From Adlercreutzia hattorii (lineage in GTDB: Bacteria > Actinomycetota > Coriobacteriia > Coriobacteriales > Eggerthellaceae), in contig NZ_AP022829.1 of assembly GCF_011405655.1 (NCBI RefSeq), positions 791,001 to 855,000 of the forward strand: a stretch of 64,000 bases of DNA. The letters run 5' to 3'. How positions within the stretch are numbered: the first letter of the stretch is position 1; every line of letters begins with the position of its first letter. The notes under the pieces were generated by a model. It worked only from the letters and a program-made list of their open reading frames with translations, did not search any database and was not told the origin of the DNA. This document shows, piece after piece, positions 1 through 64,000 of the stretch. The position numbers and the translations under genes are program-made.

Positions 1-156
1 CTTGCCGCGGACGAGCAGGGGCAGCCCCAGCTCCGCCTCCAACGAGGCCACCAGCCGGCTGACGCCCGAGGGCGTGTAGCCGAGCGCCTCGGCGGCGCCG
101 GAGAGGCTGCCCTGGTCGATGGCGGTCAGAAGCACGGTGCATTTCTCGGTGTCCAC
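1..156 (-). CDS. LysR-family transcriptional regulator, N-terminal part (cut by window edge)
   Basis: Only the first 52 codons are present; the gene runs off the left edge. The translation is a classic LysR winged helix-turn-helix: a leading helix (TVLLTAIDQGSLSGAAEAL), then GYTPSGVSRLVASLEAELG, then PLLVRGK entering the wing. The GTG at 156 is chosen because a strong AAGGAGG lies 5-6 bases upstream and no ATG is available. The gene is divergent from the EamA transporter at 269, with about 110 bases between. LysR proteins usually sit beside and control a divergent target, so regulation of that exporter is the natural inference. The effector domain is outside the window, so the inducer cannot be guessed. 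Confidence 0.85.
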   Translation of the reverse strand, partial: MDTEKCTVLLTAIDQGSLSGAAEALGYTPSGVSRLVASLEAELGLPLLVRGK

Positions 157-268
157 GCCGGCCTCCTTCTTTGCGTAATACTCATAGCAGAGGTGATGTA
201 TTCGCGCTTTTCGCAATGATACAGGGGCGCTACCCTGATGGCAAGCGGTTCCGGCGAAAGGGGTTCCC

Positions 269-1198
269 ATGACAGTGCGGCAGGCGGAGATGCTTCTGGC
301 GGCGATCATCGCCGCGCGGGCCACCTCGTTCATGTTCAGCAAGATCCTCGTGGGGACCATGGCCCCCTTCAACATCCTCGCCGTGCGGTTCCTCATCGCC
401 GCGGGGCTGCTGATCGTCTTGTTCCATCGGCGCCTGCTGAAGCTGGACCGGCGAACGCTCGGCTGCGGGGCGGCCATGGGAGGCGTGTTCTTCGCCAGCA
501 TGGCCCTGGAAATGCACGCTCTCACCGGGGCATCTTCGTCGACGGTCTCCTTCTTGGAGAACACGGCCATCGTGCTCGTGCCGATGGCGGCGGCCCTTAT
601 GGCCCGGCGCCGGCCGGCGGCGCCCGTGGCTGCGGCCTGCACCGTGGCCATGATCGGCGTGGGGCTGCTCACCGCGGGCGGCGGGCCGGGCGGCGATACG
701 GTGCCCGGCGTCCTTTTCGGGCTGGGGTCGGGAGCGGCCTATAGCGCGGCCATCTTGACGACGGCGCGGCTCTCCCAGGAGGGCGACCCGCTTACCCTCG
801 GCATCGTGCAGGTGGCCACCATGGGCCTTCTGGCCCTGGGCGCCTCCCTCGTCTTCGAGGCGCCGGTGCTGCCGACGGCCCCTGCGGAATGGGGCAGCCT
901 GGCCGCGCTCATCGTCGTGTGCACCGGCTTCGGCTTCACGCTGCAGCCCGTTGCCCAAAGCCGCCTGTCCGCCGATGTCGCGGGCCTGCTGTGCGCCCTG
1001 TCGCCGTTTGTGGCCGCGGTGCTGGGGGCGGTGTTTCTGGGCGAAGCGGTCACGCCGTGCCGTCTGGCCGGCATGGCCCTGATTGCGGTCGCGATGCTCG
1101 TCGCCAGCCTGCCGCGCGGCCTCACCCCGCGCGGCCTCACCCCGCGCGCCATCGGGCAGCGCCTGCGCCGGCCGCGCCCCTCCCGGGCCGTGCGGTAG
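269..1198 (+). CDS. EamA/DMT-family permease (10-TM metabolite exporter)
   Basis: The protein has 309 residues and about ten hydrophobic segments in two repeated halves (about 10-140 and 150-285), the layout of drug/metabolite transporters of the EamA type. Such proteins export or exchange amino acids, sugars or drugs across the cytoplasmic membrane; the substrate cannot be read from sequence. An AAAGGGG precedes the ATG at 269. The C-terminus is arginine/proline-rich and holds a tandem copy of RGLTP, caused by a 15-bp direct DNA repeat near 1114-1142, so tail length may vary between strains. The divergent LysR gene at 1-156 is the likely regulator. Confidence 0.85.
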   Translation: MTVRQAEMLLAAIIAARATSFMFSKILVGTMAPFNILAVRFLIAAGLLIVLFHRRLLKLDRRTLGCGAAMGGVFFASMALEMHALTGASSSTVSFLENTAIVLVPMAAALMARRRPAAPVAAACTVAMIGVGLLTAGGGPGGDTVPGVLFGLGSGAAYSAAILTTARLSQEGDPLTLGIVQVATMGLLALGASLVFEAPVLPTAPAEWGSLAALIVVCTGFGFTLQPVAQSRLSADVAGLLCALSPFVAAVLGAVFLGEAVTPCRLAGMALIAVAMLVASLPRGLTPRGLTPRAIGQRLRRPRPSRAVR

Positions 1199-1362
1199 CC
1201 GAGGGCATCTTCCGGAGGCGCTCCAGCGCACCTCTGCCAGCGCGGTCGGCGGCCCAGTTCACAGCTGGGCGACGGTTGGGCGCGGGCCGGGTGACAACGG
1301 GGCGCTCCCGAGGGGGAACGGCGCGGCGGGCCTTAGGCTCGTCGATGGCGCCGTTCGCCCTG

Positions 1363-1381
1363 CCGCCCCCGTTGGGGGCGG
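1363..1381. terminator. Perfect 8-bp GC hairpin upstream of the S10 peptidase
   Basis: CCGCCCCC and GGGGGCGG are separated by GTT. There is no T tract, so it may be a weak terminator for the EamA gene or a leader structure for the peptidase, whose ribosome binding site starts about 20 bases downstream. Confidence 0.35.
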
Positions 1382-1414
1382 GGGCGCGGTCCGTTCACGA
1401 CAAAGGAGTCCATC

Positions 1415-2899
1415 ATGGCAGAAACCAGCCCCTCCTTCACCGTCACCATGAACGACGGGAAGAGCACACAACCGGAACAGCCCGTCCCCGAGCCGGCTAG
1501 CAAGCAGCTCACCTGGACTGACGGCAAGCAGACCGTCAAGTACACCGCCACTGCCGAGATGCTGCCGCTGCATACCGACGACGGCACGCTCATCGGGCAC
1601 ATGTTCGCTCTCTCCTACGTAAGCGATGCGGCCGACAAGTCCGATCGCCCCGTCACCTTCTGCTGGAACGGCGGCCCGGGCGGCTCGTCGGCCATGGTGA
1701 ACATCGGCGGCTTGGGCCCGCGCCGCGTGCCCATCAGCTCCATCAAGCAGCTGCCCTGTCCGACGGCGCCTGAGGACAATCCCTACTCGCTTCTGCCCAC
1801 GACCGATCTGGTGTATCTGGACGCCATGGGCACCGGCTACTCCAAGGTGGCCGAGGGCTACGACCCCAAGAAGGTGTGGGGCGTCGACGGCGACGCGGAC
1901 GCCTTCATGCGCGGCATCGCCCAGTGGCTCACCACCCACGAGCGCTGGAACGCGCCCTTGTACCTGTATGGCGAGTCCTACGGCACCATGCGCAACTCGG
2001 TGCTCATGCGCGTGCTCGGCGAGCGCGGCATCGCGCTGACCGGCGTCATCGAGCAGTCCTCCATTCTGGACTACGCGCCCACCCTGGCCGGCAACGACCT
2101 GTACTACATGGGCATGGTGCCCGTGTACGCCGCCACGGCCAACTACTTCGGCAAGGCCGGCGCCGGCGTCGACCAGTTCGAGTGGTTCGACCGCGCCTGG
2201 AGGTTCGTCGATGAGAAGTACGGTCGCGCCCTCATCGCGAGCGACTCCATCACCCCAGAAGAGGAGCACGAGCTGGCCGTCGAGATGAGCGAGCTCATCG
2301 GGCTTCCGGCCGAGTTCATCGAGGGCAAGCACCTGCGCATCGAGCTGGACACCTTCCGCAAGACCATCATGGCCGACGAGGGCCTGTTCACCGGCCGCTA
2401 CGATACGCGCTTCACCGAGCCGGCCTACATGGATGTGCAAGGCGACAACGAGTTCTTCGCCGGCGAGGATCCCTCCGGCGACGCCATCATGACGCCGGAC
2501 CAGTCCGCCTGGATGAAGCTCGTCCAGGAGACGGGCTTCAAGGGCTCGCCGATCAACCTGCTGCTTTCCATGAAGGTGAACGAGGAGTGGAACTGGACGC
2601 ACCAGGCGCCCGGCACCATGGGCAGCCCCGTGTGCCCGAACACCGCCTACGATATGGGCACGGCCCTGCGCCGCAACCCGTTCTGCCGCGTGCTGTTCTT
2701 CGGCGGCATCCACGACGCGGCCACGCCGTTCTGGAACGTGAAGCACTCCATCTCGAAGATGTTCTTGCCCGAGTCCATCACGAGCCGCATCGAGTACAAG
2801 GTGCATGAGAACGGGCACATGGCCTACGAGGATCTGCCCACCTTGGAGAAGATGGCACCGGAGCTGGCCGCCTTCTACGAGAAGCGCCACGAGGCGTAA
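1415..2899 (+). CDS. Peptidase S10 (serine carboxypeptidase-like) family protein
   Basis: This 494-residue protein shows the S10 signatures: the oxyanion-hole loop GGPGGSS at 86-92 and the nucleophile motif GESYGT with Ser188. The rest of the triad is probably Asp434 (GGIHDAATPFW) and His468 (ENGHMAYED). S10 enzymes remove C-terminal residues from peptides at acid pH or, in some branches, act as acyltransferases. No signal peptide is visible, so it is predicted to be cytoplasmic, which is unusual for a family best known from vacuoles and secretions. An AAAGGAG sits before ATG 1415. It is a single-gene unit ending in a strong bidirectional terminator. A peptide-scavenging role is inferred, not shown. 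Confidence 0.85.
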   Translation: MAETSPSFTVTMNDGKSTQPEQPVPEPASKQLTWTDGKQTVKYTATAEMLPLHTDDGTLIGHMFALSYVSDAADKSDRPVTFCWNGGPGGSSAMVNIGGLGPRRVPISSIKQLPCPTAPEDNPYSLLPTTDLVYLDAMGTGYSKVAEGYDPKKVWGVDGDADAFMRGIAQWLTTHERWNAPLYLYGESYGTMRNSVLMRVLGERGIALTGVIEQSSILDYAPTLAGNDLYYMGMVPVYAATANYFGKAGAGVDQFEWFDRAWRFVDEKYGRALIASDSITPEEEHELAVEMSELIGLPAEFIEGKHLRIELDTFRKTIMADEGLFTGRYDTRFTEPAYMDVQGDNEFFAGEDPSGDAIMTPDQSAWMKLVQETGFKGSPINLLLSMKVNEEWNWTHQAPGTMGSPVCPNTAYDMGTALRRNPFCRVLFFGGIHDAATPFWNVKHSISKMFLPESITSRIEYKVHENGHMAYEDLPTLEKMAPELAAFYEKRHEA

Positions 2900-2947
2900 A
2901 ACGCGCTGTATTGCTTGTGCGGATGCTTGGAACTGCAGATGCATGAA

Positions 2948-2981
2948 AACGGCCGCCGCCCTTTGAAGGACGGCGGCCGTT
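2948..2981. terminator. Bidirectional rho-independent terminator
   Basis: An 11-bp perfect stem (AACGGCCGCCG at 2948-2958 with its complement at 2971-2981) encloses a 12-base loop. A-rich bases precede it and TT-containing sequence follows, so it can serve both the peptidase and the convergent SDR gene. Confidence 0.8.
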
Positions 2982-3002
2982 CTGTATGGCTCTGCGAAGT
3001 GC

Positions 3003-3755
3003 TTACGGACGCGACAGGCCGTCTACGGGCAGCACGGCGCCCGAGACGTAGCTGGACATGTCGCTGGCCAGGTACAGGCAGGCACAGGCGATGTCCTCGG
3101 GCTCGCCCATGCGGCCGAGCGGGATGGACTCGATGAGCGGCTTGATGACCGAGTCGGGCAGCGCGTCCACCATATCGGTGTGAGTGACGCCCGGGGCCAC
3201 GGCGTTCACGCGGATCTTGTGCTTGGCCAGCTCGCGGGCGAGCGACAGCGTGAGCCCGTTCACGGCGAACTTGCTCGTGGGATAGGCGAAGCCCGAGGGC
3301 TGGCCGTACTTGCCCACCATGGAGCTCGTATTCACGATGGAGCCGCCCTCGCCCTGCTCGATCATGATGCGCGCCGCCGCCTGGGTGCACACGAACACGG
3401 CGGTCACGTTGATGGACATGACCTTGTTGAACTCCTCCAAGGTGTAGTCCACCAGCGGCGTGCGGGAACTCACACCGGCGTTGTTGCACAGCACGTCCAA
3501 ACGGCCGAAGCGGTCGACCACTGAGGCGAAAGCCGCCGCTACGGAATCGGGGTCGGTCAGCGAGGGCGCGATGCCCATGACGTTGTCGGTGAAGCCCTCC
3601 TCAGCGAGCTTGGCCAAGGCCGCATCCACGGTCTCCTGGCGCGAGCCGGCCAGCGCCACCTTCGCGCCGTTCTTCAAAAACTCGCGCACGATGGTGAATC
3701 CGATGCCGCGTGTGCCGCCGGTGACGATGGCTACCTTGCCTTCTACGATGCCCAT
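3003..3755 (-). CDS. SDR-family NAD(P)-dependent oxidoreductase
   Basis: This is a 250-residue classical short-chain dehydrogenase/reductase: cofactor motif TGGTRGIG at 12-19, NNAG at 91-94, catalytic Ser144/145, Tyr158 and Lys162 (YPTSK), and the C-terminal PVDGL seen in 3-oxoacyl reductase and hydroxysteroid/alcohol dehydrogenase branches. It should be a soluble tetramer acting on a hydroxyl/keto pair; the substrate is unknown. The start is set at 3755 because AAAGGAC precedes it; a longer frame to 3791 has no ribosome site. In gut Coriobacteriia such SDRs include bile-acid hydroxysteroid dehydrogenases, but nothing here proves that. It is monocistronic. Confidence 0.88.
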   Translation of the reverse strand: MGIVEGKVAIVTGGTRGIGFTIVREFLKNGAKVALAGSRQETVDAALAKLAEEGFTDNVMGIAPSLTDPDSVAAAFASVVDRFGRLDVLCNNAGVSSRTPLVDYTLEEFNKVMSINVTAVFVCTQAAARIMIEQGEGGSIVNTSSMVGKYGQPSGFAYPTSKFAVNGLTLSLARELAKHKIRVNAVAPGVTHTDMVDALPDSVIKPLIESIPLGRMGEPEDIACACLYLASDMSSYVSGAVLPVDGLSRP

Positions 3756-3903
3756 GGGCGTCCTTTCTCTTGGGTAAACTCGCATAATCATATCGCGGAG
3801 GAACTGCCCCGTTGGTTTCGGGACGGTTACAAAGCGAGAGGCTCAGAGCGAAGGCTAGGGCAGAGAGGGGCGAGGGCGAGGGCGGGGCGCAAGTCGGCAG
3901 CTG

Positions 3904-4356
3904 CTAATTCCGCGTCCAGCGTTCGTTCTCGTCGTACCACATGAACAGCTCGTAGACGCGAAGGCTGGGGGCGATCAGGTAGGTCTCGGGCGTGAAGCCG
4001 AATGCGGGGCTGTCGCCGTTGACGACGGCGGTGCCCAAAAGCATCTCCGGCGTGGCCTGGGTGCGGCGATGCTCGGCGGCGATGCGGGCCGCTTCGTCGG
4101 GATGCTCTTCAAGCCAGCTTTCGGCCTGGGTCTCCACGTGGCGCATCTCGGCCAGCAGGGCTTCGCGACGCAGTTCGCGCAGCTCGTCGATGCGGTCGTA
4201 GTAGTCGATGCGCACCCGTGGCGTGCGCACGCCCTCGGTCACGTAGAGGCGCACGAGCTCCATGGGCATGCGTTGGGCGAGATCGTGCAGGCCGGCGCTG
4301 AACTCCTTGGACTTGCGCCACGTGGAACGGGCAAATGCCACTTCAGTGGTAATCAT
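3904..4356 (-). CDS. Protein of unknown function, 150 aa
   Basis: I do not recognise a family. The protein is soluble, rich in charged helix-forming residues (about 55-95 is strongly Glu/Arg-rich and could be a long amphipathic helix or coiled coil), and has an aromatic C-terminus (YELFMWYDENERW). The start at 4356 follows AAAGGGG with about 7 bases spacing; an upstream extension to 4527 has none and its composition looks non-coding. It stands alone between the SDR gene and the flavoprotein terminator. Codon use matches its neighbours, so it is a credible native gene. Confidence 0.6.
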   Translation of the reverse strand: MITTEVAFARSTWRKSKEFSAGLHDLAQRMPMELVRLYVTEGVRTPRVRIDYYDRIDELRELRREALLAEMRHVETQAESWLEEHPDEAARIAAEHRRTQATPEMLLGTAVVNGDSPAFGFTPETYLIAPSLRVYELFMWYDENERWTRN

Positions 4357-4592
4357 AAGGGCCCCTTTTGTCGTTTCAGCAGTGTTTGAAGCCACGCGCT
4401 CACTATAGCACGCGCGTACTCGCGGCGCGAGGGCGATTCTGTGTCGGTTTGCTGGCGATTTCAGGGAAAGGGAGGGTGGTCTGGATGGCGTCCGGCTTTT
4501 CAAGCCAAAAACCTGCAGAAAGTCCACCGCCGCGCGACGGGGAGGGTCGTACGCGCGGCGGGGGCGATGGTTGGCGGTTGGTGAAGCGGGCT

Positions 4593-4629
4593 CACGGGAA
4601 GGCGAAATGGACGAATGAGCCTTCCCGTG
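4593..4629 (-). terminator. Terminator-like hairpin after flavoprotein 1
   Basis: An 11-bp perfect stem (CACGGGAAGGC at 4593-4603, complement at 4619-4629) lies 12 bases past the stop codon of the minus-strand flavoprotein gene. There is no long T tract. Confidence 0.6.
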
Positions 4630-4640
4630 CTCGCAGGCTG

Positions 4641-6353
4641 CTATTGAGCGGCGCCGGAGAGCAGCTTCGCCACGTGACGGCCCTCAACGGAGCTGCGGCC
4701 GCAGGCCACGCCTACGACATACTCGGGATAGTTACCCGAGAAGAAGCTGCCGGATACGTCACCAGCGGCATACAGGCCCTCGATGACGTTCAGCTCCGGA
4801 TCGAGCACCTGGCAGTTCTCGTTAATGCGCAGACCGTCGATCGTGGTGAGCAGCGAGCCGCCGAACCAGCAACCGTAGAAGGGGGGCTGGCGGATGGCGG
4901 AGAGGCGGTAGGCCTCCTTGCCGAAGTCCTCGTCCACCTGGTTGTCGTAGAAGCCGTTGTAACGCTCCACCTCGGCGAGGAAGTTATCCTTGTCCTGGCC
5001 GGTGAAGCCGAGCATGTCGGCCAGCTCTTCAATGGTGTCGGCTTTCATGAGGATGCCGGCCTCTTGGGAAGCGGCAGTGTACTCGTCGTAGGTCATGCCC
5101 ATCTCGATGTAGGGCACCACGCGCGAGCAGCCGACGGTTTCGAAGCGCAGCATATCATCCATCATGTTGCTGTCGTAGACCTGGCACCACACCCCGCCGG
5201 GCTGGTAGGTGGCGGCGAAGCAGATGAAATCGTAGGGGGTAGACTCGTTGGCGAAGCGTTGACCGCGGCGATTCACCTTCATGAAGGGCTGGCTGCCGAT
5301 GTTCTCTTGGAAGATGCTGCCACGGAACATGGCGCCTTCGCCTTCGCCCTCGTAGCCGGCATCCACGCCAGGAGCCACGGCCCCACGGTCGAAGACCATG
5401 GGGGCGGCGTCCTTGTCTTTAGAGGCTCCGGCCCACAGCCCCGCCTTGATGCCGTCGCCTGTGCAAGTGGGATTGAAGCTGGAGGCGGTGCAGCAGGCTA
5501 CAGCGGAGGGCTGCAGGGCGGTCATCATCACGGGGTTGGCCGCGTAGCCGCCCGTGGCGAGCAGGGTGTTTTTAGCATTGATCTGCTTCATACCGTCTTT
5601 GGTTTCGAAGATAGCGCCCGTCACCTTGCCATCGGCGTGAACAAGCTTCACCATCTTATGCTCGAACAGAATGTCGTGACCTTGGCCGGACAAGCGCTCG
5701 GCGATGACGTCGTTGCGCGTGGGCGGGACGTAAGAGGGCTCCCACAGGTGCTGCACATAGGGCACATAGTAGTCGGTACCGCCAGTGGCGTGCTCGGGCG
5801 GCATGTCCAGCATGACCTCTTTGCCGGCGTCTTTCATTACCTCGGTCACCCAATCAATGTATTCGGCCGAATCGTCGATCCAACGCTTGATGAGCTTCTG
5901 GTTGCACTTGCCGGAGGCGTAGCGCGTCAGCTCGTTCAAGAGCTTCGGCCGGTCGATGGTCACGTTGTTGGCCTTGGCGTAAGCGGTGTCTACGCCGCCG
6001 AGGTACTCGCGGGTCTCGGGAACCTGGTTGCTCTTATCGCAGACAATGAAGTTGAGGTCCAAATCGGCCGCCGCGCCAGCAGCGGCAAGGCCAGCCGTGC
6101 CGGCGCCAATGATGAGGAAGTCGGTGTCGAGGGTTTCGACGATGTCGCTCTCGGCGATTTCGGGCTCTGCGCCAAGCCAGTCTTCCGCGACCGCTGCGGC
6201 TTCGGGCGTCGCGGCTGCGTCGCCGGTTGCGCTGAGGTCTTTCTCGGCCGAAGTCTGGGGCGCGCATCCTGCCAAGCCCATGGCCCCCACGGCGGCCACG
6301 GCGCCAAGGCCGAGGAAGTCGCGGCGGTTCATCTTCATCGATTCTTTGCTCAT
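4641..6353 (-). CDS. Tat-exported lipoprotein flavoprotein, fumarate-reductase-like (flavoprotein 1)
   Basis: This 570-residue protein starts with a twin-arginine signal (NRRDFLGL, 9-16), a hydrophobic core and a lipobox ending at Cys30 (LAGC). It should therefore be folded with FAD inside, exported by Tat and lipid-anchored outside. The FAD Rossmann motif is GAGTAG at 83-88. The family's VNxxGxRFxNE segment is intact (VNRRGQRFANE), and the C-terminal GLYAAGDVSGSFFSGNYPE closes the FAD site. Relatives reduce fumarate, urocanate, cinnamates and other activated alkenes; the acceptor here is unknown. No CxxCH heme is present, so electrons must come from a separate donor. The start at 6353 follows AGGAGGG. 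It is divergent from LuxR regulator 1 at 6607, its likely controller. Confidence 0.9.
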   Translation of the reverse strand: MSKESMKMNRRDFLGLGAVAAVGAMGLAGCAPQTSAEKDLSATGDAAATPEAAAVAEDWLGAEPEIAESDIVETLDTDFLIIGAGTAGLAAAGAAADLDLNFIVCDKSNQVPETREYLGGVDTAYAKANNVTIDRPKLLNELTRYASGKCNQKLIKRWIDDSAEYIDWVTEVMKDAGKEVMLDMPPEHATGGTDYYVPYVQHLWEPSYVPPTRNDVIAERLSGQGHDILFEHKMVKLVHADGKVTGAIFETKDGMKQINAKNTLLATGGYAANPVMMTALQPSAVACCTASSFNPTCTGDGIKAGLWAGASKDKDAAPMVFDRGAVAPGVDAGYEGEGEGAMFRGSIFQENIGSQPFMKVNRRGQRFANESTPYDFICFAATYQPGGVWCQVYDSNMMDDMLRFETVGCSRVVPYIEMGMTYDEYTAASQEAGILMKADTIEELADMLGFTGQDKDNFLAEVERYNGFYDNQVDEDFGKEAYRLSAIRQPPFYGCWFGGSLLTTIDGLRINENCQVLDPELNVIEGLYAAGDVSGSFFSGNYPEYVVGVACGRSSVEGRHVAKLLSGAAQ

Positions 6354-6496
6354 AGTCCCTCCTGTATCGTGGATCTCTCTTGCGTCGACGAGCGGTGTGA
6401 TTGGCCGACGCAATGCGTCATCATGGAGGAACTGCGCGATAGAGGCCATCGCTTGCGCGCGGTTATTCGAGAAATCACCTCTCTGAGGTGATACCG

Positions 6497-6540
6497 CTAC
6501 CAGGGGTTTTCTGAACCTGAGGGAGGCGAGTTGCTATACT
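6497..6540 (+). promoter_or_regulatory. Candidate promoter and regulator box between flavoprotein 1 and LuxR 1
   Basis: The 13-mer CTACCAGGGGTTT at 6497-6509 recurs exactly at 52708-52720 and partly (CAGGGGTTTTCT) at 49326, all beside flavoprotein/LuxR pairs. Here it abuts a weak -35 (about 6512-6517) of a promoter with -10 TATACT at 6535-6540 reading toward the LuxR gene, the position expected for an activator site. Binding is inferred only. Confidence 0.45.
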
Positions 6541-6606
6541 TCTCTTTTGAGGAGGAGCTCCTGTGGAGTGCGGGTGCGATAACGTGAGAGGCTCGGGGAG
6601 AAATCG

Positions 6607-8148
6607 ATGGGAAAGGCAATAACCAAGGACAGCGTATTCGACTCGATGCGCCGTGTTGAGGCGGCGCTCAAGTTGCGCTATATGGGCATTGGGTTTGTCT
6701 GGGCGTGGTTGTATTGCACCTATGCAACGTCAGCGGTGTTTCCCTACCGAAGCGGTCAGTCCATCAACTCCGATGAATCATGGCTCCTCTCGGCGGTAGC
6801 TGTCGTGCTCGGATTTCTCGTCGGTGGCTTGTTGCTGAGTCGAAGACCGCTCGGGGGCCACTGCTTGCGAAGATTTTCCATAGCGGCAGCGCTGCTTTTG
6901 GCGGCGGGAACCATTGTTTCGGCTCTGGGCGCATTTGCATTGGGGCTTGCGTGGCTGGGAGGGGCCATGACAGGCGTGGGCTATGCGTTGCTCAGTCTGC
7001 TGTGGGCCCGTGCGCTCATGGTGCTGGATGTGGAGGAGCTGGAAGCGGTAGTGCCTCTCTCGTCGCTAGTTATCGTGCCGTGCGTTGTGGTATACCCTCT
7101 GCTGGAGGGGGTTGTGGGCGTAGTGGCGACGGCGTCGCTGCCGCTGATGTCCGGCGTCTTGCTTCTCCTTTGCTTGCGTGAGGGGGCTAAACGGTGCGGC
7201 GTCGAAGAGGCGGCGTCAGGCGTTGGGGGGATGTCGCCCTACCTCAAGGAAGCTGAAGCGTCGGGCGCCGCTTCAGCTTCGTCGGGTGCCGGCGCGTCTC
7301 TATCCCGACGCTTCGGAATTGCAGAATCGTGGGGCTTCTATCTTGGACGCGTCGCGGTTGTTCTCGTGGTGCTGTATCTCGCCATCGGGTGGCAGGCCGC
7401 TTTGGCCGATGTCCGCGACAGTATGCATGCGCTCATCGATCTTGATGTCTCCATGCTCATTTCCAGCCTTGCCAGCGTAGCTTTGGGCATTGCCATCGTA
7501 TTCTTTTCGAGAAGGGTGAGTTTCACGGGGTTGTTCCGCTGGGCGGTTCCGTGCGTGATCATAACGCTTGTACTGCATGGGTCTTCCGGTCTGTGGGCCG
7601 GATTTGTCTCCAACGCCATCGGGGATACTCTTGATTCGCTCATTCAGGTGCTGGTGTATTTGTTTGCGATCACTCTTGCCAAGCAAGGAAAGGCGCCTGT
7701 GGCCTTGGGCGTGGGGCTTCTCAATGGCTCCGTGCAGCTGGGTGTGCTTTTTGGCAACCTTGCGGGGAGCGCATGCGCTGGTCCCGCCGCGGCGTCTTCT
7801 GAGGTTGCCTTTCTGTCGGCGCTCATCTGCCTCGTGGCCCTCGTTGGCATTGTGGCGCCCCAGCGCGAACCGATTGAAGTGCGGCCGATGGCTGAGGCGG
7901 GTTCGGATGCGCTTGAGCACTCACTCATGGTGGGGTGCGAACTGCTGCAGAAGAAATTCGGCCTGTCTGATCGCGAGACGGAAATTGCCTTTCTCCTAGC
8001 CCGTGGTTACAGTCGTCCCTATATCCGCGAGAAGCTGTTCATCTCCAAGAACACGGTGGCAACGCATATCAGGCACATCTATGGAAAACTCGGCATTCAC
8101 TCGAAAGAGGAACTTATCGATTTAGCTACCGAGGCGGCAAGGAAGTAG
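6607..8148 (+). CDS. Membrane-anchored LuxR-type regulator (LuxR 1)
   Basis: This 513-residue protein has a long N-terminal half with about ten to twelve hydrophobic segments and no enzymatic motif. A short linker precedes a C-terminal LuxR/GerE helix-turn-helix (451-513: LSDRETEIAFLLARGYS...NTVATHIRHIYGKLGIHS). This architecture is common in Eggerthellaceae, next to reductase genes. The membrane part presumably senses the substrate or its transport, and the C-terminal domain controls the neighbouring promoter. The gene is divergent from flavoprotein 1 with 253 bases between. The start at 6607 follows GGGGAG. A low-complexity Ser/Ala/Gly stretch (about 200-235) interrupts the membrane region in the middle. 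Confidence 0.85.
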   Translation: MGKAITKDSVFDSMRRVEAALKLRYMGIGFVWAWLYCTYATSAVFPYRSGQSINSDESWLLSAVAVVLGFLVGGLLLSRRPLGGHCLRRFSIAAALLLAAGTIVSALGAFALGLAWLGGAMTGVGYALLSLLWARALMVLDVEELEAVVPLSSLVIVPCVVVYPLLEGVVGVVATASLPLMSGVLLLLCLREGAKRCGVEEAASGVGGMSPYLKEAEASGAASASSGAGASLSRRFGIAESWGFYLGRVAVVLVVLYLAIGWQAALADVRDSMHALIDLDVSMLISSLASVALGIAIVFFSRRVSFTGLFRWAVPCVIITLVLHGSSGLWAGFVSNAIGDTLDSLIQVLVYLFAITLAKQGKAPVALGVGLLNGSVQLGVLFGNLAGSACAGPAAASSEVAFLSALICLVALVGIVAPQREPIEVRPMAEAGSDALEHSLMVGCELLQKKFGLSDRETEIAFLLARGYSRPYIREKLFISKNTVATHIRHIYGKLGIHSKEELIDLATEAARK

Positions 8149-8249
8149 AAGGCTCGGAGTTGCCTCTTCTTTCGATGCCTTTACGGAGATGTCTTTGTGG
8201 GCGTTTTCTGGGCGCGATGGGCAGGGCGGTGCTTGGTCGTGTGTTGCTT

Positions 8250-9581
8250 CTAGCCGAACAGCAGATGCAAGAAATCGATGCGCTTCTGCAACCCTTCGTA
8301 GATGAAATCGGTGCGGCCGTACATTGAAGGGTTCTCGTCGAGAAAATCGCTGGCCCATTCGGGGAATCCCGCGAGTTTGTCCAGATCGAGCCAAGAGGTG
8401 TCGCCTATGAGACGCAGCTGCCGGTCGGCGTCTTCGTAGAAGGGACGCATATTCACCACGAAGGGCGTGTAAGCCAGCTCTCGCGTGGGCACGCGGCACC
8501 AGAGGCTCGAGCCGGTGTCGAACAACGGGGCAGCGCGGTACTCGAGGGTTTCCACATCGCGGATGAGACCGAAGTTGCGCCAGTGACGATCGGTGTTGGC
8601 CATGATGTCGTCGCAGAGGATCATCTTTCCGAGGGCTGTTTCGATGTCCTCCACGCCCAGCGCGGCGCAGCATTCCACGTAATGACGGTAGCTGTCGCGG
8701 TGGGGGACCTGAGGGAGAACCTCGTTCACGTAGTAGGCGGGGATGAACTCCTCGGTGGGGCCGACGAAGTTCGGGCACGAGCTGACCGGCGCGCCGCCCC
8801 ATTCGATCAGCGTGTAGGGAACGTAGTCTCCGTCAGACAGCAGGCGCGAGAAAAGCTCCGTGGCGATAACCTCGTTGTAGGGTTCCTGATCGAGCAGCGT
8901 ACCTCCCTTGAGCAAGCATCGCTCGCCATTGCGGCACACCCAGCGTTTGGAAAGAACGCCGTCGGAGGTGTTGTCGGGGGAGTCGAGGCCCACGTCGGCC
9001 ATCCATTCTTCGACCGGCGCTTCGGAGAAATCGTTCTCGAAGTAGTTGACGTCGCTCCAGCGAATCTCGCTTCCATAGGGCTTGATCCAGTACTGGTCGG
9101 AAAGGGAGAGCCCCATACTTTTGAAGGGGAGATCATAGGTGTCGGCAACGCCGAGCTCGACCAGCTTCGCTTCGATGCCGTGGCGCGCCTTCGGAATGGC
9201 ACGATGACACCACCAGTAGGAAAGTGCGGTTTTCGAGGCTTTTGTTCCCCGCGGGGACATGATGGAAAGGGGAGCGCGTTTGGCGTCGATGATCTCATCG
9301 GCATCGAGAAATTCTCCCGTCGAGGCGTCGAAACGGAAAGCGAGCACCTCATGGTCGCGGTTCATGAGCAGGTAACGGGAGATGTTTGGCTGGCTCAGGC
9401 GCGCGCTTGGTCGGCCGCGACCGGGGTTGTGCTCGCGGCGTGCCTCGACGCTCTTTTCGTCTATGAGCCAAATGCCCGCAACTTGTTCGGCGGCTAACAC
9501 GCCGCTTTTGATGAGCTGGCGAACACGGGCGGGGCTCACGCCGAGCTTTGCGCTGGCTTCGGCAACGGTAATGCTGAACAT
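8250..9581 (-). CDS. HipA-like Ser/Thr kinase with N-terminal helix-turn-helix (self-contained toxin-type kinase)
   Basis: This protein has 443 residues. Residues 1-48 form a MerR/excisionase-type helix-turn-helix (VAEASAKLGVSPARVRQLI...AEQVAGIWLIDEKSV). Residues about 145-440 match the HipA/CtkA kinase fold: SLSDQYWIKP, a probable ATP-binding Lys225 (LLKGG), Glu237, catalytic loop NTDRHWRNFG with Asp331 and Asn336, and metal-binding Asp355 (PLFDTG). HipA kinases phosphorylate translation components and arrest growth, and normally need a separate HipB repressor. None is adjacent; the fused DNA-binding domain may replace it. The start at 9581 has GGAGGAG upstream; a TTG four codons earlier is less likely. 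Two palindromes lie just upstream, consistent with autorepression. Confidence 0.75.
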   Translation of the reverse strand: MFSITVAEASAKLGVSPARVRQLIKSGVLAAEQVAGIWLIDEKSVEARREHNPGRGRPSARLSQPNISRYLLMNRDHEVLAFRFDASTGEFLDADEIIDAKRAPLSIMSPRGTKASKTALSYWWCHRAIPKARHGIEAKLVELGVADTYDLPFKSMGLSLSDQYWIKPYGSEIRWSDVNYFENDFSEAPVEEWMADVGLDSPDNTSDGVLSKRWVCRNGERCLLKGGTLLDQEPYNEVIATELFSRLLSDGDYVPYTLIEWGGAPVSSCPNFVGPTEEFIPAYYVNEVLPQVPHRDSYRHYVECCAALGVEDIETALGKMILCDDIMANTDRHWRNFGLIRDVETLEYRAAPLFDTGSSLWCRVPTRELAYTPFVVNMRPFYEDADRQLRLIGDTSWLDLDKLAGFPEWASDFLDENPSMYGRTDFIYEGLQKRIDFLHLLFG

Positions 9582-9599
9582 AGGCTCCTCCAAAAAATC

Positions 9600-9673
9600 T
9601 TTCGATTGCGAAATATTATCACGGAATTAGTAATTCTAGAAAAATCTTTCGAAATCGAAATATTTTTCTAGAA
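9600..9673. promoter_or_regulatory. Two TTTCG-type palindromes and a 12-bp inverted repeat upstream of the HipA-like gene
   Basis: Box 1, TTTCGATTGCGAAA (9600-9613), and box 2, TTTCGAAATCGAAA (9647-9660), are related dyads 47 bp apart. Each sits in the context AAATCTTTCG...CGAAATATT. Box 2 is enclosed by a perfect 12-bp inverted repeat (TTCTAGAAAAAT at 9634-9645, complement at 9662-9673), which also contains the stop codon of the transporter gene and could act as its terminator. The region is strikingly AT-rich for this genome. Binding by the HipA-like protein's own domain is inferred. Confidence 0.6.
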
Positions 9674-10843
9674 GGAAGACGCCGTCCCGCAAGCAATCAA
9701 GAGAATGGCCAGGAAACCAAAGTTCAGCACGCTGAACAGGGCGAGGAAGCGACCAGTGGATAGCTCGGGCAACGCGGTCGCTCGGGGGAAGATTTTGCGC
9801 ACGCTGGTGAAGTGCTGCAGCGTGATGAGGCTCGCAAGTGAGCCAACAAGGGTGCCGGCGCCTCCGATGTTCACGCCGACGAGCAGGGGCTGCCATGCGC
9901 CCGTGAAGTGGGAGAGCAGCACAGCGGCGGGCACGTTGCTGATGATCTGGCTTAAGCCGGCGCTCACGAGCAGGCCGTGATCGGCCATGAGGGGCGAGAG
10001 CCATGCGGACACCTCTGGCACGCGCGCCAGGTTGCCCGCGAACACGAAGAAGCAGGCGAAGGTGGCGAGTAGGCCCCAGTCCACGGCGGCCAAGGCGCGC
10101 CGGTCGAGGGCGGCGAGCGCGGCGGCTACGACGGCGACGGCGGCGGCGACGGGCACGATGCGGAATACGGCCAGCAAAGTGAGGGCGACAAGCGCTCCGT
10201 AGATTGCCAGGCGCCGTCGGCTGAGCGGCATCGGCACGGCGAGACTGCGCGTATCGTCTCGGCCACAGCTGCCGTTCGACTGACCGCACAGCCACCAGGT
10301 GCAGGCGACGATGCCGGCGGTCGACAGCGCGAAGGGCAGTGCCATAGCGGCCAGGAAATCGCCGAGGTCGAGCCCGTAGTAGGAATAGAGATACAGGTTC
10401 TGCGGGTTGCCGAAGGGGACGATCATCCCGCAGAGGTTCGCAGCCAGACTTTGCAGAACGAACACGGGCGCCACGAGACGGGGGAGGTTTGCGCCCATAA
10501 GGGTGGCTGCCGAAAGTGGCAGCATCATGATAAGGGCCATGTCGTTGGTTGCCACGCATGAAAGCCCGGCCGTCGTGAGCACGAGGGCCAGCGCGAGGGG
10601 CCTAGGACTGCGAAACCGTGCGATGACGGCGCGGGCCGCCCGGTCGAAAGCGCCCATGAGCCGCAGTGCGCTTGCCACGGCCAGCACGCAGAACAGGCAT
10701 CCAAGGGTCTTCCAATCGAAATACCCCAGATAGGCCTCGTCGGGCGGCACCGCCAGGGCGGAAGCCGCAGCCGCCATCGCCGCCACCACAAGCACGGCGT
10801 GCTCGCGTAGGAAGGCAGCAGGAGTGGTGGCGGAGATACGCAA
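9668..10843 (-). CDS. SLC13/ArsB/CitM-type anion permease
   Basis: This is a roughly 391-residue polytopic membrane protein with about ten to eleven segments. The re-entrant motifs are typical of the ion-transporter superfamily: CVATNDMALIMMLPLS in the first half, IVPFGNPQNLYLYS, and LSQIISNVPAAVLLSHF in the second. Such proteins move dicarboxylates, citrate, arsenite or sulfate; the substrate is not decidable here. The start is uncertain: I use TTG 10843 (reading LRISATTPAAFLREH). Frame-open sequence extends to 10903, but only with TTG/GTG codons and no ribosome site. The stop codon lies inside the inverted repeat upstream of the HipA-like gene. Confidence 0.75.
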   Translation of the reverse strand: MRISATTPAAFLREHAVLVVAAMAAAASALAVPPDEAYLGYFDWKTLGCLFCVLAVASALRLMGAFDRAARAVIARFRSPRPLALALVLTTAGLSCVATNDMALIMMLPLSAATLMGANLPRLVAPVFVLQSLAANLCGMIVPFGNPQNLYLYSYYGLDLGDFLAAMALPFALSTAGIVACTWWLCGQSNGSCGRDDTRSLAVPMPLSRRRLAIYGALVALTLLAVFRIVPVAAAVAVVAAALAALDRRALAAVDWGLLATFACFFVFAGNLARVPEVSAWLSPLMADHGLLVSAGLSQIISNVPAAVLLSHFTGAWQPLLVGVNIGGAGTLVGSLASLITLQHFTSVRKIFPRATALPELSTGRFLALFSVLNFGFLAILLIACGTASSF

Positions 10844-10978
10844 GGGACGCTCTTTCTCGAAACAGGACAGTGCCCGTAGTGTACCCCAACGTCGCACAAA
10901 CAAAGAGCGCCGTTACCGGGATGAGCAGTAGCCCCGAGCCACCCGGGAAGGGCTTTGCTCTCGAGGGAGGCCTTTTTT

Positions 10979-11201
10979 GCACGAGATCTCGAGTTATAAG
11001 CGTCTGAACTCTGCGTTGCGTTCGGTCTTCGGAAGAAGTTTTTGGAAAACGCCTGGTCAAAGCTTCGCGCGCATCGAGACTATTCCGGGTCACTGAAGGA
11101 TCTGTCTCCTAAGACGCTTATAACTCAAGATCTCATGCGTTTTCCGAACGGTTCGTTGACCGAGAGGCGGCGAGTCGCTTATAACTCGATATTTGACGCA
11201 T
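10979..11201. repeat. Palindromic intergenic element, family A, copy 1
   Basis: The left arm (10979-11005, core GAGTTATAAGCGTCT) and right arm (11112-11138) are inverted copies of 27 bp with two mismatches. A further right-arm copy lies at 11173-11201 (GTCGCTTATAACTCG...). The arm-to-arm core is 160 bp. The interior shares TTGG-AAAC-CC-GGTCAA and a distal GGTTCGTTGACCGAGA with copy 2 at 12243. Both copies lie in the same orientation on either side of the decarboxylase/cupin gene. Bases 10844-10978 before it show nothing else recognisable. Confidence 0.7.
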
Positions 11202-11226
11202 GCTTGAATGCGATGCAAGTATGCGG

Positions 11227-11269
11227 AACGGCTCGGCTCCTACTTCGATGGCGTCGGAGCCGAGCCGTT
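11227..11269. terminator. Strong 14-bp hairpin
   Basis: AACGGCTCGGCTCC (11227-11240) is perfectly complementary to 11256-11269. It lies 51 bases beyond the stop codon of the minus-strand decarboxylase/cupin gene and probably ends that transcript, although a T run is lacking. Confidence 0.55.
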
Positions 11270-11319
11270 TAGGGTGCCAGCGATTTGCGAGACACTTGGG
11301 CGGCCACTCGTGCGTGCTG

Positions 11320-12075
11320 TTACGAAAGGGCGGCGTACTCCTCGTCGGTGACGGGCTCGCACCACTCGTTTGCGCAATCGGTGCCCGGGGCCTCGAAGGC
11401 CACGTGGCTCATCCAACGGTCGGCGGTGGCACCGTGCCAGTGCTTCACGTTGGCTGGGATATACACCACGTCTCCGGCGACGATCTTGCGGGCAGGCTCG
11501 CCCCATTCTTGGTACCAGCCCTCGCCGTCGGTGACGAGCAGGATCTGGCCGCCGCCTTCGGCCGCGTGGTGGATGTGCCAGTTGTTGCGGCAGCCTGGCT
11601 CGAAGGTGACGTTGGCGATGAACTGGGTCTTTTCCGAATCGGTCAACGGGTTCAGGTAGGACTGACCCGTGAAGTACTGCGCGTAGGCGTCGTTGGGCGC
11701 GCCGAGGCCGAACAGGCCGCCGTGACCCTCGGGGTTTTCAAAGTCCAGCGGGTCTGCGGCGTACACCTTCAGCGCCACGCGGAAGGCAGCCCAGGCGTTG
11801 GGCCAGCCGGCGTAGAAGGCCACATGAGTGAGGATGGCGGCCATCTCGCGGGCCGTGACGCCGTTCTTCTTGGCGTTGGCCACGTGGTGCTCGAACGAGC
11901 CGTCGGCCATTCCCTTGGCCACCAGCGTGGTCACGGTGAGGATGGAGCGCATCTTCAGGGTAAGCTCGTCGCTGCTCCACACCTCCCCGAACAGCACATC
12001 GTCGTTCAAGGCGGCGAACTGAGGCGCGAAGGTGCCGAGCGCATCGCGGCCGGCGGTCTGTACTACTTTGGGCAT
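11320..12075 (-). CDS. Carboxymuconolactone decarboxylase-like domain fused to a cupin
   Basis: The protein has 251 residues. Residues about 8-110 match the all-helical CMD family (EVWSSDELTLKMRSILTV..., HHVANAKKNGVTAREMAAILTHVAFYAGWPNAW). Residues about 150-245 form a cupin barrel with metal-ligand motifs WHIHH...E and KHWHG. The same order is known in small CMD-cupin proteins of unclear substrate, often called carboxymuconolactone decarboxylase family or putative detoxification enzymes. The CxxC of AhpD-type peroxidases is absent, so a peroxidase role is unlikely. The start at 12075 has GAGGAA upstream; the longer frame to 12120 does not. It is the only gene between repeat copies A1 and A2, so it may have moved as a cassette. 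Confidence 0.8.
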   Translation of the reverse strand: MPKVVQTAGRDALGTFAPQFAALNDDVLFGEVWSSDELTLKMRSILTVTTLVAKGMADGSFEHHVANAKKNGVTAREMAAILTHVAFYAGWPNAWAAFRVALKVYAADPLDFENPEGHGGLFGLGAPNDAYAQYFTGQSYLNPLTDSEKTQFIANVTFEPGCRNNWHIHHAAEGGGQILLVTDGEGWYQEWGEPARKIVAGDVVYIPANVKHWHGATADRWMSHVAFEAPGTDCANEWCEPVTDEEYAALS

Positions 12076-12242
12076 GAGGTTCCTCGATTCTTTTGGGGTG
12101 TTTCCGACGCTACTGCTCATTGCGCGCCTTCAAGTTTTACGCACTTGCTTTCTCGTTACCCTAAACCTTCGAGTAAGCTCAAAGTCAAGGCACAATTGCG
12201 AGAGCGAAGAAGTTTCTGCCGGTCGTTGAATCCCCCTGTTTT

Positions 12243-12430
12243 TGCATGAGATTGACGGTTATGAGCGTCTGGTTCTCGCGCGAAGGAGTTCAGCGCGAAA
12301 GGCCCTTGGCAAAACTCCAGGTCAACAGACTGTATGTGATACGGCTCTTTCAAATCCGTATTCGGTTAGCGCCCCCAGACGCTCATAACCGGTGATTTGC
12401 TGCAATTTCGAGGTGGTTCGTCGACCGAGA
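12243..12430. repeat. Palindromic intergenic element, family A, copy 2
   Basis: The left arm starts TTTGCATGAGAT at 12241; its 17-bp core at 12256-12272 (CGGTTATGAGCGTCTGG) is perfectly inverted at 12375-12391. Arms end with TGCA at 12404, giving about 162 bp. Homology with copy 1 continues to GGTTCGTCGACCGAGA at about 12414-12429. Orientation is the same as copy 1. Confidence 0.7.
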
Positions 12431-12632
12431 ACGTGAGTGAGTGCTCGTATGCCTATCTTTTATGGGCCATGACGAACACGCAGTTGCTTTTGACGAGAGT
12501 GCCCGCGACAATAGGGAAAACGATGCGGAAAGCGGCGGTCCGGCCGCCGCTTCGAAGCAGGCGTCTCGGAAGAGGCCATCGACGAGTTCGTTACCCCCTA
12601 CGCCGAGTAGCCGCGCAGTTTAACCTTCACAA

Positions 12633-12689
12633 AACTGGTCAAGTTGCCTTGCCAATTATTGAAAAACTGGCAGAGTTGCTTGGCCAGTT
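12633..12689. promoter_or_regulatory. Two 25-bp near-palindromic boxes beside a decayed reading frame
   Basis: Boxes at 12633-12657 (starts AACTGGTCAAGTTGC, ends CCAATT) and 12665-12689 (starts AACTGGCAGAGTTGC, ends GCCAGTT) are direct repeats 32 bp apart, each a dyad. Just upstream (to a stop at 12608-12610) is a short frame ending FEAGVSEEAIDEFVTPYAE with stops before it, which looks like the tail of a lost small protein. The whole 12431-12740 stretch contains no intact gene. Confidence 0.4.
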
Positions 12690-12690
12690 A

Positions 12691-12718
12691 CGGGGACGTT
12701 AGATTCTGCGCGTCCCCG
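12691..12718. terminator. Hairpin downstream of the MOSC gene
   Basis: CGGGGACG (12691-12698) pairs with CGTCCCCG (12711-12718). It lies 22 bases beyond the end of the minus-strand MOSC gene. There is no T tract, so confidence is modest. Confidence 0.45.
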
Positions 12719-12740
12719 CTGTCTGCCTCTTCGCGACCTG

Positions 12741-13169
12741 CTATGCGATCTCGATAAGGTCGCCGGGGGCGATGGTGCCGCCGGCGATCACTTTGCAGAA
12801 GACGCCCTCGCGGGGCATGATACAGTCGCCCATCTGGTGGTAGATGGCGCAGTGGGCGTGGCACTGCTTGCCGATTTGGGTCAGTTCCAGCACCACGTCG
12901 TTGCAGACGAAGCGCGTGCCGATGGGGAGGCTTTTCAGGTCGAAGCCCTCGACGATGATGTTCTCGCCGAACGCCCCATGGCCCACTTCGGCGCCGCGGT
13001 TCTTGAATGCCTCGATCTGCTCGTAGGGCAGAAGGCTCACCTGGCGGTGCCACGGCGCAGCGTGGGCGTCGCCCTCGATGCCCCAGTTGGGCCTAAGCTC
13101 GATGACGGCTTGCTCGGTTTTCTGGATTCCCTTGATATCGCTCGTGCATACGGCTTTGATCACGCCCAT
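12741..13169 (-). CDS. MOSC-domain protein
   Basis: A 142-residue stand-alone MOSC domain: the N-terminal strand IKAVCTSDIKG, the GIEGDAHA segment, HGAFGENIIVEG, the conserved cysteine region IGKQCHAHCAIYHQMGDCIMPREGVFCKV and C-terminal GDLIEI. MOSC domains bind molybdenum cofactor or transfer sulfur to it; the Cys-rich stretch (about 102-127) fits that role. Related short MOSC proteins often accompany MoaC/MogA genes, but none are here. The start at 13169 follows GAAAGGTG. In this lineage, with its many molybdoenzymes, a cofactor-handling role is plausible but not proven. Confidence 0.85.
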   Translation of the reverse strand: MGVIKAVCTSDIKGIQKTEQAVIELRPNWGIEGDAHAAPWHRQVSLLPYEQIEAFKNRGAEVGHGAFGENIIVEGFDLKSLPIGTRFVCNDVVLELTQIGKQCHAHCAIYHQMGDCIMPREGVFCKVIAGGTIAPGDLIEIA

Positions 13170-13409
13170 GATGCACCTTTCTCGCTGGCGATGGGTCGTG
13201 CGCCACTCTCGACCCACCCGGTGCATAGGACTTGGCCCCCGACCCGCTGCACGACGCTGAAGGGGGAATGCCGGCGCGCCCAAATTCTAGCGAACCCCTA
13301 GACTATTTGCAAGCGGGGATAGTAGAAGCGAATGCTCCTTTACCAGTTTTAGAGCCTTTAGAATTTTTAGCAGTCTTAGCCAAGGCCCCCGACGCGGCTC
13401 TTCTGGCGT

Positions 13410-13790
13410 CTAGCCTGTCGGCATGAGCGCGCGAGCGAGCACCTTTCCGACCAGCACGCCGGCGACGCACAAAACGACGCTGACCAGGGCGTAGGCGCCG
13501 GCGATGGCGTATTGGCCGCCCTCGATGAGCCCGAGGGTCTCCAGCGAGAAGGTGGAGAACGTCGTGAACCCGCCGCATAGGCCCACCTTCAAAAACAGCA
13601 CCGCCTCGCGGGAAAGGGCGCCGGCGGCCAGCTCGGAGGTCTCCACGATGGCCCCTATGGCCACCGACCCCAGGAAGTTGATGAGCAGCGTCATGAGCGG
13701 CAGCTCGCTTCCCAGCGGGATGAGCCCCAGGCCGTAGCGTCCCATGGCGCCCAGCGCGCCGCCCGCTCCCACGCATAGAAGCTCCGTCAT
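13410..13790 (-). CDS. crcB: Fluoride efflux channel FluC/CrcB
   Basis: This 126-residue protein has four membrane helices and the family motifs GGALGAMGRYGLG, NFLGSVAIGA (the Asn lining the pore), and GLCGGFTTFSTFSLE (the phenylalanine box and the central Na+ site). FluC dimers form dual-topology fluoride channels that protect enolase and pyrophosphatase. It is a single gene, as expected for a homodimer. The upstream 100 bases (minus strand) do not show a convincing fluoride riboswitch core. The ATG at 13790 is preceded by GGAAAGGAGAG. Confidence 0.92.
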   Translation of the reverse strand: MTELLCVGAGGALGAMGRYGLGLIPLGSELPLMTLLINFLGSVAIGAIVETSELAAGALSREAVLFLKVGLCGGFTTFSTFSLETLGLIEGGQYAIAGAYALVSVVLCVAGVLVGKVLARALMPTG

Positions 13791-13920
13791 TGCTCGCTCT
13801 CCTTTCCCAGTCTGTCGCGCGCCCAGTATACGCCATCGGGGAAGGAGGGTGGAGCGATGGCCGTCTCTTTCGCGGTGGTCCGGGTGTGGGCCATCGGGCA
13901 GTCCGGCCGACGGGCGCCCT

Positions 13921-14436
13921 TCAGCGGCGGTTCCGGTGCATCCCGTCGGGAAGGCCGGCTTCGGGGATGTGCAGCGTTCCGGCTTTCTCGCGGCGGCGCA
14001 TGTCCCACAGCATGATCGCGGCCACGGCCAGAAGCGGCAGGCCGCCCACGATGCCCGTGCACAAGGGCCCCACGAAGGGGTTGCCGCCCGAAAGCGAGAA
14101 CAGCGTCACGCCGTTAGTCGTGCCGTTCGCGGCCCCGTGCCCGATGGCCGCGGCAAACGTGGAGCCGGTGCGGATGGTCACGTAGCTGAGGAAGATGGCG
14201 AGCACGGTGCACCAGGCGCACATTTGGAATCCCTCGCGCGTCACGAGGCGCGTGAGCACCACGCCCAGGGCGGGGAAGAGCATGGTGAGCGCCACGGAGA
14301 CCATGTAGGCGAGGTCGGGCGAGAGGAACTCGCTCGCGTAGGGGGCGGTGCCTTGGGCGATGGGGTACACCACGAGAAAGTCGTAGGCGTAGGTGATGCC
14401 GAAGGTGATGGCGAGAAAGACAAGGGCGCGTTTCAT
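13921..14436 (-). pseudogene. CPBP-type intramembrane protease, internally deleted
   Basis: The 171-residue translation has several hydrophobic segments and the downstream CPBP motif (SYVTIRTGSTFAAAIGHGAANG). It lacks the EExxxR glutamate motif that supplies catalysis. Family members are usually 220-300 residues; here LTRLVTREGFQMC runs directly into the later helix, so roughly 80-100 residues including the active site appear to be missing in frame. The reading frame is otherwise open with normal codon use. It may be a decayed gene, or a short non-catalytic membrane protein. A ribosome-binding AAGGAC lies before ATG 14436. Confidence 0.6.
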
Positions 14437-14527
14437 AGCGGAGTCCTTTCGTCGGGAACGAGCGGGCAGGGCTTCGGGTGGCCGCGGCGGCTTTCGCGGG
14501 GCGACGAGAAGCCGATCGCCCGTATTT

Positions 14528-14562
14528 TGTTCTATGACAACTAGAACAGTTTATGTTATACT
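14528..14562 (+). promoter_or_regulatory. Promoter and operator of the GntR operon
   Basis: A perfect dyad TGTTCTA (14528-14534), 7-base spacer, TAGAACA (14542-14548) overlaps the -35 element ATGACA (14534-14539). A 17-bp spacer leads to the -10 TATACT (14557-14562). A third half-site TAGAAC follows at 14568-14573. The geometry predicts that the GntR protein represses its own operon by blocking the -35. Confidence 0.7.
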
Positions 14563-14628
14563 CCGAGTAGAACAAGAAGTCAATGGCCCGTAGCGCGCCG
14601 CTACGGGCCGCTCGGAAAGGACGCCCCC

Positions 14629-15159
14629 ATGCTCATCGCCGTCGACGCCGCGGCCGCCGAGCCGCTCTACCTGCAGATACGCAACCAGATTGTGGCCGGC
14701 ATCGCCACCGGCCAGCTGGAGCCGGGCCAGTCGCTGCCCTCAGTGCGCTCCCTAGCGAGTGACTTGGGCATCAACCTGCACACGGTGAACAAGGCCTACG
14801 CGGTGCTGCGCGACGAGGGCTACGTGCGCATGCGCGGTCGCGCCGGGGCGGTGATCGCCGATCCAGCTGCCGCCGATCGCGCCGACGCCGACGCATCGGC
14901 CCAAGTGAAGATGGAGGACGACCTCTTCAAGCTGGCCTTGGCCTTCCGAGCCCGGGGCGGCGCGCGCGGCCAGTTTCTGGAAGCGGCCGCTGCCCAGGCC
15001 GCACGCGCCTACGGGGTGATGGAAGATGCCGAGCCCGCCCCGCGCCCGACGCGGAAGAAGAAGGCTGCCGGTGGGTCGTCGGTGGCGGCCGCGGGTGCAG
15101 GCACGTCGTCGGTGGCAGGTGCGGCTGCAGCCGCGGGCGAGGCGGTGGTGCCCCAATGA
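14629..15159 (+). CDS. GntR-family repressor, YtrA-like
   Basis: The 176-residue protein has an N-terminal winged helix (about 10-75: EPLYLQIRNQIVAGIATGQLEPGQSLPSVRSLASDLGINLHTVNKAYAVL), the pattern of the small YtrA branch. This is followed by a short dimerisation helix region and an unusual Ala/Gly/Ser-rich tail (about 140-176) with a TRKKK basic patch. YtrA regulators usually control a membrane protein or ABC exporter co-transcribed with them. Here the stop codon overlaps the next gene's ATG (ATGA), so the two are translationally coupled. The operator dyad in the promoter supports autoregulation. Confidence 0.88.
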   Translation: MLIAVDAAAAEPLYLQIRNQIVAGIATGQLEPGQSLPSVRSLASDLGINLHTVNKAYAVLRDEGYVRMRGRAGAVIADPAAADRADADASAQVKMEDDLFKLALAFRARGGARGQFLEAAAAQAARAYGVMEDAEPAPRPTRKKKAAGGSSVAAAGAGTSSVAGAAAAAGEAVVPQ

Positions 15160-16283
15160 GCGTGACGTCTCCCGTAATTCCTCTTCTCGGGCTTTTGACC
15201 CTCGTCGTTCCCCTCATGGGCGTGCTCATGGCGCTCACGCCCTACCTCATGCCGAAGCGCGAGTGCTTTGCCGTCACGGTGCCCGACGATGTGGCGCGCG
15301 ATCCTTATCTGCGCCGCCTGAAACGCACCTATCTTGCGATCATGCTGGCGCTTGCGGCGGCGGCAACGATTGCGTGCGCGGCAGCCCTTGCGCTCGATCC
15401 CGAGCACGCCTTCGTCGCGACGCTGGTCGTGGCCGCCCTCGTCCTGTGCGTGGGCGGCTACGCCCTCATGCTGTATTTCCGCGCGAAGGTGCAGCGCTAC
15501 AAAAAGGCTCAGGGCTGGGTGGCCGAGGGGCGCCGCAGCGCGGGATTTATCGGCGACGAGCCCTTCCCGAAGCCTTTGTCCCTCGCCTGGGATCTGCTGT
15601 ACGTGCCCGTGATCCTCATTACGCTGGCCATGGGCATCGTGGGCTATCCCGCCATGCCCGACAAGGTGCCCCTGCACATGGATTTGGCGGGGAAAGTGAA
15701 CGAGTGGGCCGGCAAGTCGCCGGGCGTCGTCGCGTTCCCCGTACTGTTCGTGCTGTTCATCGCCGTATGCCTCACCGTGGCCCATTGGGTGATTCTGCGA
15801 TCGAAAAAGGGCAGCGACCCCGCCATGCCGGCGGCGAGCGCCTGGGCCTACGGCATGTTCGCCCGCGCTCAGAGCGTGATGCTCGTCGGCATGGGTCTGC
15901 TCGTGAGCTTGCTGGGGCCCGTTATCCAGCTGACGTTTCTCGGCGTGCTTTCCATGGCCCAGGCTCTCGTGCCCATCGGGGTCGTGGTGGCGGTCATACT
16001 GGTGGCGAGCACCGCGGTGAGTCTCGTGTACGGCCAGAACGGCAGCCGCCTGCTCGCCCGGGTGAGCGCCGACGGGCGCGGCGGCGCCATGCCGCGCGAC
16101 AACGACCGGTATTGGAAGGGTGGCATCTTCTACGTGAACCCCGACGACCCGGCGCTGTTTCTGCCTGAGCGCTTCGGTATCGGCTGGACGATCAATTTGG
16201 GGCGCCCCGCAGCGTGGGCTTTTGTGGTAGGCTTCGCTCTGGTGATCGCGGGATTCATCGCGGCGTCGTTTCTGCTCACCTAA
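15156..16283 (+). CDS. DUF1648-type multi-pass membrane protein
   Basis: A 375-residue protein with about eight transmembrane segments. The centre contains the DUF1648 signature (YPAMPDKVPLHMDLAGKVNEWAGKS); near the C-terminus a conserved soluble segment, DNDRYWKGGIFYVNPDDPALFLPERFGIGWTINLGRP, matches the DUF5808 tail found in the same proteins. Pairing of a YtrA-type GntR with this membrane family is common in Firmicutes and Actinobacteria, where relatives (SdpI/YfhL-like) take part in resistance to membrane-active peptides. That role is an inference. It overlaps the GntR gene by 4 bases. Confidence 0.85.
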   Translation: MSVTSPVIPLLGLLTLVVPLMGVLMALTPYLMPKRECFAVTVPDDVARDPYLRRLKRTYLAIMLALAAAATIACAAALALDPEHAFVATLVVAALVLCVGGYALMLYFRAKVQRYKKAQGWVAEGRRSAGFIGDEPFPKPLSLAWDLLYVPVILITLAMGIVGYPAMPDKVPLHMDLAGKVNEWAGKSPGVVAFPVLFVLFIAVCLTVAHWVILRSKKGSDPAMPAASAWAYGMFARAQSVMLVGMGLLVSLLGPVIQLTFLGVLSMAQALVPIGVVVAVILVASTAVSLVYGQNGSRLLARVSADGRGGAMPRDNDRYWKGGIFYVNPDDPALFLPERFGIGWTINLGRPAAWAFVVGFALVIAGFIAASFLLT

Positions 16284-16351
16284 GGAGTCGGGCGCAAGCG
16301 GCCGTTCGCGTCCCGCCGGGGCCATCGCGCGAGGAGCAAAGGGAGGCTGCC

Positions 16352-17548
16352 ATGAAAGATTGCGCCCAGCCGCTGCAGCACATCGAGCACGGTATTCCGC
16401 CGGTGTTTGACGAGCGCTCGGAGGTGCTCGTGCTGGGCACGATGCCCTCGCCGAAATCGCGCGAGGCGGCGTTTTTCTACGGGCATCCGCAGAACCGGTT
16501 CTGGCGCGTGCTCGCTGCGCTGTTCGACGAGCCGGTGCCCGAGGACAACGCCGAGCGCGCCGATCTGCTGCTGCGCCATCACATCGCGCTGTGGGACGTG
16601 CTGGAAAGCTGCGACATCCGGGGCGCCTCGGACGCCTCCATCGCCAACCCCCACCCCAACGATCTGTCGCGCGTTTTGGAAAAGGCGCCGGTGCGCCGGG
16701 TGTTCTGCACGGGTGCGGCGGCGGGGCGCTACTACGCGAAGCTATGCGAGGCTGCCAGTGGCTTGGCCGCCGAGGTGCTGCCCTCGCCGAGCCCGGCCAA
16801 CGCGGCCTGGTCTCTGCCGCGGCTTGTGGAAGCCTATCGTCCCGTAGCCGATGCGACGACCCCCTTTAAGCCTCCCGTGCTTGAGGTGTCCCAGGTGGTG
16901 GCGCTCGAGCGGGCCATCGCGGAGGCGGGCACGCCGCTCGACGCGCTCATGCGCCGCGCCGGCCGCTTCCTCGCCTTCGAGGCGTGTAAGGCGCTGGAAG
17001 GGATGGAAGGCGCGAAGGAAATAGTCATCCTCTGCGGCAGCGGCAACAACGGCGGCGACGGCTGGGTGGCCGGGGAGTACCTGGACCGCTGGGGCATTCC
17101 CGTCTGTCTCGTGACAGCGGTGGAGCCCGCGGCGCTTACGGCCGAGCCGGCTCGCGCGGCCGCCCTGCGGGCGACGGCGTCCCTGAGCGCGCACAGCCAG
17201 GTGGTTCTCGCGCCGACGGACGCGGAGGTGTCGGCCCTGCTTAACGGCGCCTCGCTCGCCATCGATGCCCTTTTGGGCACTGGGTTCGCCCACGAGACGG
17301 TGAAGGCGCCCTTCGACGGCTGGATCCGCGCTCTCAACGCTGCCCGCGACCGAGGCACGTTCGTGGTGGCCGCCGACGTGCCGAGCGGGCTTTCGGCCCA
17401 GATGGGCCGCGCGGCGAAAGATGTCGTGCGCGCCGACCTCACCGCCACGATGATCGTGCCGAAGCCGGGTCTTACCGCCGGAGATGGCCCTGCGCACTGC
17501 GGCCGCGTCGTGGTCGCGCCGATCGCCTACATCGAGCCGCTCGTCTAG
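16352..17548 (+). CDS. Fusion: DNA-deoxyinosine glycosylase + NAD(P)HX epimerase domain (YjeF_N)
   Basis: A 398-residue two-domain protein. Residues 1-165 match the hypoxanthine-DNA glycosylase branch of the uracil-DNA glycosylase superfamily (GTMPSP 29-34, YGHPQNRFW 43-51, LPSPSPANA 143-151), which removes deaminated adenine. Residues about 175-398 form a YjeF_N/NnrE domain (CGSGNNGGDGWVAGEYL from 228, AIDALLGTGF, VVAADVPSGLSAQ), which epimerises damaged NAD(P)H hydrates. The ADP-dependent dehydratase half (NnrD) is missing. The start at 16352 is backed by GGGAGG; sequence upstream overlaps the previous gene. Both domains look intact. The common theme is repair of damaged nucleotides, one in DNA and one in cofactors. 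Confidence 0.85.
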   Translation: MKDCAQPLQHIEHGIPPVFDERSEVLVLGTMPSPKSREAAFFYGHPQNRFWRVLAALFDEPVPEDNAERADLLLRHHIALWDVLESCDIRGASDASIANPHPNDLSRVLEKAPVRRVFCTGAAAGRYYAKLCEAASGLAAEVLPSPSPANAAWSLPRLVEAYRPVADATTPFKPPVLEVSQVVALERAIAEAGTPLDALMRRAGRFLAFEACKALEGMEGAKEIVILCGSGNNGGDGWVAGEYLDRWGIPVCLVTAVEPAALTAEPARAAALRATASLSAHSQVVLAPTDAEVSALLNGASLAIDALLGTGFAHETVKAPFDGWIRALNAARDRGTFVVAADVPSGLSAQMGRAAKDVVRADLTATMIVPKPGLTAGDGPAHCGRVVVAPIAYIEPLV

Positions 17549-17807
17549 AACTTGCCAGAATTGGCCATCGCAGAATACGCGGGGATCGGGCCGAACTGCT
17601 GCCCCGCATCGCATTTCGACTGACGCGGATGCGTGTGGCCCCTATAAGGTTTCCGCAAGTTGAAATTTTGCTGTCGAGACCATGTGCCTTATGGAAGTGG
17701 GCGGGCGCGGGTGCTATGGTGCCCAGGAAAAACTAGTGGCCGCGCGGTGCCCGCGCCGAAAAGAGACGAGCGCGTCGCAGCGGCATTCAGCCAAAGGAAA
17801 ACTCGCC

Positions 17808-18263
17808 ATGTTCAAAGTTCGCTCGAAGTACCTGCTGCTCATCGCGGCGGCCGTGTGGCTCATCGCTGGAAGCCAAGTCGCCCGCATGGGCATCGAGGCC
17901 ATCGCGGCCGGCAACGGCAACCCGTGGCTTCTGCTCATCGGCATCCCCGCCACCTTCGTCGTCTTCCACATGATGTTCTCCAAGCTGGTGGGCAAGCATG
18001 CCGCCCGCATCCGCAGCTACGGCGAGGAGAAGATGCACGTGCTGAAGTTCTTCGATGTGCGCGGCTACCTCATTATGGCCGTCATGATGGGCGGCGGCAT
18101 CGCCCTGCGCTCCTTCCATCTGGTGCCGGGTTGGTTCATCGCCTTCTTCTACACCGGTCTCGGCATCGCGCTCGCGCTTGCCGGCGTGGGCTTCCTCGTG
18201 CACTACTTTCATCGCGACGGGTATATCACCTGCCCCGTGACCGGGAAGGTGCGAGAGGGATAG
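17808..18263 (+). CDS. Small four-helix membrane protein, unknown function
   Basis: A 151-residue protein with four hydrophobic helices (about 8-28, 38-56, 84-103, 109-132). A basic/charged cytosolic loop (GKHAARIRSYGEEKMHVLKFFDVRG) lies between the two pairs, and a short hydrophilic tail (HRDGYITCPVTGKVREG) follows. I do not recognise a family beyond generic conserved membrane proteins of Actinobacteria. AAAGGAAA lies upstream of ATG 17808; in-frame sequence back to 17682 is not supported by composition. The preceding 260 bases contain no gene. It is convergent with the PAP2 phosphatase. Confidence 0.7.
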   Translation: MFKVRSKYLLLIAAAVWLIAGSQVARMGIEAIAAGNGNPWLLLIGIPATFVVFHMMFSKLVGKHAARIRSYGEEKMHVLKFFDVRGYLIMAVMMGGGIALRSFHLVPGWFIAFFYTGLGIALALAGVGFLVHYFHRDGYITCPVTGKVREG

Positions 18264-18314
18264 GGGCTTCGGTCTCAAGGTGATTCCTCGCGTGCCCGTT
18301 TCGCGCGTCGGCGC

Positions 18315-18863
18315 CTAAGTGTGCGATTGCGATCGCCGTTCCTGAAGTTTGCGGCTTGCCGCTTCGACGATTTTGGCGGCGGCGAATCCCGCGAGCAGCC
18401 CGACGACGGTCCCCGCCAGCACATCGGTGGGGTAGTGCACGTAGCAGTACAGCCGCGTGAGCGCCATGAGCACCGCGCCGATGCCGACGACGATGACAAG
18501 AGGTTTGGGCCCCTTCGAGAAAAGCAGCGCCCCGAACGCGGCGAAGGCGGCGGTAGCGTGCCCGGAGGGAAACGACGAGCCGTGGGGCCGATCGACGATC
18601 ATGGGCACGAGCGGGTTCACGTCGCACGGTCGCGGGCGCATGATCAGGGGCTTTAGAATGCCGCTCGTGACAATGGCGCCGATGAGAACGGCGACGAGGA
18701 CGGCCGCGCCCAGCTTGCGCGTCTTTGGAATGATGGCGAGCACGATGCCGAGCAGGATCCAAATCTGGCCGACGTCGCTCGTGCTCGTATAGGCGGCAAC
18801 AAGGGCGTCGAGCCAGGGTGTGTGGATGGGCTGGATGGCATCCAGGATGGCAAGTTCGTTCAC
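18315..18863 (-). CDS. PAP2-family membrane phosphatase
   Basis: This 182-residue protein has about five membrane helices and carries the three PAP2 motifs: Lys71...Arg78-Pro79 (KPLIMRPRP), SFPSGH 98-102, and TRLYCYVHYPTD with Arg137, His143 and Asp147 (Ser of the usual SR replaced by Thr). Members dephosphorylate undecaprenyl pyrophosphate, phosphatidic acid or phosphatidylglycerol phosphate outside the membrane. Short size and topology fit a BcrC-like undecaprenyl-pyrophosphatase, although lipid phosphatase is equally possible. The GTG start at 18863 is the best available; no good ribosome site is visible, so the start is uncertain. Confidence 0.85.
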   Translation of the reverse strand: MNELAILDAIQPIHTPWLDALVAAYTSTSDVGQIWILLGIVLAIIPKTRKLGAAVLVAVLIGAIVTSGILKPLIMRPRPCDVNPLVPMIVDRPHGSSFPSGHATAAFAAFGALLFSKGPKPLVIVVGIGAVLMALTRLYCYVHYPTDVLAGTVVGLLAGFAAAKIVEAASRKLQERRSQSHT

Positions 18864-19117
18864 GGCAGGGGAGGCGAGTGTCTTAAAGGGAAGGCTTCGG
18901 GGAAAGGCTCGCCCCGCGCTCCTTTCAGGCACAAGGCTACAGGAAGCGGCGCCGGCGGGCAACCCGTCGCGCTCTCAAAAACGCAATGCCGATCGTCCCG
19001 AAGCGCTCCATCGGCTGCGATATCCATGGTTTTCCAGGTAATCCGCGCGCTTGCTTGCCCATGCGCGAACGCGGCGATGCGCATTCGGCAATCCGCATAG
19101 CCGATTCCCTTTCTGCA
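18864..19117. other. Non-coding spacer
   Basis: Between the PAP2 start and the hypB promoter no gene is supported: the open frames on both strands overlap one another, lack ribosome sites and have no recognisable motif. One short dyad (ATGCG...CGCAT near 19077-19098) is visible. Confidence 0.4.
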
Positions 19118-19147
19118 TTGCCCAAAGGGCGCTGCGCCCGTTACTAT
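19118..19147 (+). promoter_or_regulatory. hypB promoter with a palindrome in the spacer
   Basis: -35 TTGCCC (19118-19123), a 17-18 bp spacer and -10 TTACTA/TACTAT (19141-19147). The spacer holds the dyad GGGCGCTGCGCCC (19127-19139), placed where a repressor or MerR-type activator would bind. Confidence 0.45.
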
Positions 19148-19209
19148 GGAACTGAACAGTATTTGGAAGGCGCCGGGCGGCAGGGCTCGGCGCCGGCGAA
19201 GGAGGCATC

Positions 19210-19890
19210 ATGGATCAGACGCGCGTCATCGAAGTGAAGAAGAACATCCTGGCGGCCAACGACGAGGCGGCCGACGCCTTCCGCGCGGCGCGCGCCCAGG
19301 AGGGCACGTTCTTCGTGGACGTCATGGCGAGCCCGGGCGCCGGCAAGACGACGCTTTTGCTCGCGCTCATCCGCGAGCTGCGTGCCCGGGGCGTCGAGGC
19401 CCTCGGCGTCATCGAGGCCGACCTGGAATCCGACGTGGATGCCCTCAAGATCAAGGAGGCCGGCGTCGCCTCCGTGGAGCTGAACACCCGCGGGGTGTGC
19501 CATGTGGAGATGGGCATGGTCACCATGGCCTTCGAGGCCTTCGACGGCGATCGCTTCGACTACCTGTTCCTTGAGAACATCGGCAACCTCGTGTGCCCGG
19601 CCGACTTCGACACCGGCGCCCACACCCGCGTCATGCTGCTGTCGGTGCCCGAGGGCTGGGACAAGGTCATGAAGTACCCGCCCATGTTCGCCGCCGTGGA
19701 CGCGCTCATCGTCACGAAATGCGATTACCTGCCCTTGAACGAGGACTTCGACATGGATCGCCTGAAAGAGCAGGCGCGCCTCCTGAACCCCGCGCTCGAC
19801 ATCTTCGTCACGAGCGCCCGCACCGGCGAGGGCATGGCCGAGCTCGCCGACTGGATGCAAGCCCAGCGCGCCGAGAAGGTGCAGGGTTAA
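19210..19890 (+). CDS. hypB: Hydrogenase nickel-insertion GTPase HypB
   Basis: This 226-residue SIMIBI GTPase has a P-loop SPGAGKTT (41-48). Both parts of the GTPase-domain metal site are present: CHVE (about 100) and ENIGNLVCPADF (about 130), matching the Cys-His and Cys ligands of HypB. VTKCDYL stands for the NKxD specificity motif. The N-terminal CxxCGC and His-rich stretches of some HypB proteins are absent. HypB delivers Ni to [NiFe]-hydrogenase with HypA, and in some species also to urease. No other hyp or hydrogenase gene is in the window, so this copy is isolated. A good promoter lies upstream, and it is convergent with the next gene. Confidence 0.9.
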   Translation: MDQTRVIEVKKNILAANDEAADAFRAARAQEGTFFVDVMASPGAGKTTLLLALIRELRARGVEALGVIEADLESDVDALKIKEAGVASVELNTRGVCHVEMGMVTMAFEAFDGDRFDYLFLENIGNLVCPADFDTGAHTRVMLLSVPEGWDKVMKYPPMFAAVDALIVTKCDYLPLNEDFDMDRLKEQARLLNPALDIFVTSARTGEGMAELADWMQAQRAEKVQG

Positions 19891-19921
19891 GGCAGCTTGA
19901 TGGAGTTCTTGCAGATGCGCC

Positions 19922-20239
19922 CTACACCCCGAGCGGGGCGTCGTCATCGTAGGGGAGGCGGGCCACCAGCTCGCAGTACTCTTGGATCTGCTGGCGCGTC
20001 TCGTGATCGAACAGGGCGATGTGCTCGTGGGCCTCTTCGGCGAACTGCTTCACTGGCCAGCGACGGGCTTCCTTGTCGCGGCCCTCTTTCTTCTCGATGA
20101 CGTCGGCCCATTCCTCGGCCGCGGCCATGGCGTGGCGCAACTTCTCGGGGATGTCCTTCGTCTCGCCGGTCTTTTCCATGGCCGGAATGATGACGCTCTG
20201 CTTCGCGATGATCTTCTCGAGCAACTCTTTATCTTCCAT
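19922..20239 (-). CDS. Protein of unknown function, 105 aa, mostly helical
   Basis: A small acidic, soluble, predicted all-helical protein (DKELLEKIIAKQSVIIPAMEKTGETKDIPEKLRHAMAAAEEWADVIEKKEG...). No family is recognised. AAGGAGG lies 6 bases before ATG 20239, which makes this a well-supported gene despite its size. It is convergent with hypB, 31 bases apart, and upstream of the MGMT-like gene on the same strand with a gap of about 200 bases. Confidence 0.65.
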   Translation of the reverse strand: MEDKELLEKIIAKQSVIIPAMEKTGETKDIPEKLRHAMAAAEEWADVIEKKEGRDKEARRWPVKQFAEEAHEHIALFDHETRQQIQEYCELVARLPYDDDAPLGV

Positions 20240-20447
20240 GATGACGCCTCCTTGATGCGTTGGGATGTGCGACAGGATGCCGTCGGTTCTTTCGGGAAGG
20301 CGAAGGAGTCGGCGGTTCCGAAGACCCATGGTAATCCGCGCCGGGCACGGTGGCACCTTTTGTCAGGAAACGGTCATCGAGCCAGGGGAGACCCGTTGCC
20401 AAATGGCGAATGTGCGCACCGGCGCCCGCCTCGGAACGAATGGGAAC

Positions 20448-20918
20448 CTAGGCGTGGCGTTCCTTTTTGCAGTCGGGGCGCGGCGCGGCGCAGGTCTCGC
20501 AATGGTGCAGCGGGTGCTCGGCCAGTTCGGCTTCCCAGTCGAAGTCCGGGGGCGGCGCGGTGGGCATGTCGTTCTCGCCGGGTGCGGCGCTTTCCGGACG
20601 GCCGTCCCACTGGAACTCTTCCATGAGCACGCGGCCCTCTTCGTCGAAGGCGATCCCCTCGGCGGCGAGCATGCCTCGCTGCTCGTCGGGGCCTCCGAAC
20701 GCGAAACCGGTGGCCATGCGTCCGTCCTTGAATACGACCCGATGGCAGGGGATGCAGCCCGGATCGGTGCCGGGCTCTGGGTTGGCGTGCAGGGCATAAC
20801 CGACGTAGCGCGCCGTGCGCGGGGCGCCGATGAGCCGTGCCACCTGTCCGTAGGTGGCCACCTTTCCGCGCGGTATGCGCCGCACGACGGCGAACACCCG
20901 GTTGGCGTAGTCTCCCAT
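20448..20918 (-). CDS. MGMT/Ogt-type alkyltransferase domain with a Cys-rich tail
   Basis: A 156-residue protein with the MGMT catalytic domain only: VFAVVRRIPRGKVATYGQVARLIG (8-31), the arginine-finger helix PRTARYVGYAL (Arg37), and the active-site motif IPCHRV with Cys58 retained. Small stand-alone domains are often alkyltransferase-like (ATL) proteins in which this Cys is replaced, so the Cys suggests a real O6-alkylguanine transferase, or a damage-signalling protein with residual activity. The extension at 115-156 ends HHCETCAAPRPDCKK, a possible metal or redox site that is not part of the family core. AAGGAG precedes ATG 20918. Confidence 0.85.
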   Translation of the reverse strand: MGDYANRVFAVVRRIPRGKVATYGQVARLIGAPRTARYVGYALHANPEPGTDPGCIPCHRVVFKDGRMATGFAFGGPDEQRGMLAAEGIAFDEEGRVLMEEFQWDGRPESAAPGENDMPTAPPPDFDWEAELAEHPLHHCETCAAPRPDCKKERHA

Positions 20919-21111
20919 GAGGTCTCCTTCGGTGCGCTCTTCGCTGATTGGGGCCACCATAGCAGACAAGCGGGCGATGTGAAAGCCCTTCTTCTCAGTT
21001 GCCCAACGTATGGGAGATGAGTATTGCTGATGCTGCCGCTTACGTATAAGATGACCGCGCTGGCTGCAAGGGACGCGATGGGCGTCGAAGAATGCGATCA
21101 AAGGAGCGGGA

Positions 21112-21567
21112 ATGAAGCTTAAGGCGAAGATCATCGGGGCGGCAGCATGCGCCTTCGCGCTGTGCGTGGCGCTGGCAGGATGTGCCGGTGCGCCGGCGGG
21201 CAACGATGCCGCGAACTTCCAGGGGGATTGGATTTTGACGAGTGGCACCGTCGATGGCCAGGAGGCCACCGAGGAGACGCTGGCCCAGGCCCAGGAGATG
21301 GGACTTTCCGTTTACCTGCAATTGAACGAGGGCGGTTCTGCCGTGCTCAGCGTGCTGGGCACCAACATGGACGGCTCCTGGACCGCCAAGGACGCCACCA
21401 CGGTGGAACTCACCTTCGACGGCAGCTCGGCTGAGGCGACGCTCGAAGGCGAGGAGCTCGTGATGCAGCAGGACGGCGACGTCATGCGCTTCAAGCGCGG
21501 CGAGATTCCGCCTGCGGCCAGCGAGGTTCAGCGCGACGAGAACCAGGCAGCCGAGCCAGAGGCTTAG
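21112..21567 (+). CDS. Small secreted lipoprotein, lipocalin-like
   Basis: A 151-residue precursor: a lysine-rich start, a hydrophobic core and a lipobox LAGC at about 21-24, followed by a beta-rich domain (FQGDWILTSGTVDG...VYLQLNEGGSAVLSVLG...GSWTAKDATTVELTFDGSSAEATLEGEELVMQQDGDVMRFKR). The GxW start and alternating strands resemble the small lipocalin-like lipoproteins common in Eggerthellaceae; ligand unknown. AAAGGAGCGGGA precedes the ATG. A strong terminator at 21605 makes it monocistronic. Confidence 0.8.
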   Translation: MKLKAKIIGAAACAFALCVALAGCAGAPAGNDAANFQGDWILTSGTVDGQEATEETLAQAQEMGLSVYLQLNEGGSAVLSVLGTNMDGSWTAKDATTVELTFDGSSAEATLEGEELVMQQDGDVMRFKRGEIPPAASEVQRDENQAAEPEA

Positions 21568-21604
21568 ACAACCTGCTGAAACGTCTGTCAATAACGACCA
21601 TCGT

Positions 21605-21636
21605 AAGGTCCTTCGCCAGTTGCGGAGGGCCTTTTT
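21605..21636 (+). terminator. Rho-independent terminator of the lipoprotein gene
   Basis: AAGGTCCTTCGC (21605-21616) pairs, with two G-T wobbles, to GCGGAGGGCCTT (21622-21633), followed immediately by a T run. Confidence 0.85.
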
Positions 21637-21786
21637 GTGCACGTGACCAAAGAAAGGGAATTTTGCGAAACCATCTTTATACGGGTAAGATTTCCTATAA
21701 AATGACCTTTTGGCTCAGAAAGTGGTACACTGTAATAGTGCAACGTATGGGATTTTTTCAACAAACCTGTCAAGGGGAGTTTTGCC

Positions 21787-24101
21787 GTGGATGAACTGTT
21801 GAGAGCCTGGGAGACGACATTTGGCTGCAGCACGCTGCCTTTCGGTGTCGCCGAAGTGCTGCTTGACGATCGGGGGCGTCCCTATGATTTCGCCTATCGC
21901 TATATCAACGCCGCGGCGGCCTCTCTGACCGGGCATGTGGCGGAGGACCTGCTCGGCGAGGAGGCCTACGCCCTGTGGGGCGGCGATCCCATCTGGCTCG
22001 ACCACTTCTACGAGGCGGCCTACGAGGGCCGCGCCTCGGAGTTCGAGGCGCCTTCCGAGATGCTCCAGCAGTTCTTCCGCGCCGAGGTGTTCCCCATTTC
22101 CGAGGGGCTGTGCGGATTCACCATCCACGACGTGACGGACTGGATTCTGCCCGCCCAGCGCTCCATGGAGAAGGCGGCCGCCGGCCTGTTCTTCTACGAT
22201 ATGCGCTACCGTCAGATGCTTCTGACGGAGCAGGCCCGCGAGCAAAGCGGCGTGGACAGCAACTATATCAGCCTGACCGAGTTCATCGACCTCACCTTCG
22301 GCAGCACCTTAAGCGAAGAGGTGCGTCAGAAGATGAAGGCCTTCCTCGAGCGACGCGAGGCCTTCTACCAGGAGGGACGCCTTCCCAACGGACGGTGGCT
22401 GCGCATGAGCCTCGATCACACCGACCGCTCCGAGCGATTCGCCTTCGGCTTTCTGGAGGATTTCACACGCACGAAGCTGGCCGAGGAGCGCAGCGAGCAG
22501 TACATCGACATCATCGACAGCCTGGGAGCGGAGAACTTCGCGCTGTACCTGGTCGATTTGGAAACTCAGGAACTCGAGGTGTACCGGCGCGGCGAGGAGA
22601 TGACGGCGGAATTCGCCCTGGCCAGCGCGGAAGAGGGCGACTATCCCGCCGCCATGGAGCGCTACATCGACACCTTCGTGGTGGCCGAGGACCGTGCCCG
22701 GGTGCGAGCGGAAATCGGCGGCGAGGCCTTGTGGCGCCGCCTGGAAGCGGGGGAGACCGACTTCTCCGTGGGCTATCGGCGCCTGTTCGGCGACGAGGAG
22801 CAGTACGTGGAGCTGCGCATCATCCGCCTGCCCCAGCGCGATTCGAAGGTCATTTTAGCGGCCCGCAACGTCACCGGCGAGATGCGCGAGCAGCTGCGCC
22901 AGAAGGTGGCGCTGCAGAACGCGCTCGATTTGGCCGAGCATGCGAGCCAGGCGAAATCGACCTTCCTCACCAACATGTCCCACGACTTCCGCACGCCCAT
23001 GAACTCCATCTCGGGCTTCGCGTCCATCGCGCTGGACCACCTGAACGACACCGATCGTGTGCGCGATTGCCTGCGCAAGATCATGCTGTCCAGCGATCAC
23101 TTGCTGAGCCTGGTGAACGACATTTTGGATGTGAGCCGCATCGAGAGCGGCAAGATGTCCTTCAACGAGGACATCGTCAGCCTGCCGGATGCCGTGATCG
23201 AGGTGCAGGGCATGTTCGGCGAGAAGGCGGCGGCCAGCGGCGTCGATCTGACGATCGATGTGGACAACGTGGCCCATCCCCAAGTGGTCACCGATCCCTT
23301 GCGCCTGAACCAGATCCTCGTGAACACCGTGGGCAACGCGGTGAAGTTCACGCCCTCCGGGGGCTTGTCACCGTGGCGCTCACTGAGCTTTCCGACGCGC
23401 CCCGCGGCTTCGGCGCTTATCGCTTGACCGTGAGCGACACCGGCTGCGGCATGACGCCGGAGTTCCTCGATCGCATCTTTCTGCCCTTCGAGCGCGATGG
23501 CCTCGGGTACGCCAACAAGACCGAGGGCACGGGGCTGGGCATGACCATCACCAAGAGCCTCGTCGACCTTATGGGCGGCGAGATAGCGGTGGAAAGCGTC
23601 GTGGGCCGCGGCTCGACGTTCGCCATCACGCTGCCGCTGCGCGTGGCCGACGCCGACGAGCTGGCCGAGGCCCGCGAGAAAGCGGCGGCGGCCGAGCGGT
23701 GCCAGCGCGATTTTACCGGCTGCAAGGTGCTCGTGGTGGACGACGACGATCTGTCCCGCGAGATTCTGGTGGAGATTCTGAAGGACTACGGCTTTAAGCC
23801 CGAAGAGGCGCGCGACGGCGATGCGGCCGTGCGCAAGGTGGCCTCCGTGGAGCCGTTCTACTACGATGCCGTGCTCATGGACATGCGCATGCCCCGCATG
23901 GACGGCGACGAGGCCACGCGTGAGATTCGCGCCCTGGATCGGCCAGACGCCGCCACGCTGCCCATCATCGCCGAGACGGCCGACGCCTTCGAGGAGGGCC
24001 AGCGCCGCGCCCGCGACGCCGGCATGACGGCGCTGACTACCAAGCCGCTGAACATCCACGAGTTGGTAGCGCTTCTGGCCGAGTACATTCCAGAGAAATA
24101 G
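21787..24101 (+). pseudogene. Hybrid sensor histidine kinase, interrupted by a -1 frameshift in a G run
   Basis: Frame 1 (GTG 21787 with AAGGGGAG upstream) encodes two PAS-like sensor regions, a HisKA domain (His399 in NMSHDFRTPMN) and the N-box (LNQILVNTVGNAVKFTPSGG). It then leaves the correct frame at GGGGG, 23359-23363. The next frame immediately continues the ATPase (LVTVALTEL, DTGCGM, GTGLGM) and a receiver domain (VVVDDDD, phospho-acceptor Asp at 23880-23882, KPLN). One extra G would restore a 771-residue hybrid kinase. The cause may be real mutation, slip-strand phase variation or a homopolymer sequencing error. As read, the product stops at 23427 without an ATP lid or receiver. There is no signal peptide or membrane segment, so it would be a cytosolic sensor. 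Confidence 0.85.
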
Positions 24102-24102
24102 A

Positions 24103-24132
24103 AACGCGCGGGCCACGAGCGGCCCGCGCGTT
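24103..24132. terminator. Bidirectional terminator
   Basis: A 12-bp perfect stem (AACGCGCGGGCC at 24103-24114, complement at 24121-24132) with a 6-base loop, between the convergent kinase and RidA genes. Confidence 0.8.
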
Positions 24133-24162
24133 CTTGCATCGACGGTTCGAAGAGGTGCGCTC

Positions 24163-25425
24163 TTAGGCCACCGGCGGGGTGCCCTCCCAGTTGCCGGCGA
24201 TGGCGTCGATCATGACGCGGGCGCCGAAGGGCAGCTCACCGCATCCCACGACCTTGCGGGCCGGCTTGTGGTCGCCGAAGAAGGCGGCGTAGGCCTCGTT
24301 CATGGCGGCAAGATCGGCGATGTCGGCCAGGTACACATTCACCTTCACGATGTCTTCCACCGCGTGGTCGACCGACTCGACGATGGCCTTCACATAGGCG
24401 AGGCACTGGGCGGTCTGCTCGGCGACGGTGCCGTCGATGAGCTTGCCGGACAGATTGAGCGGCAGCTGGGCGGAGATGTTGTTGTAGTGCGAGAAGGCCA
24501 CGGACTGGGTGGCAAGCGGGCACTTCGGAGCGGCGTCGGTGTTGCACGCCTCGATGATGAGGCCGTGACGATCCTCGATGGCCTGGGGCGGGGTGCCGTC
24601 GCCATGGGAGACCACGGCCTCGACGGCCACGTCGCAGTGGTAGGGCAGATCCTTCACCGGCACCACGGTGCGGGCCGGCAGGTAGTTCACGGCGCGCGCG
24701 ATGCCGGAATCGGGGAAGAACGTCTTGTACACGTCGTCCACCACGCTCGCATCGGCCAGGTTCTTCACGAAGATGGTCACCTTCACGATGTCGTCGAAGG
24801 GCACGTCCACGGAGGTGAGGATGGCCTTCACGTTCGCGAGGCACTGCGCGGTCTGCGCGGCCACGTCGCCCAGGATGGGACGGCCCGTGCCGGGATCGAG
24901 CGGCAGCTGCATGGTGATGTTGTTGTAGTGGGAGAACGCCACGGTCTGGGTGGAGCCGGCGTCGTAGGGGGCGGCGTGGGTGTTGTTGGTGAGCTTCACC
25001 AGGTCGCCGGCCTGCGGGACCGACTGGGTTCCCTCGCCGTTATCGACAAGCGCCTCGATGAACACGAGTGCGCCCTGGGGCAGGGCGTCGATGGCCGCCA
25101 CGGTGCGGGCGGGCTGGTAGGTGGGGAAGAAGGAGGCCTGCACCTTCTCCACCGCGTTCAGATCCATGATGTCGGCCAAAAAGATGGACACGCGGATGAT
25201 GTCGTTCATGTCGTGGCCGATGCTCTCCACGATAGCCTGCAGGTTCTTGAGGCACTGCTCGGCCTGCTCGGCGGCGCCGCCCGCCACGATGGCACCCGTC
25301 GCCGGGTCGATGGGCAGCTGGGCGGAGAGGTTGTTGTAGTGGGAGAACGCCACCGTCTGGGAATACAGGTCGCTCACGGGCGCCTTGTCGGTGTTGCGGG
25401 CCACTACCACGTTCGGATCGCTCAT
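24163..25425 (-). CDS. Triple-domain RidA (YjgF/YER057c/UK114) protein
   Basis: The 420-residue protein consists of three complete RidA domains in tandem (about 1-145, 146-285, 286-420). Each has the SQTVAFSHYNNxSxQLP-like strand, the NxxAIxxS(I/V)...DIV(K/R)V segment, and PARxVxxxxLPxGAxVxIE/DA, which retains the arginine that binds the carboxylate of imine substrates. RidA normally works as a trimer of single domains with active sites at subunit interfaces, so this chain may fold as a covalent trimer. RidA hydrolyses reactive enamines/imines from PLP enzymes. The start at 25425 has AAAGGGG; the promoter is recognisable at 25480-25509. Divergence between domains suggests an old triplication. 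Confidence 0.88.
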   Translation of the reverse strand: MSDPNVVVARNTDKAPVSDLYSQTVAFSHYNNLSAQLPIDPATGAIVAGGAAEQAEQCLKNLQAIVESIGHDMNDIIRVSIFLADIMDLNAVEKVQASFFPTYQPARTVAAIDALPQGALVFIEALVDNGEGTQSVPQAGDLVKLTNNTHAAPYDAGSTQTVAFSHYNNITMQLPLDPGTGRPILGDVAAQTAQCLANVKAILTSVDVPFDDIVKVTIFVKNLADASVVDDVYKTFFPDSGIARAVNYLPARTVVPVKDLPYHCDVAVEAVVSHGDGTPPQAIEDRHGLIIEACNTDAAPKCPLATQSVAFSHYNNISAQLPLNLSGKLIDGTVAEQTAQCLAYVKAIVESVDHAVEDIVKVNVYLADIADLAAMNEAYAAFFGDHKPARKVVGCGELPFGARVMIDAIAGNWEGTPPVA

Positions 25426-25479
25426 TGGTACCCCTTTCAAAGGTAAGAATCAGCAGCGACGCACAAATTGTGCAAGTGC

Positions 25480-25509
25480 ATTAAACATGACGAAAAGAGT
25501 CGTTGTCAA
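25480..25509 (-). promoter_or_regulatory. Promoter of the triple-RidA gene
   Basis: On the minus strand, consensus -35 TTGACA (25504-25509), 18-bp spacer, -10 TTTAAT (25480-25485), about 55 bases before the start codon. Confidence 0.6.
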
Positions 25510-25859
25510 TGAGGAAAGCTTATTGCTACATTGTCGATGGGAAATTGGAGTGATCTTGACAAATGAAACTTCCGGGAATGCACAGGTCATGTCTGCAAAA
25601 TTTGAGCATATGAACAAAATCAAGTCAGTTATGGGTTTTTGGCGATGAAGTCGCGTCGATGGCACCTTAATTTCGACTCGCGTTGAGGTGGTAGCCGCAA
25701 ATCGACGAAGTTTAAGGTAAAACCGTTGATTTGAGGCTAGGTTTTAAAGACGGGGCGTTTGGGGCAAAAGGCGTTTTGGGCTGAGTCCTTGAACTGGATA
25801 AAGGGGATGTTTAGAATTATTCTCCATTTCAATGGCAATTCAAATGAAAGAAATTCTTA
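25510..25859. other. AT-rich non-coding spacer with an imperfect dyad
   Basis: This stretch is clearly richer in A/T than flanking genes and has no supported gene. An imperfect inverted repeat (ACCTTAATTTCG at 25664, versus CGAAGTTTAAGGT ending 25718) spans 55 bp. The hydrolase gene that follows has only a weak AAAGAAA ribosome site. Confidence 0.4.
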
Positions 25860-26669
25860 ATGCTTCGACTGCATATACTGGCCAGCGGCAGCGGCGGGAA
25901 TGCCGCCATTGTGGAGAATGCGGCGACGGGCGAGGGGGTACTTGTCGATTGCGGCATATGCAAGCGGGACTTCTTCGCCCGGGCCGAGGAAGCCGGGTTC
26001 AATTTGGAGAAGCTGCGGGCCGTCGTGATCACCCACGACCATGGCGACCATACGAAGGGGCTCGGCGTGGTCCTGCGCGGGCTGGCGAAGGCGGGGGCGC
26101 ATCCTGCGGTGTGCGCCAGCGAGGCGGTGTTCGCGGCCTCCGCGCCTCTGCGCGAGGCTGTGGCCAGCGTCGGCGCCGCGTTCGAGCCCTTCGACGGAGG
26201 CGATCGGCTCGATTTGGCCGGCCTGGCCGTGCGTCCCTTCCGCACTTCCCACGATGCGGCCGATTCCTACGGGTTTCGGTTCGAAGAGCGCGGAAGCGGT
26301 TGCGACTCCCTCGGCTACATGACCGACACCGGTGTCGTGACCGATGCGGCCTGGGAGGCGCTTTCCGGCGTGCACCTGCTGGCTCTGGAGAGCAACCACG
26401 ATGCGCGCATGCTTCAGATGGGCCCCTATCCCTACGTCATCAAGCAGCGCATCGCATCGGCGCGCGGGCATCTGTCCAACGACCAGGCGCGCGAGGCCCT
26501 GGATAACTTGGCTCACGAAAACTTGCGCGCGGTGGCGGCCATGCACGTTTCCCAGGAGAACAATACCTACCGGCTCCCGCGCGACACCTTCGAGGCCGTC
26601 ATCGCCGAGCGCGGCCTTCCCACGACGGTCTCTGTCGCCTTCCAAAATCGCCTCGTGACCATTGGGTAG
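25860..26669 (+). CDS. MBL-fold metallo-hydrolase, WalJ/YycJ-like
   Basis: This 269-residue protein opens with HILASGSGGNAAIVE, has the zinc motif THDHGDHTKG (about 58-67) and Asp in GYMTDTG. It then has the family-specific segment LESNHDARMLQMGPYPYVIKQRI...GHLSNDQA and AMHVSQENN. These features are diagnostic of the YycJ/WalJ branch, a DNA exonuclease-like hydrolase often linked to the WalKR two-component system and cell division in Firmicutes; no WalKR genes are nearby. It is cytosolic. It ends 5 bases from the convergent gene at 26675. Confidence 0.85.
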   Translation: MLRLHILASGSGGNAAIVENAATGEGVLVDCGICKRDFFARAEEAGFNLEKLRAVVITHDHGDHTKGLGVVLRGLAKAGAHPAVCASEAVFAASAPLREAVASVGAAFEPFDGGDRLDLAGLAVRPFRTSHDAADSYGFRFEERGSGCDSLGYMTDTGVVTDAAWEALSGVHLLALESNHDARMLQMGPYPYVIKQRIASARGHLSNDQAREALDNLAHENLRAVAAMHVSQENNTYRLPRDTFEAVIAERGLPTTVSVAFQNRLVTIG

Positions 26670-26674
26670 CGGCT

Positions 26675-27667
26675 CTACAGCTGCACGGCGTACACGCGGC
26701 CGGCGCCGCAGAGCTTGCCGAAGATGTACTTGTTGGAAGCCGACTCGTCGGTAGTGTAGACGCGCCCGTCATGGGATTCGATGCCCTCTTGCATGGGCGG
26801 TCCGACCAGATCTTCCGTCAGGTTGCGGGAATCGAGGCAGAACAGCTCCACCTCGTCGCCGGAACCGGTGGTGAAGGTGCCGTCGGGCGCGGCGAGGTTC
26901 ACGTTGTAGGCGAGCAGGTGCGAAGGGGCGATGCCGTAGGAGACCGACAGCACGATGCGCCCGTCGTCGGTCGTGCAGGTGCCCTGGACCATGCCGGGGA
27001 TGGAGAACACGTTGTCGGGCACCGTGGCGAAGCGGCCTGGACGGGTGGGATCGGCGGCGAAGGCGTACATGACGGCGGGGTTCTCGGTGCCGTCGGGCGT
27101 GGTGATGTGGTGGGCCTCGGGGGTCTCGTAGTCATTCGGGTAGTAGAAGTTCCCGAGCATGAGCTGTCCCTGCTCGATGTTCATGAAGGCAGGGGAGAAG
27201 TCGACGTCCACTTTCTCGGCGGCTTGCACGCAGGCGCCGTCCTCGGCGAACAGCAGGCTATCCATGGGGATGACGAGGTAGCCCTCCTCGCAGGCCAGAT
27301 AGGCGTACTGCTCGTTGGTGGTGATGGCCGAGCCGTGGCCGTCGTAGGCCGAGCCGTCGGGCAGGGCGACGAAGAACTTCGCGATGGTGCCGTCGGCGGC
27401 GCGGCGGTAGAGCGGCGAGGGGGAGTGGTCGGCCATGTACCCGCTGAACAGCCACGAGTCGTCGGCTTCCACGTGGTCGAGGTCCTGGGGGACGAAGCCG
27501 GTGTTGATGCCCGGGATGTCGAAGGGGGATTCCGCGCGGTCGAAGAAGGGAGCGAAAGCGACGCGCATATAAATGTTCAGGGCGACCACCGCGATAAGCG
27601 CGACGGCGACGATGGCGCCGATGACGATGCTGGTGATTTTCAGCGCCCGATGGCTTTTCGCGGCCAT
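26675..27667 (-). CDS. Membrane-anchored extracytoplasmic protein, unknown function
   Basis: A 330-residue protein with a short basic N-terminus and one transmembrane helix (about 10-31). A long outside domain follows with repeated strand-loop patterns (SWLFSGYMADHSPSPLYRRA, GHGSAITTNEQYAYLACEEGYLVIPMDSLL, SHDGRVYTTDESASNKYIFGKL). The spacing suggests a beta-propeller-like sensor or binding domain, but I do not recognise a named family. It is a single gene: a WalJ-like gene is convergent on one side, and the deformylase-like gene is divergent on the other. AAGGAGGT precedes the start. Confidence 0.65.
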   Translation of the reverse strand: MAAKSHRALKITSIVIGAIVAVALIAVVALNIYMRVAFAPFFDRAESPFDIPGINTGFVPQDLDHVEADDSWLFSGYMADHSPSPLYRRAADGTIAKFFVALPDGSAYDGHGSAITTNEQYAYLACEEGYLVIPMDSLLFAEDGACVQAAEKVDVDFSPAFMNIEQGQLMLGNFYYPNDYETPEAHHITTPDGTENPAVMYAFAADPTRPGRFATVPDNVFSIPGMVQGTCTTDDGRIVLSVSYGIAPSHLLAYNVNLAAPDGTFTTGSGDEVELFCLDSRNLTEDLVGPPMQEGIESHDGRVYTTDESASNKYIFGKLCGAGRVYAVQL

Positions 27668-27895
27668 GGCGACCTCCTTAAGCGTTGGCAGTTCGGCGAG
27701 CGACGATGGCTCGGCTTCAGCATACCTTATGCCCGCGCTTCGCGCGCCGGCTCGTGGGCGCTACGTCATGAGTTTGTTTCAGATCGCTTCGTCTGGCGGA
27801 TGGTTGCCCTTGAGCGCCGTCGGTGGTGTATACTCTTTAGTCGCATTTTTCACGAGCGCGGCGGCCCGTGCCGTCGCAAACCCGAAGGAGCCCCT

Positions 27896-28315
27896 GTGAT
27901 CAGAGAGATTATCACCGACGAGGAAATCCTGTCGAAGCCCTGCGATGCCGCCACGGCCGCCGACGCCGCCATCGCCGACGATTTGGTGGAGACGCTGCTT
28001 GCCAGCGACGAGGCCGTGTGCCTGGCCGCCAACCAGATCGGCGAGACAAAGCGCATTGTCGCCTATCTGAACGAGGCCGGCCGCCCGCAGGTCATGTACA
28101 ACCCGCGCGTCACCCAGAAGCTGAAACCCTACACCGCTGTGGAGGCATGCCTCTCGCGCGAGGAGCCGACGGCCGTCACGCGCTACGACTGGGTGCGCGT
28201 GAGCTACGAGGTGCTGGTCGACGGCGAGCTTGTGGAGCGCAAGAAGAAGCTCGAGGGCAACGCCGCCCAGGCCGTGCAGCACATGATCGACCACTGCGAG
28301 GGCATCCTTGTCTAG
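27896..28315 (+). CDS. Peptide deformylase-like protein lacking the catalytic glutamate
   Basis: A 139-residue protein with the deformylase layout: CLAANQIGE at 42-50 (motif 1, usually GLAAxQ), EACLS at 83-87 (motif 2, metal ligand Cys85), and QHMIDH at 128-133 (motif 3, usually QHExDH). The metal ligands Cys85, His129 and His133 remain, but the catalytic Glu is Met130 and the Gly of motif 2 is Ala, so normal deformylation is doubtful. Length is 20-30 residues below typical enzymes. GTG 27896 follows GAAGGAG. Its last codons overlap the HelD start by 8 bases, implying one transcript. Confidence 0.8.
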   Translation: MIREIITDEEILSKPCDAATAADAAIADDLVETLLASDEAVCLAANQIGETKRIVAYLNEAGRPQVMYNPRVTQKLKPYTAVEACLSREEPTAVTRYDWVRVSYEVLVDGELVERKKKLEGNAAQAVQHMIDHCEGILV

Positions 28316-30497
28316 GGAAGGGCAACAGAGCGCCGGCGCCCCTTCCGTAGGGGGCGACCTTGGTCGCCCCTCGGCCGCGACCGGGCAGGAGGCCGCGGAT
28401 CTCGTCTTCGCCGCCGAACAGGCGCACCTGAGCGAGACCTACGGCAAGCTGGAGAAGATCGGCCGCGATGCGATAGCCGCCATGGAGGCCGTGGCGCGTG
28501 ATGCCGCCGAGGACAAGAAGTCCATGGCCGAGGAGCTGGCCGTGAACTTCGCCACCTGGGATGACATCCTGGAGACCCATGCCGACATCGTGGCCATGAA
28601 CAACATCATCGAGGCCCACGACATGGCCAACTCCGTGCAGGCCGAGCGCCTGCGAGCCGTGGAAGTGCTCCTGCGCGAGCCCTACTTCGCGAAGATCGCG
28701 CTGCAGTTCAAGGAAGGGGCGCCGGCCAAAGAGCTCTACATCGGCTCGGCGGGCATCTCGGACGAGAACTATCGGCGCCTGGTCGTGGACTGGCGAAGCC
28801 CCGTGGCCGAGGTGTACTACAACCAGACCATGGGCCCCACCTCCTATGTGGCCGATGGGCGCACCATCCACGTGGACTTGCAGCTGCGCCGCCAGTTCGA
28901 AATAGAAGAGGACCGTCTCATCACCTACTTCGATTCGGATGTGGCCATCGAGGACAAGCTGCTGCTCGCGTCGCTTTCCCGCGGGCGCTCGGCCCATATG
29001 CAGGCCATCACTGCTACCATCCAGCGCGAGCAGAACGCCGTCGTGCGCCACGAGGACGTGCCGGTGCTTCAAGTGGCGGGCATCGCCGGCTCGGGCAAGA
29101 CCTCGGTGTTCATGCAGCGCATCGCGTATCTGTTCTACCAGCATCGCGGCGCCCTGGATCCGACCCAGGTCTTCCTCATCTCGCCAAATCCGGTCTTCGG
29201 CCGCTACATCGACCGCGTGCTGCCCGACCTCGGCGAGCGCAACCCGGAGATTCTCACCTGGGAGGAGTTCCTCTCGCCGCTGCTTCCCGCCGGGCGCGGC
29301 GTGGGCGAGAGCGACGTATCGCTTGAGCGCCTGCGGGCCATTGATGCGGCGGTGGCCTCCTTCGAGTTCGCACGCAGCGACTTCCGCGACATCACGAGCG
29401 CCGGCGTGCGCCTGCTCGGCGGGGATGCGGTGGAGAAGGTGTCGGCGAAGTTCGCGAACCTGCCTGCCGGGCCGCACCGGGCGACGCTCATGGCCGAAGA
29501 GCTGTCCGTTCGCCTGACGGCGCGGTTGAAGTCGCTGGCGGCTCAGGAGGACACCCACGACGAGATCGCCTCGCTTCCCGTGGACGAGCAACTGCGCCTG
29601 TTCGGCGAGGTCTTCGATCCCCAAAGCGACGAGGAGGCCCGCACGCTGGCCCTCGTGTATTTGGAAGAGAAGCACACCGATGCCCTGCGCGCCATGGAGG
29701 CCATGGAGTGGCTGGATGTCGATCGCGTGGCCGCGCGCCTGCTCGGCCGCGAGGGGCTGACCTCGGTGGAGTGGGTCTACCTGAAGATGGCGCTGACCGG
29801 TCTTGGCAACCCCGAGGCGCGCTACGTCATGATCGACGAGGCCCAGGACTACTCCCAGGGCCAGCTGGCGGTGCTTGCCCGCTACTTCCGTCGGGCGCAC
29901 TTCCTGCTTCTGGGCGATCCGAACCAGGCCATCTTCGAGGGCACGGCCACGTGGGACGAGATGCGCGCGGTGTTCGAGGAGATGCGCGGTTCTGTGTCGC
30001 AGTGCCGCCTCATGACGAGCTACCGCTCCACGCCGGCCATCACCGACCTGTTCGCGCGGCTTCTGCCCGCGGGCGAGGCCATGGAGGTTGCCTCGGTGCA
30101 GCGCGAGGCGCCGGCTCCGGAGATTGTGGTGTGCGAGAACGCCGACGAGTGGAAGGCCGCGTTGGTGGAAGCAGTGCGCGTCGCGTGCGACGCCGGCGGC
30201 TTAACGGCGGTGATCGTCCCCTGGAAGAACGACGCCAAACGCCTCGCAAAGACGCTGGACGGCGTCACCGTGCTCGGCGAGGGCGACAGCCTGCCGGAAA
30301 CGGGGATCGTCGTGGTGCCGCTGAAGCTGGCGAAGGGGCTCGAGTTCGACCGCGTCATCATCCCCGACGCCTCGGCCCGAGCCTTCCCGAACAGCGACAT
30401 CGCCCGGCGTCGCCTCTACACCACCATCAGCCGCGCCACCCGCCACCTCACCATCCTGTCCAACGGCGAACTGACGGAACTGCTCAACCAAGGTTGA
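28308..30497 (+). CDS. helD: HelD-type UvrD-like helicase (RNA polymerase-recycling ATPase)
   Basis: A 729-residue superfamily 1 protein: a long N-terminal coiled coil (about 30-115) typical of HelD arms that enter RNA polymerase, and Walker A GIAGSGKTSV (about 258-267). Then DEAQDYS (Walker B), LLGDPNQAIF, the SYRSTPAIT motif, and a C-terminal GLEFDRVIIPDAS...RRLYTTISRATRHL. HelD removes stalled RNA polymerase from DNA using ATP, and in actinobacteria can confer rifamycin tolerance. The start is TTG 28308, overlapping the deformylase-like stop codon; no better start with a ribosome site is visible, which fits coupled translation. Confidence 0.88.
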   Translation: MSREGQQSAGAPSVGGDLGRPSAATGQEAADLVFAAEQAHLSETYGKLEKIGRDAIAAMEAVARDAAEDKKSMAEELAVNFATWDDILETHADIVAMNNIIEAHDMANSVQAERLRAVEVLLREPYFAKIALQFKEGAPAKELYIGSAGISDENYRRLVVDWRSPVAEVYYNQTMGPTSYVADGRTIHVDLQLRRQFEIEEDRLITYFDSDVAIEDKLLLASLSRGRSAHMQAITATIQREQNAVVRHEDVPVLQVAGIAGSGKTSVFMQRIAYLFYQHRGALDPTQVFLISPNPVFGRYIDRVLPDLGERNPEILTWEEFLSPLLPAGRGVGESDVSLERLRAIDAAVASFEFARSDFRDITSAGVRLLGGDAVEKVSAKFANLPAGPHRATLMAEELSVRLTARLKSLAAQEDTHDEIASLPVDEQLRLFGEVFDPQSDEEARTLALVYLEEKHTDALRAMEAMEWLDVDRVAARLLGREGLTSVEWVYLKMALTGLGNPEARYVMIDEAQDYSQGQLAVLARYFRRAHFLLLGDPNQAIFEGTATWDEMRAVFEEMRGSVSQCRLMTSYRSTPAITDLFARLLPAGEAMEVASVQREAPAPEIVVCENADEWKAALVEAVRVACDAGGLTAVIVPWKNDAKRLAKTLDGVTVLGEGDSLPETGIVVVPLKLAKGLEFDRVIIPDASARAFPNSDIARRRLYTTISRATRHLTILSNGELTELLNQG

Positions 30498-30509
30498 GCG
30501 AAGCGGGAT

Positions 30510-30633
30510 GCGGGGTGCCGCTCACCAAGCGAGTTCCGCAGATGGTATCGAAGGCAGTAAATAAGAGGGAGTAAATAGCCCTAACGCCTTCGATACCAGC
30601 GAGGACTGTTTGAGCGACTGAGCGGTACCCCGC
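30510..30633. repeat. Nested palindromic intergenic element, family D
   Basis: The outer arms (GCGGGGTGCCGCTCA at 30510-30524, inverted at 30619-30633) match with one mismatch. The inner arms (TGGTATCGAAGGC at 30543-30555, inverted at 30586-30598) are perfect. Total 124 bp, with an A-rich 30-base centre. It fills the gap between HelD and the ABC exporter. Confidence 0.65.
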
Positions 30634-30674
30634 AGCCCGCCCTCGGGGAGCCGCAAGAAGAGAAGAGAGGATCG

Positions 30675-32459
30675 ATGTCGAAGAAGCAATCGCTTACGAT
30701 GCGTAGTTTGCACTACTACTGGCTGGCGACGCGCAATCACCTGGGCTTGTTCGTGGCGCTCGTCGCCTCGACGATCGGGTTCTGCGGCTTTCTCACCTAC
30801 GGCAACCCCTACGTGATGAGCCTCATCGTCGATCGCATCAGCGCCGACCCGGTGGCTCCCGAGGCCGTGTTCGACGTGTTCGGCCCCTACATCGCCGCGC
30901 TCATCGGCATCAATCTGGCGGGACAGACCTGCAGCAAGCTTCAGGACTACACGTTGTGGAAGCTGCAGATCGCCGTGAACTACGATTTGGCCACCATGGC
31001 CTTCGATTGTTTGTGCAACCAGTCGCTGTCGTTCCATTCCAACCGCTTCGGTGGCACGCTCGTCAGCCAGACCTCGAAATTCATGGCCGGTTACACCCAG
31101 CTTCTGCAGACCATGAACTTCCCGTTTTTGCCGATCCTCTGCTCCATCACCTTCACCTGCCTCATCTTGTTTCCGGTGGTGCCGGCCTATGCGGCGGTGC
31201 TCATGGCGATGCTCGCGGTGTACGCAGTCATCAGCTACCTCATGTACAAGCGCATCCTGCATCTGAATGAAAAGGCCGCCAGCGCCCAGAACCAGCTGTC
31301 CGGCGAACTGTCGGATGCGGTCACGAACATCCTGGCCGTGAAGACCTACGGGCGCGAGGACTACGAGCGGCGGCTGTTCGACACGGCGAATCGCGAGGTG
31401 GTGGCGCGCGATTCGAAGCGCATGCGGGCCTCGCTTGCCCGTGGCATCACCACGGCGGCCATCACCGTGGTCATCATGTCCGTGGTGACGGTGTTCATCT
31501 CCGGCGGCAACGCCTGGTTCGGCATCACGCCGGGCACGGTCATCCTCATGTTCACCTACACGAACACGGTGACGAACCAGTTCAACTTCATCAACACGGG
31601 CCTGCAGCGCATCAACCAGGCCTTCGGCGACGCGAGCGGCATGACGGCGGTGCTCGATGAGCCGCGCCTGGTGGCCGACAAGCCCGGCGCGCAACCGCTC
31701 GATGTGGAACTGGGCGACATCAACTTCAAGGACATCAACTTCTGGTACACCGACGGCGATGTGAAGACCCAGGTGTTCCGCGATTTCAACCTTCAGATTC
31801 CTGCGGGACAGCGTGTGGGCCTTGTCGGCATGTCCGGTGCGGGGAAGACGACGCTCACGAAGCTTCTGCTGCGCCTGGCCGACATCCAGGAGGGCGAGAT
31901 TTTGGTGGACGGCCAGAACGTGGCCGACGTGACCCAGCAGTCGTTGCGCCGGCAGATCGCCTATGTGCCCCAGGAGGCGCTGCTGTTCCACCGCTCCATC
32001 GCCGAGAACATCGCCTACGGGCGGCCCGACGCCACGATAGAGGAGATTCGCGAGGCGGCCCGGGCGGCCAACGCGCTCGAGTTCATCGAGGATTTGCCCC
32101 AGGGGTTCGACACCATCACCGGTGAGCGCGGCATCAAGCTGTCGGGCGGTCAGCGCCAGCGTATCGCCATCGCCCGCGCCATGCTGGCCGACTGCCCCAT
32201 CCTCGTGCTGGATGAGGCCACGAGTGCGCTCGATTCGGAGAGTGAGGCCGCCGTGCAGGAGGCCCTTGCGCGCCTTATGGAGGGCCGCACCGCCATCGTG
32301 GTGGCCCACCGCCTCTCCACCGTGGCGAGCCTCGACCGCATCGTCGTGCTGTCCCAGGGACGTATCGTGGAGGACGGCCCCCATGCCGAGCTCGTGGCGA
32401 AGGGCGGCGACTACGCCCGCCTCTGGAACCGCCAAACCGGCGCCTTCGCGGGGGAGTAG
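30675..32459 (+). CDS. ABC transporter, fused permease-ATPase (exporter type)
   Basis: A 594-residue half-transporter: six membrane helices in about 1-310, then an ATPase domain with Walker A (MSGAGKTTLTK, about 387-396), Q-loop YVPQEALLFHRSIAENI, signature LSGGQRQRIAIARAML (about 489) and Walker B ILVLDEATSALDSE. It must dimerise; as no partner gene is adjacent, a homodimer is likely. Relatives export lipids, peptides or drugs. The start at 30675 has GAGAGGA. A gap of 177 bases containing repeat D separates it from HelD, so it probably has its own promoter. A convergent terminator hairpin follows. Confidence 0.88.
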   Translation: MSKKQSLTMRSLHYYWLATRNHLGLFVALVASTIGFCGFLTYGNPYVMSLIVDRISADPVAPEAVFDVFGPYIAALIGINLAGQTCSKLQDYTLWKLQIAVNYDLATMAFDCLCNQSLSFHSNRFGGTLVSQTSKFMAGYTQLLQTMNFPFLPILCSITFTCLILFPVVPAYAAVLMAMLAVYAVISYLMYKRILHLNEKAASAQNQLSGELSDAVTNILAVKTYGREDYERRLFDTANREVVARDSKRMRASLARGITTAAITVVIMSVVTVFISGGNAWFGITPGTVILMFTYTNTVTNQFNFINTGLQRINQAFGDASGMTAVLDEPRLVADKPGAQPLDVELGDINFKDINFWYTDGDVKTQVFRDFNLQIPAGQRVGLVGMSGAGKTTLTKLLLRLADIQEGEILVDGQNVADVTQQSLRRQIAYVPQEALLFHRSIAENIAYGRPDATIEEIREAARAANALEFIEDLPQGFDTITGERGIKLSGGQRQRIAIARAMLADCPILVLDEATSALDSESEAAVQEALARLMEGRTAIVVAHRLSTVASLDRIVVLSQGRIVEDGPHAELVAKGGDYARLWNRQTGAFAGE

Positions 32460-32494
32460 GGGCTGGTTTTCGCGTTCGTGCGGCGATTGGCAAG

Positions 32495-32523
32495 CTATTC
32501 GCCGCAGAATTTGCGGTGAATAG
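32495..32523. terminator. Terminator-like hairpin between convergent genes
   Basis: CTATTCGCCGCA (32495-32506) pairs with TGCGGTGAATAG (32512-32523) with one G-T wobble and a 5-base loop. Confidence 0.5.
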
Positions 32524-32564
32524 GGAAAGGCGCAGGGTGCGACGCGAATTTGCGCAGGACTGGT

Positions 32565-33041
32565 CTACAGCTTCACGACGGTGTCAGTGGGGCCGGATTC
32601 GGTGGCGCTTACGAGAACGGTGGCCGAGGGGGAGGCGACATCGCCGGTGCACAGGGCGTAGAGGCCCGGACGGTTCACGGTGACGGCGCCGAGCTCGTCG
32701 GCGGACAGCGTGCGGTCGCGGGAGGGAACGACGGTGCCGTCCTCAGCCACAGCGGCGGTGCAGAGGTAGACTTCGTCGGCGCCGCTTTCCACGGCGAAGG
32801 TGAGGCCCGTTTCCGTGGCGCTGGCGGAGCCCGTGCCCTCCACGGCGGCGCGGCCGTCGCTATGGCAGGAGGCGCATTGCTCGCCGGATTTCGTGATGGG
32901 ATGGTTTGATGCGCAGCCGACCAGGGCGAGGGCGCTCATGGTTAAGAGGGCGGCGAGGGCGAGTGCGGCGAAGCGCCTGCGCTGGCGATGCGAATGCGTG
33001 GTAGTGCCGGTACTGGTACAGGGTGAGGCGAAAAGGCCCAT
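32565..33041 (-). CDS. Small lipoprotein with one CxxCH heme-c motif
   Basis: A 158-residue precursor: a signal peptide with lipobox LVGC at about 40-43, then SNHPITKSGEQCASCHSDGR, which has a single CASCH heme-attachment motif, followed by a Thr/Ser/Val-rich beta domain without further hemes. The Tat/Sec choice is unclear; there is no RR motif, so Sec is likely, as for c-type cytochromes. An anchored monoheme protein could pass electrons to outside reductases such as the five flavoproteins in this window, but it is not linked to any of them. GAGGAGGAC precedes ATG 33041. The heme motif is clear; function is inferred. Confidence 0.75.
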   Translation of the reverse strand: MGLFASPCTSTGTTTHSHRQRRRFAALALAALLTMSALALVGCASNHPITKSGEQCASCHSDGRAAVEGTGSASATETGLTFAVESGADEVYLCTAAVAEDGTVVPSRDRTLSADELGAVTVNRPGLYALCTGDVASPSATVLVSATESGPTDTVVKL

Positions 33042-33268
33042 GAGTCCTCCTCGGGATGGGGCGGCGGATGCGGTTTCGCGTTCTTCGTGTCGCGTCCATC
33101 ATACTCAGAGCTGCTACCCGAGTAAGTTGCAAGCAGAGAATCCGGCAAGTTTTTCGAGGTTACCGACATGCCTTAGGGAGTCGCAAGGCCTTGCGCTTAC
33201 CCCGCACTGCGAACAGACAAGTTGTGGTAACCTCAAGTGTTCGCATTCGGCAATTGAAAGGAGGCGCG

Positions 33269-36200
33269 GTGGGTCTGGGCGGTATCAAGTTGGCCGATTA
33301 CGCCGATCCGCGGGCGGTGTCGCGGGGCGTAGGGCTGGCGGCCAGCGCAAAGGCGGTTGCGGATCGCACCGTACGGCGCGATGACGATACGACGATCATC
33401 TCGGCCCAGGTCGCCTCAGCGTCGGGCATTGCCGATTACTTTGAGACGTCGGTGATGTTCGGCGACTTCGAGTCGCGCATCGTCGATTACGAATGCACCT
33501 GCCCCGCCATTGCCCGCTTCGACGGGCTGTGCAAGCACTGCGTGGCCCTGGTAACGACCTACTTCACCCAGCCCCGCAGCTTTCGCGACGTTGGGGCGAA
33601 TCGCGCGGCGTCTCGCAGCCAGCGCACGACGAGTGAGGCGCTGGCCCGCTGCCTCGCCCAAGGCGCGACGGCGCCTGCAGGCGCAGCATCGCGCGGAGCG
33701 GGATTGCCCGTCTTGGGCGTGGCGCCCGGCAGTGTTCATTTGACGCCGCACCTTGCCTTCGACGGGCGTCTCTGGTCGCTGCGGCTCGATGCGGAAGGCC
33801 CGCAGGGCACTTACGTGGTGCGCGACCTTGAGGCCTTAGCCCATCGCGTGCAGCGTGGGGAGTACTTCTCCTACGGGAAGAAGCTCGCCTTTGCCCATCG
33901 GCTCGAGGCCTTCGACGGGCCTTCCCGCGCCGTGGCCCGCACGCTGGCCGAGGTGTTTCCCGATGAGCGCTTGTTCGGCGGCTCCACGTTCCGAGCCGCC
34001 GCCGGGAAGCGCGAGGTGCGCCTGCGAGAGGCGGAGCTGGCCGATATGCTCGATGCCATGGGGGAGCGCGCCTCGTTCATCCTTGAGCGAAGCGATGGCG
34101 GCGCTGCCGCTCCGGCTCCGACGCCGTGGACCATCGCGGAGGACATCCCCACTGCATCTCTTGAGTTCCTTCCCTCCGAAGGCGGTTACGACCTGCGTCT
34201 TTCCAAGGAGGTGCTGGTGGTGCGCGGGCTCGAAGTGGCCTTCGTGCTGGCCGACGGCATAGCTGCGCGGACGACAGGTGCCGATGCGCGCGCTTTCTCG
34301 TTTCTGCGGGATGCGGAACTCGACGCGGGTCGGGCGGCCTTTGTGGCTGAGCGCGATGCCGAGGCATTCTGCCGGCGCGCGCTGCCCGTGCTGGAGGAGA
34401 CGCTTGCGGTGGATCTGCCCGAGGCGTGGGAGGCGCTGCGCCCGGTGGCTGGTACGCTCGCCTTCTACTTCGACGTGACGGGTAAGAAGGAGGCTGCGCT
34501 CATCCGCCTCACGGCGAAGGCCTTTTACGGCGAGCGGGAAGTGGTGTTGGAAAGCCCTGCCGATTCTGCTGAGGAGCCGGAGTTGCGGCCGGCCTCGAGC
34601 CAGGCCTTCCGCGATCAGGACCTGGAGGATGCGGGCGTGGCCGTGGCCGCGCAGTTCTTCGATGGCTCGTGCACGCTGCCCCTGCGCCAGACCGAGCTGG
34701 CCGGCGAGCTGCTCTATGGCGGCCTGGCGCAATTTCGGGCCGTCGGCGAGGTGTTCACCACGCCCGCCTTCGACCGCCTCATCATGGAACGGCCGCCGCG
34801 GGTGTCGCTGGGTCTTTCCCTGCGCGCGAACCTCATCCAGATGGATGTGCGCGAGAGCGACCTTTCCGCCGACGAGCTGCGAGCGATGCTTTCCGCTTAT
34901 CGGCGCCGCAGGCGCTTCCATCGCCTGAGCGACGGGCGCATCGCCGCTCTGGGAGAGGGGGATGTGGCGGCACTCGGCGATATGATGCGCGATTTGGGCG
35001 TGTCGGCCGACGCGTTGCTGGACGGTGGTGCCGAGCTGCCAACCTATCAGGCGTTCTACCTAGATCGGGAGTATGGCGATGCCGTGCGCGACCGCGCCTT
35101 CGAAGACTACCTGCGTTGTCTGGACGGGTCGCCCGCGCCTGCGGAGGCGCCCGCTTCCCTTGCGGGTACGTTGCGGCCCTACCAGGTGGAGGGCTTCCGC
35201 TGGCTGGCGCGTCTGGCATCGCTCGGTTTCGGCGGCATCCTGGCCGATGAGATGGGTCTCGGCAAGACGTTGCAGATGATAGCCCTGGTGAAGAGCTTGC
35301 GTGACGCCGAGCGGCTGGCCGGCCCCGTGCTCGTGGTCTGCCCCGCCTCCCTCGTGTTCAACTGGGCCGACGAGTTCGCCCGCTTCGCTCCCGATGTGTC
35401 GGTGATCGCTCTGGAGGGATCTCGCGCGCACCGCGAGGCGCTGCTGGCCCGTGCGAGCGGCGAGCCCTGCGTGGTCGTGGCCTCCTACGATCGCGTGCGC
35501 ATCGATGGCGCGCAGCTCGCCCGCATCGATTGGGGCATGGTGGTGCTCGACGAGGCCCAGTACATCAAGAACCACGCCACCAAGACCACCCGCGCCGTGA
35601 AGCGCCTGCGCTCCCGTTTGCGGTTCGCGCTCACGGGTACGCCGGTGGAGAACCGCCTCTCGGAGCTCTGGAGCATCTTCGACTTCCTCATGCCCGGGTT
35701 CCTCGGCAGCTACGAGCGGTTCCGCGAGCGCTACGAGCTGGGCATTATCGGCGAGGACGAAGAGGCGGCCGCGCGGCTGCGCGCGCTCATCGAGCCGTTT
35801 GTGCTGCGTCGCCGCAAAGCCGACGTGCTCACCGATTTGCCCGCCAAGTTCGAGGGTATCCGCTATGTGCCCCTTTCCCGCGAGCAGCGGCGGCTCTACG
35901 ACGGCGCCGAGCAACGCTTGCGCGAGGATTTGAACGTCCAGAAGCGTCAGAACGCCTCGCGGGCCAATCGTCGCGGGCATATTCCCGATGCCGAGAAGAG
36001 TGCTGTCGAGGTGCTGGCTGAGCTGACGCGCCTACGCCAGATCGCGCTGGATCCCTCGCTCGTGTTCGAGAACTACAAGGGCGGCGCCGAGAAGCTGGGC
36101 GCCATCATGGAATTGGTGGACGAGGCAATGGAAGCTGGGCGCAAGGTGCTCGTATTCTCGCAGTTCACGAGTTATCTGGACGTGCTTTCCGCCGAACTCG

Positions 36201-36607
36201 ATCGCCGTGGTATCGCGCACTTCACTATAACGGGCGCTACGCCCAAGCGCGAGCGTGTGCGGCTGGTGAACCAGTTCAACGACGATGAGACGCCGGTGTT
36301 CCTCGTGTCGCTGAAGGCCGGCGGCACGGGGCTCAACCTCACCGGTGCCTCGGTGGTGGTGCATGCCGACCCGTGGTGGAACGCCGCCGCCACCGATCAG
36401 GCGACCGACCGCGCCCATCGCATCGGGCAGAGCCGCGAGGTGGACGTGTACAAAGTGGTGGCCAAGGGCACCATCGAGGAGCGCATCGTGGCCCTTCAGG
36501 AGGCCAAGCGCGACCTGGCCGATTCCGTGATCGCCGCAACAAACGGCGAGGCGCTCGCCGGACTTACCCGCGAGCGCCTCGCAGAGCTTCTCGGGGAGGC
36601 GGACTAG
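33269..36607 (+). CDS. SWIM zinc finger / SNF2-family helicase
   Basis: This is a 1112-residue protein. A SWIM zinc finger (CTCPAIARFDGLCKHC, about 75-92) comes first, then a long bacterial SNF2 N-terminal region. The Snf2 motor carries LADEMGLGKTLQ (about 660), DEAQYIKN (about 761), LTGTPVENRLSELWSIFDFL, and the helicase C-domain VFSQFTSYLDVL...LVSLKAGGTGLNLT...ATDQATDRAHRIGQ. Bacterial relatives (RapA-distant, HepA-like) translocate on DNA and may remodel protein-DNA complexes. The start GTG 33269 has GAAAGGAGG five bases upstream; frame-open sequence before it is not supported. Repeat B1 begins right after its stop codon. Confidence 0.88.
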   Translation: MGLGGIKLADYADPRAVSRGVGLAASAKAVADRTVRRDDDTTIISAQVASASGIADYFETSVMFGDFESRIVDYECTCPAIARFDGLCKHCVALVTTYFTQPRSFRDVGANRAASRSQRTTSEALARCLAQGATAPAGAASRGAGLPVLGVAPGSVHLTPHLAFDGRLWSLRLDAEGPQGTYVVRDLEALAHRVQRGEYFSYGKKLAFAHRLEAFDGPSRAVARTLAEVFPDERLFGGSTFRAAAGKREVRLREAELADMLDAMGERASFILERSDGGAAAPAPTPWTIAEDIPTASLEFLPSEGGYDLRLSKEVLVVRGLEVAFVLADGIAARTTGADARAFSFLRDAELDAGRAAFVAERDAEAFCRRALPVLEETLAVDLPEAWEALRPVAGTLAFYFDVTGKKEAALIRLTAKAFYGEREVVLESPADSAEEPELRPASSQAFRDQDLEDAGVAVAAQFFDGSCTLPLRQTELAGELLYGGLAQFRAVGEVFTTPAFDRLIMERPPRVSLGLSLRANLIQMDVRESDLSADELRAMLSAYRRRRRFHRLSDGRIAALGEGDVAALGDMMRDLGVSADALLDGGAELPTYQAFYLDREYGDAVRDRAFEDYLRCLDGSPAPAEAPASLAGTLRPYQVEGFRWLARLASLGFGGILADEMGLGKTLQMIALVKSLRDAERLAGPVLVVCPASLVFNWADEFARFAPDVSVIALEGSRAHREALLARASGEPCVVVASYDRVRIDGAQLARIDWGMVVLDEAQYIKNHATKTTRAVKRLRSRLRFALTGTPVENRLSELWSIFDFLMPGFLGSYERFRERYELGIIGEDEEAAARLRALIEPFVLRRRKADVLTDLPAKFEGIRYVPLSREQRRLYDGAEQRLREDLNVQKRQNASRANRRGHIPDAEKSAVEVLAELTRLRQIALDPSLVFENYKGGAEKLGAIMELVDEAMEAGRKVLVFSQFTSYLDVLSAELDRRGIAHFTITGATPKRERVRLVNQFNDDETPVFLVSLKAGGTGLNLTGASVVVHADPWWNAAATDQATDRAHRIGQSREVDVYKVVAKGTIEERIVALQEAKRDLADSVIAATNGEALAGLTRERLAELLGEAD

Positions 36608-36755
36608 CGGGTTTCGTGCAAGATTTTGCGTTTTTGCGATATCGCCATCCTGCCAAGTGCGGTATTTCGCGTTTTTGCGACACCAATTACCCCCGCAGTG
36701 ACGTCCAGAGTCGCAAAAACGCGAAATATTGCACGCTATGTGGCTCTCGGGCGTC
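36608..36755. repeat. Palindromic intergenic element, family B, copy 1
   Basis: Starts CGGGTT and the left arm GTGCAAGATTTTGCG (36616-36639). An internal repeat of the arm lies at 36657-36682 (GTGCGGTATTTCGCG...). The inverted right arm is at 36711-36734, and a conserved flank TATGTGGCTCTCGG ends at CGTC. The arm-to-arm length is 119 bp. By eye about four of five positions match copy 2 at 39433, in the same orientation. Confidence 0.75.
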
Positions 36756-36850
36756 CGGTTGTTGTTCGACGGGAGCATTTGGCTTCGCGATGCTTTGGCT
36801 GCATTGGCGCCCTTTCACGGTTCGAGCGTTCGCGCGGTAAAAGCAGAAGA

Positions 36851-36868
36851 GGCGGCCCGAAGACCGCC
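36851..36868 (-). terminator. Terminator of flavoprotein 2
   Basis: On the minus strand: GGCGGTC, TTCG tetraloop, GGCCGCC, then TCTTCTGCTTTT. It lies about 46 bases past the stop codon. Confidence 0.6.
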
Positions 36869-36914
36869 CCGTGCATGAGAAATACCCCCGTCCGCTCAGT
36901 GTGCGCCGAAACGC

Positions 36915-38507
36915 TTACTTTTGGGCGGCAGCTGCTTCCGCTGCCAAACGCCCCGAAGTGGCCGCCCAGCCCTGTTGAGAACCGGAGCACACATCTACAT
37001 CGTAGTTGGCGCCGTACAGTCCTGCCGCGTCGCCGCCGGCAGCGAACAGCCCTTCAATGGGGGAGCCGTCGGTGCCCATTACTTGCATGCGGTCGTTTAC
37101 GCGCAAGCCGCCCACGGTGGTAAAGAGCGTCGGCGTGATGCGGGCGCCGTAGAAGGGCGGGGTGGATACGGGCAGCAGCATATTCGCAGGCAGCCCGTAA
37201 TCCTCATCAGCGCCTGCGGCGCAGAATCCGTTGAAGCGCTCTACCGTTGCGGCGAGCGTGGCGCTGTCCAGCCCGAGGGCACGTGCCAGTTCCTCGATGC
37301 TGTCGGCCTGCACAAGTCCCTCGCATGTGAGCAGACCCTCGCGACACGCATAGGGCTGTCCCGCAAAGGCGCCGAGGTTCGGCATGGGCATCCAGGGACC
37401 TGCGGTCTCGATATGGTCGATGAACGCGTCGTCGAAAATGGCGAAATTGGCCGCATTGGTGGTCAGCACATTGCCCACAGCGGTGAAATCGCTGGTGGCG
37501 GCCTCATTGAAGTAACGGATGCCCGCCTCGTTCACGCGCATGGTGGGTTGCATGGTCACGATGTAGTTGGGAATATCCGAGAACGCGCTCGTGCCGTCCA
37601 GCATGCCCGTGTGCCACATGACGGCTTCGGGGTGATGGGTGTCGGCTCCCGCCTCAGCGACGGCATGGGCGATGCCGTCGCCGTCGCGGCCCTCCATGCC
37701 CCATACGTGCACGTTTGCATAGGGGCGACCTGTGAACTTCTCGAACATCCCCTGATTGTTCGCGTAGCCGCCGCTTGCCAGAATAACGGCTCGGCTTTCG
37801 ATGAGAATCTCTCCGTCGGAACCCTCGGCGTAAACGCCCGTAACGCATCCGTCCTCTACGCGCAGCCCGGTGAAGGGGGTTGAAATGCGGAACTGCACGC
37901 CGAGCTCCTCCGCGGCCGGCTGAATGACGGAAAGTACGTCGCCAACATGAGTGGGCATGCCGCTTTCGTCGGCTGGAAGATGCCATACTTGGTAAGAATC
38001 GCCGAGGGCCGCGATGGAGGCCCAGGCAGTCCCATGATCCTCGAGCCAATCGATGGTGGCGCCGCTGTTGTCGGCGAAAGCGCGCACCACCGGTCCCAGG
38101 CATCCGTAATGGTGATAGGCGAGCGTGTCGGCCACGACTGCATTCGGATCGACGGTGATGTTCTGGGCCGCCTGGGCTTTCGACCCGATGCCGCAAAAGC
38201 CCTCTGCTACGGCCGAAGTGCCTCCCAAGCCGCTGTTCTTCTCGAGGCAAATGACGGAAAGCCCCAGCTCGGCAGCGCGACAGGCTGCCACGGTGCCCGC
38301 TGTTCCCGAGCCTACAATTACGACATCGGCCTGCTCCGTCGAAATGGGGTTGTGAGTTGGAGCCTCTTGATTTGCGCCGGTGCCGGCCAAAGTGCCCTGA
38401 TCTGCCGATGCCTCCGTTGAAGACGGCGCGCAGCCGGCGAGTCCCGCCAACGCCGCCCCTCCGGCGCAGAGTGCTCCCGCGAAAAACGAACGACGTGATA
38501 GATCCAT
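36915..38507 (-). CDS. Tat-exported lipoprotein flavoprotein, fumarate-reductase-like (flavoprotein 2)
   Basis: A 530-residue protein with Tat motif SRRSFF (4-9), lipobox LAGC at Cys26, FAD motif GSGTAG (66-71), and EKNSGLGGTSAVAEGFCG. The family segment is VNEAGIRYFNEAATSDF, with Tyr where Phe is usual. C-terminal GLFAAGGDAAGLYGANYDVDVCSG closes the FAD site. The end differs clearly from the GNCSGSxxxGxYPE type of the other flavoproteins here, so its substrate is probably of another kind. AAGGAG precedes ATG 38507. It is divergent from a TetR gene; two perfect operators separate them. The pair lies between direct repeats B1 and B2, as a possible mobile module. Confidence 0.9.
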   Translation of the reverse strand: MDLSRRSFFAGALCAGGAALAGLAGCAPSSTEASADQGTLAGTGANQEAPTHNPISTEQADVVIVGSGTAGTVAACRAAELGLSVICLEKNSGLGGTSAVAEGFCGIGSKAQAAQNITVDPNAVVADTLAYHHYGCLGPVVRAFADNSGATIDWLEDHGTAWASIAALGDSYQVWHLPADESGMPTHVGDVLSVIQPAAEELGVQFRISTPFTGLRVEDGCVTGVYAEGSDGEILIESRAVILASGGYANNQGMFEKFTGRPYANVHVWGMEGRDGDGIAHAVAEAGADTHHPEAVMWHTGMLDGTSAFSDIPNYIVTMQPTMRVNEAGIRYFNEAATSDFTAVGNVLTTNAANFAIFDDAFIDHIETAGPWMPMPNLGAFAGQPYACREGLLTCEGLVQADSIEELARALGLDSATLAATVERFNGFCAAGADEDYGLPANMLLPVSTPPFYGARITPTLFTTVGGLRVNDRMQVMGTDGSPIEGLFAAGGDAAGLYGANYDVDVCSGSQQGWAATSGRLAAEAAAAQK

Positions 38508-38530
38508 GATCCGCTCCTTCCCTGAAGTTG

Positions 38531-38580
38531 TTGGTACACCGTACCAAATGATGGCATCATCATATGGTACGGTGTACCAA
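38531..38580. promoter_or_regulatory. Twin TetR operators between flavoprotein 2 and tetR
   Basis: Site 1 TTGGTACACCGTACCAA (38531-38547) is a perfect dyad with a 3-base centre. Site 2 (38564-38580) is the same site on the opposite strand with one end base changed. Centres are 33 bp apart, about three helical turns, so both dimers face the same side. A -10 TATAAT for tetR follows at 38593-38598, placing site 2 over its -35. Confidence 0.9.
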
Positions 38581-38623
38581 CTTGTCAAGGGGTATAATTT
38601 ACCCGACCAGAGAAAGGCGGCCC

Positions 38624-39262
38624 ATGTCCCGTGCAAAGAACAGCGCTCCCCGAACCGTGCTCACCAATGACGAGTTGGCCCGTGCGGCTCTCGCCCTCAT
38701 CGATGAAGAGGGGGTGGAGGCCTTCTCGTTCCGCAAGTTGAGCGCGGTGACCGGTGTTCCCACTATGACCATCGCCAATCGCTTCGGCAGCAAGGACGCC
38801 CTCATGAAAGCGGCGCTCGGCGAAATGCTTGCCGAGAACAAAATCGAGCCGGTAACGGGAGAAACATGGCAGCAGTCGTTGCGCCGCGTGGCCCATGCGA
38901 ACCGCTCTATGGCGCTGGCGCACCCCAAAGCTTTCATGCTGTTCGTCATGACTCCCCAGTTTGAGTCGCCGTCGCTGGAATTCACCCGATCGGTTTTTGC
39001 CACTCATGAGAGCGATACGCTGCCGGCCCATATGCCCGAGTATTTCTTGTCGCTCATGCATTCGTTCCTGACGGGTTTTCAGCTGCAGGAAATGTATGTG
39101 AATGAGCATTACAGCGGCAACGTTCCGGTGGCTGACGGAGAAAGCGGCGACCGTCAAAGAATGGCTCGCATGATCGCGGGCCTTTATGACGAAGATGCCT
39201 TTAATCGCAACTTGGAGATCATCATTGCTGGTTTTGCTGCTTGCTTCGATTTGCCCTCCTGA
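38624..39262 (+). CDS. TetR/AcrR-family repressor
   Basis: A 212-residue regulator: N-terminal helix-turn-helix (about 12-60: VLTNDELARAALALIDEEGVEAFSFRKLSAVTGVPTMTIANRFGSKDALMKAAL) and a helical ligand domain ending NLEIIIAGFAACFDLPS. It most resembles the TetR_C-type regulators of catabolic and efflux genes. The ATG at 38624 has AAAGG upstream. It is divergent from flavoprotein 2 with a 116-base shared control region holding two perfect operators, so repression of both genes and relief by the flavoprotein's substrate is the simplest model. Confidence 0.9.
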   Translation: MSRAKNSAPRTVLTNDELARAALALIDEEGVEAFSFRKLSAVTGVPTMTIANRFGSKDALMKAALGEMLAENKIEPVTGETWQQSLRRVAHANRSMALAHPKAFMLFVMTPQFESPSLEFTRSVFATHESDTLPAHMPEYFLSLMHSFLTGFQLQEMYVNEHYSGNVPVADGESGDRQRMARMIAGLYDEDAFNRNLEIIIAGFAACFDLPS

Positions 39263-39432
39263 GGTTGCCAAAACGTACTGACGCCTTTCAGGATGCTAGG
39301 TACGACCTCATGCTTCCTCGGCGCCACCGCCAACAGGAGCGCTCTAGCCGAGGCTGCCCGCGCGTCTGTTCCACCTTACGGGGAAGGGCGAGCTTCTGGG
39401 GGAGGACGGTGCCTCAAGGGGAGGGTGAGCAA

Positions 39433-39579
39433 CGGGTTCCATGCAGGATTTTGCGTTTTCGCGACATCGACGTCTTGTGGAGTGCGGTATTTTGCGTTTT
39501 CGCGACATCGGTTGCCCCGCAGTGATTCCCCAAGTCGCAAAAACGCAAAATCCTGCATGTTATGTGCCTCTCGGACGTC
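39433..39579. repeat. Palindromic intergenic element, family B, copy 2
   Basis: CGGGTT, left arm (39440-39467, starts CATGCAGGATTTTGCG), internal arm copy (39482-39508) and right arm (39535-39559). The outer arms match over about 24 bases with one C/T difference; arm-to-arm 120 bp. The flank TATGTGCCTCTCGGACGTC is shared with copy 1. Bases 39263-39432 and 39580-39717 show no gene. Confidence 0.75.
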
Positions 39580-39717
39580 ACGGGTTCCTGGGCGAGGAAC
39601 TCGGCGCTGTAGTTGTGCGGGCGCCATGGGTTGCCCGGCTTCGCGATGTTCCGAATCTGAAGTCCTGAACCGCGAGTGCCTCCCCTTGCAGATCAGGTGG
39701 CCGCGTTCCAAATTGAA

Positions 39718-39741
39718 AGGGGCGGCCCGAAAGCCGCCCCT
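39718..39741 (-). terminator. Terminator of the AGCS symporter gene
   Basis: On the minus strand AGGGGCGGC, loop TTTCGG, GCCGCCCCT, then TTCAATTT. It lies 31 bases past the stop codon. Confidence 0.75.
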
Positions 39742-39771
39742 GTACGGGTATGTTTTGTTGCGATCGAAGCG

Positions 39772-41247
39772 CTACTTGCGCTTGTCCTCCTCTACGAGGG
39801 CGTTCATGGCGGCGCGCTCCTGGTCTTCCAGGCGCTCCTCGGCCGCGTCCAGCGCGCGCTTGTCGTGCTTGGCGTTGGCGATGGCGAGCACCGCGCCGGA
39901 CAGCGCGAACAGCGCGATGGCGTTGGGGATGACCATCAGCTGGTTGAACATGTCGGCGAGCTCCCACACCAGGTCGTTGGACAGAAGCGACCCCATGAAG
40001 ATGAACACGAGCGCGATGATGGTGAAGGGCAGCACGGCGCGCTTTCCGAAGAGCCACTCCACGTTCAGCTTAGCGAACAGGTTCCACGAGAGGATGGTGG
40101 AGAAGGCGAAGAACAAAAGGCAGATGGCCACGAACCACGCGCCCACGTTCGCGCCGAAGAACTGCCCGAAGGCCAGCTGGGCGATGTTGGTCTTGGTGAT
40201 GGTCTCGGCGGTGAGCGTCGCGTAGTCGCCGGTGGCCAGCGTACCGTCGCCCACGTAGAGCACCGACAGCACCACGAGCGCGGTCATGGTGACGACGATG
40301 ATGGTGTCCACGAACACACCGATCATGGCCACGACGCCCTGCTCGTGCGGATCCTTCACCTCGGCTAGCGCGTGGGCGTGCGGGGTGGAGCCCATGCCGG
40401 CCTCGTTGGAGAACAGGCCGCGCTTGGCGCCCTGGCTGATGGCGGCGATGATACCGAAAGTGGCACCGCCCACGGTGGCGTCGGGGTTGAAGGCGCACTG
40501 GAAGATGAGCGCGAAGGTGGCCGGGATGTTGGCGGCGTTCATGATGAGCACGACAAGCGACCCGAGCACGTAGAGGATGGCCATGACGGGCACGATCTTC
40601 TCGGTGACGGCGGCCAGACGGGACACGCCGCCGATGAACACGGTGCCAGCCAGAATGACCACGATAAGCCCCATGACCCAGGTGGGGATGCCGAAGGCGG
40701 TGTTCATGGTCTCGGCGATGGAGTTCGACTGCACCATGCAGCCCATGAAGCCGAGCGCCAGAATGATGGCCACGGCGAAGAACCCGGCGAGGAACTTGCC
40801 CCCGTTGCCCTTGAAGGCCGTGGTGATGTAGTAGACCGGGCCGCCGTGCACGGTGCCGTCCTCGTCGACTACGCGGGTCTTCTGGGCCATGACCGCCTCG
40901 GCGTAGTTGGTGGCCATGCCGAGCAGGGCGATGATCCACATCCAGAAGATGGCGCCCGGGCCGCCCACGATGATGGCGCCGCACGCGCCCACGATGTTGC
41001 CCGTGCCCACCTGGGCCGCGATAGCGGTGGACAGCGCTTGGAACGACGTCATGCCGCCGCCCTGGTTGCCGCCGCGCAGGCTGAAGTTGCCGAACACGCG
41101 GCGCCAGCCTTCGCCGAAGCAACGGAACTGGATCGCCTTGGTGCGCACGGTGAACCAGATGCCCATGCCGAGCAGCAGGATGATCAGGATGTAGTTGGAC
41201 AGGTAGTTGTTGATGGTGGTAACGATACCAAGTAGCGCCTCTTCCAC
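39772..41247 (-). CDS. Sodium:alanine/glycine symporter (AGCS family)
   Basis: A 491-residue transporter with about eleven helices and the AGCS landmarks: QFRCFGEGWRRVFG, SFQALSTAIAAQVGTGNIVGACGAIIVGGPGAIFWMW, and the family signature GLFSNEAGMGSTPHAHA (about 270-286). It imports alanine or glycine with Na+. The upstream glycine riboswitch argues strongly that glycine is the physiological substrate. The GTG start at 41247 follows AAGAAGGGAA; the frame upstream is riboswitch RNA, not protein. It is monocistronic with a terminator at 39718. Confidence 0.92.
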   Translation of the reverse strand: MEEALLGIVTTINNYLSNYILIILLLGMGIWFTVRTKAIQFRCFGEGWRRVFGNFSLRGGNQGGGMTSFQALSTAIAAQVGTGNIVGACGAIIVGGPGAIFWMWIIALLGMATNYAEAVMAQKTRVVDEDGTVHGGPVYYITTAFKGNGGKFLAGFFAVAIILALGFMGCMVQSNSIAETMNTAFGIPTWVMGLIVVILAGTVFIGGVSRLAAVTEKIVPVMAILYVLGSLVVLIMNAANIPATFALIFQCAFNPDATVGGATFGIIAAISQGAKRGLFSNEAGMGSTPHAHALAEVKDPHEQGVVAMIGVFVDTIIVVTMTALVVLSVLYVGDGTLATGDYATLTAETITKTNIAQLAFGQFFGANVGAWFVAICLLFFAFSTILSWNLFAKLNVEWLFGKRAVLPFTIIALVFIFMGSLLSNDLVWELADMFNQLMVIPNAIALFALSGAVLAIANAKHDKRALDAAEERLEDQERAAMNALVEEDKRK

Positions 41248-41318
41248 GGCATTCCCTTCTTCTCGCGAGAAGACTCGGGGGAACTCATGCGTGGGCGGCC
41301 GAAGAAGTCGCGTCATCG

Positions 41319-41417
41319 CTCTGTCCGTTTGCCTGAGAGATTCAGCTTGCCTGCGGAGGTCGTCCGCGCGCACGCCTTGCACCTTCGGCACTCACTTAAG
41401 AGTTCTCCAGAGTTTTC
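41319..41417 (-). ncRNA. Glycine riboswitch (one aptamer visible)
   Basis: On the minus strand: CTCTGGAGAACTC, GTGCCGAAGGTGCAAGG, a variable arm, then CTCTCAGGCAAACGGACAGAG, the hallmark order of the glycine aptamer core. It ends 72 bases before the symporter start codon. I cannot find a second full aptamer on its 5' side, so it may be a single-aptamer version with a helper stem. Regulation of glycine uptake or efflux follows from the class. Confidence 0.88.
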
Positions 41418-41732
41418 TCCGCCCCCGGTTTGCTTATGCTGCGCTTGCGTTGCCTCGGCGCTGCGGGCAGGCCGCTTTGCCTCATCGCGCGAGCGCTTCG
41501 TGCATCCCGAAGGCCTCACAGAAATATTGACTCGGTCACTATACGCCCTGACGCGGCGTCGATCAACAACTATTTCGCTCAACGTTGCGCGTTGCCCCCG
41601 CAATGCTCCGTGGAGCCCGCGAAAGGCGGTGTCCGTGCAGTGGTTGCGGGATGACTACGAATGGGATTCGGCCGCGGCACCCGTGCTAGACTGGGGCGAC
41701 GAAAGCGACAAAAGCCAAGGAAAGAGATCGCC

Positions 41733-41942
41733 ATGAGCAAGTACGACAAACTGTGGGAATACGTGGAAGAGCAAGAAGGCGACGAGCTGGTACTCACCTT
41801 CGACGAGATCGGCGCCATCGCCGGCGTTCCTTTGGATCATTCGTTCCTCAACTATAAGAAAGAGCTCCTGCCCCATGGCTGGGAAGTGGGCAAGATATCC
41901 ATGAAACAGCAAACCGTGCGCTTCAAGCGACTGGCGGAATAA
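41733..41942 (+). CDS. Small conserved protein, DUF7662-like, 69 aa
   Basis: A 69-residue protein (SKYDKLWEYVEEQEGDELVLTFDEIGAIAGVPLDHSFLNYKKEL...GWEVGKISMKQQTVRFKRL). The pattern, a short helix, LTFDEIGAIAGxPLDHSF, and a C-terminal xVGxISMKxxTVxFKR strand, is that of a small conserved domain widespread in Firmicutes and Actinobacteria with unknown function, sometimes near restriction or nucleic-acid genes. AAGGAAAGAG precedes ATG 41733; the longer in-frame start has none. It is a single gene. Confidence 0.75.
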   Translation: MSKYDKLWEYVEEQEGDELVLTFDEIGAIAGVPLDHSFLNYKKELLPHGWEVGKISMKQQTVRFKRLAE

Positions 41943-42057
41943 GGCTGTCAAAATAGGGGATCGCGCGAGACGAAGAGAAGCCGCCGCAGCGGGGAGGGGA
42001 GGCTGCGGCGGCGTTGGGGAAAGGCGCGTTTGAGGCGCCGGGAAATGATACGGGAGC

Positions 42058-43605
42058 CTACTCGGCTGCGGCGTTCGTACCTGCGGCACGGCCCGAGAAA
42101 AAGCACCAAAGCATCGAGGAGCCGCTGCCGAAGTACTGGCCGAAAATCAAGTTGCTGCAAAGGCCCGCAGCGTAAAGGCCCGGGATAACGGCTCCCTCGG
42201 AGTCGATCACGTGAAGGTCAAGATCGACGCGCAAGCCACCTTGGGTCATATAGTACGTGTTCTCGGCGCTTGCATCGTAGGCGTAGAAGGGTGCTTCGTT
42301 CAGAGCGACGACGTGCTTCGGTTCCTTTCCGAACTGGAAGTCGATGCCGCCCTCGGCCATGTCGTTGTACGTGGCGACGGTGTGGGCGAGAGAATCGGCG
42401 TCAACGCTGATCGCGGCTGCGAGCTCTTGAATCGTCGCGCCCTCGGCGACGGGCGTCTGCTCGGCTTCGTCCATGATGGACTTCAGATTATTGCCAACGA
42501 TGAGGTAGGCGTGCTCGCCTCGCTGGACGATGCGCTTGCCAATGAAGGCACCGTACTCGTCTTCGGCGGTAAAGCGCAGCCCGTTTTCATCGACCAGGAT
42601 GCCTTCGCAGGCACGGTCGTTGATCGTGTACACGGAGAAGCCGATCTGGGTTTCCGACATGCCCTTGAGATCGGCGCCGATCTTCTGGGCCATCTGGATG
42701 CAGCTGCCGTCTTCGTTGGGGTTGGTGACGGGCCAGCCGGGATTGGCCTTGTAGGGAAGGTGGTCGCGCACCTTTTCCTCGTTGGACGTAAAGCCGCCTC
42801 CCGCCAGGATGACCGCCTTGTTCGCCTTGACGTTCTTGGATCCTCCGTCGTAGTCGGCGCAAACGCCGATGACTCGACCGTTCTCATCGGTGATCAGGCT
42901 GGTGGCAACGGCCTCGTACAGAACTTCGGCGCCGGAGCCTTCAACAGCCGCCTTCAGGGGACGGAAGAATCCCATGCCGGTCGCCTCGGGCTGGGCCACA
43001 TGACCGCGAGGAGCCGGCGTGGCCACTTTCTGCGCTTCGCGAGAGAGCTCGTTGCCCGTATAGCCCAAGCAGATGCCCTCTTCGCCATCGGGGAGGTGGG
43101 CCTCAAGGACTTCTCCAGAGAAGTCGATGCCTTGCTCGAGGCACCAGTTGTAAATGTCCTCGGATTGCTCGGCGATAAGCTTCAGGGCGTCGACGTTGGC
43201 GGAGGGGCCGGCCATCTGCATCATGTAGTTGAGGAAGTTCTCGGCGCTGTCCTCGATGCCGTGCTCCTTCTGCAAAGGGGTTCCGCCCAAGTAGATGAGA
43301 CCACCGTTGAGAGCGGTAGAGCCGCCGCCAACGCTGGATGCCTCAAGGATGACGACTTCGGCACCGGCCTTGCGCGCCTCGATGGCGGCTGCCGAGCCGG
43401 CGCCTCCAAAACCTACCACGACGATGTCGGTCTCTTTGTCCCATGTCACAGAATCGGCAGCAACGCCCGTGCTGGCGAGATCGTCTTTCGCGCCAGACGG
43501 GGCGCAGGCCGCAAGAGCGCCCATGGCTCCTACGCCTGCTCCTGCAAGCACCGTCCCTTTAAGAAATGACCTTCTGGAAAGCTCTCGATCAGTCGGATGC
43601 ACCAT
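42058..43605 (-). CDS. Tat-exported lipoprotein flavoprotein, fumarate-reductase-like (flavoprotein 3)
   Basis: A 515-residue protein: Tat motif SRRSFLK (10-16), lipobox LAAC at Cys34, FAD motif GFGGAG (65-70), EASSVGGGSTALNGGLIYLGG, and the family segment VDENGLRFTAEDEYGAFIGKR, which departs from the NE consensus. C-terminus GLYAAGLCSNLIFGQYFGSGSS is related to ketosteroid-dehydrogenase/urocanate-reductase-like FAD proteins rather than to flavoproteins 1, 4 and 5. Fumarate-reductase-like is therefore a fold statement, not a substrate. AAGGAGAGGG precedes ATG 43605. It is divergent from LuxR 2. Confidence 0.88.
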   Translation of the reverse strand: MVHPTDRELSRRSFLKGTVLAGAGVGAMGALAACAPSGAKDDLASTGVAADSVTWDKETDIVVVGFGGAGSAAAIEARKAGAEVVILEASSVGGGSTALNGGLIYLGGTPLQKEHGIEDSAENFLNYMMQMAGPSANVDALKLIAEQSEDIYNWCLEQGIDFSGEVLEAHLPDGEEGICLGYTGNELSREAQKVATPAPRGHVAQPEATGMGFFRPLKAAVEGSGAEVLYEAVATSLITDENGRVIGVCADYDGGSKNVKANKAVILAGGGFTSNEEKVRDHLPYKANPGWPVTNPNEDGSCIQMAQKIGADLKGMSETQIGFSVYTINDRACEGILVDENGLRFTAEDEYGAFIGKRIVQRGEHAYLIVGNNLKSIMDEAEQTPVAEGATIQELAAAISVDADSLAHTVATYNDMAEGGIDFQFGKEPKHVVALNEAPFYAYDASAENTYYMTQGGLRVDLDLHVIDSEGAVIPGLYAAGLCSNLIFGQYFGSGSSMLWCFFSGRAAGTNAAAE

Positions 43606-43917
43606 ATCCCTCTCCTTCATGCGGGTCTCCTTTCACGAGCCTGTAATGTTGTTTGTGCCGTCTTGTTCGCAGACGACGCGGGATGCATGGTAGGGCGTCG
43701 GAAGGGAAGTTCGGTACGCTCAAAACGGTGGAACGTGCCGTTTGCAATAGGTACAAAAGGGGTGAAACGAAGGGTTTAGGGCTTCCGGGCTTATCTTTGC
43801 GGGGGAGTGTCGAGGGTTTTTCGGCTATGATGGACCGTGCCGTGAGTAGGCGTTGGGGGTAAGTTTCAGCCGGAGTGACGGCGCATCTCGATCTAAGAAA
43901 AGGCGGGTGATAGATGT
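43606..43917. promoter_or_regulatory. Divergent control region of flavoprotein 3 and LuxR 2
   Basis: A 312-base non-coding gap between divergent genes. I see no copy of the CTACCAGGGGTTT box; the closest is GAAGGGTTTAGGG near 43770. Promoters cannot be assigned with confidence. Confidence 0.35.
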
Positions 43918-45261
43918 ATGGAGGCGGGGAAGGATCTCGTCCCGTTGCTGCTCTCTGCTTTGGCCTTGGGATCGCTGCTGCTTTGGAATTTCCTTATCGG
44001 GCGCTTGGCATACTGGACGGGTGCGGAGCAGTATTCTTCTCTTGGAATCGCGTTTGTCGTGGCTTGGCACGTTGCCCTCGTGCTCTCTCTGCTTTCACTT
44101 TCCCTGTTGGGGTGGCGCCTTAATAGTCTGCGGGGTGTCTGGATCGTCTGTGCAGTGATGGCGGTGCTCGATGCCGTGCTTTGCGGGATGCGCTTAGGGA
44201 TCGCCGACTTCCATTGGCTGGAACTGGGCGCCGCGTCGTTGCTTATCGGCATTCGCTATGGGATAGGCTTCGCTTGCTGGATTGTCTTTTGTGGCGGTTG
44301 GTCAGGCCTCTCGCTGCTTAAGGCGGGAGCCGGGGCGCTCCTGGTTACCGGGGGCGCCTATGGAGCCATTGACTTATTGGGAATGGCGGATGCTCCGCTT
44401 GTCCCCTTTGCTTTTGGCTGCCTCACGGTAGCGTCCCTGGTTTTGCTCTCGCGTTATTGGTCAGATGCTGGGGCACGAAGAGAAGTCGTTACGCGCGGAT
44501 TCGCAGAGGCAAAGTTACCATCACTGGTTCTTGTCGCCCTTCTCGCTCTTGCTATGCAGATGGTTACTGTGACGCTTCCCCAGCTTTCCGAATGGGGCAT
44601 AAGCACGGTCGTCGCAGGGGCTATGCTGTTCGTGCTCGTTGCGCTTAAGGCGAAAGTCGTAGCCGATGACGTTGCTGCCTATTTCTTCATCGTGGGGCTC
44701 GTGAGCGCACTGATTGGGGTTATTCTCGTGTTCGATTGGTCGCATTCGCGCATTGCGCAAATAGCTTCCATGACGATTTTCTGGCTGCTGTTCATGCTTC
44801 TGTTCGTCGTGTTCTGCAACAAGAATGGGACGTTGGCGGGCTTCAGCTCTCTTCGCCTGTCGCTGCTGTACGTGGTCGTGATGTACTCCTCCCTTACCGC
44901 TGGCCTTCCGCTGGCCCATTTTCTCAGTTCGACGGGTGTGGCCAATGGCCTCGTTGCGGCCTCGCTCTTGGTTATCTGCTCGTTGCTCATTGTCATTCGT
45001 ATGGTTCTTCCTCCCAAGGGGCGAAAGACGGAGATGTCGGGCTCTTCGGACATCGAGGGGTTTGCTCAGGCGTATCATCTCGCAGAGAGGGAGGTCGAGG
45101 TGCTGGGCTTTCTGATCAAAGGCTATACGCTGAATGCTATTGCCGACGAGCTGTGTCTTTCCCCGAACACGATTAAAACCTATCGCACCAACTTGTACCG
45201 AAAGCTTGGCGTCAGTAGCAAACAAGGTTTGGTCGACAAGTTCTACGACGAGCAGCGCTGA
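43918..45261 (+). CDS. Membrane-anchored LuxR-type regulator (LuxR 2)
   Basis: A 447-residue protein with about twelve hydrophobic segments in 1-365, then a LuxR/GerE helix-turn-helix (about 385-445: LAEREVEVLGFLIKGYTLNAIADELCLSPNTIKTYRTNLYRKLGVSSKQGLVDKF). It lacks the long Ser/Ala linker of LuxR 1. As with its paralogues it should sense a ligand in or across the membrane and control the divergent flavoprotein 3. ATG 43918 is used; another ATG lies 4 bases upstream in another frame. The ribosome site (AAAAGGCGGG) is 8-10 bases away. Confidence 0.85.
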   Translation: MEAGKDLVPLLLSALALGSLLLWNFLIGRLAYWTGAEQYSSLGIAFVVAWHVALVLSLLSLSLLGWRLNSLRGVWIVCAVMAVLDAVLCGMRLGIADFHWLELGAASLLIGIRYGIGFACWIVFCGGWSGLSLLKAGAGALLVTGGAYGAIDLLGMADAPLVPFAFGCLTVASLVLLSRYWSDAGARREVVTRGFAEAKLPSLVLVALLALAMQMVTVTLPQLSEWGISTVVAGAMLFVLVALKAKVVADDVAAYFFIVGLVSALIGVILVFDWSHSRIAQIASMTIFWLLFMLLFVVFCNKNGTLAGFSSLRLSLLYVVVMYSSLTAGLPLAHFLSSTGVANGLVAASLLVICSLLIVIRMVLPPKGRKTEMSGSSDIEGFAQAYHLAEREVEVLGFLIKGYTLNAIADELCLSPNTIKTYRTNLYRKLGVSSKQGLVDKFYDEQR

Positions 45262-45357
45262 CGTTAGCGCAAGCGTTCTGGCTGGCAATTTTGCATTTCC
45301 GAAATAGTCCGAAGAGCTGTCCTCTTTTGCCCTCCGGTCGGCGAAGGTGCCGATTTC

Positions 45358-45477
45358 TGCACGAGATTGCCGTTTATGAGCGTCAAGGGGGGTGGCAGTC
45401 GCTCGGTTTTATCGAATGCCGCTAGTTCTGCTGATTTCTCTTGCGTCCAGGGCGCTCATAACCGTCGATTTCGTGCA
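45358..45477. repeat. Palindromic intergenic element, family A, copy 3
   Basis: Left arm TGCACGAGATTGCCGTTTAT (from 45358, continuing GAGCGTC to 45384) and right arm ending in CGATTTCGTGCA (45453-45477) are inverted with few mismatches, 120 bp end to end. Arms match family A at 10979 and 12243, but the interior is about 40 bp shorter. The rest of the 45262-45662 gap holds nothing recognisable. Confidence 0.65.
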
Positions 45478-45662
45478 CTAACAGTCCACTATGCTGACGG
45501 GCCGAGCAGGCGATTCTTTCGCGGTGCGCGCCTTCTGGGGGGCGGAGATCTTCTCAGCCGGCTTTAAAAAGGTTTTGAATGCCACTTATGTTTTCCTTAA
45601 CTCGATTCCTCTTGTCGTACGGACGCGGTATATTCGTCCCAGATGGCAAAGGAAGGTGAGAC

Positions 45663-46334
45663 GTGGACACGTGGCTTAAGCGAATCGGGCTGGGAGTTCT
45701 GGTGCTCGCCATTCTCGGCGCGGTGGCGGTCTTCGCGATAGACGCCCATGTGCAGACGACGGCGGGTCCGCGCATCGTGACGGCCGATGAGGCGGCCGTC
45801 CTCGGCAACGTTGATTGCGTGCTGGTGCTCGGATGCGGGGTGCATCCCGACGGGTGTCCGAGTGACATGCTGGCGGACCGCATCGCCCAGGGCGTCGCGC
45901 TGTACGAGAACGGCACGTCGCCGAAGCTGCTGATGAGCGGCGACCACGGCCGGGCCGACTACGACGAGGTGAACGCCATGCGGGAGATGGCCGTGCAGGC
46001 GGGACTTCCGGCGGACGACGTGTTCATGGACCATGCGGGCTTTTCCACCTACGAGAGCATGTACCGGGCGCGCGATGTGTTCGGGGCGAAGCGCATCGTG
46101 ATCGTTTCCCAGAAATACCATCTGTACCGTGCGCTCTACGTGGCGGAACGTCTCGGGCTGGACGCCTACGGAGTGTCCGCCGATCTGCGTCCCTACGCCG
46201 GGCAGGAGGCCCGCGAGCTGCGCGAAGTGCTGGCCCGAAACAAGGACTTCTTCACAGCGATCGTGCAGCCGCCCCCGACGTTTCTGGGCGACCCCATCTC
46301 GCTTTCCGGCAGCGCCAGCGTCACCGAGGGCTGA
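45663..46334 (+). CDS. SanA/YdcF-like DUF218 membrane protein
   Basis: A 223-residue protein with one N-terminal membrane helix (about 8-27) and a DUF218 domain outside: VDCVLVLGCGVHPDGCPSDMLADRIAQGVALYENG, LLMSGDHGRADYDEVNAMREMAVQAGLP, HAGFSTYESMYRARDVFGAKRIVIVSQKYHLYRALYVAERLGLDAYG. This is the SanA branch, linked in enterobacteria to envelope barrier function and vancomycin exclusion. GTG 45663 is preceded by AAGGTGAG. The catalytic activity of the family is not established. Confidence 0.85.
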   Translation: MDTWLKRIGLGVLVLAILGAVAVFAIDAHVQTTAGPRIVTADEAAVLGNVDCVLVLGCGVHPDGCPSDMLADRIAQGVALYENGTSPKLLMSGDHGRADYDEVNAMREMAVQAGLPADDVFMDHAGFSTYESMYRARDVFGAKRIVIVSQKYHLYRALYVAERLGLDAYGVSADLRPYAGQEARELREVLARNKDFFTAIVQPPPTFLGDPISLSGSASVTEG

Positions 46335-46457
46335 GATGGCAGGGCCGCGAACATGCGACGTGGAGGTGCGCGGTTATGGTGGAAGCCTTCGAGTTTTCGT
46401 CCTATGGGCCAACGCGTGTGGTTGCGAAAGCTACTCTCCATACGATATAGTGCCTAA

Positions 46458-46513
46458 GTGAAATATTGTGAAACAAAGTGAAAACTTGTGAAATAAAGTG
46501 AAAGATCGTGAAA
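46458..46513 (+). promoter_or_regulatory. Six GTGAAA repeats at exact 10-bp spacing before the AAA ATPase gene
   Basis: GTGAAA starts at 46458, 46468, 46478, 46488, 46498 and 46508, with variable AT-rich bases between. One repeat per helical turn places every copy on one DNA face, as in iterons or cooperative operator arrays. The last copies run into the ribosome site (GGAG at 46515-46518), so a bound protein would also block translation initiation sequences. Confidence 0.8.
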
Positions 46514-46524
46514 TGGAGCAAGCT

Positions 46525-47625
46525 ATGGTGAAGCTGGCACACAATCCGTTCACTCCAACTTTCGGGTGCGTGCCTCCCGAACTTGCAGGGCGCGATACGC
46601 TCATCACGGACATCCTTGAGGGACTGGACAACGCGCCGGGCGACCCCAACAGGGCAACTATTTTCGTGGGCGCTCGCGGAACGGGCAAGACGGTGCTTCT
46701 CACGGCCGTTGCCGAGCGGGCCGAAATGCGGGGGTGGGTCAGCGTCAATGTAACCGACCGATACGGAATGCTCTCGGAGATAATCGTTCAGCTTCGCCAA
46801 AAGGCATCTCACCTTCTTACTCCTGAAACATACTCATGGCTCTCGGAAATACATGTCCATGGCGTGGGGTTCACGCGAACCAAGGAGGAGGCGCCTTCTA
46901 CATGGCGTGCGGATATGACGAAGGCCATCGGCGAACTCAATGAGAAAGACACGGGCCTTCTCATAACCGTCGATGAAGTGTCGGCGCAATCCGATGAACT
47001 TTCAGTTCTCATTGATTCGTTCCAGCATTTCGTCCGCGAGCGTCGGGACGTCGCACTGCTTTTGGCCGGGCTCCCGCACAACGTCTCAACACTCATCGAT
47101 GTGGACGCGACCTCGTTTCTCCGCAGGGCGTTCAAGCACTCGATGGATCAGATATCCGCAACCGATACCTCTTACGCCATTAAGGAGACGGTGGAGGGCG
47201 CTGGAAGAGGAATCGCCGTTGATGCGCTCAAGGTGGCTGCTGATGCTTCGGAGGGTTACGCCTTCCTCATACAGCTTCTTGGTTACCATGCTTGGCGGCA
47301 GCATCCCGAGAGAGGGGTCATTACTCTCAAAGACATGGAACAGGCTGTGGCTTTCGCCCGAGATGATATGTATCGCATGGTGCTTGAGCCGACGGTGAAC
47401 AGCTTGAGCGAAAGAGAGCTGGAGTTCCTCACTGCGATGGCGGAAGGCGAGGGACCCCACCGTGTTTCCGACATAGCTGGTCTCATGGGCATCAGCGAAA
47501 ACAATGCGACAAAGATTCGTGCGCGTCTTATCGAGCAGGAAATCATCGGGGCGCGGCGAAGGGGCTTCGTAGATTTCGACATGCCCATGATTCGCGACTA
47601 TTTAACGAAGGGCCAGTACATTTAA
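46525..47625 (+). CDS. AAA ATPase with C-terminal winged helix (Orc/Cdc6- or DUF234-like)
   Basis: A 366-residue protein: Walker A GARGTGKT (49-56), Walker B GLLITVDEVSAQ (Asp150, Glu151), an arginine-rich sensor region, and a C-terminal winged helix (FLTAMAEGEGPHRVSDIAGLMGISENNATKIRARLIEQEIIGARRRGFVDFDMP). The order matches the Orc1/Cdc6-like or STAND-like ATPases scattered as single genes in Bacteria and Archaea, often in mobile or selfish islands. ATG 46525 has GGAG at 8 bases; GTG 46498 lies within the repeat array. The array is probably its own binding site. Confidence 0.82.
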   Translation: MVKLAHNPFTPTFGCVPPELAGRDTLITDILEGLDNAPGDPNRATIFVGARGTGKTVLLTAVAERAEMRGWVSVNVTDRYGMLSEIIVQLRQKASHLLTPETYSWLSEIHVHGVGFTRTKEEAPSTWRADMTKAIGELNEKDTGLLITVDEVSAQSDELSVLIDSFQHFVRERRDVALLLAGLPHNVSTLIDVDATSFLRRAFKHSMDQISATDTSYAIKETVEGAGRGIAVDALKVAADASEGYAFLIQLLGYHAWRQHPERGVITLKDMEQAVAFARDDMYRMVLEPTVNSLSERELEFLTAMAEGEGPHRVSDIAGLMGISENNATKIRARLIEQEIIGARRRGFVDFDMPMIRDYLTKGQYI

Positions 47626-47704
47626 ACTCGATACTCCGGCTTTTGGGACAGAGGCTGCTCTGTACGACTGACACTTTTGGCTGACGGCATGGCCGGTACT
47701 GTTA

Positions 47705-49294
47705 CTAGTCGGAGCCCTCTATGCGGTCGATGAGCTCTTGGCGGCCGCCGGTGATGTTCATCTTGGCGTAGATGTGGCGCACGTGGGTCTGCGCGGTGCT
47801 CTTGGCGATGAACAGCTCGTCGCAGATGTAGGGGATGGAGCGCCCCCGCAGAAGGAGCGCCGTCACCTCCACCTCGCGCGGCGACAGGCCGTAGGTCTCG
47901 GCGGCCGCATAGAGCCGCGCTGCTGCATCGGCGCCTCTGCCTTCGGAAGCGGAATCCGTCCCTGCGCTTGATGAAACTGGGGCAGAGAAGGGCACGCCGC
48001 CCATCGCGGCGGTCTCGTGGGCGTAGCGGGAGCCGTCGGCCATGCTCCACGCAAGCACGACGAGCATGAACAGCGAGACGATGCTGACGGCCGCCGGGTA
48101 GCCGAAGCTGAGGGGGACGCGGTAGAGGGTCCAGGCGGCCAGCTCGCCGAGCACGATGCCGGAAAACAGCAGCATGAAGCCGAAGGCGCAGGTGGGAATG
48201 GGTGCCGCGCTCCAGCGCTGGGCCATGTTCCCCATGACGATCCAGAGATACACGAGGAAGCAGCCGAAGCCCGCGAAGGCGACGGCCATGCAAGGAATGG
48301 CCCCGGCATCGCCCACGAAGGGTAAAAGTAAAAAGCCGACGGCGACGAGGGCGGTGGCGGGGCGGTAGGCGGTGCGCGGGCTCTCGATGCGGATGCGCTT
48401 CACCAGATAGAGGGTGAGCACGGTTTCCGAGACGAGGAGGGCGCCCACGTTGGCGATTCCCGGCAGTACCGAGGCCATCCATGCGAGTTCGACCTCGGGA
48501 AGCACGTGACCAGCTAGGACGAACAGGGCGCCGTAGACAACGATGGCCAGCGAGAGCTCGGGGCCGAAGAGCCGTGTGAGGTCGGGATGACCGGCGCTGG
48601 AGCAGGGTCGGGTTTCGGCTTCGGCCGCGGCGATCGTATCGGCTTCGGCTTTGCCGCCGCCGTTTTCTGCACCCGTTTCGGTCGTGCCGCCAATTGTCGG
48701 GAAAGAATCGGTCTCATCGCCTGGAGCGGGGAAGCGGTCTATGGTCATGGCGAGGAACAGGGAGGTGGGTGCGAGCGCGAGCGCGACGGCGAAGGAGAGC
48801 GGGGCGGGGAGCAGCACGACAATCAGGTAGAGCGCCCCGCCGGCGAACATGGCGGCTACGGTCGCCACTACCCGCTTGCGCAGGCGCACGGCGGAGAAGG
48901 GCGCGGCCCATCCCAAAATGAGGCCCGCAAGGCCGCATCCCACGCAGAGCCCCGCGACTACCGCGAAGATGCCTCCGGCGATGCTCTGGTGCAAGATAGC
49001 GCCTATGGGCGACAGCACGGCGGACATCGCGAGCGGCGGGACGGAAGGGCTGCGCCTCTCGACGTCGCAGAGTTTTCCCGGACGTCGGCAGGCAATGGCC
49101 GCCAGCCCAAAGGCGAGCACACCGCCGACGACGATGCCGCTGCGCCAACTGAGGCCGGCTCCGATGAAGGTGGACGCGGTGGAGAGCACCGGCGAGATGG
49201 CGACGAGCAGCACCCAGGCCACGGCGCATCCGCAGCCAACGGCCAAGCGTATGTCGCAGCTTTCCTGAAAGTTGTCCCACCAGCGGGCGAACAT
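47705..49294 (-). CDS. Membrane-anchored LuxR-type regulator (LuxR 3)
   Basis: A 529-residue protein with multiple membrane segments in two blocks. A long hydrophilic insert (about 195-240, Glu/Ala/Thr-rich) splits the blocks, and a C-terminal LuxR helix-turn-helix follows (about 463-529: GLSPREVEVTALLLRGRSIPYICDELFIAKSTAQTHVRHIYAKMNITGGRQELIDRI). It is divergent from flavoprotein 4 with 162 bases between, the same arrangement as pairs 1 and 3. ATG 49294 has GGAGGT upstream, so the in-frame ATG at 49315 is less likely. Confidence 0.85.
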   Translation of the reverse strand: MFARWWDNFQESCDIRLAVGCGCAVAWVLLVAISPVLSTASTFIGAGLSWRSGIVVGGVLAFGLAAIACRRPGKLCDVERRSPSVPPLAMSAVLSPIGAILHQSIAGGIFAVVAGLCVGCGLAGLILGWAAPFSAVRLRKRVVATVAAMFAGGALYLIVVLLPAPLSFAVALALAPTSLFLAMTIDRFPAPGDETDSFPTIGGTTETGAENGGGKAEADTIAAAEAETRPCSSAGHPDLTRLFGPELSLAIVVYGALFVLAGHVLPEVELAWMASVLPGIANVGALLVSETVLTLYLVKRIRIESPRTAYRPATALVAVGFLLLPFVGDAGAIPCMAVAFAGFGCFLVYLWIVMGNMAQRWSAAPIPTCAFGFMLLFSGIVLGELAAWTLYRVPLSFGYPAAVSIVSLFMLVVLAWSMADGSRYAHETAAMGGVPFSAPVSSSAGTDSASEGRGADAAARLYAAAETYGLSPREVEVTALLLRGRSIPYICDELFIAKSTAQTHVRHIYAKMNITGGRQELIDRIEGSD

Positions 49295-49325
49295 GGCCAC
49301 CACCTCCAGTGCCATAGTGTCACAT

Positions 49326-49337
49326 CAGGGGTTTTCT
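49326..49337 (+). promoter_or_regulatory. CAGGGGTTTTCT box before flavoprotein 4
   Basis: The 12-mer matches the box near flavoprotein 1 (6501-6512) exactly. It lies about 16 bases upstream of a weak -35 (TTTACC, 49353) and -10 (AATACT, 49376) reading toward flavoprotein 4. Confidence 0.45.
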
Positions 49338-49456
49338 CGTCAATCATCACTTTTTACCGATGGCTTTGACGTGGGAATACTCGTTTCATGCCGATAGACG
49401 GCGTGGCTGTGAGGCGCCATGATGGGACCATCGACCAACCGAAAAGGAGGGACATC

Positions 49457-51133
49457 ATGACTACCGAGAACATGAAATTGAGCCGTCGCGGATTCCTGGG
49501 ATTGGGGGCCGCTGCCACTGCTGCCGCGGCTGCGGCCGGGCTTGCGGGCTGCGCGCCCAAGACCATGGCCGAGACGGGCCCGGCCGAGCCTGAGGGCTAC
49601 ACGTGGGAGACCGCGCCCGAGCCCATCACCGAAGTGGATGCCACCGAAGAAACCGACGTCGTCGTCATCGGCGGTGGCATAGCCGGCTTCTCGGCGGCGT
49701 GCTCGGCGGCTGAAAAGGGCGCAAAGGTGGTGCTTCTGGAGAAGACAGGCGCGGGCCAGTTCCGCGGCATCGACTACGGCGCCATCGGCGGCAAGCTGCA
49801 GCTGGAGGCCGGCATCGATCTGCGCGACCGCAAGCAGGATGTGCTGCAGGAGGTGCTGCGCTGGGGTGATCATCGGGGCGACTACCGGGTGGTGAAGGCG
49901 TGGGTCGATCATTCCGCCGAGGCGCTGGATTGGGCGGCCGACATGCTGACGAACCATGGCATCACTATCGCGCCCATGCCTATGGAAATGCAAGTCATTC
50001 CCGACGCTTGGTACGAGCATTACGCCACCGATGCCTTTCAGATCGTGCCCACCGACGAACTGATCGCCGAAGGCGGCGAGGCTGGCTACGAGCCCCCCTT
50101 CGCCATCGGCTGGGCCAAGGCGTTCACGGCCTACGCGGGCGAGCTCGGCGTCGATGTGCGATTCAACACCGAGGCACTGCAGCTCGTGCAGGACGAGGCC
50201 GGAGCGGTGGCCGGCGTCGTCTGCGAAGACAAAGCCGGCGTGACGCGCATCGACGCGAAGGCGGTCGTTATGGCCACCGGCGGCTACGGCAACGACGAGG
50301 AGATGATGGACGCCTTCATCCCCGGCCACGCCGAGGACGTCCACAACATCTCGACGCCGCCCCACAACACCGGCGACGGCATTCGCATGGGCGCCTGGGT
50401 GGGCGGCGCCATCGACGAGGCGCCCCACTGCCCCATGTACTTCGACGAGGGCGTGGAAGGCCTGGAGCACATGCCCTCCATCCCGCTGACGCGTCAGCCG
50501 TGGCTGTACCTGAATGACTTGGGCGAGCGCTTCTGCAACGAGGACATGCCCTACGCTTTCGTCTGCCGCGCCCACAACGCCCAGCCGCGACACATGAAGT
50601 GGGTGTTCTGGGACAGCAAGTGGGAGATCGACGGGCCGGCCATGGGCATGGTGGTCTGCAAAGACTTCCGCTCGCCTCTGCACAACCCCGAGGAGATCCA
50701 GCAGTTCATCGAAGAGGGCACTATTCTTTCGGCCGACACTATCGACGGCTTGCTGGCGAAGATGGAGGGCATCGACGCGGAGACGGCCAAGGCGTCCATC
50801 GAGCGCTACAACGAGCTGTGCGCCGCCGGGGTCGACGAGGACTTCGGAAAGCGCAGGCAGTGCTTAAGTTCGCTGACGGAGCCTCCCTTCTACGGCGTGC
50901 ATGCCGGCACCACGCTGCTGGTGACCATGGGCGGCCTGAAGATCAACGAGAACCAGCAGGTCATCGACGCCGATGCCCATCCCATCGAGGGCCTGTGGGC
51001 CGCCGGCAACTGCTCGGGCAGCTTCTTCTTCGGCGATTACCCCATCACCATCTCGGGTGCCAGCCACGGCCGCGCCTGCACCGGTGGCCGCCGCGCCGGC
51101 CAGTTCGCCGCCGACCGCGCCCTGGGGGCGTAG
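49457..51133 (+). CDS. Tat-exported lipoprotein flavoprotein, fumarate-reductase-like (flavoprotein 4)
   Basis: A 558-residue protein: Tat motif SRRGFLGL (9-16), an Ala-rich core, lipobox LAGC at Cys32, and FAD motif GGGIAG (72-77). The family segment is LNDLGERFCNEDMPYAFVCRAHNAQP, and the C-terminus is GLWAAGNCSGSFFFGDYPITISG. It is closest in layout to flavoproteins 1 and 5 of this window. AAAAGGAGG precedes ATG 49457. It is divergent from LuxR 3, and a strong terminator follows. Its substrate is unknown, presumably an organic acceptor reduced outside the membrane. Confidence 0.9.
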   Translation: MTTENMKLSRRGFLGLGAAATAAAAAAGLAGCAPKTMAETGPAEPEGYTWETAPEPITEVDATEETDVVVIGGGIAGFSAACSAAEKGAKVVLLEKTGAGQFRGIDYGAIGGKLQLEAGIDLRDRKQDVLQEVLRWGDHRGDYRVVKAWVDHSAEALDWAADMLTNHGITIAPMPMEMQVIPDAWYEHYATDAFQIVPTDELIAEGGEAGYEPPFAIGWAKAFTAYAGELGVDVRFNTEALQLVQDEAGAVAGVVCEDKAGVTRIDAKAVVMATGGYGNDEEMMDAFIPGHAEDVHNISTPPHNTGDGIRMGAWVGGAIDEAPHCPMYFDEGVEGLEHMPSIPLTRQPWLYLNDLGERFCNEDMPYAFVCRAHNAQPRHMKWVFWDSKWEIDGPAMGMVVCKDFRSPLHNPEEIQQFIEEGTILSADTIDGLLAKMEGIDAETAKASIERYNELCAAGVDEDFGKRRQCLSSLTEPPFYGVHAGTTLLVTMGGLKINENQQVIDADAHPIEGLWAAGNCSGSFFFGDYPITISGASHGRACTGGRRAGQFAADRALGA

Positions 51134-51210
51134 CGGCGCGACGGCGGGTCGTGCGCACTATGGCTCGCTGTTTTCGCCTAAATTGATTCCGAACTGTACC
51201 CTCCCCATTG

Positions 51211-51237
51211 AGGGGCTCCGACCAAGTCGGAGCCCCT
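51211..51237 (+). terminator. Terminator of flavoprotein 4
   Basis: A perfect 12-bp stem (AGGGGCTCCGAC, 51211-51222; complement 51226-51237) with loop CAA, followed by T-rich sequence. Confidence 0.85.
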
Positions 51238-51277
51238 TGTGTGTGTGGTACACTGACGGCGCGGGAAGGGGAGGAAC

Positions 51278-52699
51278 ATGAAAGAAATCAAGCTCAAAGA
51301 TATTGTTGCGGCCTCGCTTTGCCAGTTTGGGGCGTTTCTCTTCTTGACGACGTTTATCTTTCGGCCTGAGGTGCTCACGTCCTACCAGTCCGGTGACGCG
51401 CTGGCCTTAGGGCCATTGCCCTCGGCGCTGGTCACTATCGTCGCTATGGCTGTCTTCGGCGTTATTTGCGTCGCTGCGGCTGTGCGTGAGGCCGATCACT
51501 TTGAGCGGGCTCTGTCCGCCTTTGGTTTCGCGGTGCCGTGCCTCTCCCTTGCTCTGCTGCTTGTTCGTGCGCCGCTCGTTCCTCCGCTGGTCTCTGCGCT
51601 GTGCGGGAGTGCCTGTGTGGTGCAGGCGTTCGGATTCGCTCGCTCCAACACGCTCGGATTCGGCGCCACGCTGCTATCGGTTGGGTTGTGCCTGGCGGTG
51701 GCTGCCGTCGCTTCCGAGCTGTCCTACCGCCTGTTCCCGCTGCATCTTTACGGAACCATGGCCGTGGCCGGTGTCATGGCGGTTACCGGTGCGGTTCAGC
51801 TGGGGGCGTTTTGCCGTAAGGGCTGGCGGGCTGAAGCTGACGATTCCTCCGACGGTGACGCCGGCCGGGCGCTTACGGCAGCGGCTCCGGCGCTGTGGGA
51901 GGGCCTGTTCTGCGCCGCGAGCCTCGGCCTTACGTGGAATGCCGTCGATTTCCCGGGCACCCGTGGGCATGAGGCGTTCTTCGCGGTAGGAGCTTTTGCA
52001 GCCGTCCTCGCATGGCTCTGCCTCTGGCTCGCTTGGCGGCGCATTCGCCGAGCCGACGTCGTCGTGTATGCTGCGGCTCTGCCAGCTCTTCTCTCGCTCT
52101 TGCTGTATATTTTCAGCGAAGGAGCTCTGCTGCCCCTTTATTTCGCATGCGCCGTGGCAAGCGAGCTGTTCCTGCTAGCGCTTTTGTGGGCGAGCGCCCT
52201 GGCCGTCGACCGGTCGCTGCGCCATCCAGGGCTGGTGGCCTGCGTCTATCTCGTCGCCTTCGCTGCTCTTTTCGGGTTCTTCATGGTGGTTCAAGCGGCT
52301 GTGCCCACCTTTGTCGTGCAGAAGGTGATGCCGTGTCTCGCCCTACTCTTTCTCGCCTACCTTGTCGGCTACGGGGCGTTTCGCGGCCACCGCGTACCCG
52401 CGGCGACTGCAGAAGGGGAGGAGGGCGCCGGCGCCGCGCCCGTCGATTTCGCCCGGGCGCTCGATGAGCGCTGCGCCGTCGTGGCGCGGGAGTGGGGCCT
52501 CTCGGCGCGGGAAGGCGAGCTTTTGCCGCTGCTCGTCATGGGCATGAGCGCTACGGAAGTTGGGAGTCGGCTGTTCATCGCGCCCCAGACGGTAAAAACT
52601 CACCGCTACCGCATCTATCGCAAGGCGGGAGTGGGCACCCATGCCGAGCTTGTGGAGCTGGTGTCCCAGAGCACCGCGTCATCCGAGGGCTCGCAATAG
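51278..52699 (+). CDS. Membrane-anchored LuxR-type regulator (LuxR 4)
   Basis: A 473-residue protein with about twelve hydrophobic segments (1-380) and a C-terminal LuxR/GerE helix-turn-helix (about 410-470: WGLSAREGELLPLLVMGMSATEVGSRLFIAPQTVKTHRYRIYRKAGVGTHAELVELVS). Unlike the other three, it is transcribed in the same direction as its flavoprotein, which starts 171 bases downstream. GGGGAGG lies before ATG 51278. The gap between them carries the CTACCAGGGGTTT box, so the flavoprotein probably has its own regulated promoter. Confidence 0.85.
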   Translation: MKEIKLKDIVAASLCQFGAFLFLTTFIFRPEVLTSYQSGDALALGPLPSALVTIVAMAVFGVICVAAAVREADHFERALSAFGFAVPCLSLALLLVRAPLVPPLVSALCGSACVVQAFGFARSNTLGFGATLLSVGLCLAVAAVASELSYRLFPLHLYGTMAVAGVMAVTGAVQLGAFCRKGWRAEADDSSDGDAGRALTAAAPALWEGLFCAASLGLTWNAVDFPGTRGHEAFFAVGAFAAVLAWLCLWLAWRRIRRADVVVYAAALPALLSLLLYIFSEGALLPLYFACAVASELFLLALLWASALAVDRSLRHPGLVACVYLVAFAALFGFFMVVQAAVPTFVVQKVMPCLALLFLAYLVGYGAFRGHRVPAATAEGEEGAGAAPVDFARALDERCAVVAREWGLSAREGELLPLLVMGMSATEVGSRLFIAPQTVKTHRYRIYRKAGVGTHAELVELVSQSTASSEGSQ

Positions 52700-52707
52700 C
52701 ACGAAAT

Positions 52708-52720
52708 CTACCAGGGGTTT
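52708..52720 (+). promoter_or_regulatory. CTACCAGGGGTTT box before flavoprotein 5
   Basis: Identical over 13 nt to 6497-6509. A possible -10 (TTTAAT, 52727-52732) follows closely, so the geometry differs from the other sites. Regulatory meaning is inferred from recurrence only. Confidence 0.45.
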
Positions 52721-52870
52721 CTCTTCTTTAATACCATTGGCCGACAGACAAAGCGCGGGATGCGGGTGTACGTTCCCTCTGTCTTTTTCGCCAGGACGCG
52801 ATGCGGATGGCCGTTGCGGGACGTATTCCCGGCCCCATGCGCCGCGCGTCTCGAACGTAGGAGGGAACCT

Positions 52871-54622
52871 ATGGGAAACTTGGATCGCCGCAGCTTTTTG
52901 AAGGGTGGCGTGGTGGCTGCCGGTGCGGCCGCCTTCGCCGGCGCGCTCTCGGCTTGCGCGCCGTCGGCGCCGCAGGAGACAGGCGCCGCTGATGAGACGC
53001 TCGCGACGACGGGCGAGGCCTGGTACGGCAGTCCCGCCGATCCGGCGACTTTCGACGTGGTCGATACTGTCGATTGTGAAGTGCTCGTGTGCGGCCTTGG
53101 GGCCGGCGGTATCACGGCCGCGGCCGCGGCAGCTGAGAAGGGCATGAACGTCATTGCCATCGAAAAGGGTGCCGGTCACGGCAGCATCAAGAGTGACATC
53201 GGCGTCATTGGCACGCGCATCGACACGGTTGAGGTCGATCCGCTCCAGATGCTGAACGAGCACACCCGTTACGCCAACGGCTGGTGCGATCCCCGCGTCA
53301 CCCGTGTATGGGCCACCGAATCCGGCGCCACATTCGACTGGATCAGCGACTCCATCGCCGAGTTCGGCGCGACGCCCTATTTCGAATACGACGTGGACGA
53401 GGGTACCCACGGCGTGTGGCCGGTGTATCCCACCGATCACGGCTTCCACTACACCTATACCGAAGAAGAGCAGGCCAAGGCCGATGCGGCGGTGGCCGAA
53501 TCGGGTGACCCGGCGGCTGCCCAGGGCATTCTGCCCCAGGTGGGCGACTACATGCTGAAGAAGGCCGAGGAATGGGGCGCTGATTTGCGCTATGAGACGC
53601 CGTTTGTGCAGCTGGCCCAGGACGAAAACGGCAAGGTGACCGGCGCCTATGCGAAGATCGGCGACGGATACGTGCTCTTTAACGCTAGCAAGGGCGTCAT
53701 CCTGGCCACGGGCGGCTATGAGGCTAACCCCGATCTTCTGGCTGAGCTGAATCCGGACGCCGCGGCCATCGGCGGCGTGTCCATGACCCAGGCGGGATGC
53801 GAGGGCGAGGGCATCAAGGCCGGCATTTGGGCCGGCGGCATGAAAGACGAGATTCCCACGCTCATGACCTTCGCTCGCGCCGCCGTGGCGCCTGATGCCG
53901 AGCTGGGGTATCCCTACCAGGGCATGACCTGCTGGATCGGCGACCAGCCCTTCCTCAAGGTGAACCTCGACGGCGCGCGGGTCTGCTGCGAGACGGCTCC
54001 CTACGACTACCCGCTGCACGTGGCCGCGCTGCAGCCCGAGTACAAGCTCGCCAGCATCTGGGACAGCGACTATCAGAACCAGATCGTCGCCTTCCACACC
54101 ATCGGCTGCTCGCGCATCAATATGTCCGATACGGTGGATGCGGCCGGCGTGCCTACGGGCGAGGGGCTGTCGTTCCCGGCCTGCGATATGATGATCGGCG
54201 CGGCCATGGAGGCCGGCATCGTGCAGCAGGCCGATACCATCGAGGAGCTGGCGGAGAAGCTGCGCGTTGACCCTGCGGGGCTTACGGCCACGGTGGAGCG
54301 CTACAACGAGCTGGCGGCCAAGGGGGTCGATGAGGACTTCGGCAAGCCTGCCAAGGATCTGCTGCCCCTCTCGAAGCCCCCGTACTTCGGCGCGTTTTTC
54401 GGCGGCCACGTGCTCTGCACGCTGGACGGCCTGCGCATCGATGAGCACATGCGCGTGCTGAACACCGAGCGCAAGCCCATCGAAGGCCTGTACGCCGTGG
54501 GCAACTGCTCGGGCAGCATGTACGCGGGCAGCTACCCCGAGTTGTTCATCGGCAACGCCAACGGCCGTACCATCACCCATGCCCGCCACGCCGTCATGCA
54601 CATCGCCGGCGAGGTGAAGTAG
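52871..54622 (+). CDS. Tat-exported lipoprotein flavoprotein, fumarate-reductase-like (flavoprotein 5)
   Basis: A 583-residue protein: Tat motif DRRSFLKG (5-12), lipobox LSAC at Cys29, FAD motif GLGAGG (75-80), and C-terminus GLYAVGNCSGSMYAGSYPE. The region that normally reads VNxxGxRFxNE is VNLDGARVCCETAPYDY: the Phe and Asn of the RFxNE motif are lost, and two cysteines appear. This may alter substrate positioning, or mark a distinct subfamily. AGGAGGG precedes ATG 52871. LuxR 4 is upstream on the same strand and a strong terminator is downstream. Confidence 0.88.
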   Translation: MGNLDRRSFLKGGVVAAGAAAFAGALSACAPSAPQETGAADETLATTGEAWYGSPADPATFDVVDTVDCEVLVCGLGAGGITAAAAAAEKGMNVIAIEKGAGHGSIKSDIGVIGTRIDTVEVDPLQMLNEHTRYANGWCDPRVTRVWATESGATFDWISDSIAEFGATPYFEYDVDEGTHGVWPVYPTDHGFHYTYTEEEQAKADAAVAESGDPAAAQGILPQVGDYMLKKAEEWGADLRYETPFVQLAQDENGKVTGAYAKIGDGYVLFNASKGVILATGGYEANPDLLAELNPDAAAIGGVSMTQAGCEGEGIKAGIWAGGMKDEIPTLMTFARAAVAPDAELGYPYQGMTCWIGDQPFLKVNLDGARVCCETAPYDYPLHVAALQPEYKLASIWDSDYQNQIVAFHTIGCSRINMSDTVDAAGVPTGEGLSFPACDMMIGAAMEAGIVQQADTIEELAEKLRVDPAGLTATVERYNELAAKGVDEDFGKPAKDLLPLSKPPYFGAFFGGHVLCTLDGLRIDEHMRVLNTERKPIEGLYAVGNCSGSMYAGSYPELFIGNANGRTITHARHAVMHIAGEVK

Positions 54623-54659
54623 GGGGCGCGAGCGTCCGCGCAGCCAAACCCTCCCTCTC

Positions 54660-54686
54660 GGAAGCCCCCGACCTCCGGGGGCTTCC
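54660..54686. terminator. Terminator between flavoprotein 5 and the DUF3516 helicase
   Basis: An 11-bp perfect stem (GGAAGCCCCCG, 54660-54670; complement 54676-54686), loop ACCTC, then GTTGTT. It serves convergent genes. Confidence 0.85.
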
Positions 54687-54727
54687 GTTGTTCCCGTCGC
54701 TTGACGGGCCGAATCCGGAGAAGCTTC

Positions 54728-57406
54728 CTACTCCGCCAAGTCTTCCACAAAGCCCACGCGGTAGTTGCGGAAGATGACTTCGCCCTGCTCTTGGGTGGCG
54801 TCCAAATCAACGTCGGCTTCTATGCGGAAGTCGCCGGCGTCTTCCTCGTCCAGGAAGATCTGGCGGACGTGCCACAGATGCGCTTCAGCCTCCGGGCTCT
54901 CGTCGATCATCAGGTAGGCGGCGGACCGCGCGTCGCCGTCGAGGCGGATCTCGTTGTGCTCGGCGAAGTAGTCGTCCAAGGCCGCGTTCCAAGCGCGCTC
55001 GCCGAAGCCCCACTCCTCGTCAAGGTTGCCCAGCTCGCGGGTGCGATCGAGCGCGGCCAGGCGCACGCGGGCAAACAATGCGTTGCGCACCATGACCTCC
55101 ATGCCGTGACGGTCGGCCACCACGGCGCCCTCCGCTTGCGGAGGTGCGCCCGCTTCGGGCAGCTCGCCGGCGCTCTCCCACGCATCCACCAGCGACGAGT
55201 CGGTGGTGCGCACCATGAAGCCGAGCCAGGCGATGATGTCGCGCAGGCGGTCGTCCAGCGCGTCGGGCGGCAGCGTGCGCACGAGCACGCGGAAGGCGTC
55301 GGACAGGTAGCGCAAAAGCGTCCCCTCCGACTTCGCGATGCCGTAGCGGCCGATGTAGGTCTTAAAGTCGCTCGCCGTCTCCACCATGTCGCGCAGCACG
55401 CTCTTGGGCAAAAGCTCGTAGTCGCGCGCCCACGGCACGCCCTGGCAGTACAGTTCGAAGGCGCGGTCGAGCAGCTCCTCCAAGGGCTTGGGATAGGTGA
55501 TCTCGGCCAGGCGCTCCAGGCGTTCCTCGTATTCCACGCCGTCGGCTTTCATTTCGGCCATGGCGGCGTCGCGGGCCTTGCGCTCCTGGGCTCGCAGCAC
55601 CTTCGCCGGGTTCTCCAGGGTGGCCTCTACGAGCGAGATGACATCCAGGGCGTAGTCGGGGCTCTCTGGATCCAGCAGATCCAGCGCCGCCAGCAGAAAC
55701 GGCGAAAGGGGCTGGTCAAGGGCGAAGTCCTCGGGCAGCTCCACCGTGAGCTCGTAGGAAGGCCGGCCCTCGGCGTCCTCGCCGCGCACCACCACGCCCG
55801 CTTCCAAAAGCGTGGAGAATATCTCGTCGGCCCGCGCGTTCAGCTTGATCTTCTCCTCGGGGGTCTGGGCCGAGTCGGCGATGAGCTCGTGCACGTTGGT
55901 CCAGGCGTCGCCCCCGCGCGATACCACGGACAGCACCATGGAGTGGGTGATGCGCATGCGGGGCGTCAGCTTCTCCGGCGGCTTCTCGATGAGGTGCTCG
56001 AAGGTCTGCTTGTTCCAGCTGACGAAGCCCTCCGGCGGCTGCTTCTTCTTCACGCGGCGCTGCTTCTTCGGGTCGTCGCCAGCCTTGAGCATCGCCTTGT
56101 GGTTCTCGATCTCGTGCTCGGGGGCCAGCGCCACCACCATGCCCTCGGTGTCGAATCCGGCGCGCCCCGCGCGGCCCACGATCTGATGGAACTCGCGGCT
56201 GCGCAGCCGGCGCATCTTCTGCCCGTCGAACTTGGTGAGTTGGGTGAGCACCACGGTGTGGATGGGCACGTTGATGCCCACGCCCAGCGTATCGGTGCCG
56301 CAGATGACCGGCAAAAGCCCCTGCTGGGCGAGGCGCTCCACCAACAGCCGGTAGCGCGGCAGCATCCCCGCATGGTGCACGCCCACGCCGGCGGCCAGCA
56401 GCCGTTGCAGAATCTTGCCGAAGGGGGTCGTGAACTTCGTGCCCTTCATGGCCTGTTTGATCGCCTCGCGCTGGGCCTTGTCCGACACGCCGTAGCTGGC
56501 CAGCGCCCGTGCGTTCTTCAGCGCCTCGTCCTGGGAGAAGTGCACGATGTACATCGGCGCCTCGCCGGCGCGCAGGCCCAACTCGACGGTGGCTTCCAAA
56601 GTCTCGAAGGTGTAGTCGTAGGACAACGGCACGGGGCGCGGCGCGTCGGTCACCAGGTCGACGGGGCGCCCGGTGCGCTCCTCTAGCGCGCTCGCGATGT
56701 CGGTCACATCGCCCAACGTGGCGCTCATCAGCAAAAACTGCGCGTTCGGCAGCGTGAGCAGCGGCACCTGCCAGGCCCAGCCGCGGTCGGGGTCGGCGTA
56801 GAAGTGGAACTCGTCCATCACCACGCAGGCCACCTTCGACGCAGGGCCCTCGCGCAGGGCCTGGTTCGCGAGGATCTCCGCCGTGCAGCAGATGACCGGG
56901 GCCTCGGTGTTGATGGTGGTGTCTCCCGTGATCATGCCCACGTTCTCGCGGCCGAGGATGTCCACCATATCGAAGAACTTCTCGGACACGAGGGCCTTGA
57001 TGGGGGCGGTGTAGTAGGCGACGCGCCCCGTGGCGACAGCCATGAAGCACAGGCCCAGAGCCACCATGGACTTGCCGGAGCCGGTGGGCGTGCCCAGAAT
57101 CACCGAGTCGCCGACGGCTAAGTCCATGAGGGCGTCCTCTTGGTGGGGCCACAGCTCCATGCCGCGGGCGTCCACCCATTCCAAAAACACTTCCAGCGCC
57201 TCGTCGGGCGTGAGCACGTCGCCCTCGCCGGTTTCCGCCCAGGGGAGGAGCCACCCCAGCGAGCCGGGCTCGAAGGGGTCCACGGGTGCGGCGGGGTTGT
57301 CGGCGTCGGCGCGGGCTTCACGCGCGGCGGCCTCAGCGGCGATGTCCTCGGGCGTCTCGTAGACGCCCTCTTCGGCGGGGGCGGTGTTCTCAGCGGTATC
57401 GGTCAT
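54728..57406 (-). CDS. Superfamily 2 RNA helicase with DUF3516 domain
   Basis: An 892-residue DExH helicase: an acidic Ala-rich N-terminus (1-45), Q-motif-like ELWPHQEDAL, Walker A TPTGSGKS (106-113), DEFH box (198-201), SATLGD, helicase C-domain GVHHAGMLPRYR...VICGTDTLGVGINVPIHTVV and QIVGRAGRAGFD. A long C-terminal DUF3516 region follows. Such Ski2-related proteins are conserved single genes in Actinobacteria and probably unwind structured RNA. The start at 57406 is the first ATG consistent with coding composition; the ribosome site (GGAAC) is weak, and a longer in-frame start is not excluded. Confidence 0.88.
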   Translation of the reverse strand: MTDTAENTAPAEEGVYETPEDIAAEAAAREARADADNPAAPVDPFEPGSLGWLLPWAETGEGDVLTPDEALEVFLEWVDARGMELWPHQEDALMDLAVGDSVILGTPTGSGKSMVALGLCFMAVATGRVAYYTAPIKALVSEKFFDMVDILGRENVGMITGDTTINTEAPVICCTAEILANQALREGPASKVACVVMDEFHFYADPDRGWAWQVPLLTLPNAQFLLMSATLGDVTDIASALEERTGRPVDLVTDAPRPVPLSYDYTFETLEATVELGLRAGEAPMYIVHFSQDEALKNARALASYGVSDKAQREAIKQAMKGTKFTTPFGKILQRLLAAGVGVHHAGMLPRYRLLVERLAQQGLLPVICGTDTLGVGINVPIHTVVLTQLTKFDGQKMRRLRSREFHQIVGRAGRAGFDTEGMVVALAPEHEIENHKAMLKAGDDPKKQRRVKKKQPPEGFVSWNKQTFEHLIEKPPEKLTPRMRITHSMVLSVVSRGGDAWTNVHELIADSAQTPEEKIKLNARADEIFSTLLEAGVVVRGEDAEGRPSYELTVELPEDFALDQPLSPFLLAALDLLDPESPDYALDVISLVEATLENPAKVLRAQERKARDAAMAEMKADGVEYEERLERLAEITYPKPLEELLDRAFELYCQGVPWARDYELLPKSVLRDMVETASDFKTYIGRYGIAKSEGTLLRYLSDAFRVLVRTLPPDALDDRLRDIIAWLGFMVRTTDSSLVDAWESAGELPEAGAPPQAEGAVVADRHGMEVMVRNALFARVRLAALDRTRELGNLDEEWGFGERAWNAALDDYFAEHNEIRLDGDARSAAYLMIDESPEAEAHLWHVRQIFLDEEDAGDFRIEADVDLDATQEQGEVIFRNYRVGFVEDLAE

Positions 57407-57546
57407 GGGGTTCCGTTCTGACGGCGCGATCGTTCGCCATCTATTATAAGTAAGCCCCGCGCATCGAAGATGACGCATCGGCAGCGGTTCCCGTGGTGTA
57501 GTATAGGCGCTTACGAAAACAAGGAGCCGCTGGTGCAGAGGGCGAG

Positions 57547-57613
57547 TCGCGGGCGAATCGGATCCCCGCGAACCCGCCACGCCGGGTGTGGCCTCCGCAG
57601 CGCAGGGATGCGC
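57547..57613 (+). other. Structured 5' leader candidate before the NhaC gene
   Basis: Three successive hairpins: TCGCGGG/CCCGCGA (57547-57571), ACCCG/CGGGT (57572-57587), and GCGCA-GGGA-TGCGC (57600-57613). They follow a possible -10 (TAGTAT near 57500) and end just before the start codon. No known riboswitch class fits by eye. Confidence 0.35.
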
Positions 57614-57636
57614 GAAGACGAGAGTTGGGGTTCGAC

Positions 57637-58986
57637 GTGAAAAAGGGAAATGTGGCGGCGCTTCTGCCCATCGGCGTGTTCCTCGTGCTGTATCTGGGAC
57701 TTGGCATTCTGTTCGAGTACGGCATGGGCATCTCCATGGGGTTCTACAACATCCCCATTGTGGTGATCTTCCTGGTGGCACTTCTGGTGGCGTGCTTCCA
57801 GAATCGTAGCCTGTCCTTCGACGACAAACTCGTCATCATGGGGCGCGGCATCGGGGACAAGACCATCGTCACCATGATCCTCATTTTCATGGCGGCCGGT
57901 GTGTTCGTGGGCACGGTGGGGCGCGATTCAGCAGAGTCGGTGGCCTATCTCATGCTGTCGGTCATTCCTGCCGAATACTCCGTGGCGGTGCTGTTCGTGG
58001 TGAGCTGCTTCGTGTCGCTTTCCATGGGCACGTCGGTGGGCACCATCACACTCATCACGCCCATCGCCGTGGCGGTGTCGGCAGCCTCGGGGTTCAGCCT
58101 GCCGCTATGCGTGGCCTCCGTTATGGGGGGCGCTATGTTCGGCGACAACCTGTCGTTCATTTCCGACACCACCATTGCCGCCTGTCAGGGGCAGGGTTGC
58201 CAGATGAAGGACAAGTTCCGCGAGAACTTTAAGATCGCGCTGCCGGCGGCGTTGGTGACGTTGGTGATCATTCTGATGCTGTCGCTGGGAACCGATATCT
58301 CCGGCACGGTGCAAAACGACTACAACCTGCTGGAGCTCATCCCGTACCTCATCGTGCTTGTGGGCGGCATCGTGGGCATCAACGTGTTCATCGTGCTTCT
58401 GCTCGGCATCCTGTCCGGCTCCATCATCGTAGTGGCCGAGGGCGCCGTCGCCGCCACCGATCTGCTCGGCAACATGGGCACCGGCGCCGCCGGCATGTTC
58501 GAGACGACCATGGTGGCCGTGCTCGTGAGCGCCATCTGCGCGCTGATCCGCGAGAACGGTGGCTTCGTGGCTCTTCTGAACGGCATCAAGCGTCTGTTCC
58601 GCAGCCGGAAGGGCGGCCAGCTCGGCATGGGCCTGCTTGTCGGCGCTATGGACATCGCCACGGCCAACAACACCGTGGCCATCGTGATGGCCAACCCCAT
58701 CGCCCACGAGATGGCCGAGACCTACAACGTCTCAAGGCGCAAGACGGCCTCCATTCTGGACACGTTCTCGTGCGTCTTCCAGGGGGTCATCCCCTATGGC
58801 GCCCAGATGCTCGTGGCTATCTCGGCCTGCACCGAACTGGGTTTTCAGGTGTCGGCCTTCCAGATCATGCCGTTTCTGTTCTATCCGTTCTTCCTGCTGC
58901 TAAGCTCGCTCGTGTTCATCTTCTTCGTGCCGGACGACCGCGGCTACGTGCCCGATCATGCCGCCTACCACTCTTCCAGCTCGTAA
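57637..58986 (+). CDS. NhaC-family Na+/H+ antiporter-type transporter
   Basis: A 449-residue protein with about eleven helices and NhaC motifs: SVGTITLITPIAVAVSAASG (about 130-150), MGGAMFGDNLSFISDTTIAA (about 165-185), and DIATANNTVAIVMANPIA with VFQGVIPYGAQML. NhaC proteins exchange Na+ for protons; related members carry malate/lactate or methionine, so the substrate is not certain. The GTG at 57637 is the likeliest start (VKKGNVAALLP); an upstream in-frame GTG at 57586 falls in the structured leader. It overlaps the convergent sfsA by 22 bases. Confidence 0.85.
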   Translation: MKKGNVAALLPIGVFLVLYLGLGILFEYGMGISMGFYNIPIVVIFLVALLVACFQNRSLSFDDKLVIMGRGIGDKTIVTMILIFMAAGVFVGTVGRDSAESVAYLMLSVIPAEYSVAVLFVVSCFVSLSMGTSVGTITLITPIAVAVSAASGFSLPLCVASVMGGAMFGDNLSFISDTTIAACQGQGCQMKDKFRENFKIALPAALVTLVIILMLSLGTDISGTVQNDYNLLELIPYLIVLVGGIVGINVFIVLLLGILSGSIIVVAEGAVAATDLLGNMGTGAAGMFETTMVAVLVSAICALIRENGGFVALLNGIKRLFRSRKGGQLGMGLLVGAMDIATANNTVAIVMANPIAHEMAETYNVSRRKTASILDTFSCVFQGVIPYGAQMLVAISACTELGFQVSAFQIMPFLFYPFFLLLSSLVFIFFVPDDRGYVPDHAAYHSSSS

Positions 58987-59750
58987 TAGCGTTTGAGAGT
59001 CACGCCCTCGGGGGTCACTTCGAAGTCGGCCTGCCAGAGCTCCACGCCGGCTTCCCGGCAGGCGTCCACCGTGGCGAGCACTTCCTCGTAGGTGGTGCCG
59101 TGGTAGAAGCGGAACCCGAAGTTGTCGTAGTAGAGGCAGTAGAGGATGGCGGCCCGCTCGTGGTCGGCCAGCGACGCGGCCAACTCGCGCAAATGGCGCA
59201 GGGAGCGCTCGGTGGAGCTGAAGGGCGCCTCGGGCAGCCGCGGCACGTAAGGCGGGATGTCCGTCTGCATCTGCACGAGCGGCGTCTTCACTTCCAAATA
59301 CAAGTCGTCGTTCGCGAGGAAATCGAGGCGCGAGTCGCCTAAAGGCACCTCGCGGCGCACCGTGCGAACGGGGCCGGTTATGGTCGCGAAAGCGCCTTCG
59401 CGCAGGAAGTGCTCCACGTAGCGGTTCGACGCGTTCTGGTTGATGCCGATCCAGCGCTTGTCGGGATCGTCCGGCTGCTGCAGCGAGAAGGCTTCCACCG
59501 TGAGCGGCATCTTGCGCTTGGGGTTGCGGGAGTCGGACACAAGGCACGGGCGCCCCGCCAAGTCCAGGCCGCCGATGCGCGATACCGCCGGGCAGTGGCA
59601 GCGCACGATGCCCGATGGCGCGCTCCCTTCGTCGGAGGTTCCGAAGTCGACGTCCATGATGAACCGGTTCGGCCGCGCGAGAATGACGCCCTCGCGCAAG
59701 GGCTCGGGGAACGGAAGAAAGACGTCTTGCTCTTTATCGCGTGATTCCAT
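58965..59750 (-). CDS. sfsA: SfsA-family DNA/RNA nuclease-like protein
   Basis: A 261-residue protein of the SfsA family: an N-terminal OB-like part (ARPNRFIMDVDF..., RCHCPAVSRIGGLDLAGRPCLVSDS) and a PD-(D/E)xK nuclease-like core with DSRLDFLANDDLYLEVKTPLVQ (Asp and Glu-x-Lys). C-terminal helices follow with AILYCLYYDN. It was named for sugar fermentation stimulation, but the fold is a nuclease. ATG 59750 follows AAGGTG. The 3' end overlaps the NhaC gene by 22 bases tail to tail. Repeat C lies just upstream. Confidence 0.82.
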   Translation of the reverse strand: MESRDKEQDVFLPFPEPLREGVILARPNRFIMDVDFGTSDEGSAPSGIVRCHCPAVSRIGGLDLAGRPCLVSDSRNPKRKMPLTVEAFSLQQPDDPDKRWIGINQNASNRYVEHFLREGAFATITGPVRTVRREVPLGDSRLDFLANDDLYLEVKTPLVQMQTDIPPYVPRLPEAPFSSTERSLRHLRELAASLADHERAAILYCLYYDNFGFRFYHGTTYEEVLATVDACREAGVELWQADFEVTPEGVTLKRYYELEEW

Positions 59751-59779
59751 GGGCACCTTGCAAAAGTTTTAGAGATAAT

Positions 59780-59940
59780 GGTCACAAAGTCGAGTTCTGG
59801 GTTTTTCTGAGCCCTAATATGGCGCTCGGCATCTTCGAATTAGTTGAATAACGTTAATTACGGTATTATTCAAGCGCTTAAACGCGATGAATATTAGGGT
59901 AAATCTGTGCTCCAGAAACCCAGAACTCGACTTTGTGACC
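59780..59940. repeat. Intergenic element with perfect 25-bp terminal inverted repeats, family C
   Basis: 59780-59804 (starts GGTCACAAAGTCGAG) is the exact complement of 59916-59940, and CCCTAATAT at 59812-59820 is inverted inside. Total 161 bp, with an AT-rich centre (about 59821-59890) unlike the surrounding genes. No reading frame and no clear target-site duplication are seen. It occupies the gap between sfsA and the puuD-like gene. Confidence 0.8.
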
Positions 59941-59971
59941 AAAAAGAGAAATGTTTTTTGCAGGCAGGAGG

Positions 59972-60916
59972 TTATGAGCTCCGTGCGTCGCGGTGGTGGG
60001 CTGCGGCGGCCAAGGCGTTGAACAGGCCGTGGTGGCGATCGAGGTATTCCGGATGCCATTGCACTCCCAGGAAAAAGGGCTTCGCAGGATCCTCCACCGC
60101 TTCCACCACCCGATCCTCGGAACGGGCGGCGACAAGCAGGGCGGGAGCCACGTGGTCGACGCCCTGGTGGTGCATGGAGTTCACCTCGAAATCCCCCGAT
60201 GCGCTCACCACCGATTCCAGCAAGCTGCCCTTGGCGATGGTGACCTTGTGGGATATGCCGTAATAGGGCGGGTTCTGGCGATGCTGCTTTTCGGTGACGC
60301 CGCAGTTGTACAGGTCGCGGTAGAGGCTGCCGCCGAGAGCCACGTTCATGACCTGCATGCCGCGGCAAATGCCCAAGGTGGGCAGGCTGCGCTCATGGGC
60401 GAGGCGGGCGAGCTCCAGCTCGAAGCCGTCGCGATCCTCGCAGACGGCGAGCAAACCGTCCAGGCAGGGGATGGGCGGGCGTCCCGTGGCAGACAGCACG
60501 TCGCGGCCGTCCAGGGACTCCACCGTTTCCACGGCCGAGGTGCCATCCATGGCCTCTTCGAAGGTGCGGTCGGGCACGTAATGGCCGCAGAAGGGAACTT
60601 TTGCTCCTGTGGAGCGGCAGTGGGAGGAGGAGCCGCAGCCCATGGCCGCAAGATCGTCCAGGCCCAGTGCATCGCGATTCTTGGCCGGGTCGGGCACGTA
60701 GTAGCGCGGATGCACGTCGCCGCCTCCGGTGATGAGCAGGCCGTCCACCAGCTCGATGACGTGGCGGGCGTGCTCTCGGTTTGCCTCGGCGCCCCCGGCG
60801 ATGGGGGTGAGGAGAATGGGCACGGCCCCGGTAGCTGCCACGCGGTTGATATATTCCACATTCACACGCTGAAAGCCATCGGCCTCGTTCAGCGTTGTTG
60901 TAATTCCAATGATCAC
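59972..60916 (-). CDS. Class I glutamine-amidotransferase-like gamma-glutamyl hydrolase (PuuD-like)
   Basis: A 314-residue protein: IIGITTTLNE start, LLITGGGDVHPRYY (about 60-73), nucleophile LGICRGMQVMNV, a downstream HHQGV, and GVQWHPEY with the catalytic His-x-Glu. This is the gamma-glutamyl-gamma-aminobutyrate hydrolase (PuuD) family, which splits gamma-glutamyl amides. An insert of about 80 residues (80-160, with CGSSSHCRSTGAKVPFCGHYVP and GRPPIPCLDG) exceeds the usual 250-residue length and is Cys-rich. GTG 60916 has AAAGGAAC upstream. No polyamine genes are nearby, so the substrate is open. Confidence 0.85.
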   Translation of the reverse strand: MIIGITTTLNEADGFQRVNVEYINRVAATGAVPILLTPIAGGAEANREHARHVIELVDGLLITGGGDVHPRYYVPDPAKNRDALGLDDLAAMGCGSSSHCRSTGAKVPFCGHYVPDRTFEEAMDGTSAVETVESLDGRDVLSATGRPPIPCLDGLLAVCEDRDGFELELARLAHERSLPTLGICRGMQVMNVALGGSLYRDLYNCGVTEKQHRQNPPYYGISHKVTIAKGSLLESVVSASGDFEVNSMHHQGVDHVAPALLVAARSEDRVVEAVEDPAKPFFLGVQWHPEYLDRHHGLFNALAAAAHHRDARSS

Positions 60917-61402
60917 GGGATTGTTCCTTTTGTTGCTATCGCGGCGAGTTGGCAGCAGATACGCCATTGCCTCTTCGGAGCTGTCTTGTTGCAATAGAAC
61001 ATACCACCGACTGCGCCTGTGCACAATCCAAGATTACCCGCATGGCTTGGCTTGGGAAGGAGAGCGGTTGTCAGACGATCTTGGTGCTGGAAATGAGGGC
61101 TTTTTTCGAGTTGTTAGACTCTGCGTTGATTGGTTTGCGGTTCAAGCAGCGGAAGGCTAACAAAATCCAGGGAGGTATTATCGCAAAACGTGTATTCTGA
61201 TTGCAGATGGGGACAGCTGGATTTATCTTGCCGTCGAGGATAGTTAACAAGTCGAAATTCTTGCACAATGTCGAGTGCAAGATTCGCCGGATTAGAGCAG
61301 TTGGTACGTGCGAAGTATCTTTGTCTGGAAAATGCTTCAAGAGCGAGGTGCTATGCGAGCATATCTTAGTGCTGAGGAAAACATGAAGAGAGGAGAGCGG
61401 CT
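60917..61402. other. Non-coding spacer of 486 bp with one hairpin
   Basis: The region is less GC-rich than its surroundings. Short open frames on both strands lack ribosome sites and recognisable motifs. One perfect 8-bp hairpin, TCTTGCAC...GTGCAAGA, lies at 61259-61282. It may contain the promoters of the two flanking divergent genes. Confidence 0.4.
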
Positions 61403-61849
61403 ATGCGAGCGGTAGTGCAATGCGTGAGCGAGGCGTCGGTGACGGTGGAGGGTCGCGTGGTCGGTGCCATTGGGAAGGGGTACGCCATTCTTCTGGGCGT
61501 GGGCCACGGCGACACCGAGGCCGAGGCGGAGCGGCTGTGGCGCAAGATCGCCAAGATGCGCGTTTTCGAAGACGCCCAGGGCAAGACGAACCTGAGCTTG
61601 GCCGATGTGGGTGGGGAAGTGCTCGTGGTGAGCCAGTTCACGCTGTACGCGAACTGCCGCAAGGGGAATCGTCCCTCGTTCACAGACGCGGCCGAGCCAG
61701 CTATCGCCCGGCGGCTGTACGAGCACTTTGCTGCGATGGCCCGAGCCGACGGCTTCACGGTGGCGACAGGCGAGTTCGGAGCCATGATGGACGTGGCGCT
61801 TGTGAGCCACGGGCCGTTCACGGTGGTGCTTGACACCGACGCGCTTTAG
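61403..61849 (+). CDS. dtd: D-aminoacyl-tRNA deacylase
   Basis: A 148-residue protein with the DTD signatures: [26 protein letters not shown] start, [17 protein letters not shown] (about 76-92) and GPFTVVLDT near the C-terminus, the conserved SQFTL and GP(F/V)T motifs that form the active site. It hydrolyses D-amino acids, and glycine from mischarged tRNA, in the cytosol as a homodimer. GAGAGGAGAG precedes ATG 61403. It is a single gene, 102 bases from the convergent adenine deaminase gene. Confidence 0.93.
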
Positions 61850-61951
61850 CGGGGGGCGGCCCTCGCGAAGAGGAACAATCCCGCCAAAGAGGGACGGCCC
61901 CAGTAAAGAGGAGCCGCCCTGCGTCGCATGGGGCAATGGCACGTTGCGCGG
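61850..61951. terminator. Convergent intergenic region with G/C-rich inverted repeats
   Basis: GGGCGGC near 61856 and GCCGCCC near 61913 are complementary and enclose smaller inverted pieces (GGCCCTC, GAGGGACGGCC). It probably terminates both dtd and ade transcripts; no classic T-tailed hairpin is visible. Confidence 0.45.
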
Positions 61952-63769
61952 CTAGTTTTCGTCCACCACCAAATCGACGAATTGGAAGGTGGTGCAGTCC
62001 ACGAGCCCCCGGTTCGTGAGGCGCAGCTCCGGCAGACAGGCGAGCGGGATGAGCGCCATGGTCATGAAGGGGGAGGGCATGGTACAGCCGATCTCGGCCC
62101 AGGTCTTTTCCAGATGATGCACCTTCTCGCTCATAGCGGGGGCGTCCAGGTCGTTCATGAGGCCGGCGATGGGCAGCTCCACGAGGCCGAGCACCTCGCC
62201 GTCGGCCACGACGACCATGCCGCCGCCCACCTCGGCGAGCGTATTGGCCGCCAGCGCCATGTCCGCATCGTTGGTGCCCACTACGAGCAGGTTGTGGGCG
62301 TCGTGGGCCACCGTGGAGGCCATGGCACCGCGCTTGATGCCGAAGCCCTTGGTGAACCCGACGCCGAAGGTGCCCGTCTCGTGGTGGCGCTCGAAGACGA
62401 AGGTCTTCAGCACGTCCTGGTCAAGATCGCTTTCCAGGGCGCCGTCCGTCACGGTGAGCGCGGCGCGAACCTCGCGGTCGGGCACCGATCCGGGCAGCAC
62501 TTCGATGACGCGCACGCATACCGCGTCACCCTCGGCGGCGTCGGTGGGTGCTTCCACGCGGAACGTCTCGGGTGCGATGGCGCGCCCCAGGTGCATGGAG
62601 TGGGTCACCCACGCCGGGTATTCGAAAGGCGGAAGCGGGAAGGTGCACGCGCCGTTTTCGGCCACCACGTCGCCGTCGATGAGCACGCGGGTGACGTTCA
62701 AATCCTCCAGGTTGTCCAAAAACACGATGTCGGCGCACTTGCCCGGGGTGATGGAGCCCAGCTCGTTGTCCATGCGGAAGCAGGTGGCGGTGTTGATGGT
62801 CATCATCTGGATGGCGCGCACCGCGTCGATGCCGCATTCCACGGCCTTGCGCAGGATGTAGTCGAGGTGCCCGTTGGCCACGAGCGTGTGCGGGTGCGTG
62901 TCGTCGGAGATGAGGTTTGTGAAGCGCGTGTCGATGTCGGTCTCGGTGATGGCCGCCGCCAGGTTCGGCAGGTCGAGCCAGGCCGAGCCGTAGCGCAGCT
63001 GGGCGTACTGGCCGAGGCGCATCTTGGCCAGCGCGTCCTCGGCGCGGGTCGACTCGTGGCAGCAGCGCACGCCGCTGGCGACGTAGGCGTTCAGCCCCTG
63101 GTCGGTCTCGGGGATGGAGTAGTGGCCCGTGACCACCTTGTCGGCGGCGAGGGTGGCGGCCACTTCGCCGTGGGCGTGATCGGTGCCCGCCAGCACACCG
63201 GGGAAGTTCATCATCTCGCCGAGGCCCACCACGCCGTCCCAGGTCATGGAATCGGCGATCTCGGCGGCGCCCACGGCGGCGCCGGTGTCCTCGAAGCCGG
63301 GCACGGCCGGCACACAGGAAGGTGTGGTCACCATGGCCTTCAGCGGCGTGCGCGCAGCGTCCTCCATCATCACCTGCACCCCTTCAAGGCCGAGCACATT
63401 GCACACCTCGTGGGGATCCCAGTAAATGCCCACCGTGCCGTGGGGGATAACGGCCCGGGCGTACTCGCCGGCGCCGATCATGGAGGACTCCACGTGGATG
63501 TGCCCGTCCAGAAAGCCCGGGGCAATCACCTGGCCGATGGCGTCAATGACGCGGGTGTTCTCGCCGATGCAATGGGCGGCGCTTTGCCCCACATAGGCGA
63601 TGCGACCCTCCGCGATGGCCACGTCGATGTCGTCTTGCACTTCGGCCGTGCACACGTTCACGAGCCGCGCGCCCGTGATCACGGTGTCGGCGGGTTGGCG
63701 TCCCTGGGCCACGGCGGCCAGGGTTTGCGTGCACTCCCAAAACGGTTTCTTGCAGAAATGGTTCAGCAT
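61952..63769 (-). CDS. ade: Adenine deaminase
   Basis: A 605-residue amidohydrolase: metal-binding FLDGHIHVESS (His-x-His, about 85-95), HGTVGIYWDPHEV, the Glu-containing GLGEMMNFPG, HYSIPETD, and LISDDTHPHTL (catalytic Asp). The C-terminal domain is typical of bacterial Ade (MASTVAHDAHNLLVVGTND). It converts adenine to hypoxanthine and ammonia for purine salvage; length matches the family. GAAGGAGG precedes ATG 63769. No purine riboswitch is evident in the 230 bases up to the window end, which also hold no supported gene. Confidence 0.92.
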   Translation of the reverse strand: MLNHFCKKPFWECTQTLAAVAQGRQPADTVITGARLVNVCTAEVQDDIDVAIAEGRIAYVGQSAAHCIGENTRVIDAIGQVIAPGFLDGHIHVESSMIGAGEYARAVIPHGTVGIYWDPHEVCNVLGLEGVQVMMEDAARTPLKAMVTTPSCVPAVPGFEDTGAAVGAAEIADSMTWDGVVGLGEMMNFPGVLAGTDHAHGEVAATLAADKVVTGHYSIPETDQGLNAYVASGVRCCHESTRAEDALAKMRLGQYAQLRYGSAWLDLPNLAAAITETDIDTRFTNLISDDTHPHTLVANGHLDYILRKAVECGIDAVRAIQMMTINTATCFRMDNELGSITPGKCADIVFLDNLEDLNVTRVLIDGDVVAENGACTFPLPPFEYPAWVTHSMHLGRAIAPETFRVEAPTDAAEGDAVCVRVIEVLPGSVPDREVRAALTVTDGALESDLDQDVLKTFVFERHHETGTFGVGFTKGFGIKRGAMASTVAHDAHNLLVVGTNDADMALAANTLAEVGGGMVVVADGEVLGLVELPIAGLMNDLDAPAMSEKVHHLEKTWAEIGCTMPSPFMTMALIPLACLPELRLTNRGLVDCTTFQFVDLVVDEN

Positions 63770-64000
63770 GGGCGCCTCCTTCAGCGCTAGATGAATGGCC
63801 GGCGTGCGCGGGCGTCGGCGTAGGCGAGCGGCCAGATGAGCGGCCGAAATGCCTGTCTGCGGCCGCAGCCGGCCTGATGGCGCCAGTGTACGCCCGTCGT
63901 CTTCCGGGAAGGTGTCAATGGCCGAGAATGCAGAAGGGCTTCACGGAGTTCCCTTTCCTTGGAGTTAGCTCTAAATGCTTTAATGGGGGAAGCGGGGAAT

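Follow-up and report, generated by a model that had tools for sequence, protein, structure and literature searches.

A TetR/flavoprotein insertion at a variable site of Adlercreutzia hattorii, bracketed by members of a repeat family whose arm spacing tends to follow helical turns

Within the 64,000-nucleotide stretch of Adlercreutzia hattorii DNA analysed here (the window), a divergent TetR/flavoprotein gene pair lies between the genes of an SNF2-family helicase and a sodium:alanine symporter family protein, enclosed by two elements termed B1 and B2 (Table 1). The initial annotation had read the enclosed unit as a TetR gene, twin operators and a Tat flavoprotein with no transposase, and domain matches bear this out: neither protein of the pair is a transposase. 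The top NCBIfam model for the flavoprotein is vinyl phenol reductase, at 289 bits versus a cut-off of 600, and the longest open reading frame of the TetR gene begins at 38564, ahead of the likely ATG. The twin palindromes, of the GGTACACCGTACC type, are probably the operators of the two divergent genes between which they lie. Palindrome pairs of the GGTACANTGTACC type occupy the equivalent position in three related modules, and a TetR-controlled reductase operon with common palindromic operators is predicted both here and in these relatives. The related pairs (L063, L064 and L065) are found elsewhere, in three genomes of other genera; their flavoproteins are 65 to 66% identical to the present one and each adjoins a TetR gene, and no B-like flanks were found around these homologous modules. 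No TetR closer than 31% identity was detected anywhere in the congener genomes, and a megablast search of plasmid and phage sequences with the module gave no match.

Table 1. Features of the region between the helicase and symporter genes (positions in the window).
Feature	Position	Strand	Remarks
SNF2-family helicase	33056..36607	+	Left neighbour of the variable site
Element B1	36608..36755	+	Three arms; begins directly 3' of the SNF2 stop codon
Arms of B1	36615-36639, 36657-36681, 36711-36735		Direct, direct, inverted
FAD_binding_2 flavoprotein reductase	36915..38504	-	Domain match; twin-arginine-like start judged by eye
Twin palindromes	38530..38581	.	Predicted operators amid the divergent TetR/flavoprotein genes
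TetR-family regulator (TetR_N + TetR_C_1)	38624..39262	+	Likely ATG at 38624
Possible degenerate second SNF2 3' end	39263..39432	+	Runs into B2; suggestive only
Element B2	39433..39579	+	Arms 39440-39465 (direct), internal direct copy, 39534-39559 (inverted)
Sodium:alanine symporter family protein	39772..41295	-	Right neighbour of the variable site

The pair has been inserted at a variable site. It is missing between the helicase and the symporter in all five congeners in which both neighbours were found, out of eight congeners in all; the helicase region was fetched from seven of these (not G006), and in G007 and G008 the helicase is just 42 to 44% identical, with no symporter match within the fetched stretch. 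The site is empty in G005, with approximately 0.18 kb between the two genes, whereas an MqsA-type antitoxin gene occupies the site in G002 and a DUF3644 (DUF3644/PDC-S19-type) gene occupies it in G001, G003 and G004. Since the pair is absent from all five, the block from 36756 to 39432 is variable, as the initial annotation had anticipated. What the locus beside the helicase carries depends on the species and may be a redox cassette, a candidate defence gene or a gene of antitoxin type, which would help to account for the exchange of reductases and their regulators among related bacteria.

B1 and B2 are direct copies with about four of five bases alike, as first described (30 of 148 aligned columns differ, i.e., ∼80% identity). 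Identity is 77% over 36586-36693/39411-39518 and 82% over 36691-36755/39515-39579, in the same orientation. The outer arms are 92% complementary in B1 and 96% complementary in B2, and each element has the reported third arm, a direct copy that begins 41 bp past arm 1. The arm-to-arm lengths are nearly equal, as stated before, and were measured as 121 bp (B1) and 120 bp (B2) rather than 119 and 120 bp. With up to three mismatches, an arm 17-mer has six matches within the window against 0.1 expected, all of them inside B1 or B2; the whole element matches the 2.9-Mb genome twice at an E value of ≤0.001, and no further arm copies with ≤1 mismatch were found elsewhere in this genome.

An arm search in related genomes had been proposed, and in its literal form it led nowhere: among 138 family genomes, an arm 18-mer with ≤1 mismatch matched the source genome only, and among 395 order genomes it matched the source genome and one place in G378. 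Covariance models (R1, R2 and R3), not sequence searches, revealed the family. R2 matched 11 of the 138 family genomes at an E value of ≤0.01, and searches of 41 genomes gave 40 loci at ≤1e-6, 37 of them in the genus of the source genome, where 1 to 14 loci are present per genome that has any. Of the nine genomes of the genus, G000, G001, G003, G004, G005 and G006 have elements, and none was found in G002, G007 or G008. R3 scores B1 at 1e-28 and B2 at 2e-29, both having been included in building the model. Matches of the 17-mer in eight viral stretches, and of a degenerate arm pattern in 13 genomic contig stretches and one viral stretch (one match each, no title naming a relative), are by our estimate due to chance, in collections from which records near the source genome were possibly left out; a longer arm pattern had zero matches. 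The relatives of B are mostly solitary and adjoin unrelated genes. An early impression that element orientation tracks the upstream gene failed once more loci were read. Among the paper titles listed, none pointed to an element of this kind in this lineage.

Across the family, the sequence of B drifts while the spacing of its arms tends to follow helical turns. The direct arms are 41 to 42 bp apart in 11 of 23 non-redundant elements, 52 bp in another 11, and 73 bp in one; this count leaves out B2 and six apparently orthologous copies, elements with no recognisable middle arm (G005:C16b, G004:C8, G006:C41 and all those of G011 and G012) and four others read separately (spacings of 41/41, 31, 42 and 52 bp). 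For the inverted arm, 33 of the 40 loci were counted, B2 and the same six copies being left out, and the distance at many of them was taken from match length rather than from the motif. It lies within 2 bp of 74.3 at 22 loci, a main class that, like its centre, was derived from the same data. The other 11 are on average 0.96 bp off whole 10.5-bp turns versus 2.6 expected. P is 4e-5 when every locus is counted and 5e-4 when each distinct length is counted once, values that are too small given the shared ancestry among loci. The distances fall near −4, −3, −1, 0, +1 and +3 turns from the main class. The best period is ∼10.25 for the direct arms and ∼10.75 to 11 for the inverted arms, so that its value is not pinned. 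The training set of R3 contained the 41- and 52-bp spacings, not the off-class inverted-arm distances. Matches with E values of 1e-6 to 0.01 in G004, G006, G011, G023, G037 and G048 were excluded from the phasing count; some of these weaker matches are off-phase by length (G048, G006:C182 and one of two places in G037). An earlier class P value for spacing was dropped as circular.

Extragenic palindromes such as REP/BIME are inverted repeats that are short, lie between genes and covary in their arms. B shares all of these traits and could be imagined as a transcribed RNA hairpin of this kind, i.e., a terminator or 3'-end stabiliser with two alternative stems. Folding of B1 and B2 is indeed strong on either strand (z of −3.5 to −6.4). 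Paired changes in the arms show strong covariation, with 94.4% standard pairs and 11 of 26 pairs altered on both sides, a level attained by 2 of 500 shuffles. B1 and B2, like the copies after a ddl-like and a uvrA-like gene, sit at gene ends, and between B1 and B2 the arms have changed less than the remainder (9 of 76 versus 21 of 72 positions). Unlike REP/BIME, B usually has three arms, two of them direct and the third inverted, and its arm sequence varies among copies. Moreover, single-stranded loops would not predict whole-turn spacing, and because the arm spacing tends to lie near whole helical turns, a multi-site element acting at the DNA level is favoured over the hairpin. The strong stem is followed by no T-run past arm 3 in B1 or B2, no Rfam family reaches its gathering score at either, and of 30 further loci, 5 were assigned to the space between divergent genes, with mixed element orientation, from rough open reading frame calls that differ for one locus between G001 and G004. 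We therefore consider an RNA role unlikely. As a separate observation, the sole Rfam match was a glycine riboswitch.

A second reading that we rate as having a low probability treats the elements as short, non-autonomous transposons served by an IS21/Tn7/Mu-type transposase, with left sites L1 and L2 and a right site R1. The paired direct sites, roughly four turns from each other, and the one inverted site recall IS21, whose ends, as outlined in PMC10122671, bear two direct repeats 23 bp apart, and the layout of paired direct binding repeats at one end with an inverted repeat at the other is common to both; the direct arms of B, mostly 41 to 42 or 52 bp apart, would correspond to such an end. 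Relative to the IstA-bound ends presented there, B has a single inverted site, no gene between its ends, no 5-bp duplication (38 elements, k of 5, P of 0.93) and variable end bases (TGC..GCA in some elements and CGAC..GTCG in others). The family also resembles prokaryotic MITEs, as characterised in PMC10969869, in being <500 bp with ∼25-bp terminal inverted arms (most elements are 116 to 122 bp, with a range of 75 to 163 among loci read, and arms of ∼24 to 26 bp), in being intergenic and in showing presence or absence between species. By eye, an element follows the conserved ddl-like gene in 2 of 9 genomes, one follows the uvrA-like gene in G001 while the site is empty in G000 with the same next gene, and arm subfamilies are specific to genomes. 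However, the same source depicts MITEs with target duplications, which fade with age, and in B none was found at or outside the arm ends (38 elements, k of 4 to 9, offsets of 0 to 8, P of 0.28 to 0.93); the copies within one genome are diverged, and some are apparently orthologous between species. A slight excess of duplications at k of 4 (P of 0.067) and k of 6 (P of 0.023) lies inside the arms.

It is rather improbable that a resolvase-like enzyme recombines B1 with B2 and can thereby excise the cassette. Three phased sites within ∼117 bp and the direct orientation of the two elements resemble the compact three-site res of Tn3 type, as described in PMC9943657. Most B elements are, however, solitary, and their arms, unlike such sites, are not consistently dyad-symmetric (P of 0.09 or more versus shuffles for 36 of 38 arms and 0.017 for two, mean excess of 0.39 pairs), although site II of Sin has direct half-sites according to the same text. 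Least probable of all is the initial proposal of a composite unit with B ends mobilised in trans: direct copies do surround one functional unit missing from congeners at this site, but their likeness continues ∼22 bp leftward and ∼20 bp rightward of the arms instead of ending where the unit ends, no target duplication was found at or outside the arm ends of 38 elements, the arms have no other copy in the genome with ≤1 mismatch, the relatives are mostly solitary and homologous modules lack B.

Our preferred reading, to which we give about an even chance, has two parts: a cassette recombined into a variable site, and a B family that serves as a phased docking array on duplex DNA. For the second part, the arms, usually two direct and one inverted, would face roughly the same side of the DNA duplex, and B most likely acts as a multi-site protein-binding array, presumably for a DNA-binding protein of transposase, recombinase or architectural type. 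A fuller formulation, in which a lineage-restricted family of drifting sequence keeps whole-turn geometry for a protein assembling on phased sites and cassettes inserted beside its members explain the bracketed module, is advanced as tentative. If true, the restriction of spacing to helical turns in a diverging intergenic repeat would point directly, and in a testable way, to a DNA-protein assembly.

As to the first part of this two-part reading, the pair is absent from congeners and B is duplicated around it. Of the two routes first suggested for the cassette, a trans-acting enzyme and recombination, the latter is retained: arrival by recombination at a duplicated junction is likely. Most likely, foreign DNA that brought its own helicase 3' end with an adjoining B recombined in, e.g., by a single crossover, which would leave a directly repeated junction in the order helicase end, B1, cassette, decayed helicase end and B2. 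B may then simply be part of the duplicated helicase junction. The flanks of the elements are weakly suggestive of a degenerate helicase 3' end ahead of B2. In an anchored alignment of the segment preceding B2 with the SNF2 3' end, 36 of 2,747 controls score better, and the ungapped left flank of B1 and B2 gives P values of 0.0009 (25 bp) to 0.04 (60 bp); past 20 bp, the right flank is weakly similar (P of 0.11 global and 0.034 local). When the same segment was compared to the G005, G002 and G004 helicase ends, the result was not significant (281 of 891, 350 of 880 and 297 of 898 controls, respectively), a helicase-end profile gave an E value of 0.41 within the window, ranked below three unrelated places, and in a frameshift protein test 147 of 1,522 controls were equally good. 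In G002, a second SNF2 3' end lies past the intact one, with a score of 55.8 that is above all 1,522 controls. Of the 19 bases that come next, 17 match the start of B1, so that in another lineage, too, the helicase was followed by a B-like edge.

The two palindromic elements B1 and B2 are about 80% identical in the same orientation, and each consists of an outer inverted pair of arms plus a third, direct, internal arm located 41 bp after the first. They enclose a TetR gene and a flavoprotein gene with a twin palindrome located between the two, as described in the initial annotation, which regarded the enclosed unit as a TetR gene, its twin operators and a Tat flavoprotein gene. At E ≤ 0.001 the full element matches the 2.9-Mb genome twice, and a genome-wide search for the arm 18-mer with at most one mismatch found none outside B1 and B2. 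With three mismatches, three further places were obtained, the same number as with the reversed control pattern.

Features of the cassette and of the gene found at the same site in another genome (L059, fetched stretch)
Feature	Position	Strand	Remark
Element B1	36608-36755		Direct copy of B2
FAD_binding_2 flavoprotein	36915-38504	-	Between B1 and B2
TetR regulator	38624-39262	+	Between B1 and B2
Element B2	39433-39579		Direct copy of B1
DUF3644 protein, restriction-endonuclease-like domain, PDC-S19 defence candidate	L059 13298-14350		At the site held here by the redox cassette

The TetR/flavoprotein cassette is an insertion between an SNF2 helicase gene and a symporter gene. The helicase was matched in all nine genomes of the genus, and its region was compared in seven of the eight congeners (G006, on a short contig, was left out). 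Among the five congeners in which both neighbors were found, none has the pair between them, which supports a variable block at 36756-39432; G007 and G008 gave no symporter match within the fetched stretch. The helicase and symporter genes of G005 are about 0.18 kb apart. In G002 the site holds a gene for an MqsA-type antitoxin (Pfam E 7.7e-8), preceded by a small ORF that has no Pfam match. A DUF3644 gene occupies the site in G001, G003 and G004 (tested for the G001 copy, by eye for the others), and the G001 protein matches the defence candidate PDC-S19 with an E of 1e-154. In G003, a relative of the gene at 32565-33041 sits between the DUF3644 and symporter genes (stretch L056, 12551-12955) and not upstream of the helicase, which is a local rearrangement at the same variable site. 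A glycine riboswitch (41311-41420, minus strand; Rfam RF00504, E 2.7e-8) lies upstream of the sodium:alanine symporter gene.

Of the 137 other family genomes, three (G115, G116 and G081) have TetR relatives with 51-62% identity, all other matches being at 35% identity or less. Each of the three genes has a divergent flavoprotein partner that is 65-66% identical, as well as a pair of GGTACANTGTACC-type palindromes, and no B-like flanks were found around these modules. These homologous modules without B flanks, together with a B1/B2 similarity that outruns the arms, argue against the earlier proposal that the elements are ends moved in trans. The similarity extends about 22 bp leftward and 20 bp rightward of the arms, and the left edge of B1 adjoins the helicase stop codon. 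The ungapped identity of the left flanks gave p values of 0.0025 (20 bp), 0.0009 (25 bp), 0.004 (30 bp), 0.005 (40 bp) and 0.04 (60 bp).

A decayed second copy of the helicase 3' end may make up the 170 bp that separate the TetR gene from B2. The anchored alignment of this stretch with the helicase end of the same genome was beaten by 36 of 2747 controls, and those with the ends of G003 and G001 by 11 of 897 and 20 of 888; the ends of G005, G002 and G004 gave no significance (281/891, 350/880 and 297/898). A profile of all six helicase ends reached an E of only 0.41 for the 170 bp in the window, and in a frameshift-tolerant protein test 147 of 1522 controls scored better. A clearer case of a duplicated helicase end is G002, where a second 3' end follows the intact helicase stop (score of 55.8 versus a control maximum of 49) and is succeeded by 19 bases, 17 of which match the opening of B1. 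Given the similarity past the arms, the possible decayed end and the arrangement in G002, we favor recombination over transposition by B: the cassette would have arrived with DNA bearing its own helicase junction.

Covariance models built in succession from B1 and B2, from four and from eight elements each extended the B family, the first already revealing similar structures in congeners. The last model (R3, which includes B1 and B2) gave 40 loci at E ≤ 1e-6 in 41 genomes: 3 in this genome, 5 in G001, 1 in G003, 10 in G004, 14 in G005, 4 in G006, 2 in G012 and 1 in G011. This search, with rough E-values and stricter filters, returned no locus at E ≤ 0.01 in G002, G007 and G008. The third member in this genome (L129, G000:C1:2499798-2499947) is two-armed, with an inverted-arm distance that corresponds to about three turns more than in the main class. 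An AT-rich stretch of the window (9591-9669, 25% GC) matched R3 weakly (E 0.026).

The interiors of non-orthologous loci align poorly. Inspection by eye suggests orthology between species for some loci (G001/G004 and G004/G005), and others vary in presence. After a ddl-like gene, three arms are seen in G005, two in G004, none in G000, G002, G006, G007 and G008, and other DNA in G001 and G003 (all by eye); the names ddl, uvrA-like and hypF are presumptive, given by recognition without a family search. Between genomes, the 16 bases that precede the arm's GCGA end have an identity of 0.54, versus 0.26 when shuffled (37 of 38 elements read), a value partly owed to the model's own selection of elements.

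Among the 23 non-redundant elements whose middle arm could be recognised, the two direct arms are spaced 41-42 bp apart in 11, 52 bp in 11 and 73 bp in 1, and four more elements gave 41/41, 31, 42 and 52 bp. For the inverted arm, 22 of the 33 non-redundant loci have a distance that differs from 74.3 by no more than 2 bp; the remaining 11 (32, 42, 62, 64, 72, 85, 85, 106, 107, 107 and 108 bp) deviate from whole 10.5-bp turns by a mean of 0.96 bp, where 2.6 is expected. This corresponds to a p of 4e-5 with loci taken as independent and 5e-4 on distinct lengths, values to be read with the shared ancestry of the loci, a class centre drawn from the data and many distances derived from hit lengths. 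The best-fitting period is about 10.25 for the direct arms and 10.75-11 for the inverted arm, and arithmetic on the hits of the last search placed weaker matches (G048, G006:C182 and one of two G037 places) off-phase. The near-whole-turn spacing suggests that B elements work as duplex DNA with protein.

A competing reading, in which the elements act as RNA structures, draws on their strong folds and on paired changes in the arms (94.4% standard pairs in the outer arms of eight elements, with both partners changed in 11 of 26 pairs), but element orientation gives it no backing, and there is neither a T-run nor Rfam support. A res-like array, as described in PMC9943657, fits in its three-site layout, although the B arms have no consistent dyad symmetry. 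Transposon ends of the IS21/Mu/Tn7 kind resemble B in combining two direct sites with one inverted site (in IS21, according to PMC10122671, the direct repeats are 23 bp apart and IstA requires two), but B is not filed with them because target duplications are absent and the end bases vary. Against the MITE description in PMC10969869, B agrees in size and inverted repeats and differs in lacking the target duplication. We class the B family as a variant form of intergenic inverted repeats that a putative protein would read. A separate long inverted repeat lies at 12220-12427 (53-nt arms, 72% complementary); part of it recurs in inverted orientation 33 kb off, as a 32-nt copy at 45453-45484 (84% complementary).
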